Origin: a virus
Reading direction: 5' to 3' (one strand)
IMG/VR virus record: IMGVR_UViG_3300048118_000028
Coordinates: 1-22,535 of that record
DNA: 22,535 nt
Shown here: positions 1-22,535 of the stretch, in pieces
Position numbering within the stretch: position 1 is the first letter of the stretch
Layout: each line of letters starts with the position of its first letter
Position numbers and translations under genes: made by a program
Notes under the pieces: model-generated
Databases searched by the model: none
Told to the model about the DNA's origin: nothing
What the model saw: only the letters and a program-made list of their open reading frames with translations

Positions 1-2
1 TG

Positions 3-245
3 TATCAACAGATGATTGATGTAGGTGTATGCCCAGAACAAGCACGTATGGTACTGCCACAGTCTATGATGACTGAGTGGTACTGGTCAGGTAGCTTAGA
101 TGCATTTGCAGACATGTGTAACCTACGCTGCAAGCCTGACACACAAGCTGAGACAAGGTTTGTGGCTGACGCTATCTCTGAGGAGATGGAGAAACTATTC
201 CCTGTGTCATGGGAAGCTTTAACAAAGGAGAAAGATGATGGTTGA
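3..245 (+). CDS. thyX: FAD-dependent thymidylate synthase ThyX, 3' end (partial)
   Basis: ThyX makes dTMP from dUMP using methylene-tetrahydrofolate and reduced FAD. The reading frame is open to the left edge, so only about the last 80 residues are present. They carry the conserved C-terminal block: an AR-VLP motif whose Arg contacts dUMP in characterised ThyX enzymes, then TEWYWSGSL, then a helix with the pattern LR-x-D-x-QAE-R (here LRCKPDTQAETR). The signature RHRxxSxNxxSxRY lies upstream, outside the window. The gene is placed just before the replication genes and complements the MazG-like and RNR genes further downstream as a dNTP-supply set. Its stop overlaps the start of the next small gene. 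The family call is firm; completeness of the gene cannot be judged. Confidence 0.9.
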   Translation, partial: YQQMIDVGVCPEQARMVLPQSMMTEWYWSGSLDAFADMCNLRCKPDTQAETRFVADAISEEMEKLFPVSWEALTKEKDDG

Positions 246-366
246 AGTAGTTGGAATTGCAATTCTATCTGGTATAATTGGCATGATGCTTGGCCTGAAG
301 ATAGGTTGGCGTGATGCCAAGCGCCTCTATGATCCCTACCTACCAGGATATAAAGATGGCAGGTAA
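238..366 (+). CDS. Small membrane protein, 42 aa
   Basis: This is a 42-codon gene whose ATG overlaps the thyX stop by 8 bases. An AAGGAG ribosome binding site at 225-230 lies 7 bases before the ATG at 238; an in-frame ATG at 235 would add one Met. Residues 3-20 are almost wholly hydrophobic with small residues (VVGIAILSGIIGMMLGL), giving one membrane segment. A basic stretch (KIGWRDAKR) follows, then a Pro/Tyr/Gly-rich tail. The positive charges after the segment suggest a cytoplasmic C-terminus. The reading frame and overlap support a real gene. I do not recognise a family; holin accessory, host-membrane modifier or unknown are all possible. Confidence 0.6.
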   Translation: MVEVVGIAILSGIIGMMLGLKIGWRDAKRLYDPYLPGYKDGR

Positions 367-511
367 TATCAACGGTGCAATCAAGGCGTCAGCTATTGTA
401 GCTTTACTGATAGCTGCGCCACCCGTACTGATAGCTATGACATACGATGACTACCCAAAGTATTGCAAGCTATCTATCCTGCTACCATGTATAGGAGTGA
501 GTGATGAGTGA
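356..511 (+). CDS. Small membrane protein, 51 aa
   Basis: Start chosen at the ATG at 356, which has AGGA at 346-349 and overlaps the preceding small gene by 11 bases. An upstream in-frame ATG at 311 would add 15 residues that lie wholly inside the previous gene and have no good ribosome binding site. Residues 8-28 (AIKASAIVALLIAAPPVLIAM) form a single hydrophobic segment broken by two prolines. The C-terminal half is short and polar with two Cys and several Tyr. The product is probably a one-pass membrane protein of unknown role, forming a pair with the gene before it. Evidence is limited to reading frame, overlap and hydrophobic profile. Confidence 0.5.
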   Translation: MAGNINGAIKASAIVALLIAAPPVLIAMTYDDYPKYCKLSILLPCIGVSDE

Positions 512-677
512 TGAGGTTAAAATAATAAGTATAGAAGATCACGAGGATGGCAGTGCTACACTACAAGTAGAGTGCGATCCAAAAACTTTTATGGCTATCT
601 TTAACGTGGGGTTTGTAACCTTAGTCAAAGCTGGCTTAGAATCAGAAAGGAGTGAAGATGTACGCAGTGGAGATTGA
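504..677 (+). CDS. Hypothetical protein, 57 aa
   Basis: The ATG at 504 is preceded by AGGAG at 493-497 (spacing 6) and overlaps the previous gene by 8 bases. The stop at 675-677 lies inside the next gene, so both ends follow the overlapping style of this arm. The protein starts MSDEVKIISIEDHEDGSATL, a beta-rich acidic start, then VECDPKTFMAIFNVGFVTLVKAG, which looks like an amphipathic helix, then a charged tail. Small proteins of this general layout are frequent in marine phages, but I cannot name a family. No catalytic motif is visible. Confidence rests on the ribosome binding site and the tight packing. Confidence 0.55.
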   Translation: MSDEVKIISIEDHEDGSATLQVECDPKTFMAIFNVGFVTLVKAGLESERSEDVRSGD

Positions 678-870
678 AGTTGAGAAGGGTGAGTACACCC
701 TAGTACGAAAAGAAAACCCTTGGACTTATGACACGAAGGTGAGAGTCTTTGAGACCAAGGAGAGAGCAGAGGAAGAGGCTGCAAGGTGGAACACGGGGCG
801 TGTAATTAACTATTTACATTACATCCGACCTATGACAAAAGAGGAGCGTGAAAGAGCAAAGGAAAGATAG
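658..870 (+). CDS. Hypothetical protein, 70 aa, highly charged
   Basis: Start set at the ATG at 658, five bases after AAGGAG (647-652). A GTG at 652 overlaps that site and is unlikely. The product begins MYAVEIEVEKGEYTLVRKEN, continues with a beta-strand-like PWTYDTKVRVFETKERAEEEAARWN, and ends in a Lys/Arg/Glu-rich helix (MTKEERERAKER). The pattern of a beta hairpin followed by ExAxxEAxxWN is seen in many small phage proteins of unknown role. Its stop directly abuts the ATG of the primase-helicase, so the two are probably translationally coupled. I do not recognise a function. Confidence 0.65.
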   Translation: MYAVEIEVEKGEYTLVRKENPWTYDTKVRVFETKERAEEEAARWNTGRVINYLHYIRPMTKEERERAKER

Positions 871-2472
871 ATGTCAGATAATCCACACTTAGCTTGTCCC
901 TACACAGATTGTGGGTCAAGCGATGCATTCAATTGGAATGATGATGGCTACGGTCACTGTCATTCTTGTGGTAACTCATATCCATCTAGAGATATGTCAG
1001 AAACATTTGATTGGGTAAAGACTGAGTATGCTTTACCAGAAAGGAGAAAACCTATGGATATACCTGTGACGGGTATGACCTATCAGAACATCAGGGGTAT
1101 TGATGCTGATGTCTGTGAGTTGTACGGCATCCAGTTACAGACTGGTGAAGGTGGCACACCTGTACGTTATGCGTACAAGTACCCACACACAGTCAAGTAC
1201 AGGCTGCACAGTGACAAGTCTAAGTCTTGGGTCAAGGATCGTGGGCTGGGTATGAACCACCTGTTCGGCCCTGACTTCAACGCCGGCACAAGCCAGCGGA
1301 TCTACTTGACTGAGGGTGAGTTTGATGCGGCCAGTCTGTATCAGATCCTTGGCAAGACATTCCCTGTGAAGTCACTACCCTCTGCATCTATTGGCGAGAA
1401 GTTCATTAAGCACAATCACGCTTATCTGTCGTCATTCAGAGAGATCATCTATGCAGGTGAGCTTGATGCAGCTGGACGTACTGCTGCTGACAAGTTGTAC
1501 CAAGCCTTCCCTGAGAAGTTCTGGTATGTGCCTATGACCAAGCACAAGGATGCCAATGACTTCTTGCAAGCAGGTGATGGTCAGGACTTGATGTGGTCTG
1601 CAAAGAAACCTCAACGGTATTCACCTGAGAACTTCTTCTGCTCTGATCAAGATGTAGAAGATGCAATCCTGCATGAGAATCCCTACGAGTATATTCCCAC
1701 AGGTCACACTGGTCTTGATGATAAGATCCGTGGGATGGTCAAGGGTGGTATCACCTTTATCAAAGCCCCAAGGGGTACTGGTAAGACTGAGGTGATCAGG
1801 TACTTTGAGACTGGTCTACTACGTGATGAAGATAGCCGTGTGGCTTTGCTTCACATGGAAGAGATGAAGTCTACCACCTACCGTTCAATGGCTACCTATC
1901 AGCTAGGTGTCAATGTCAGAACCAAGGATGATGCCAGAGAGAATGGTGTCTCTGAGGCAGCTGTGATTCAAGCAGCCAAGGAGATGACTCAGGGTGAGCG
2001 TACTATTATCTTTGAGATGATGTCACACGATGACCCACTCAAGTTGCTTGACTACATACGTCTTGCAGCTACGGTGTATGGTGCTGGCTTTATCTTTATT
2101 GACCACGTTCAGCGTCTAGCCTATCTGTCTAGCTCTGGTGTTGATGGTGCTACCAGCACACTGACTACACTAGGTTCTCGTGCAGCACAGTTAGCCAAGG
2201 AGTTGAACATCGGTGTGATCTTTATATCACAGGTCAATGACGATGGTAGAACAAAGTACGCTGCTTCACTTGAAGAAGAAGCAATCATCTGTATTAAGAT
2301 CGAGCGTGATGTTGAGACAGACGATGAGGTTCTACAGAACACCACCAACTTTGTTGTTGACAAGAACAGACCGTTTGCTAAGTTGGGCAATGCTGGTTCA
2401 GTCTACTATGACCCAGAGACTACGATACTTAGTGAAGAAACACCATTTGTAAGGAGTGACCTAGCAGCATGA
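871..2472 (+). CDS. DNA primase-helicase (T7 gp4-like fusion)
   Basis: This fused replication enzyme synthesises RNA primers and unwinds DNA ahead of the polymerase as a ring helicase. Domain order over 533 aa: an N-terminal zinc ribbon with C9, C14, C30 and C33; a TOPRIM primase domain with EGEFDA (E148-A153); then a C-terminal RecA-type helicase with Walker A GTGKT at 302-306 and Walker B FIFIDH (D411), followed by a beta strand and SQVNDDG. KDANDF near 226-231 matches the T7 KDANE region. The TOPRIM metal site reads E197-x-D199 before AAGR, where T7 has D-x-D. The length is close to the 566 aa of T7 gp4. The start abuts the previous stop, and the stop overlaps the polymerase ATG (ATGA), so helicase and polymerase are co-translated. 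The assignment is firm. Confidence 0.95.
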   Translation: MSDNPHLACPYTDCGSSDAFNWNDDGYGHCHSCGNSYPSRDMSETFDWVKTEYALPERRKPMDIPVTGMTYQNIRGIDADVCELYGIQLQTGEGGTPVRYAYKYPHTVKYRLHSDKSKSWVKDRGLGMNHLFGPDFNAGTSQRIYLTEGEFDAASLYQILGKTFPVKSLPSASIGEKFIKHNHAYLSSFREIIYAGELDAAGRTAADKLYQAFPEKFWYVPMTKHKDANDFLQAGDGQDLMWSAKKPQRYSPENFFCSDQDVEDAILHENPYEYIPTGHTGLDDKIRGMVKGGITFIKAPRGTGKTEVIRYFETGLLRDEDSRVALLHMEEMKSTTYRSMATYQLGVNVRTKDDARENGVSEAAVIQAAKEMTQGERTIIFEMMSHDDPLKLLDYIRLAATVYGAGFIFIDHVQRLAYLSSSGVDGATSTLTTLGSRAAQLAKELNIGVIFISQVNDDGRTKYAASLEEEAIICIKIERDVETDDEVLQNTTNFVVDKNRPFAKLGNAGSVYYDPETTILSEETPFVRSDLAA

Positions 2473-4316
2473 TTGTATTTGACGTAGAAGCTGACAACCT
2501 CTTGGATGATGCTACTAAAATACATTGCTTATCTTACACATCTGATGGGGTTAATTACGACACCTTGTTTGACTATAACGACATGCGTGACTTAATCATG
2601 AGTCAGCGTGGTTTGATTGGTCACAACATTGTGCGGTATGATGCACCGTTACTTGAGAAGCTATTGGGTATCAAGCTTGAGGCTAGATTGTTTGACACTC
2701 TACCTATGTCTTGGGTTATCAACTACAACAGACCTAAGCATGGCTTGGAATCTTTTGGTGAAGACTTTGGTGTACCTAAACCTGAGATCAATGACTGGGT
2801 TAATCTCACTCAAGAAGAGTATGCCCACCGTTGTACCGAAGATGTCAAGATCAACTGGTTGCTTTGGCAAGACTTGCTCAAGCGATTCATGATCATCTAT
2901 CAGAAGGACAAGGTGCTGTTGGATAAGTTCTTCCGCTACCTTGAGTTCAAGATGAGGTGTGCAGCTACAGCTGAGTCTGTTGGTTGGAAGCTTGATCTAG
3001 ACTTGGCTACCAAGTGTGTTGCTGACCTGACTCAACAGCAGATCGACAAGGTTGCAGAGCTTAAGACTGTGATGCCAAGAGTTGCTAAGACTCAGGTAAA
3101 GCGTAAGCCTAAGAACTGCTTCAAGCAAGATGGTTCTCCATCTGCTCACGGTGAAAAGTGGTTTGCCCTACTTAGTGAAAATAATTTGCCTAGTCATCAT
3201 GACGATGGTGTGATTGTTCTCAAGGGTTACGATGAGCCTAATCCTAACTCTAGCACTCAGGTAAAAGACTGGTTGTATTCTTTGGGTTGGGTGCCTTGCA
3301 CATTCAAGTACGTCAAAGAGGATGATGGTAGTGAAAGAACCATACCTCAAGTGCGTAAGGATGGTGAGCTTACTGACTCAGTTAGTCTACTTGTAGATGA
3401 CAACCCGTCAGTCAAAGTTCTTGAGGGTCTTACTGTAATCCAACACAGACTAAGTATCTTCAAAGGTTTTGTTGAGTGTGAGCGTGACGGTTATGTGAAG
3501 GCAGAGATTGATGGCCTCACTAATACACTACGCTTCAAGCACAAGAAACCTCTTGTCAACTTGCCTGGGGTAGACAGACCCTGGGGTAAGGAGATCCGTG
3601 GGTGCCTCACTGCACCTGAGGGTTACGTACTGTGTGGTGCTGACATGACCTCCCTTGAGGATACATGCAAGCGTCATTACATGCACCCTTACGATCCAGC
3701 TTATGTGTTTGAGATGTCGCAGGATGGGTTTGACCCACACCTCGACTTGGCTAAACATGCAGGTGCTGTATCACAGGATGACATCGACGCTTACAATCAG
3801 GGTACTAAGCCTGAGCTTAAAGCCTTGCGTAAGAACTACAAGGTAGTCAACTACTCTGCTACCTATGGTGTTGGTGCTGCTAAACTATCACGAACTACTG
3901 GCTTACCTGCCCATGAGTGTCAGGCATTGCTTGAGGCTTACTGGAATCGTAACTGGTCAGTCAAAGAGTTTGCTAAGTCTCAGCATGTGCGTAAGATCAA
4001 TGGTGAGATGTGGGTACAGAACCCTGTCAGTAAGTTCTGGCACAGTCTACGCTACGAGAAGGATGTGTTTTCTACACTCAACCAATCAACTGGTGCTTAC
4101 TGCTTTGACAAGTGGGTTGCTTACTACCGTACACGTAGAGGCAATATCATCGGGCAGTTCCATGACGAATCAATCAATCTGGTGAAAGAAGGAGATCAAG
4201 ATGTTCATAGTAATACTTTGACTTGGGCTATTGAAAAACTTAACAAAGAACTTAAATTAAATGTTGACTTGGGTATAGACATACAATACGGTCAACGATA
4301 TAGTGACGTACACTAA
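2469..4316 (+). CDS. Family A DNA polymerase, T7-like, with 3'-5' exonuclease
   Basis: This is the replicative DNA polymerase. Exonuclease motifs are intact: DVEAD (D5, E7), HN-x4-YD (D59) and RCTED (D125). Polymerase motif A is GADMTSLED with D392. Motif B runs from R454 to G467, with K458, Y462 and Y466 aligning with E. coli Pol I K758, F762 and Y766. Motif C is FHDE (H565-D566-E567). At 615 aa it is shorter than T7 gp5 (704 aa). The thumb region around 205-310 does not look like the T7 thioredoxin-binding loop, so processivity probably does not depend on thioredoxin. The start overlaps the helicase stop, with AAGGAG at 2451-2456. No DnaJ-type zinc repeat, as reported for the HMO-2011 polymerase, is present. 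The call is firm. Confidence 0.96.
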   Translation: MIVFDVEADNLLDDATKIHCLSYTSDGVNYDTLFDYNDMRDLIMSQRGLIGHNIVRYDAPLLEKLLGIKLEARLFDTLPMSWVINYNRPKHGLESFGEDFGVPKPEINDWVNLTQEEYAHRCTEDVKINWLLWQDLLKRFMIIYQKDKVLLDKFFRYLEFKMRCAATAESVGWKLDLDLATKCVADLTQQQIDKVAELKTVMPRVAKTQVKRKPKNCFKQDGSPSAHGEKWFALLSENNLPSHHDDGVIVLKGYDEPNPNSSTQVKDWLYSLGWVPCTFKYVKEDDGSERTIPQVRKDGELTDSVSLLVDDNPSVKVLEGLTVIQHRLSIFKGFVECERDGYVKAEIDGLTNTLRFKHKKPLVNLPGVDRPWGKEIRGCLTAPEGYVLCGADMTSLEDTCKRHYMHPYDPAYVFEMSQDGFDPHLDLAKHAGAVSQDDIDAYNQGTKPELKALRKNYKVVNYSATYGVGAAKLSRTTGLPAHECQALLEAYWNRNWSVKEFAKSQHVRKINGEMWVQNPVSKFWHSLRYEKDVFSTLNQSTGAYCFDKWVAYYRTRRGNIIGQFHDESINLVKEGDQDVHSNTLTWAIEKLNKELKLNVDLGIDIQYGQRYSDVH

Positions 4317-4332
4317 ACATATGGAGGGCCAC

Positions 4333-4845
4333 ATGGCTACACGTAAAGTAAAACTAACTGGTACTGCAGAGTGGGCAAAAGTATTCCCACAGAACCGTGA
4401 CTTGCTAGGCTTTGATGGAGCTTATCAAGACTGCGATGGTGCTTGCACTATTGATGTTATCTTGGATGACGAGAACATGGCTAAGTTGACAGCCACAGGT
4501 TCAATGAAGCGAGGTACACCTGACCCAGAGGGACGGGGTAAGAAGGTACGCCTTGTGCGTAAGTATAACACTGGCCGTGATTGGGACAGTGGTGCACCCG
4601 TAGTTGCTAAAGAAGACGGTACACTTTGGGACTACGATACAGATGGTACTATTGGTAACGGTTCTACCGTTGAGGTACTACTCTCAGTCTACGATACACG
4701 AATGAAGAGTATTGTAGGTACACGACTTGACAAGGTTATTGTCCTTGATCATGTAGAATACATCCCACCACAGGACGATGGCGGTACTTCCCCTGCCTTA
4801 GAGAAGCCTGTAGAAGCAGCTACTGAAGACTCAGTGCTATTCTAA
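4333..4845 (+). CDS. Single-stranded DNA-binding protein (T7 gp2.5-like)
   Basis: The protein probably coats single-stranded DNA at the fork and contacts polymerase and helicase. Start chosen at the ATG at 4333, preceded by GGAGG at 4323-4327; an upstream start at 4303 would overlap the polymerase end and lacks a better site. The 170-aa product has a beta-rich OB-like body: AKVFPQNRDLLGFDGAYQ, then VILDDE, a basic KRGTPDPEGRGKKVRLVRK stretch, WDYDTDGTIGNGSTVEVLLS, and VYDTRMKSIVGTRLDKVIVL. A Pro/Asp-rich linker leads to an acidic tail ending EDSVLF. An acidic tail tipped by Phe is the partner-docking signature of gp2.5 and bacterial SSBs. Position right after the polymerase supports the role. 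Confidence is high for function, moderate for exact family. Confidence 0.85.
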   Translation: MATRKVKLTGTAEWAKVFPQNRDLLGFDGAYQDCDGACTIDVILDDENMAKLTATGSMKRGTPDPEGRGKKVRLVRKYNTGRDWDSGAPVVAKEDGTLWDYDTDGTIGNGSTVEVLLSVYDTRMKSIVGTRLDKVIVLDHVEYIPPQDDGGTSPALEKPVEAATEDSVLF

Positions 4846-4857
4846 GGATGTAACTTA

Positions 4858-4895
4858 GGGGGTGGTTGGTTTCCTTTCCTTTCCCTTCCACCCCC
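4858..4895. promoter_or_regulatory. GC-rich hairpin between SSB and nuclease genes
   Basis: GGGGGTGG at 4858-4865 pairs perfectly with CCACCCCC at 4888-4895, giving an 8-bp stem with a 22-base pyrimidine-rich loop (TTTCCTTTCC repeats). It fills the largest non-coding gap of the left arm (4846-4911). No T-run follows the stem; the next bases are AACTTAAGGAG, the ribosome binding site of the nuclease gene. It could be a weak or attenuating terminator, an RNA-processing or mRNA-stability element, or a brake on translation of the downstream gene. Only the inverted repeat is seen; its role is inferred. Confidence 0.6.
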
Positions 4896-4911
4896 AACTT
4901 AAGGAGTGACT

Positions 4912-5766
4912 ATGAAAAATATACAGACATTGGTAGACGATCTGTACCAAGTGATACAAGGCCAAGGCGGATGGACAGAAAGCATTAGCACCCAGATGGG
5001 TAATGCTGTTGCTGACACTGCCAACAAAAGGTTTTCTAAACCACAGGAGCCACGGGGTTATCTATCTTTATCTTCTATTGGAACTCCTTGTAAGCGTAAG
5101 CTATGGTATAAAGTTAATAAAGCTGGTGAAGGTGAGCAGCTAGAGTCCAACACCTTACTCAAGTTCTTCTATGGCGACATGATCGAAGAGCTTATCCTAA
5201 GCATGACGGTAGCTGCTGGACATGATCTCAAGGGGTCACAGGACAGGCTAGATGTTCATGGCATAAAGGGACATAGGGATGCAGTCATTGACGGTATGAC
5301 TGTTGATGTAAAGTCTTGTAGCTCCTATGCATTCAAGAAGTTCAAAGAGGGGAACCTACGTGATGATGACCCGTTTGGTTATATATCTCAGCTTAGTTCT
5401 TATGTTTATGCAGGTAAGGATGACCCACTTGTTACTGACAAGACTCATGGTGCTTTTCTTGCTATTGATAAGCAGAATGGACATATTTGTTTGGATGTTT
5501 ATGATTTCACTGAAGAACTAAAAACAAAAGAAGCAGAGATGAAAGAGGCTGTGGCTATGGTCAAGGGTGAGATACCTGAGGATCGTGTCAAGCCAGTACC
5601 TCAGTCAAAGACTAGCCCTAACATGAAGCTGTCTATGGGCTGCAGCTACTGTGAATACAAGAAGCTATGCTGGCCTAACATGCGTAAGTTTGTTTACAGC
5701 TATGGCCCAGAGTTCCTTGTTCATGTTGAGAAAGAACCAAGGGTTGCGGAGACAGTAGATGACTAG
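4912..5766 (+). CDS. Cas4/RecB-like PD-(D/E)XK exonuclease with predicted Fe-S cluster
   Basis: Probably degrades or resects DNA ends, filling the place of T7 gp6 exonuclease in recombination and host DNA breakdown. Start taken at the ATG at 4912, five bases after AAGGAG (4901-4906); the GTG at 4906 sits on that site. The 284-aa protein has the Cas4/AddB-type layout: a first Cys in SSIGTPCKRKLWY (C60), the nuclease core GHRDAVID (H121, D123) then VDVKS (D132, K134), a QLSSY motif (Q160, Y164), and a C-terminal CSYCEYKKLC (C244, C247, C253). Four Cys in this arrangement hold a 4Fe-4S cluster in Cas4 proteins. No Cas1/Cas2 or repeats are nearby, so a CRISPR role is unlikely. The stop overlaps the resolvase gene by 8 bases. 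Confidence 0.85.
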   Translation: MKNIQTLVDDLYQVIQGQGGWTESISTQMGNAVADTANKRFSKPQEPRGYLSLSSIGTPCKRKLWYKVNKAGEGEQLESNTLLKFFYGDMIEELILSMTVAAGHDLKGSQDRLDVHGIKGHRDAVIDGMTVDVKSCSSYAFKKFKEGNLRDDDPFGYISQLSSYVYAGKDDPLVTDKTHGAFLAIDKQNGHICLDVYDFTEELKTKEAEMKEAVAMVKGEIPEDRVKPVPQSKTSPNMKLSMGCSYCEYKKLCWPNMRKFVYSYGPEFLVHVEKEPRVAETVDD

Positions 5767-6103
5767 ACAGGCTAAGCAGAAGGGCCGCTTAGGTCAGCAA
5801 GAGATTAGGGATAGGCTACTTGAAGCCTTCCCTGAGTTCGAGCCAGATGATATTAAGTCTACTACGATGGGAGAATCAGGGGCTGACATCCAGCTATCTC
5901 CTGCAGCTAGAAAGAAGTTACCTCTATCTGTTGAAGTAAAGAGGCGGAAGGCAGAACTTAAAACTGTTTATCGTTTTATGGAACAAGCCTCTAGACATTC
6001 AAAGCACGAGCCTGTAGTGTTCTTTAGATCAGACAGAAAACCGTGGGTAGTAATGGTTGGTCTTGATCATTATGTAGAGCTATTAAGGAATTGGAAAACA
6101 TGA
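5759..6103 (+). CDS. Hjc-like Holliday junction resolvase / PD-(D/E)XK endonuclease
   Basis: This 114-aa protein has the layout of small archaeal-type junction resolvases: KGRLGQQEIRDRL near the N-terminus (E15), SGADIQL (D43), and VEVK (E59, K61), together forming the E-D-ExK metal site. The segment after this (YRFMEQASRHSKHEPVVFF) fits the helix-strand that closes the fold, and a basic patch (RKK, KRRK) could bind DNA. In T7 the equivalent job of cutting branched replication intermediates is done by endonuclease I (gp3), encoded in a similar position near the polymerase. It overlaps the preceding nuclease by 8 bases and the next gene by 4 (ATGA). A general VRR-NUC-like nuclease is an alternative. 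Confidence 0.75.
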   Translation: MTRQAKQKGRLGQQEIRDRLLEAFPEFEPDDIKSTTMGESGADIQLSPAARKKLPLSVEVKRRKAELKTVYRFMEQASRHSKHEPVVFFRSDRKPWVVMVGLDHYVELLRNWKT

Positions 6104-6327
6104 CAGTAAAAATATGGGATATATCAGTAGGGCCAATATCAGTAGACGAAGCGCCTGATGATGAAGACTTCCCAGAAGGTTGTAACTATTTTGTCGTCTG
6201 TAAAACAGAGATAGATGGTGAAATGGAAGAAGTAAACTTTTGGTTTGAAGACCTTGCGCAGATACAAGAATGGCAGAAACATTTTAGAACCAGTATCGAA
6301 CCGCTTGAAATAGACGAAGAACACTAG
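6100..6327 (+). CDS. Acidic hypothetical protein, 75 aa
   Basis: Start chosen at the ATG at 6100 (ATGA overlap with the resolvase stop), with AAGGAA at 6085-6090. A TTG at 6091 is in frame but has no advantage. The product is strongly acidic: VDEAPDDEDFPEG near residues 14-26, GEMEEVNFWFEDL in the middle, and an IDEEH end. It has alternating strand-like segments (NYFVVCKTEI, EEVNFWF) followed by a helix (AQIQEWQKHFRT). Such an acidic mini-protein could mimic DNA or regulate the adjacent nucleases, but that is only a guess from charge and position. No family recognised. Confidence 0.7.
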   Translation: MTVKIWDISVGPISVDEAPDDEDFPEGCNYFVVCKTEIDGEMEEVNFWFEDLAQIQEWQKHFRTSIEPLEIDEEH

Positions 6328-6337
6328 GAGAATAGAC

Positions 6338-6802
6338 ATGGCCGTTAGAAAGCCTTTTGAACCACACTTATATGATCGCTTTGACAACCCTGCTAAAGTG
6401 AAGCTGATTGAAATACTACAGCATCAGGGTCATGAGATCTCTTCTGTAAAGGAGAACTTCTACGCTGATGTAGAGTCAACCCGAAAGGGTATCACCTACT
6501 ACAGTGAAGCAGAAGTTAAGCGAGGTTGGAAGGAAGACTGGCCTGAGGATTGGACTGAGATTAGAATCCCAGAACGTAAGACACGGCTGCTTAATAAGTA
6601 TGAGCATAACGTAAACTTCTTTGTGTTCAATAATGACTTGACTGCTTGCTGGAAGATACGAGGATCTCAGATGACTGATGATACTATCCGTGAAGCTAAG
6701 GGTAGATACATCATGAAGGGTGAGAAGTTCTTTCACATACCCTACAAAGAAGCTGAGCTAGTAACATTAAATAGCTTGACCGACAGTCAAGAATCTGTAT
6801 AA
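6338..6802 (+). CDS. Probable PD-(D/E)XK-fold protein, 154 aa, family unrecognised
   Basis: AGGAG at 6327-6331 precedes the ATG at 6338 by 6 bases. The middle of the protein reads ENFYADVE, then a short turn, then YYSEAEVKRGW. This gives D44 and E59-x-K61, the Asp and ExK spacing of PD-(D/E)XK nucleases, on two predicted strands. A conserved-looking basic block follows (EIRIPERKTRLLNKY, residues 74-88), then NVNFFVFNNDLTACWKI, which resembles a later core strand. The length and the position right after two nuclease genes suit a small DNA-cleaving or recombination protein. I do not recognise a named family and the nuclease call is inference from these residues. A catalytically inactive relative is possible. 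Confidence 0.7.
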   Translation: MAVRKPFEPHLYDRFDNPAKVKLIEILQHQGHEISSVKENFYADVESTRKGITYYSEAEVKRGWKEDWPEDWTEIRIPERKTRLLNKYEHNVNFFVFNNDLTACWKIRGSQMTDDTIREAKGRYIMKGEKFFHIPYKEAELVTLNSLTDSQESV

Positions 6803-6816
6803 CTAGGGGTTTCCAA

Positions 6817-6978
6817 ATGAACTACGAAGTCCACCTAGCAATACTCGTAGATAAAGATGCTAATTTCCTGGAGATTTCTGGGGATAATTGTGGAGTACTA
6901 AAAGAGAAAATAGAAGATGCTCTGTACGACATAGATGATGTAACCGTAACCCAATGTGAGGTAAACAAGTATGACTAA
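6817..6978 (+). CDS. Hypothetical protein, 53 aa
   Basis: This short gene fills the gap between the 154-aa and 68-aa genes. The ATG at 6817 follows AGGGGT (6805-6810), and its stop at 6976-6978 overlaps the next ATG at 6971 by 8 bases. The product starts MNYEVHLAILVDKDANFLEI and ends DDVTVTQCEVNKYD, an alternating strand-helix-strand pattern with a central KEKIEDALYDID helix, suggestive of a small ferredoxin-like alpha/beta fold. It is acidic, with two Cys. No family is recognised and no function can be given. The tight overlap and codon pattern support a real gene. Confidence 0.6.
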   Translation: MNYEVHLAILVDKDANFLEISGDNCGVLKEKIEDALYDIDDVTVTQCEVNKYD

Positions 6979-7177
6979 ACTAACTCTCGATGATAAAGAG
7001 TATGAAATTGATGACATGAATGATGATCAGAAAGAGATTATAAACATCTTGAATGTAGGCTCCAATGCTTCAGCACTACTAAGTCACATCAGTCAGTGTG
7101 TCAGTGCTGTTCAACAGATGAAAACAAATGAATTGAAACAGTCATTGGAAGGTGATAAGGATGATCAATCGCAGTGA
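6971..7177 (+). CDS. Small acidic protein, 68 aa (DUF6447-like)
   Basis: The N-terminus MTKLTLDDKEYEIDDMNDDQ followed by KEIINILN and a long helix resembles small phage proteins that open with a [K/T]LT-[I/L]-[N/D]-[D/G]-K-E-Y-x-[V/I] strand pair and continue as one helix, grouped as DUF6447 as far as I recall. The helix here spans about residues 20-58 and contains VGSNASALLSHISQCVSAVQQMK, then a polar tail GDKDDQSQ. It overlaps the previous gene by 8 bases, and its end overlaps the MazG-like gene start (7161). Role unknown. The family suggestion is from memory of the pattern and is tentative. Confidence 0.65.
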   Translation: MTKLTLDDKEYEIDDMNDDQKEIINILNVGSNASALLSHISQCVSAVQQMKTNELKQSLEGDKDDQSQ

Positions 7178-7547
7178 TCTAGAGGCGTTTGGCTACTTTG
7201 ATATGTTTCAGAATAGTCCAGACTACAGCGAAGATCCTGTCCGTTTCTATAGCCAGTTTGTAGAGGACAAGATATTAACTAAGGGACGTGATCGTCTAAT
7301 AGAAAATACTCTTGGACTCTCTGGTGAAGCGGGTGAGGTATCTGAGAAAGTAAAGAAGCTCTTTCGTGATAAGAATAGATTCAAGGATGAAGATATACTG
7401 AAAGAGTTAGGTGATGTGTTGTTCTACACGGTAGCTTTGGCAAACATCTTCGGGGGTAACCTACGTAAGGTTATGGAGATGAACATGGCAAAGTTAGATG
7501 ACAGAGAGCAACGTGGTGTACTAAAGGGAAGCGGAGATAATAGATGA
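7161..7547 (+). CDS. mazG: MazG-like nucleotide pyrophosphohydrolase
   Basis: MazG-type enzymes hydrolyse (d)NTPs to the monophosphate and pyrophosphate. Phage copies have been proposed to clean up modified nucleotides, recycle host nucleotides or affect (p)ppGpp, the last being debated. Start set at ATG 7161, with GGAAGG at 7147-7152; a GTG at 7152 would add three residues. The 128-aa product shows the four-helix metal motif: GLSGEAGEVSEKV with E56-x-x-E59, then KELGDVLFYTVALAN with E82-x-x-D85. This is a single-domain MazG. Its stop overlaps the RNR start (ATGA), so the two are co-translated, which fits a nucleotide-metabolism role. Confidence 0.88.
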   Translation: MINRSDLEAFGYFDMFQNSPDYSEDPVRFYSQFVEDKILTKGRDRLIENTLGLSGEAGEVSEKVKKLFRDKNRFKDEDILKELGDVLFYTVALANIFGGNLRKVMEMNMAKLDDREQRGVLKGSGDNR

Positions 7548-9463
7548 ATAATTACCTACCAACAGACTATCAATCCTTCATTCATACTTCACGGTATGCA
7601 CGATGGCTTGAGGATGAAGGACGAAGAGAAGCCTGGGATGAAACGGTAAATCGCTACATGAATAATGTAGTTGAGCCTGCAGTAGACAGTGGCAGCAACG
7701 AAGACAATTTTAATGTTGCACATGACCTTGAACAAGCTATTCTTAGCTTAGAGGTTATGCCCTCTATGCGAGCCATGATGACTGCAGGTCCAGCTGCTAC
7801 TCGTGACAACACCTGTATGTACAACTGTAGCTACCTACCCGTAGATGACCCTAAGTCCTTCGATGAGGCTATGTTTATCCTCTTGTGTGGTACTGGTGTC
7901 GGCTTCAGTGTCGAGCGGCAGTTTGTCAGTAAGTTGCCTGAGATCCCTGAGCTGTTCTACAGTGAGACCACTATCGTTGTCAAAGACAGTAAGGAAGGTT
8001 GGGCTAAAGCTCTTCGTCAAGTTCTTGCTCTCCTCTGGGCTGGTGAAATCCCTCAATGGGATATTGGTTTGGTACGTCCTGCAGGTGCAAAGCTTAAGAC
8101 CTTTGGTGGTCGAGCATCAGGTCCAGCACCTCTTGTTGAGTTGTTCAACTTTGTTATCACTACCTTCAAGAATGCACAAGGACGTAAGCTATCTAGCATT
8201 GAGTGTCACGACATCATGTGTAAGATTGGTGAGGTAGTTGTCGTAGGTGGTGTACGTAGGTCAGCCATGATTAGTTTATCTAACTTGTCAGATGATCGTA
8301 TGCGTCATGCTAAGTCAGGTGCATGGTGGGAGAATGACCCACAACGTGCCTTAGCTAATAACTCTGTGAGCTATACAGAGAAACCAGATGCTGTATCCTT
8401 CATGCGTGAGTGGACTGCACTGGTAGAGTCAGGAAGTGGAGAGCGTGGTGTATTCAATCGTCAAGCAAGTAAGAAGCAAGCTGAAAAGAATGGTCGGCGT
8501 GATCCTAACTATGAGTTCGGGACTAACCCGTGTAGTGAGATCATACTTAGACCGAATCAGTTTTGCAATCTCACTGAAGTTGTGGTACGTGCGACAGACA
8601 GCATGGAAGATCTTGAGCGTAAAGTTAGACTGGCTACGATTCTGGGAACCATACAATCCACCTACACCAAGTTTCCATACTTGCGTAAGGTGTGGAACAA
8701 GAACACAGAAGAAGAGCGTCTGCTGGGTGTGTCACTTACAGGGATAATGGACAACTCTTTAATGACTATTAAGAATAAAGGCTTGGAGAAGACTCTTGAA
8801 CATCTTCGTGGGGTTTGTGTTTCTACTAATGCTGAATGGGCTGACCGTCTTGGTATACCTGTTGCTGCTGCAATTACATGCGTCAAGCCTTCGGGCACGG
8901 TATCGCAATTGGTGGATAGTGCCAGTGGCATACATGCTCGCCATAGTCCCTATTATATCCGTACTGTGCGTGGTGATAATAAAGATCCCCTAACACAGTT
9001 CATGTCTGATCAAGGTATTCCTAATGAGCCTTGTGTCATGAAGCCAGATCAAACAACAGTATTTAGTTTCCCTGTGAAGTCTCCGACTAAAGCAGTGGTT
9101 ACTGAAGATATGACAGCCATTGAACAACTTGAGACTTGGCTGATGTATCAACGACATTGGTGTGAGCATAAACCCTCAGTAACAATCAATGTACGTAAGG
9201 ATGAGTGGTTTGAAGTAGGTGCCTTTGTGTACAAATACTTTGACGAGATGTCGGGCGTATCCTTCTTGCCTTACAACGAGCACACTTATCAACAAGCACC
9301 TTATCAAGAAGTAGATAAGGATCAATATAAAGACTTGCTTTCTGCTATGCCATCTGCTATTGCTTGGAGTGAGCTGGCTAACTACGAGAAGGAAGATAAC
9401 ACAGTCTCAATGCAGACAATGGCCTGTACAGGTGATGTCTGTGAGATGGTAGACATAACATAA
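7544..9463 (+). CDS. nrdJ: Class II (adenosylcobalamin-dependent) ribonucleotide reductase, monomeric type
   Basis: Reduces ribonucleotides to deoxyribonucleotides using a thiyl radical generated from coenzyme B12, independent of oxygen. The active-site loop NPCSEIILRPNQFCNL gives C330, E332 and C341, with the same +2 and +11 spacing as C408, E410 and C419 of Lactobacillus leichmannii RTPR. The C-terminal re-reduction pair is C628 and C633 (ACTGDVCE), five apart as in that enzyme. An N-terminal Cys pair (C91, C95) supplies the partner of C341. GTGVGFSVERQ and KPSGTVSQLVDSASGIH are typical barrel motifs. At 639 aa it is shorter than the 739-aa Lactobacillus enzyme. No nrdB or nrdD is seen. It overlaps mazG by 4 bases. 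The host must make or import cobalamin. Confidence 0.95.
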   Translation: MNNYLPTDYQSFIHTSRYARWLEDEGRREAWDETVNRYMNNVVEPAVDSGSNEDNFNVAHDLEQAILSLEVMPSMRAMMTAGPAATRDNTCMYNCSYLPVDDPKSFDEAMFILLCGTGVGFSVERQFVSKLPEIPELFYSETTIVVKDSKEGWAKALRQVLALLWAGEIPQWDIGLVRPAGAKLKTFGGRASGPAPLVELFNFVITTFKNAQGRKLSSIECHDIMCKIGEVVVVGGVRRSAMISLSNLSDDRMRHAKSGAWWENDPQRALANNSVSYTEKPDAVSFMREWTALVESGSGERGVFNRQASKKQAEKNGRRDPNYEFGTNPCSEIILRPNQFCNLTEVVVRATDSMEDLERKVRLATILGTIQSTYTKFPYLRKVWNKNTEEERLLGVSLTGIMDNSLMTIKNKGLEKTLEHLRGVCVSTNAEWADRLGIPVAAAITCVKPSGTVSQLVDSASGIHARHSPYYIRTVRGDNKDPLTQFMSDQGIPNEPCVMKPDQTTVFSFPVKSPTKAVVTEDMTAIEQLETWLMYQRHWCEHKPSVTINVRKDEWFEVGAFVYKYFDEMSGVSFLPYNEHTYQQAPYQEVDKDQYKDLLSAMPSAIAWSELANYEKEDNTVSMQTMACTGDVCEMVDIT

Positions 9464-9473
9464 GGAGATAGAT

Positions 9474-9566
9474 ATGTTTGAAGTAATGACGTTCTTAGCA
9501 GGTGCTGTGATTGTAGCAGACCTTGTTATTCCAGTGGCATTAGAAACAATTTCAGGGTTGTTCTAA
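9474..9566 (+). CDS. Single-pass membrane mini-protein, 30 aa
   Basis: AAGGAG at 9462-9467 lies 6 bases before the ATG at 9474, and the stop overlaps the next ATG (TAATG), so this tiny frame is well placed as a gene. The product MFEVMTFLAGAVIVADLVIP continues with VALETISGLF. It is almost entirely hydrophobic with single Glu/Asp residues, as in small membrane-inserted helices. A role in membrane disturbance or regulation is possible but not shown. It is too short for family recognition. Confidence 0.5.
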   Translation: MFEVMTFLAGAVIVADLVIPVALETISGLF

Positions 9567-9754
9567 TGTATGTTCTAGTGCTCATAATGTTCTTTGAAGA
9601 TAGGTATAAGATCCAAGGTCATCATACGTTCTTTCCAAGTCAGGTTGCTTGTCATGAGTTTGCAGCTCCACTTAAAAAAAGACTTATGGACACTAGACCT
9701 TCACCCAACTCTGATGTAAAATACTATTGTTTTGAAGTTCCAAAAGAGGTTTAA
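9566..9754 (+). CDS. Hypothetical protein, 62 aa
   Basis: The ATG shares one base with the stop of the preceding mini-gene. The product opens MYVLVLIMFFEDRYKIQGHH, a hydrophobic strand or short membrane-like stretch at residues 2-10 followed by an Asp/Arg-rich turn. It ends NSDVKYYCFEVPKEV, again strand-like; the middle has SQVACHEFAAPLKKRLMDTRP, probably a helix. This is a beta-alpha-beta pattern rather than a true transmembrane protein. The stop abuts the DUF3310 gene ATG directly. I recognise no family. Confidence 0.6.
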   Translation: MYVLVLIMFFEDRYKIQGHHTFFPSQVACHEFAAPLKKRLMDTRPSPNSDVKYYCFEVPKEV

Positions 9755-9988
9755 ATGAAATACGACCCAGTAAACAGCCCAGCACATTACAAGTTAAGTG
9801 GTGGTATAGAGTGCATTGATTATATTAAACAGGTACTAACCCTTGACCAGTTCATTGGTTACTGCCACGGTAATATGATCAAGTATCAACACAGGTACAT
9901 GTACAAGGGTAACCCTGTTCAGGATATGGAGAAAGCAGAATGGTATCTAAACAAAATGTTAGAGGCAATGGAGGAAAAACACAAATGA
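9755..9988 (+). CDS. DUF3310 protein (related to T7 gp1.7 nucleotide kinase family)
   Basis: The 77-aa product carries the full DUF3310 signature: DPVNSPAHYKLSGGIECIDYI, then FIGYCHGNMIKYQHRYMYKG near residues 29-48, then DMEKAEWYLNKML. The family is common in phages of many bacteria. T7 gp1.7, a longer protein containing this domain, has been reported as a nucleotide kinase acting on dTMP and dGMP. If that activity holds here, the gene would extend the dNTP-supply set of this arm (ThyX, MazG-like, RNR). Conserved His, Cys, Lys and Arg residues could form the active site. The start abuts the previous stop and the stop overlaps the next ATG (ATGA). Family firm, activity inferred. Confidence 0.88.
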   Translation: MKYDPVNSPAHYKLSGGIECIDYIKQVLTLDQFIGYCHGNMIKYQHRYMYKGNPVQDMEKAEWYLNKMLEAMEEKHK

Positions 9989-10152
9989 GGCCATACGAAG
10001 AGGGTATAAAGGACTTTAGGGAAGGCAACTTAGGCAATCCTCACAGACCAAATACCAAGCAGGGCAGGGAGTGGGAGATGGGCTTTAACAAAGCCTACTT
10101 CCGTAACCTTGAAAGGGTTAAGCTTAATGAACAAAAACAAAAAGAGTCTTGA
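9985..10152 (+). CDS. RMF/CrpP-like mini-protein, 55 aa
   Basis: Start chosen at ATG 9985 (ATGA overlap with the DUF3310 gene; GGAGG at 9970-9974), giving 55 aa. The pattern G-x3-F-x2-G-x2-xNP, then R-x-W-x-x-GF-x-x-AY (EGIKDFREGNLGNPHR and GREWEMGFNKAY) matches the ribosome modulation factor / CrpP type of small proteins, in which G-x-x-A-x-x-G-x3-NP and W-x-x-G[WF]-x-x-A recur. In E. coli, RMF binds the 30S subunit and makes 100S ribosome dimers in stationary phase. CrpP has been described as a quinolone-modifying enzyme, a claim that is disputed. Here an action on host ribosomes is only a guess. An upstream start at 9940 is rejected because it lies in the previous gene. Confidence 0.65.
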   Translation: MRPYEEGIKDFREGNLGNPHRPNTKQGREWEMGFNKAYFRNLERVKLNEQKQKES

Positions 10153-10348
10153 AGAAGAGGCCAAAAGTTACAGGCAGAAAAAGATAAAGCCACCGCTTAA
10201 AAACAAAGCACTTACTTCTCGTAGGTACTTAGCTGGTCAAGCGATGGCTGCGTTGTTATCAAGATCTCCAGGGCATGTTCACAAAGGAGATATAAAGCGT
10301 GAGTCATATGATTGGGCTGACTTCATGTTAGAGGATGATGATGAATAA
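10127..10348 (+). CDS. Basic hypothetical protein with acidic tail, 73 aa
   Basis: Start at ATG 10127 after AAAGGG (10112-10117), overlapping the RMF-like gene by 26 bases. A TTG at 10109 is in frame but less likely. The N-terminal 45 residues are rich in Lys and Arg (KNKKSLEEEAKSYRQKKIKPPLK), suggesting nucleic-acid or ribosome binding. RYLAGQAMAALLSRSPG follows, then an acidic end (DWADFMLEDDDE). It is the last gene of the rightward arm, ending just before the terminator hairpin. No family recognised. Confidence 0.65.
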   Translation: MNKNKKSLEEEAKSYRQKKIKPPLKNKALTSRRYLAGQAMAALLSRSPGHVHKGDIKRESYDWADFMLEDDDE

Positions 10349-10351
10349 CAA

Positions 10352-10375
10352 AAGGGGGCTCTAAGTGGCCCCCTT
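10352..10375. terminator. Hairpin terminator between convergent arms, likely bidirectional
   Basis: AAGGGGGC at 10352-10359 pairs perfectly with GCCCCCTT at 10368-10375 around an 8-base loop. It lies four bases after the last + strand stop (10348) and just before the end of the leftward operon (10380). On the + strand the stem is followed by AAGTTTATT; on the - strand the stem ends AAGGGGGC..GCCCCCTT followed by TTGTTATT, so both exits are T-rich. Placement exactly between tail-to-tail gene sets supports a shared terminator. Confidence 0.85.
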
Positions 10376-10379
10376 AAGT

Positions 10380-13300
10380 TTATTCTAATCCAAGATCTTT
10401 TTTTAATTTCTCTTCGTTATCAGCGAAGTTTTCTACTAGGTCTTCTAGTAACATTAGTTGATTTACATCTAGTGTCCACATATCTTTTTCATTTATTTTA
10501 AAATAATCTAAGGCTCTTCGTAGGTCTGCTTTCTTACCTTTATTCTTTACGTTAAAGATAAGCTTGGTCTTTTTTTCTTCTGGATCAATAGACCTATCTA
10601 AGGCTTCTAAAGAATCCTTCTTAGCTATGGACAATATGTCTGTAAGAGTGTTACGTTTCTCCCTTAAGGATAGACTGTCCCACTGACCACTATCGACTAC
10701 AGAATCTGCATAGATTTCCAAACGTGGACGGACATACCTATTAAAAACATTAACTGCTTCGGGAGACTTACTCCTTATCTCAGTTTGCCACTGAGGTTTA
10801 CCAACATCATTATACAGTTTTTGAATAGTGGTTGAAGGCAGCACTTCCCTGTAACCAGAAAGTCTGCCAATAGGGACTTGACCAGGTTCTCTTGTAAGAG
10901 CTTGTTCCTTCTCTGTCGTAGCCATACCGACACGACTCTTCATCTTATCTGGATCAACAGAAGCATCAGCTAATACCTCAAAGATCTGATCCATGTATCT
11001 AAGGGAATCATTGACAACTTTATTACCCTCTTTCTTATCAACTACTTTATAATCCTCTCCCCTAGCCATAGCAACAGCTTGGTTGATTGGGTCAAACCTT
11101 CTAGTAAAACCTGATACGTGTTGTGAAGTTAACTCTCCAAGAAACGTCCCAGCTACTTCTAGAAATTCTGTATCTTCAGCTTCACCAGCAAGGTAAAAAA
11201 CTTTACCTACTATACCAAAAGCTTCTCCCATATCGTCAGTTAAAGCACGAGTACCAAAGTTATCTCCAAAAGCTACAAGAAGATCTTGTGGTACTGACCC
11301 ATCACGTATTGCATGAGCACCCATACGACCTACAAGCATTGGAACATTTCTTGGATAGTCGTAGAGGTAACTTTTTACAGCACCAAACTCATCTCTATCT
11401 TCATACCAAGCAAGCCCTTCTTCTAAGTTATCTATCTGAGATGCTGTTGCTATCGCTACAGTTCCCCAACCTACAGCTGTTTTAGTACTGAGATCCATTG
11501 TATCCCTAGTAACAATATCTTTACCACCAGCTTTAATTGTATATTTATTAAGTAAACTTAAGCCAGAGTGATCTAACATAAATGCAACACTATTATTCCA
11601 GAATTGTCCAAACGGAGCTAATGCACCAAGCACAGGCACTGACCTAACGTTTTCAATTATGTTTGCAGTTTGACCTACTAGATCGTCTTGACTACCAAAT
11701 TTTTTAGAGAAGGTATTCCTTAGTGCATTTTGTACAGCTCTAGCTTCAAGTTCAGCAAACTCTTTGAATGCCTCTGATCCTGGCTCAGATAACAAACCGA
11801 CAAGATTTGGATCATCCATAAACTCATGATAGGTTTTGTTATACTTAAGTCTAATTTCTCTATCCAAAGAGTATTGAAACTCTTGCGTTTTTGTCAAAAA
11901 GTCTTGAGCTTTAACACCGTAAGCTGTCTCAAAAAAGTTACTAAATTTTTGATAATTACTTTTGTTTGGAATCTCTTTTGGGTTGAGTTTAAACTCATCT
12001 AAAATACCTTTGAGTTCTACTCCACCATTAATATATCTAAACAACTCTTGCTGTGCACCTGGACGAATAGCAAGATAGTCCATAACAGATTCATAAGTTC
12101 CGTAAGCATCAACCATATTACGTACCTTCTGTCTTTGAAGGCTCATCATTTGAGTAGCTAAATTTTTGTATTTAAGTGCATTTACACTATCACCCTTTAG
12201 GGTATTAAACACAGAACCACCACCATACAGAGCAGCACGAATCATATCAGATGCACTTTGATTTATTGTTGCAGCTTTCCAACCAATAGCGTTTAGGCCT
12301 GTGGTTCCAGGATGAGTAACAATAGCTCTTACTAAATTTTCCTGTACGTTTACTAAACGTTCACCAAAAGTTTTCTTTATTCCTTTTTCTAAAGGATCTA
12401 AAGTTGCCTTAGCTGCTTTTTCTGCAGGTGTTTTTTTAGGGTCAAGCCCCATAGCCTGAAGACGTTTAGCTATCTGAGACTCTACGTTTAATCGTTGACC
12501 TGCCTCACTTGCTGTCTTTGCACCGATATTTAAAAAGTCTTCAAAAGAAAAATCCTTAAGTTGATCTGAAGAATCACGAAGTATCTCATAAGCTTCTTCT
12601 ACAAGTTTTTTATTTTGTGATGGCATATCTTCAAGTGCTTCTTTAATATATAAAGAAACCTGCATGTCCTCTGGTTTTTTATAGCCAGCCTTACTTAGTA
12701 CAGAGGCTACACCATCCCAACCCTCTTCTTCACTACCAATAAAAAACTTCAAGGCAAACTCGGTGTCGTAATCTACAGAAGTCTTAGGGTTGTCAGAAAC
12801 CTTAGTAAGTTTTTTACCTTCCTTAACCATCCTAGCCCAAGTAGTTGTTCTTTCTTTTAGTTCAAAAAGTTCTTGAGCTAACTGTTCAGAAGATAGTTTT
12901 TGTAATCCCTCAAACTTTTTAACTTGACCAGCTCTATGTAGTTGTATTGAAGCTAGAGGTATGGCCTTCTTGTTCTTAAGATACACTAAACCAAGTTGTG
13001 TTGCTCCACCCAATGCACCAGTAGCTGTAGATATACCAGCTTGAAAGGGGTCTATCTCCTCTTTAAATCCAGATATAACTTCTGCTTTTTGTTGTGCTAC
13101 ATCGAGTGCACCAGCAGAGACCATATCAAAACCAAGAGAACCATAGATAGATTTTCTATCCGCTTTATCTAATATAGCTTTAGTCTTAGACTTTTTTAGT
13201 GCCTCTTGATAAGCTCTTTGAGTAACTTCAGTTTGAACTTTAGCTGCAGCTTTTTTACTGCCAGTTCTTTTTAACTCTTTTGTTGCTGCCTGTCTACCAA

Positions 13301-13853
13301 CCCTAAAGGCTAATTCTTTAGCTCCCTGTACAGCAGTTTTACTGGCACCTATACTAAAGAGCTTACCCGCACCAAGAGATACTATATTAATTGGGTCTAC
13401 AATAAGTGCTCTAGCGTAGTCGTATACAGCATCAGCTTTTTCTCCAGTGGTTCTGTCTTTGCTAAAGGCACCACTTAAAGAGTCAAACAATTTGTAAGCA
13501 TCTTGTGCAGCTTTACGTTTGTTAGCTAACTTAGCATCATCACCAGTGTTTAAAAAGGTAAGCTCACTTAAGGTTATTAACGACTGACCAGAATTAAAGC
13601 CACGCATATGATTTACATAGTCATTAATAATGTCTTCTTTATCATTCTCAGAGGTATCCATACCATGTCTCTGGGACATGTACCGTTCAATAACTTCAAA
13701 GTTATCATCAACAGATAAGGTTTCTACAAGACCTTTACCCTCTGTTTTTGTAGGTTCAAATCCTTCAGGTACAGGTTGCGTATCTTCTATAACTTCATCA
13801 TCCAACTCAGTTGGAGTCGAAATAGCCCTTAGTTTATCTGCGTAGCTGGTCAC
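10380..13853 (-). CDS. Large internal virion / DNA-ejection protein (T7 gp16-like position)
   Basis: At 1157 aa this is the largest gene and the last of the leftward structural operon. Start is GTG (13851-13853), with GGAG about 9 bases upstream at the end of the previous gene; no ATG is available before residue 59. The N-terminus is acidic and disordered (TELDDEVIEDTQPVPEGFEP). Residues about 150-170 (DPINIVSLGAGKLF) and 275-300 (TATGALGGATQLGLVYL) are hydrophobic Gly/Ala-rich stretches. Between and after them lie Lys/Ala-rich helices. The C-terminus is helical and charged, with SLSLREKRNTLTDILSIAKK. No lysozyme motif is visible, and that activity sits in the separate 256-aa gene. Size, helical character and position suit an ejected inner-core protein. 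The specific role is inferred. Confidence 0.65.
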   Translation of the reverse strand: MTSYADKLRAISTPTELDDEVIEDTQPVPEGFEPTKTEGKGLVETLSVDDNFEVIERYMSQRHGMDTSENDKEDIINDYVNHMRGFNSGQSLITLSELTFLNTGDDAKLANKRKAAQDAYKLFDSLSGAFSKDRTTGEKADAVYDYARALIVDPINIVSLGAGKLFSIGASKTAVQGAKELAFRVGRQAATKELKRTGSKKAAAKVQTEVTQRAYQEALKKSKTKAILDKADRKSIYGSLGFDMVSAGALDVAQQKAEVISGFKEEIDPFQAGISTATGALGGATQLGLVYLKNKKAIPLASIQLHRAGQVKKFEGLQKLSSEQLAQELFELKERTTTWARMVKEGKKLTKVSDNPKTSVDYDTEFALKFFIGSEEEGWDGVASVLSKAGYKKPEDMQVSLYIKEALEDMPSQNKKLVEEAYEILRDSSDQLKDFSFEDFLNIGAKTASEAGQRLNVESQIAKRLQAMGLDPKKTPAEKAAKATLDPLEKGIKKTFGERLVNVQENLVRAIVTHPGTTGLNAIGWKAATINQSASDMIRAALYGGGSVFNTLKGDSVNALKYKNLATQMMSLQRQKVRNMVDAYGTYESVMDYLAIRPGAQQELFRYINGGVELKGILDEFKLNPKEIPNKSNYQKFSNFFETAYGVKAQDFLTKTQEFQYSLDREIRLKYNKTYHEFMDDPNLVGLLSEPGSEAFKEFAELEARAVQNALRNTFSKKFGSQDDLVGQTANIIENVRSVPVLGALAPFGQFWNNSVAFMLDHSGLSLLNKYTIKAGGKDIVTRDTMDLSTKTAVGWGTVAIATASQIDNLEEGLAWYEDRDEFGAVKSYLYDYPRNVPMLVGRMGAHAIRDGSVPQDLLVAFGDNFGTRALTDDMGEAFGIVGKVFYLAGEAEDTEFLEVAGTFLGELTSQHVSGFTRRFDPINQAVAMARGEDYKVVDKKEGNKVVNDSLRYMDQIFEVLADASVDPDKMKSRVGMATTEKEQALTREPGQVPIGRLSGYREVLPSTTIQKLYNDVGKPQWQTEIRSKSPEAVNVFNRYVRPRLEIYADSVVDSGQWDSLSLREKRNTLTDILSIAKKDSLEALDRSIDPEEKKTKLIFNVKNKGKKADLRRALDYFKINEKDMWTLDVNQLMLLEDLVENFADNEEKLKKDLGLE

Positions 13854-13855
13854 TA

Positions 13856-14848
13856 TTAAATCTCCGAAAGAGTGTCTAAATAAGTTTGATCAAGACCAAA
13901 ACCTAAATCGTTTGTAAATACAGCGGCTGCTAGTCCTCCCCTAGCAATAAAGCTTAATGCTATGCTAGGGTCTAGTTTCATCATAGCTTTATAAGCTTCG
14001 TAATTTTTATCGTCAGCTAAAAGATCTTCTATCTTTTTAATTTCTTTTTGTTTTTCTCTAACCTGACCAAGGGTTAAATTCTCACTTACTTGTTGACTAT
14101 CAGGTATTGTATTATCATAATCACCCAAAATATTAAGTGTCTGAGTTTGTATCTCAGCAAAACTTTCGTCATATCTACCCTGTACAGTTTTTTCCATCTC
14201 GTTTATTTGTTGAACTGTATAGTCTTCTTGTTCTGCTAATACTCCAAGGTCAGTTGTAACTCCTAGTGGACCTTCCTTACGACCTTTAATTGTAGGAGCA
14301 GAAACACTAGCTTCAATATCTGCACCTGTAACACCCATAATATTAGAAGAGTATACGTCATACATAACATCTTCTAAGTCTTTTGGACTAAAGATCTTAC
14401 CAAGTATTGTAGACTCTTGTTGTTCGGGCTTCTTAATCTTTGCACCGGTAACAAAGTCCGGTGTAGCTTGTTTAATTAGATCTGCAGCAGATACATCACT
14501 AGGTGCAGCATAATTAGCGGCTTGAATTACAGCATCATTAAGGATTGTTTCGTTCAGTCTACCCTCTAACTCAGCAGCTTGTGCAGCTGCAGCTATCCTT
14601 AAAAGTTCTTTTGGATTTTCAGACAGTATCCCAAGAGAAGACTCTTTATCCAGACCTTTTGAATCTAGGTAGTCATAAGCAGCTTCAAGTTTTGTGCGAG
14701 ACTCTTGAACTTCTTGCTGCCTTTTAAGTCCAGACTTCCACAAGTACTCTTGCATAGCATCTGATTTAGACTTAGTATATTCTCTGTTTTCTTTCATCCT
14801 ATCGGCTAAACCGCCTAAGAATGATCCACCTAAAACTGCACCTAACAT
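13856..14848 (-). CDS. Putative internal virion protein, 330 aa
   Basis: The product starts MLGAVLGGSFLGGLADRMKE, a Gly/Leu-rich amphipathic N-terminus, followed by long helical, charged stretches (KSDAMQEYLWKSGLKRQQEV; KLEAAYDYLDSKGLDKES) and an Ala-rich block (LLRIAAAAQAAELEG). A second half with EQEDYTVQQINEMEKTVQGR is again helical. Such a Gly-rich membrane-active start plus helices is common in phage core proteins that enter the cell envelope during DNA injection. GAGG precedes the ATG, which is two codons into the end of the upstream gene. It sits directly before the 1157-aa gene. No named family recognised; the ejection role is inferred from context. Confidence 0.55.
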   Translation of the reverse strand: MLGAVLGGSFLGGLADRMKENREYTKSKSDAMQEYLWKSGLKRQQEVQESRTKLEAAYDYLDSKGLDKESSLGILSENPKELLRIAAAAQAAELEGRLNETILNDAVIQAANYAAPSDVSAADLIKQATPDFVTGAKIKKPEQQESTILGKIFSPKDLEDVMYDVYSSNIMGVTGADIEASVSAPTIKGRKEGPLGVTTDLGVLAEQEDYTVQQINEMEKTVQGRYDESFAEIQTQTLNILGDYDNTIPDSQQVSENLTLGQVREKQKEIKKIEDLLADDKNYEAYKAMMKLDPSIALSFIARGGLAAAVFTNDLGFGLDQTYLDTLSEI

Positions 14849-14851
14849 ATC

Positions 14852-15376
14852 TTACCTCGCCATTAAACCTTTTGGTTTTACTTCTTCTTCAACTGGTGAT
14901 TTTTCTTGAGGCATAGCCTCCGCCGTAACAGCTTCTTCAGACTCTTTTAAGAGTGCGTAGCCTTTATCCTGTTGATCTTGTGGGGTAGCTTTGTTGGCAG
15001 CAACAAGCATAGCTGCACGTTCCATTGGATCTACCTTAGGTTCTTCAAAAGTTTCTTGATACTTTACTCCAGCTTTATCAGCAGCCTTCATGATAAATTT
15101 TCTTACTACAGGCTCTGCAATAAGACTGATGTCAATAGTATGAATACCTTTTGCTACTGCACCAGTCATAATAGAATCACTTAAGTTTTTAGCAGGTACG
15201 CCAAAGTCCAGAGCAAAGAAAACATTATCAATAACCTCTTCGTCAGAGATGCGATCTATATGATAACGGATAGCCTCATCAGGATCTGTTATTTGTGGAG
15301 GTCTTTCCCAAGGAAAGTTTTTAGGCTCGTCAGTTAAAGACTGTCCAGGAATTGCTCCTTGAAGTGACTGTATCAT
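14852..15376 (-). CDS. Virion-module protein of unknown function, 174 aa
   Basis: The ordered part (residues about 15-125) reads NFPWERPPQITDPDEAIRYH, ISDEEVIDNVFFALDFGVPA and TGAVAKGIHTIDISLIAEPV, ending KFIMKAADKAGV. The pattern PWE-xP-P-x-[IF]-[TS]-DP-x-EA recurs in structural gene clusters of marine phages as far as I recall, with no known role. After residue 128 the chain becomes low-complexity and acidic (KESEEAVTAEAMPQEK, VEEEVKPKGLMAR), likely disordered. The ATG shares one base with the lysozyme stop (TAATG), so the two are translationally coupled. It may be a minor virion component or an assembly factor for the ejection proteins. Confidence 0.6.
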   Translation of the reverse strand: MIQSLQGAIPGQSLTDEPKNFPWERPPQITDPDEAIRYHIDRISDEEVIDNVFFALDFGVPAKNLSDSIMTGAVAKGIHTIDISLIAEPVVRKFIMKAADKAGVKYQETFEEPKVDPMERAAMLVAANKATPQDQQDKGYALLKESEEAVTAEAMPQEKSPVEEEVKPKGLMAR

Positions 15377-16146
15377 TACTCTTCTCCTGCGTAGTAGTTA
15401 GCTTTAGACACTCTTCTTTCCATCATAGGTTTCCCTGGTCTTAAATACCCCTGTGAAAATATACGAGCTGCTTCTTCTGCAGTTTCAGTTTCTTGTAACT
15501 TTTTCATAAACCTTCCTTCAGAAGTGTTTTGGACTTCGTGTACAAAAAAACCAAAAGATGCTTCGTAAGAATCTGGATTTAAATTATTTTCTTTTGACCA
15601 AGATTCAAATGCTTTTCTCCTTGGTCCAGTCCACATTGCAAAACCTCTACCACCTTTAGAGCCAGGAACTACAGGTTTTATTTCTTGCAAGTAATTAAAC
15701 CCGCCTGTTTCATGATCAAAGTTACCTACTATACCTGCAGCTTGAAAATCTGTTAAGCCAAAGACCTCTGATACATCTCCCATAAGCCTTTTACCAACAT
15801 CTTCTTTGTTAGCATCTTTAGTCATAGTTTTAGATGTATCAGACACAGCAAGATTTTTCTTAGCCTTTGCTAGTTCAGGTGCATCTTCTTCAAATACTTC
15901 ATTGAGTATTGTGTCCCAACCTTGTTCCCAAGAAGCAACTTGATTAGCAGTACTTTCTTGAAAAGTTCTTTTTACTTTGTTTATTTCACCCTGTGCACTA
16001 GGTACACTTAAAGTATCAGCTCTTGCCCTACTTCTTGAAGTACCTAAACCTAAAGCGGAACTAGGACTTTCTATTGCTGCAGTATCTTTACTAAGTAAAG
16101 CGTTTTTCTTTTTTCTTTTTCTATCTTGCTGTAGTGACAACGACAT
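15376..16146 (-). CDS. Virion-associated lysozyme (phage tail lysozyme domain)
   Basis: Residues about 132-245 form a phage tail lysozyme domain (Phage_lysozyme2 type). The signature is FQAAGIVGNFDHETGGFN, with E146 as the likely catalytic acid, then GSKGGRGFAMWTGPRRKAFE, the GG-x-G-[IF]-A-x-W-T-G-x-R-R motif, and later a FVHEVQNT helix. The first 130 residues are Lys/Arg/Ser-rich and unstructured, with RKRKKKNALL at the start, probably a virion-docking or linker region. There is no signal peptide, so the enzyme is most likely carried in the particle to open peptidoglycan for DNA entry rather than being the lysis endolysin. AAAGGA precedes the ATG. A holin-linked lytic role cannot be excluded. 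Confidence 0.85.
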   Translation of the reverse strand: MSLSLQQDRKRKKKNALLSKDTAAIESPSSALGLGTSRSRARADTLSVPSAQGEINKVKRTFQESTANQVASWEQGWDTILNEVFEEDAPELAKAKKNLAVSDTSKTMTKDANKEDVGKRLMGDVSEVFGLTDFQAAGIVGNFDHETGGFNYLQEIKPVVPGSKGGRGFAMWTGPRRKAFESWSKENNLNPDSYEASFGFFVHEVQNTSEGRFMKKLQETETAEEAARIFSQGYLRPGKPMMERRVSKANYYAGEE

Positions 16147-16157
16147 GCTTAAGTCCT

Positions 16158-19100
16158 TTACGCTATATCTATAATTTTTAAGAAGACCTCTGAAAGAAAG
16201 TCACCAGTTTTTTGTGTAGCTTCAATCTTAGCCTGTAACTCTGCTGCAGTTATTGTTGCATCAGCAGCCATCTGCTGCATTATAATTTGAGTAGCATTGC
16301 TTGCATTACTTTCTGCAGTTTGAAATGCTAATGACATTATGTCACGTTCACGTTGCCATACTGCATCTAAGTTGGTTTGAGTCATAGCATTTATAGTTGC
16401 TGCAAAAGAAGCATTACTTTCGTTTTGTGCAGCAGTGTTAAGTGTAGCTATATTTTGTCTCCACTGAGCATTAGCTTGAGCTACCACTAAACTATTCGTA
16501 GCATTAAATGTATCACGTTGTTGCTGTAGATTAGAGTTAAACTCACGAATAGAATTTATAGAGTTTGTATTAAACTGATTTACAGAATTAGTTTGTGATG
16601 CATTAAACTGTGAGGTCTGTGCAGACAAAGACGAAAAGAACTGTCTGGTCTGGTTTTCGTTAGCAGCATTAAATTGTGCAGCAGCATTCTCAGCAGCTTG
16701 ATCAGTAAACAAAGACTGAATGTTTTGTTGAGCTTTAAACATTGCAGTTTGCTGTTCATTATTTAGGTTAGCCATATCCATAGCTAAAAAGTTCTGAGCA
16801 TTTTGTACTGCAGCTTGTTGTCTGTTGTTTAGGTTAGCCATATCTAAGTTAGCTAAAGAACTAGCTTCTGCCATAACCATAGCTTGACGATTACTTAGGT
16901 TAGCAAGGTTCATAGTATTTACTGCACGAGAGTTCTCAAGAGCTATATTCTGCTCTGCAGTAAAGTTCATATTAGCGATGTCACCAATACGAGCTGAGTT
17001 CTGAACACGAGCTTGAAATGATTGATCAAACTCTTGACCCATAAACTGTGCACGTTGTTGTGCTGCAAGCATAGCACGTTGTTGACGGTTTGACAAGTTC
17101 TGAGCTTCAAATTGTGCAACTGTTTGTGCATCAGCTTGAGCAATGGGTAAAGCAGATTCCATAGCAGCTTGAACTAAAGCTTGTCCAGCCATAGAAGAAG
17201 CACCTAAACCACGAGCAGCCATAGTAGCTGTAGCATTACGCATTGCACCAGCAGCCCATGTAGGTGTAGCACCACCTTCAAAGTCTTGCATCAGGCCCTC
17301 TAGTTGGCCTTGTACAGTGGCTTTACTTGATGGGGTAGCTTCAGCAGCTTGTACTTGTTCAGTAAATGCAGCAGCCTTTTGTGCGTCTGCAGCACCACTA
17401 ATTAGTTCACCTTGTTGTAGCTCACGTTGTACAGGATTCTGCATCTTAAATGCAGCACCTTGAGCAGCTTCAAGGTCTGACACAGCAGACTTATCTTGTT
17501 GCTGAGCTTGTATTTGAGCTTCTTGTCCTACTTGACCTTGAGCAGCTTGAAGGTTTCTTGTCTCTGCTTGTACAAAAGGAGTAATTGTACCTGCTTGATA
17601 AGTGCTTGCGGGAACATAGGTAGGAGCCTGAGCTTGAGCTACTTGTCCTACTGTAGCAGCTTGAGTAGTAGGTGCAGTACCGTACACTTGACCAGCAGTA
17701 GGTGAAATCATCTGATCATCAGTAGCTTTCATATACTCTACAGGAGCTTGCATAGGCTGCATAGTTTGTTTTAAAGTGTCTCCAAACATAGGTACAACAT
17801 CTGAATGATAACCTATAGTATCGCCACCAACAGCAAGACCACGAACCATACCACCACGAGCCATAGCTTGTTCATACATACCCATACGAGCACCTGCTCC
17901 AGGGTTTGCCTTAGCAAAGTCGGTAAGTCCAGCTACAGTCTTTGGTCCTTTGTAACCTAAGAATTTTGTAGCTAATTGGTATTTAGCATCTAAGTTAGTA
18001 TCACCACCTTCAGCATAACCAACTACACCACCTTGTGCCATAGCCATCTTAGAAAACCCTGGGGGTACGTAAGTTACAGCCTTACCATCAATTTCAGTTA
18101 CTGGCAATTGCTGACCTCTTTCATTTGAATACATTACTGTTTGACTCATCCCCGTTGTCGTAGCTGAAGGAAGTGAAATTGTTTGTGGTATAGCACCCTC
18201 TATATATCCTGGTGCAAATACTTTAGATCCTTCATCAGCAGTTTCTGATGCTACAGTTGTAGGTCCAGATAAAGGAGCAGCTTTACCTTCTTCATACCCT
18301 GGAGGATTATACACAGAAGCACTTTCTCCTGTAAATGGAGTAGGAGCAGATGAGTAGCCTTCACGATCTCTTAAATACCCTGCAGCCTTACTTGCCTCTT
18401 CATTACGACGAGCTTTTTCAGCAGCTATCCTAGCAGCCTCTGCTTCTGCTGCTTTACGAGCTTCTTCAGCTCTACGTCTTTCTTCTTCAATACGTTGTCT
18501 TTCAGCAGCCTCACGTTGAGCTTTTTCAGCAGCTTCACGAAGTCTTTTTTCTTCTGCTATCTTAGCTTCATACTCTTCTCGAATACGTTTTTGTTCAGCT
18601 ATCTGAGCAAGTCTAGCTTCTTCTTCAGCTCTGGCTTTAGCTGCAGCCTTAGCTGCTTCTGCTTCTTTTCTAGCTTTATCTGCTGCTGCCTTTGCAGCTG
18701 CTGCTTTAGCTCTAGCTTCTTTTGCAGCTTTGGCCTTTGCAGCCGCAGCTTGAGCAGCTTTAGCTTTAGCTGCAGCCTTAGCTGCCGCTGCTTCTTTAGC
18801 TTTAACTTCTGCTGCTACTCTGTCTTGTTCTATCTTCTTAAGTCTAGCTTGCTCTTTAGCCCAAGCAGTGTAACCATTTTCTTCATTAAGCTTAGCACGA
18901 AAGGCATTACCTTCTGCATGGAGTAAACTTTTTTGGATCTGACCCTTACTATTACGAATGTCACGGAAGGCAGTCTTTTTGATCTCACCTGTAACAGAGT
19001 TTTTCATAACTCCAGCTTGCATATAGGTACGGTTGTTGTAGTACTCGTTCCATACCCACTGCCACTGACCAGGATTTTTATCTGGAATCCTAGGTGCTGT

Positions 19101-19313
19101 AGGAAAAGGCATCACTGGGAACTTCCCTACCAACTCTTTAATTTTACTACTTGGCATTTTACCTTTAAGTTTACTTCCCCTATCACTAGAAGAAGCTCCA
19201 GCAGGACCACCAGCAGCATCTTGACGGGCACGATCAGAAGCTCTTTCAGAAGCTGTAGGTTGTCTGTAACCACCTTTTCCATTGTCCCGCATACTATATG
19301 AATATGACGCCAT
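16158..19313 (-). CDS. Large low-complexity repeat-rich virion protein, 1051 aa
   Basis: Starts at an ATG with AAAGGA 8 bases upstream. Layout: a short basic N-terminus; a TolA-like Ala/Lys/Glu/Arg helix at about residues 164-308 (repeats such as AKAAAAKAAADKARKEAEA), probably a long coiled coil; a Pro/Gly/Thr-rich part with two related Gly motifs, GGVVGYAEGGD near 430 and GGMVRGLAVGGD near 487; a Gln/Ala-rich stretch (AQAQAPTYVPASTYQAG); and, from about 735 to 860, degenerate repeats of the type ANLNNRQQAAxxxAQ. An Asn/Phe/Gln-rich end (SQFNASQTNSVNQF) follows, then a helix. This looks like an extended fibrous or tape-like virion part. Position between membrane proteins and lysozyme suggests a tail or core component. 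No named family. Confidence 0.65.
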   Translation of the reverse strand: MASYSYSMRDNGKGGYRQPTASERASDRARQDAAGGPAGASSSDRGSKLKGKMPSSKIKELVGKFPVMPFPTAPRIPDKNPGQWQWVWNEYYNNRTYMQAGVMKNSVTGEIKKTAFRDIRNSKGQIQKSLLHAEGNAFRAKLNEENGYTAWAKEQARLKKIEQDRVAAEVKAKEAAAAKAAAKAKAAQAAAAKAKAAKEARAKAAAAKAAADKARKEAEAAKAAAKARAEEEARLAQIAEQKRIREEYEAKIAEEKRLREAAEKAQREAAERQRIEEERRRAEEARKAAEAEAARIAAEKARRNEEASKAAGYLRDREGYSSAPTPFTGESASVYNPPGYEEGKAAPLSGPTTVASETADEGSKVFAPGYIEGAIPQTISLPSATTTGMSQTVMYSNERGQQLPVTEIDGKAVTYVPPGFSKMAMAQGGVVGYAEGGDTNLDAKYQLATKFLGYKGPKTVAGLTDFAKANPGAGARMGMYEQAMARGGMVRGLAVGGDTIGYHSDVVPMFGDTLKQTMQPMQAPVEYMKATDDQMISPTAGQVYGTAPTTQAATVGQVAQAQAPTYVPASTYQAGTITPFVQAETRNLQAAQGQVGQEAQIQAQQQDKSAVSDLEAAQGAAFKMQNPVQRELQQGELISGAADAQKAAAFTEQVQAAEATPSSKATVQGQLEGLMQDFEGGATPTWAAGAMRNATATMAARGLGASSMAGQALVQAAMESALPIAQADAQTVAQFEAQNLSNRQQRAMLAAQQRAQFMGQEFDQSFQARVQNSARIGDIANMNFTAEQNIALENSRAVNTMNLANLSNRQAMVMAEASSLANLDMANLNNRQQAAVQNAQNFLAMDMANLNNEQQTAMFKAQQNIQSLFTDQAAENAAAQFNAANENQTRQFFSSLSAQTSQFNASQTNSVNQFNTNSINSIREFNSNLQQQRDTFNATNSLVVAQANAQWRQNIATLNTAAQNESNASFAATINAMTQTNLDAVWQRERDIMSLAFQTAESNASNATQIIMQQMAADATITAAELQAKIEATQKTGDFLSEVFLKIIDIA

Positions 19314-19324
19314 TCTTAAATCCT

Positions 19325-19792
19325 TTATCCGTTCACTACTTCATTAAGACCCCAGATCATTCCTGCTACACCGCCTACGAATATTACTACTCCGACTACC
19401 AGTGATATACCCCAGAACAATCTGTCTCTTTGTTTTGCTTGTAATTCTAACGCTTCTTTGTGTCTTTGTCTAGCTGCTGCTTGTTCTTTTACAACTAGAT
19501 CCCACATTCCTGGTGGCCCATAGAGTTGACAAGCTGACCTTAGCTCGTCCATGCACTCTTTATGTTTCATCTTAGCTTGGGCTATAGCAAACCCTTCTTC
19601 TTCAGATGAGCTTAGTCTACCTAGTGGGCCTTTATGTGCACCCTTTTCAGCTAGTTGAATCTCACTATCTAACTTAGCTAACTTACCAAAGTGAGGCAGT
19701 AAGTCTGCTACATCACTACCAGCTTTAACTGCAGAACTAACTGCACCAGCTATCTTAGTAACTGCACCTGCTAAAGCTAATACTTCTATCAT
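19325..19792 (-). CDS. Protein with C-terminal transmembrane segment, 155 aa
   Basis: The first 25 residues are Ala/Gly/Val-rich (VLALAGAVTKIAGAVSSAVK), amphipathic, followed by a helical region with two Cys (KHKECMDELRSACQLYGPPG). A basic/Gln-rich helix (EQAAARQRHKEALELQAKQR) leads directly into a strong membrane segment at residues 125-149 (LFWGISLVVGVVIFVGGVAG), ending in a short tail. It is therefore a tail-anchored protein with most of the chain likely in the cytoplasm or virion. Similar layouts with a conserved [Y/H]G-x-[PK]-x-[MA]-W-[DE] element recur in marine phage virion modules from memory. Its neighbour downstream is the 1051-aa virion protein; upstream is another one-TM protein. 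A lysis or injection role is possible. Confidence 0.6.
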   Translation of the reverse strand: MIEVLALAGAVTKIAGAVSSAVKAGSDVADLLPHFGKLAKLDSEIQLAEKGAHKGPLGRLSSSEEEGFAIAQAKMKHKECMDELRSACQLYGPPGMWDLVVKEQAAARQRHKEALELQAKQRDRLFWGISLVVGVVIFVGGVAGMIWGLNEVVNG

Positions 19793-19806
19793 TATGGCAA
19801 ACCTTT

Positions 19807-20073
19807 TTATTCATTTCTGTCTGCCATCTTTTCTACTGATGATCTTATTGCTTTTATGTTTTCGTCTATACGTGCTAGTGATATTGCTTGGTTTTGTACG
19901 GATACTTCTATGCGTCCAATACGTTTTTCTAGTACGATGATTTCTTCTCTGTTATTCTCTATGTCAGACATCATCATACTGACTGTCCATACGATAGCTG
20001 CTCCCTGAACAAGTAGGCCAAAGATCAGTGTAATCGGTACAGACTTGCTCAAGTGCCAGCTATCTTCAGACAT
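19807..20073 (-). CDS. One-TM coiled-coil protein, holin/spanin-like, 88 aa
   Basis: Residues 11-35 (SVPITLIFGLLVQGAAIVWT plus VSMMM) form one membrane segment after a short polar start. The rest (36-85) is a heptad-like helix with DIENNREEIIVLEKRIGRIE and further Ile/Val/Leu spacing, a probable coiled coil. This N-in one-TM plus coiled-coil shape occurs in inner-membrane spanins and in some small holins, and genes next to the tail fibre often belong to lysis (T7 holin gene 17.5 follows fibre gene 17). The ATG shares one base with the fibre stop (TAATG), so it is translated with the fibre. Without an outer-membrane partner or endolysin in view, the lysis role is inference. Confidence 0.6.
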   Translation of the reverse strand: MSEDSWHLSKSVPITLIFGLLVQGAAIVWTVSMMMSDIENNREEIIVLEKRIGRIEVSVQNQAISLARIDENIKAIRSSVEKMADRNE

Positions 20074-21386
20074 TATTCAGCTTCCAGTGCATCTAGCCGT
20101 GTTTCAATACTTGCAAGTCTTTGCTCTGTTGCAGCGCCAATAAACGATAATAATTCAGGATAGCGAATACCCTTGCGTGTTTGGCTATTACCATCCTCGT
20201 CTTCCCACGTACTACTTACAAAGAAAGCATAATTACCCGCATTTAATCCAGCGTCTGTCATTGCAGTTTCTATTTGTTGGGCAACTACACCCGTATGGGT
20301 ACGAGCATTATCTCCATTTTCCGCAACACTGCTGTTCCATTTAAATGTTTTAAACAACTTGCTGATGGCTTTAGCTGCGGTAATCTCTGCATCTATTAGA
20401 GATGCAATCTGTTGCTTTTCGTTTGCGTCAGAGGTTTGGATCGTGCCGTTGGTGGCGTACACATCGTCAAAACGATTTCCTACTGTGCCTAAGTCCCTAG
20501 AGTTATCCACTGTTGGATATATAGCACCATTGTAAAGCCAATAGTACGGGTTAGTCGCATCCCCCCCAATACCTGTATAAATGCTGCTGCTATAAAAAAC
20601 CATGCCGCTGCCTTGAAACGAAATTCCACCTTTAGCGTCGCCGTCTTTGTAGAACTCTGCAATGGTGCCCTGTGAGGTTTTACGGTTTAAACGAATAGCA
20701 ACTGCGCCATCTGAAGTAGCCGTAATCTGACCGTTGACTATTGTTACACCATCAGTGCCAATACTTTGAACAGTCTTACCCACAAACAAGTTACCGTCGC
20801 TGATGCGCATGGCTTCTGAGCCGTCAACTTTAAACTCAATATTAGTTGAACTACCTGCTGCTGTTGGATCAGCATCAAGAATTAACGTGTTGTTGTTTTT
20901 AACGTAAATCTGCGAATAGCCACCGTTTCCTGTATAATGGAACGCAAGGCCGCCCCCATCATTAGACCCATGATTGTCTGATATTGTTACTGTGCCGTTG
21001 CCTTTAACCGTAGCCGCAGTACCAGAAGAACCAGTGAATGAAACATCACCGCTGCTGTTGATTCGCATGGCCTCTAAGGCAGAGCTAGAGTTGAATACTA
21101 TCGGCGCACCACTGCTAGAGTTACTAGCGTTTATGCTTAAATCAAATGGGCTATCATAGTTCTTCTTAATAGCAGCAAACCTTGATGAGGTAGTCGTTAC
21201 CCCATTGAAATACAAGCTAGAGTAACCTGATGTTGCTTTTAAATGTGCATCACCAACAACCGTAATTTTGGCATCAGGCGAACTCGTCCCAATCCCAACA
21301 TTACCATCCACAGTCAGCCCATCTAAGGTAAGTGTGCCAGCAATATCCTTATCGGCACTATCTGCTAAGTCTCTTGCTCGTGTCAT
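20073..21386 (-). CDS. Tail fibre/spike protein with C-terminal S74 chaperone domain
   Basis: The fibre starts MTRARDLADSADKDIAGTLT, then a beta-repetitive shaft with repeated EAMRI-x-[SD]-[SD]-G-[DN] units and GNVGIGTSSPDAKI, typical of phage fibres. The last 119 residues are a Peptidase_S74 intramolecular chaperone: SDANEK gives the Ser319-Lys324 dyad with the spacing of SDxRLK in known members, then THTGVVAQQIETAM, a Tyr-Pro-Glu-Leu turn (RYPELLSF), and a terminal coiled coil (IETRLDALEAE). In characterised fibres the chaperone folds the trimer and cuts itself off at the Ser. AGGAG precedes the ATG by 6. The gene looks richer in G+C than the adjoining structural genes. The fibre probably recognises the host surface. 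Confidence 0.9.
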   Translation of the reverse strand: MTRARDLADSADKDIAGTLTLDGLTVDGNVGIGTSSPDAKITVVGDAHLKATSGYSSLYFNGVTTTSSRFAAIKKNYDSPFDLSINASNSSSGAPIVFNSSSALEAMRINSSGDVSFTGSSGTAATVKGNGTVTISDNHGSNDGGGLAFHYTGNGGYSQIYVKNNNTLILDADPTAAGSSTNIEFKVDGSEAMRISDGNLFVGKTVQSIGTDGVTIVNGQITATSDGAVAIRLNRKTSQGTIAEFYKDGDAKGGISFQGSGMVFYSSSIYTGIGGDATNPYYWLYNGAIYPTVDNSRDLGTVGNRFDDVYATNGTIQTSDANEKQQIASLIDAEITAAKAISKLFKTFKWNSSVAENGDNARTHTGVVAQQIETAMTDAGLNAGNYAFFVSSTWEDEDGNSQTRKGIRYPELLSFIGAATEQRLASIETRLDALEAE

Positions 21387-21402
21387 TGCTGGCTCCTAAT
21401 TC

Positions 21403-21705
21403 TTACCAAGGTGTTCCTGCACCAGTAGTAGGTGCTTTGTCTGCTTCAATCTTTGCTGCTAGTGCAGCTTCTGTATCAGCTTGACCTACAATAGCTTGCA
21501 CCCAAGCAATTACATTTGCCTCAGTTAAGCTGTCATAGGCAATGAAGTCATCTGCATCTGCATCATACTCCAAGCCACATGTGCCATATGATGATGCACT
21601 ATAGTCACCATCTACTGCACTACAACGCCAGTGTGCTATTGTTACACCACCGTCTGCTAAGTTACGTTCTACTGTTGGAATACTCCAAGTGTGTACTACA
21701 GCCAT
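21403..21705 (-). CDS. Small fibre-adjacent protein, 100 aa (DUF7936-like)
   Basis: The protein begins MAVVHTWSIPTVERNLADGG, followed by VTIAHWRCSAVDGDYSASSY and TCGLEYD, then a helix LTEANVIAWVQAIVG, and ends TTGAGTPW. This layout of a TW-x-IP-x-VER strand, an AHWR strand, an LT-x-[D/E/A]-x-V-x-x-WV helix and a terminal [GT]-x-PW is familiar from small proteins in T4-like cyanophages and other marine phages; the DUF7936 label is from memory. GGAGG at the end of the upstream mini-gene lies 6 bases before the ATG. The gene is the intact member of a tandem set of three. Function unknown; a role in fibre assembly or attachment is a guess from position. Confidence 0.75.
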   Translation of the reverse strand: MAVVHTWSIPTVERNLADGGVTIAHWRCSAVDGDYSASSYGTCGLEYDADADDFIAYDSLTEANVIAWVQAIVGQADTEAALAAKIEADKAPTTGAGTPW

Positions 21706-21794
21706 TGTTATACCTCCTGTGCTGCTAAGTGTGCAGCATAGGCTGCTAAGTTACGTTCTACTGTTGGGATAGTCCAAGTGTATGTGATAGGCAT
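21654..21794 (-). repeat. Tandem partial duplication: 52-base copies at 21654-21705 and 21743-21794
   Basis: The first 52 bases of the 100-aa gene (21654-21705) recur 89 bases away at 21743-21794, matching at 44 of 52 positions by direct comparison, with the first 25 (lowest-coordinate) bases identical. A smaller direct repeat, GCTGCTAAGT, occurs at 21721-21730 and 21742-21751. Each copy contains a start codon and the codons for TW-x-IPTVERNLA. This is a partial gene duplication or remnant. Confidence 0.8.
21708..21794 (-). CDS. 28-aa minigene, truncated paralogue of the 100-aa neighbour
   Basis: An ATG at 21794, preceded by AGGAG at 21804-21808 (spacing 9), opens a frame giving MPITYTWTIPTVERNLAAYA followed by AHLAAQEV and a TAA at 21708-21710. 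The first 17 residues match the N-terminus of the downstream 100-aa protein (TW-x-IPTVERNLA). The rest is an Ala-rich run arising from an internal LAA repeat. Its last codons contain the GGAGG used by the downstream gene. It is either a decayed duplicate whose reading frame persists, or a leader peptide that couples translation of the next gene. A pseudogene label would be equally fair. Confidence 0.5.
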   Translation of the reverse strand: MPITYTWTIPTVERNLAAYAAHLAAQEV

Positions 21795-21797
21795 TGT

Positions 21798-22133
21798 TTA
21801 AGTCTCCTGTGCTGCCCAAGGTAATCCATCTGAAATCTCTGTGTCAGCACTGCTAGCGCTAGGAGACGTGGGGTTCTCGATTTCATCTAGTTGACCAGAT
21901 GCAGAAAGACTGTTTCTCACCCAATTAATACAATCTTGTTCCGTCAAGTCAGTGTATTCTGTGTATGAAGAAAAGTCGGATAGTCCCAAGCAAACGGACG
22001 ATTGATGCAAAACAATTCCATCATCATCGATGTATTCTGCGTCAATCTGCTGGACAACATTTTGCTTTGTAATCTCTGCTTCATCTGTTGCAGATGATGC
22101 TTTCTTTAAGTTTTTTATTCTCCATGAGGGCAT
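21798..22133 (-). CDS. Small fibre-adjacent protein, 111 aa, paralogue of the 100-aa protein
   Basis: The product MPSWRIKNLKKASSATDEAE starts with a strand-like W-x-I element and continues VVQQIDAEYIDDDGIVLHQS, then a helix LTEQDCINWVRNSL and the terminal DGLPWAAQET. The helix and the terminal [GT]LPW match LTEANVIAWVQAIV and GTPW of the 100-aa gene, so the two are related and arranged in tandem with the minigene between them. Sequence in the first half has diverged. Its ATG follows AAAAAAGGAAAACGAAT. Function unknown. Presence of related small genes flanking fibre genes suggests a role in tip or chaperone diversity, which is inference. Confidence 0.65.
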   Translation of the reverse strand: MPSWRIKNLKKASSATDEAEITKQNVVQQIDAEYIDDDGIVLHQSSVCLGLSDFSSYTEYTDLTEQDCINWVRNSLSASGQLDEIENPTSPSASSADTEISDGLPWAAQET

Positions 22134-22148
22134 ATTCGTTTTCCTTTT

Positions 22149-22535
22149 TTAAGAGCCTAGTAAGGTGATGCCGAATGAAATCGCTACGCCCAGCCTATTC
22201 CAGAAATAGATATTTCCATTGTCAGAAACCACGACACTGAAGTAACCGTTACTAACATTGGAAACTGTTGGAACCCCTGAAAACTCACCAATCAATACAT
22301 TGGCGCTACCAGCCCCCATTTGAGTAGCATAGGTATTTGCACTAGTGCGATATGAAACAATCCCGTGGATATAATCATAGTTATCATTTCGCCCATTAAA
22401 CATAACAATGCCGATAGAGTTCACTGGGTCTAAAACATATACGCTGTCATCATTAAGCGTTGCCACATTTGTGTATGAAAACTGGCCTCCAGTAATTTGA
22501 CCGCCCATACTGATATGACCTGATAGGTAGAGGTC
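22149..22535 (-). CDS. Fibre-like protein, 3' end (partial, runs off right edge)
   Basis: The frame is open to the right edge: the nine codons before the internal ATG at 22508 read DLYLSGHIS with no stop, so the gene begins outside the window. The visible 128 residues continue with MGGQITGGQFSYTNVATLND, a beta-rich chain with alternating Ser/Asn/Tyr strands (YVLDPVNSIGIVMFNGRND; YFSVVVSDNGNIYFWNRLG) and end SFGITLLGS. This is typical of fibre C-terminal receptor-binding or trimer-tip domains. It precedes the S74 fibre in the same operon, so the phage carries at least two fibre-like genes. Family not identified. Confidence 0.7.
   Translation of the reverse strand, partial: DLYLSGHISMGGQITGGQFSYTNVATLNDDSVYVLDPVNSIGIVMFNGRNDNYDYIHGIVSYRTSANTYATQMGAGSANVLIGEFSGVPTVSNVSNGYFSVVVSDNGNIYFWNRLGVAISFGITLLGS

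Follow-up and report, generated by a model that had tools for sequence, protein, structure and literature searches.

The 1051-amino-acid (aa) protein encoded on the minus strand of a 22,535-nucleotide stretch of viral DNA (hereafter, the window) contains an unbroken array of 11-residue (hendecad) repeats, and its homologues change length by whole units of that array. The gene stands at the head of a cassette in which genes for a peptidoglycan hydrolase and a 174-aa protein come next and a very large gene is also present, an arrangement that resembles ejection cassettes. Given the conserved hendecad core, the place at the head of the cassette, the exchangeable hydrolase and the S74 domain of some relatives, the protein is tentatively interpreted as an internal protein of a short-tailed phage that would be ejected at infection and whose hendecad helices would form a tube or a bundle. 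This is the reading we favour, with a little less than even confidence.

The open reading frame had been proposed from the sequence alone and stands, running from an ATG at 19313 down to 16158, with AAAGGAT just 5' of the start, and the plus strand of the same interval is full of stops. A tblastn search gave 52.5% identity to gp25 of HMO-2011 over query residues 452-1040, and the window appears to be part of an HMO-2011-type marine podovirus. The protein belongs with the gp25 homologues by homology over the conserved C-terminal core and by conserved gene order. Direct homologues are carried by HMO-2011-type, HTVC103P-type, CHOED and phiM6 phages and range from about 460 to 1670 aa, the largest being counted from stop to stop. 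All are annotated as hypothetical except for one called "huntingtin" and one record without an annotation. Comparisons of the protein or its core with PHROG, Pfam and the PDB returned nothing informative, and the core profile had no match at E 1 among PDB sequences. When the core model was compared by fold with BFVD, three matches came up at E 0.001, of which two were unnamed and one was "DUF4214 domain-containing", and they were uninformative. No proteomic support for the presence of the protein or its relatives in virions was found in the searchable literature texts. The features of the protein and its neighbours are collected in Table 1.

Table 1. Features of the 1051-aa protein and of the adjoining genes, with positions in the window.
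Feature	Residues	Positions	Strand	Basis
1051-aa ORF, HMO-2011 gp25 (phage1322_25) homologue		16158..19313	-	ORF listing, tblastn, HMO-2011 annotation
Ala/Lys/Glu/Arg helix, clade-specific insert	148-311	18381..18872	-	no Pro/Gly for 164 residues; 8/84 homologues
First Gly motif, GGVVGYAEGGD	428-438	18000..18032	-	
Module of ~60 residues ending in second Gly motif	440-500	17814..17996	-	
Gln/Ala/Thr/Pro-containing linker	501-640 (about)	17394..17813	-	composition
Conserved cap, PxWAxGA...ARGLGxSSxAG...ALPIAxxDA	684-739	17097..17264	-	invariant or nearly invariant columns, alignments A1 and A2
Unbroken hendecad repeat array	740 to ~1003	16305..17096	-	periodicity, register, AlphaFold2 helices
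Variable C-terminal tail	1004-1051	16161..16304	-	
256-aa peptidoglycan hydrolase (Phage_lysozyme2) with N-terminal extension		15376..16146	-	
ALLSK in hydrolase N-terminal extension, short-motif variant	16-20	16087..16101	-	
174-aa helical protein: conserved N-terminus, acidic variable linker, C-terminal GLMAR		14852..15376	-	
GLMAR at very C-terminus of 174-aa protein		14855..14869	-	GLM invariant, 39/39 rows of alignment A3
330-aa protein, very divergent cassette member		13856..14848	-	
1157-aa last cassette protein, place and size class of large ejection proteins		10380..13853	-	
155-aa protein, one C-terminal hydrophobic segment, phrog_32327		19325..19792	-	
88-aa protein, one N-terminal hydrophobic segment, weak holin match (E 0.012)		19807..20073	-	

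The original prediction described degenerate NNRQQ repeats and, apart from them, an Asn/Phe/Gln-rich end. The repeats are real, but the separation is not, as both belong to one array of 22 to 24 hendecads in a single register. Asn is found mostly at position 11 of the unit and is periodic in the window protein at 11 (and 22), not at 7-10, 12-15 or 18. Over 343 units from 17 proteins the chi-square value for Asn was 1003.5, whereas none of 300 shuffles exceeded 25.2, and the period-11 value of the window protein was reached by none of 60 shuffles. AlphaFold2 placed helices at residues 707-801 and 828-1050 in a monomer prediction of low overall confidence (pLDDT 59, pTM 0.22), with pLDDT of 71-87 in 10-residue blocks over about 884-1023 and low values elsewhere. 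The 11-residue repeats are probably helical. Modelled as an ideal 11/3 helix, they would carry two hydrophobic seams, at positions 1/9 and 7/10, with a charged face (4, 8, 11) on one side and an uncharged face of Gln/Ser/Thr (2, 6) on the other. Position 11, which holds the most conserved Asn, lies towards the charged face and not the face proposed as lumen.

The change of length by whole units was followed through the distance between two conserved anchors. In a first set of 84 homologues, 77 were measured after the first anchor had been loosened and three variants of the second had been added on reading the sequences, and 72 of these distances were 3 modulo 11 (69 of 73 under the stricter anchor patterns). 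A second set began with 224 loci, 18 of them without a homologue ORF, and 54 of the remaining 206 did not have an anchor. It is not wholly independent of the first, as L209 matches CHOED at 100%, and some of its contigs are present twice. Here 111 of 152 distances were 3 modulo 11, and 35 of the 41 others had a length of 200, which is 2 modulo 11. Since homologues are related and sequence counts are therefore not independent, distinct lengths were counted as well: 19 of 28 distinct distances fall in class 3, as do 12 of the 17 first seen in the second set. Arrays span 15-102 units among the homologues (their ends being counted slightly differently), with 17 in the CHOED homologue, and one relative, L201, has higher-order self-similarity at 55, 110 and 220 residues. 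The idea that the array serves as a ruler for the periplasm was dropped, because the 102 units of one homologue would measure about 165 nm if straight, a length that also speaks against a simple tube across the periplasm. A length matched to the host was likewise given up, since arrays of 16 as well as 30 units are present in SAR11 phages.

N-terminal to the cap, two other parts of the original prediction were borne out, namely the Gln/Ala/Pro linker and the two Gly-rich motifs, which start at residues 428 and 487. The Gly motif is present in 46 of the 56 homologous ORFs not open at their 5' end, the window included, where 200 shuffles gave a mean of 1.64 and a maximum of 6. The equivalent of residues 440-500 forms the N-terminus of short homologues such as HMO-2011 gp25. 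Searched alone against phages (E up to 1), this module found four records from three phages, all with the gp25-type family. At the other end of the protein, the position of the variable tail is taken in some relatives by S74 or CWVAREVYG-type domains.

The long Ala/Lys/Glu helix had also been predicted correctly, and Ala, Lys, Glu and Arg make up 83% of residues 146-309. It had further been proposed that this helix, as a TolA-like coil spanning the periplasm, is the functional core, a proposal that now appears very improbable. The TolA model TIGR02794 does match residues 145-310 (E 2.9e-5), but the score of 23.5 bits is far under the curated cut-off of 59.45, and the likeness to TolA, which shares an Ala/Lys/Glu-rich helix with the window protein, is compositional only. 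Unlike TolA, the window protein has no membrane anchor-like hydrophobic segment (highest 19-residue Kyte-Doolittle mean, 0.88) and no Pfam match. DNA tandem repeats at 18442-18815 underlie the helix, and by a composition threshold it is absent from 76 of the 84 homologues, a count that includes 5'-truncated ORFs (17 of the first 73), where a helix could be hidden. Such absence from most homologues speaks against a conserved function, and for these reasons TolA homology was rejected as the core idea. The helix could be an accessory spacer.

The neighbourhood of the gene agreed with what had been foreseen. The adjoining hydrolase has a lysozyme domain (PF18013, E 3.1e-22), and the two small neighbours have one hydrophobic segment each (19-residue Kyte-Doolittle maxima of 2.43 and 1.92). 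A homologue of the 174-aa protein, whose family usually ends in GLM[AS]R, follows the core gene in 68 of the 72 loci besides the window, the exceptions being L014, L032, L057 and L068. Between these two genes, 26 loci encode a protein of at least 200 aa and 42 have an ORF of 55-130 aa. The hydrolase slot is exchangeable among relatives: of 26 slot proteins (the window and 25 of the 26 loci with a protein of at least 200 aa), 21 matched a peptidoglycan hydrolase family, with Phage_lysozyme found 11 times, Phage_lysozyme2 eight times, and Hydrolase_2 and SLT once each. The short five-residue motif was tested, and looked for, with several similar patterns. After the 174-aa homologue come two larger genes with mean products of 459 and 1125 aa (66 and 62 loci). 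Their counterparts in the window, the 330-aa and 1157-aa proteins, found nothing among known ejection proteins by phmmer and hhalign, and for the large last protein hhalign found nothing in T7 or P22 gp16. With the hmmsearch filters off, its profile reached E 0.0016 with phiEco32 gp24 and 0.05 with T7 gp16, and one of 28 members matched phrog_342, "internal virion protein with endolysin domain" (E 1.1e-5), all of which is weak at best. Eight PDB profile matches were obtained for the 1157-aa family. The best (E 2.6e-5 to 8e-5) were designed helical proteins and were taken as compositional, and five were weaker than these. A fold search with the model of the 174-aa protein had no match in the PDB at E 0.001.

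Among ejection proteins, an 11-residue period was found in phiX174 H. Shuffle tests were run in a first round of 20, in which no control but H exceeded its shuffle maximum (a DB2-family protein was close, 1.76 vs 1.77), and part was repeated with 60-200 shuffles, in which H alone of eight ejection proteins had the period (0/200). Within H the signal is significant in residues 86-206 and comes from residues 151-194, its hendecad part (0/500 shuffles). The whole tube, residues 151-271, has no period 11 (86 of 500 shuffles reached its value), as it is mostly heptads. In the solved structure three hendecads are followed by heptads (PMC7354561, Table 1), and 18 of the 23 inward positions are N, Q or R (PMC7354561). 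The window protein shares with the hendecad part of H an 11-residue helical periodicity with amide residues, a likeness of design and not of membership, the two having been compared by periodicity alone. The window array has 22 to 24 hendecads, and that of one relative 102, against the three of H, which comes from a tail-less single-stranded DNA phage.

T7 gp14 and P22 gp7 likewise come first in a cassette that also encodes large proteins and a peptidoglycan hydrolase, and according to a review (PMC8954989) the gp14-like gene adjoins gp15 and then gp16. In cassette position and sizes the arrangement in the window fits a gp14-like first gene, but the proteins encoded downstream have no convincing gp15 or gp16 homology. 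The T7 gp14/P22 gp7 class is also much smaller, at about 200 aa, and gp14-like factors have four or five predicted transmembrane helices (PMC8954989), whereas the window protein has no membrane segment. Neither T7 gp14 nor P22 gp7 had a period of 11. With hmmsearch and hhalign the core profile found no homology to either of them, and by sequence or profile the core likewise had none to phiEco32 gp23/gp24, 7-11 gp20 or the DB2 family. The Kuravirus cassettes (SU10 gp20-24, phiEco32) share a multi-gene layout with a transglycosylase, and phiEco32 has a comparable annotated gene order, but their hydrolase comes first and that of the window second.

It is doubtful, though worth weighing, that the protein is instead an outer part of the virion, either a trimeric fibre or a rod of the tail tip, with a hendecad coil that would be folded with the help of a C-terminal S74 chaperone in some relatives. 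The S74 domain occurs on trimeric tail spikes, the gene follows tail fibre genes, S74 is also present on the tail fibre of the window itself (20073-21386), and the very long extended repeats of some relatives would suit a fibre. The window protein itself has no Pfam match to S74, and a C-terminal S74 was found in two of 41 scanned relatives (L054 and L060) and in five of the 84 first-set homologues, of which one (CRP-212) was fetched via a query containing S74. A wider count of 45 in 290 is inflated, as the peptide pattern of one scan lay in S74, and homologues themselves supplied four of the seven sequences in the S74 model behind the count. Annotation points both ways for the 25 phage records whose match to L060 is confined to S74, with eight tail fibres and one tail spike/chaperone against ten DNA injection, ejection or transfer proteins. 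One of the ten, from a P22-like Vibrio phage, has an S74 C-terminus of the L054/L060 kind and appears to occupy the P22 gp7 slot. It also counts against a fibre that the hydrolase and cassette, not fibre genes, come after the gene, and that the P22 tail needle, which is a rod, gave a strong heptad value but none for hendecads.

About equally doubtful is an ejected protein whose hendecads would not conduct DNA as a tube but fold into a compact bundle or make single rods that can be ejected, the DNA channel being built by the 330-aa and 1157-aa proteins. The T7 periplasmic tunnel uses gp15 and gp16 (PMC8954989), and a range of 15-102 units, with the self-similarity of L201, is easier to fit into a folded bundle. 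The asymmetry of the helix, charged on one face and uncharged on another, and its two seams would rather suit side-by-side packing in a barrel, and hendecads do occur in the phiX174 tube. A head scaffold or DNA-organising protein that is never ejected seems improbable: the protein is predicted to be helical, is Gln/Ala-rich and has no membrane segment, but a scaffold gene would not be expected to follow the tail fibres and lie immediately before a peptidoglycan hydrolase.

The ejected channel or fibre of the original prediction thus survives, as an ejected channel or rod, in the best-supported reading, and its TolA-coil grounds do not. According to this preferred reading of a tube or bundle, the protein would be packed in the phage head as a pilot or ejection protein, would leave the particle with or before the DNA and would help to build a passage through the bacterial envelope. 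Its conserved part would consist of the cap followed by a long continuous helix of hendecads, several of which may pack side by side via the seams, and the uncharged amide-rich side might form the lining of the DNA path, as amides do in the H tube. The adjoining hydrolase would open the peptidoglycan, and the 174-aa and very large proteins would make up the rest of the complex. A bolder proposal, which we consider unlikely as it stands, is that these proteins form a separate class of ejection proteins in common marine phages, with a hendecad rod of free length (15-102 units, in whole units and 55/110 blocks) that makes an amide-lined DNA conduit or an ejectable bundle independently of the T7/P22 solution, and with a GLM[AS]R-type motif, common to the exchangeable hydrolase, the small protein and the 174-aa protein, directing all three to one complex.

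HMO-2011-type phages are counted among the most widespread and abundant groups of marine viruses (PMC9038755), yet their gp25-type gene is annotated as hypothetical in nearly every record found. The array may bear on the way in which short-tailed phages that lack recognisable ejection proteins of the T7 or P22 kind get through the envelope. The shared motif suggests a way in which a single complex could take up exchangeable lysins. The conserved, length-modular hendecad array yields a concrete structural prediction, and its 15 to 102 units form a natural series in which to study what determines how long such a structure becomes.

The 1051-aa reading frame lies on the minus strand and is faced on the plus strand by stops throughout, and the 22,535-base window that carries it is probably a fragment, since the IMG/VR virus record is classed as linear. 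Both Gly motifs of the original prediction were found in the protein, and so were its Ala/Lys/Glu stretch, its Gln/Ala linker and its repeats. That observation was real, and it described the most interesting part too thinly, while its emphasis on TolA is unsupported, the TolA model match being weak and under its cut-off. Pfam and PHROG scans of the protein gave no match, nor did a PDB profile search with its core, the conserved C-terminal part made up of a cap (residues 684–739) and an array of 11-residue (hendecad) repeats.

From residue 740 to about 1003, the sequence keeps one register when written in lines of 11, with Asn last in most lines, and Pro and Gly are absent from residues 778–1036. 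The autocorrelation of Asn plus Gln peaks at lags 11, 22 and 33 and gives no signal at lag 7. Across 343 units from 17 representative homologues, position 11 is Asn in 71% of units, charged residues cluster at positions 4 (37%) and 8 (36%), large hydrophobic residues at positions 7, 9 and 10 (54%, 49% and 44%), and Gln, Ser or Thr at positions 2 and 6 (51% and 57%), with every one of these classes above all of 300 shuffles. Calculated from these position counts, an ideal 11/3 helix would have two hydrophobic seams approximately 164 degrees apart, between which a charged and an uncharged face would lie; the face that points inside an assembly would have to be inferred. AlphaFold2, run on an alignment of 36 homologous sequences, predicted helices at residues 707–801 and 828–1050, with pLDDT values of 71–87 in blocks over approximately residues 884–1023 and low values elsewhere (mean 59, pTM 0.22).

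The array changes in length by whole units. Length was measured between a conserved P (PxWAx) and a conserved W (NxxWR) at its two ends, which was feasible in 77 of the 84 homologues of a first set, and 72 of these gave 3 modulo 11. Seven of the 11 distinct lengths belong to this class (201, 212, 223, 256, 267, 355 and 377), the others being 189, 199, 200 and 263. A second set of 224 loci came from four further viral scans plus a genome scan; 206 of them had a homologue and 152 could be measured. Of the latter, 111 were 3 modulo 11, 35 were 2 modulo 11 and six fell elsewhere. All 35 of the 2-modulo-11 cases have a length of 200, as in CRP-738. Here, 16 of 22 distinct lengths, ranging from 212 to 1125, are in class 3, as are 12 of the 17 lengths new to this set (the exceptions being 246, 351, 356, 423 and 797). 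With both sets pooled, 19 of 28 distinct lengths share one class, against a chance expectation of one in eleven. In the longest homologue (L201), a single register runs through 102 hendecads, or about 1120 residues, and self-similarity of higher order appears at 55, 110 and 220 residues. A tandem repeat search found no DNA-level repeats in the window's array, which is therefore probably old there.

Several short homologues start with a module of approximately 60 residues closing in a Gly motif, which lies at residue 55 in the HMO-2011 homologue and at residues 45–75 in 24 of the 56 homologous ORFs not open at the 5′ end. Its counterpart in the window protein is at residues 440–500, so around 440 residues precede it. 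That N-terminal region holds the Ala/Lys/Glu helix in the window's clade (8 of 84 homologues by threshold), underlain by DNA tandem repeats of 12–42 bases, and other material outside the clade. In one homologue (L013), a (PVEEQ)n repeat takes the place of the helix, resembling TonB-type Pro-Glu linkers, and DxDxDG calcium-loop-like sequences are visible in the N-terminal parts of L013 and L015. Among 41 homologues scanned, dockerin models matched three, EF-hand models a few and S74 two, with the S74 carriers by motif being L054 and L060. A CWVAREVYG... domain is kept at the C-terminus of ten homologues. Twenty-five phage records match L060 in its S74 part only; ten are annotated as DNA ejection, injection or transfer proteins (including ones from Salmonella phage 7-11, from Cronobacter and Aeromonas phages and from a P22-like Vibrio phage), eight as tail fibres, one as a tail spike/chaperone and six as hypothetical or coil-containing.

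A tblastn search with the window protein against 50,697 phage records returned 26 with a relative. These comprise ten Roseobacter phages (CRP-2, -9, -13, -1, -345, -603, -207 and others), two records of Puniceispirillum phage HMO-2011 (52.5% over residues 452–1040), the Pelagibacter phages HTVC103P, 104P, 115P and 033P, Vibrio phage CHOED, Pseudoalteromonas phage Slicky01, two Aeromonas phages, Rhizobium phages, Sinorhizobium phage phiM6 and one further podovirus. Coverage of the query stays below 80% in all of them, the N-terminal part not being common to the relatives. A viral scan gave 67 loci; the comparison took in 73 homologous ORFs at first and 84 later. Relatives also occur on contigs (L348–L351) assigned to two MAGs, Flavobacteriales TMED123 and Neomarinimicrobiota MED589. 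As the same two contig names and sizes turn up in both, misbinning of phage contigs is the probable explanation. Gene order around the core gene is similar in HMO-2011, CRP-2, HTVC104P, phiM6 and CHOED. HMO-2011-type phages are described as short-tailed (PMC9038755), and Slicky01 as having podovirus morphology and being a distant relative of CHOED and HMO-2011 (PMC10507051).

Coordinates of the core gene and neighbouring features
Feature	Position	Strand	Remark
1051-aa ORF (core gene)	19313 to 16158	minus	HMO-2011 gp25 homologue
Two small proteins	19325–20073		one hydrophobic segment each; just upstream of core gene
Slot (hydrolase)	15376–16146		between core gene and p174
p174	14852–15376	minus	174 aa
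GLM[AS]R motif	14855–14869		p174 C-terminus
Last cassette protein	10380–13853		1157 aa, largest in cassette
HTVC115P_gp46 (locus L125)	4444–4893		numbered within L125; directly after core homologue
CWVAREVYG carriers			HMO-2011 gp25 (L069), L033, L034, L035, L037, L045, L050, L051, L052, L067

The two small proteins upstream may mark a lysis region, since CRP-3, CRP-738 and phiM6 carry a lysozyme or endolysin and small proteins at the matching position. Downstream, a homologue of p174 was present in 68 of 72 loci (window excluded), and the slot before it held a protein of at least 200 aa in 26 loci and an ORF of 55–130 aa in 42. The slot switches between unrelated peptidoglycan hydrolase families, and in some loci a small ORF, mostly of 62–81 aa, replaces the hydrolase. 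Among 26 slot proteins (the window and 25 loci), 11 matched Phage_lysozyme, eight Phage_lysozyme2, one Hydrolase_2 and one SLT, with no hydrolase match in five; the 413-aa slot protein of HTVC104P, scanned separately, had none either. Both the gene that follows p174 and the large final gene are very divergent. Of 28 proteins in the final gene's family, one matches phrog_342 and none has a Pfam hit at E 0.01. In HTVC115P, gp46 is annotated as a toxin-activating lysine-acyltransferase, and lipid modification of an ejected protein would merit attention there.

A short motif is shared among these neighbours. Near the p174 C-terminus, behind an acidic variable stretch, GLM is invariant in 39 of 39 rows; variants (such as GLASR and ALLSK) occur in the N-terminal extension of neighbouring hydrolases, and the alternative small ORF has the motif too. 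The strict pattern GL[LM][SA][RK] was found in 62 of 69 p174 proteins, 11 of 42 small ORFs and 3 of 27 hydrolase-slot proteins, and in 1 of 73 core, 1 of 67 next-gene and 0 of 63 large proteins (shuffled means 0.03–1.2). A looser pattern gave 63/69, 26/42, 15/27, 1/73, 1/67 and 7/63 in the same order, and the broadest 61/68, 28/42, 16/26, 10/72, 5/66 and 12/62, the last three below their shuffled means. By the same pattern, the motif ends p174 in the distant relatives HTVC033P, ctYwJ313 and CRP-207 and does not in Slicky01, MQM1, RHph, CHOED, phiM6, CRP-3, CRP-738, HTVC103P or HTVC115P. Of 206 loci in the second set, 63 had a recognisable p174-like ORF; a loose form of the motif stood near its end in 36 of them and was absent in 27. 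We infer that the motif may be a docking or packaging signal common to cargo proteins of the HMO-2011-type group.

Profile methods gave no core homology to T7 gp14, P22 gp7, phiEco32 gp23 or gp24, 7-11 gp20 or the Octadecabacter DB2 family, and hhalign of the two larger cassette proteins against T7 and P22 gp15/gp20 or gp16 found none; hmmsearch, run without its filters, returned E 0.0016 to phiEco32 gp24 and 0.05 to T7 gp16. Among eight controls scanned for period 11, T7 gp14, gp15 and gp16, P22 gp7, gp20 and gp16, and phiEco32 gp24 did not rise above shuffles, whereas phiX174 H did (0/200 shuffles reach it), as did the window protein (0/60). With 20 shuffles, phiEco32 gp23, 7-11 gp20, DB2_18, a Vibrio phage protein and the P22 tail needle, which has a strong heptad value, were not above, and neither was a DB2-family protein, which came close to the maximum. 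The H signal arises from residues 151–194 (0/500), and the whole solved tube, 151–271, is not significant at period 11 (86/500). This location fits the layout in PMC7354561, of a decameric tube with three hendecads, a transition and then heptads, in which 18 of 23 inward positions are Asn, Gln or Arg (Table 1). The resemblance is therefore limited to H's hendecad part and to the concept of a helical tube lined with amides, and does not extend to the whole of H. Among seven openly accessible papers listed for hendecads and phages, this one alone, by title and abstract, concerns phage DNA delivery.

A term search of the texts of PMC6918029, PMC9038755, PMC10507051 and PMC11288001 returned no virion evidence for the protein. 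The extreme array lengths and the absence of core homology to known ejection proteins are both problems for an ejected tube or bundle. The ejected channel of the original prediction is plausible, on evidence other than that first given, and our tentative reading is that the core-gene product may be an internal protein that is ejected and builds a helical tube or bundle.
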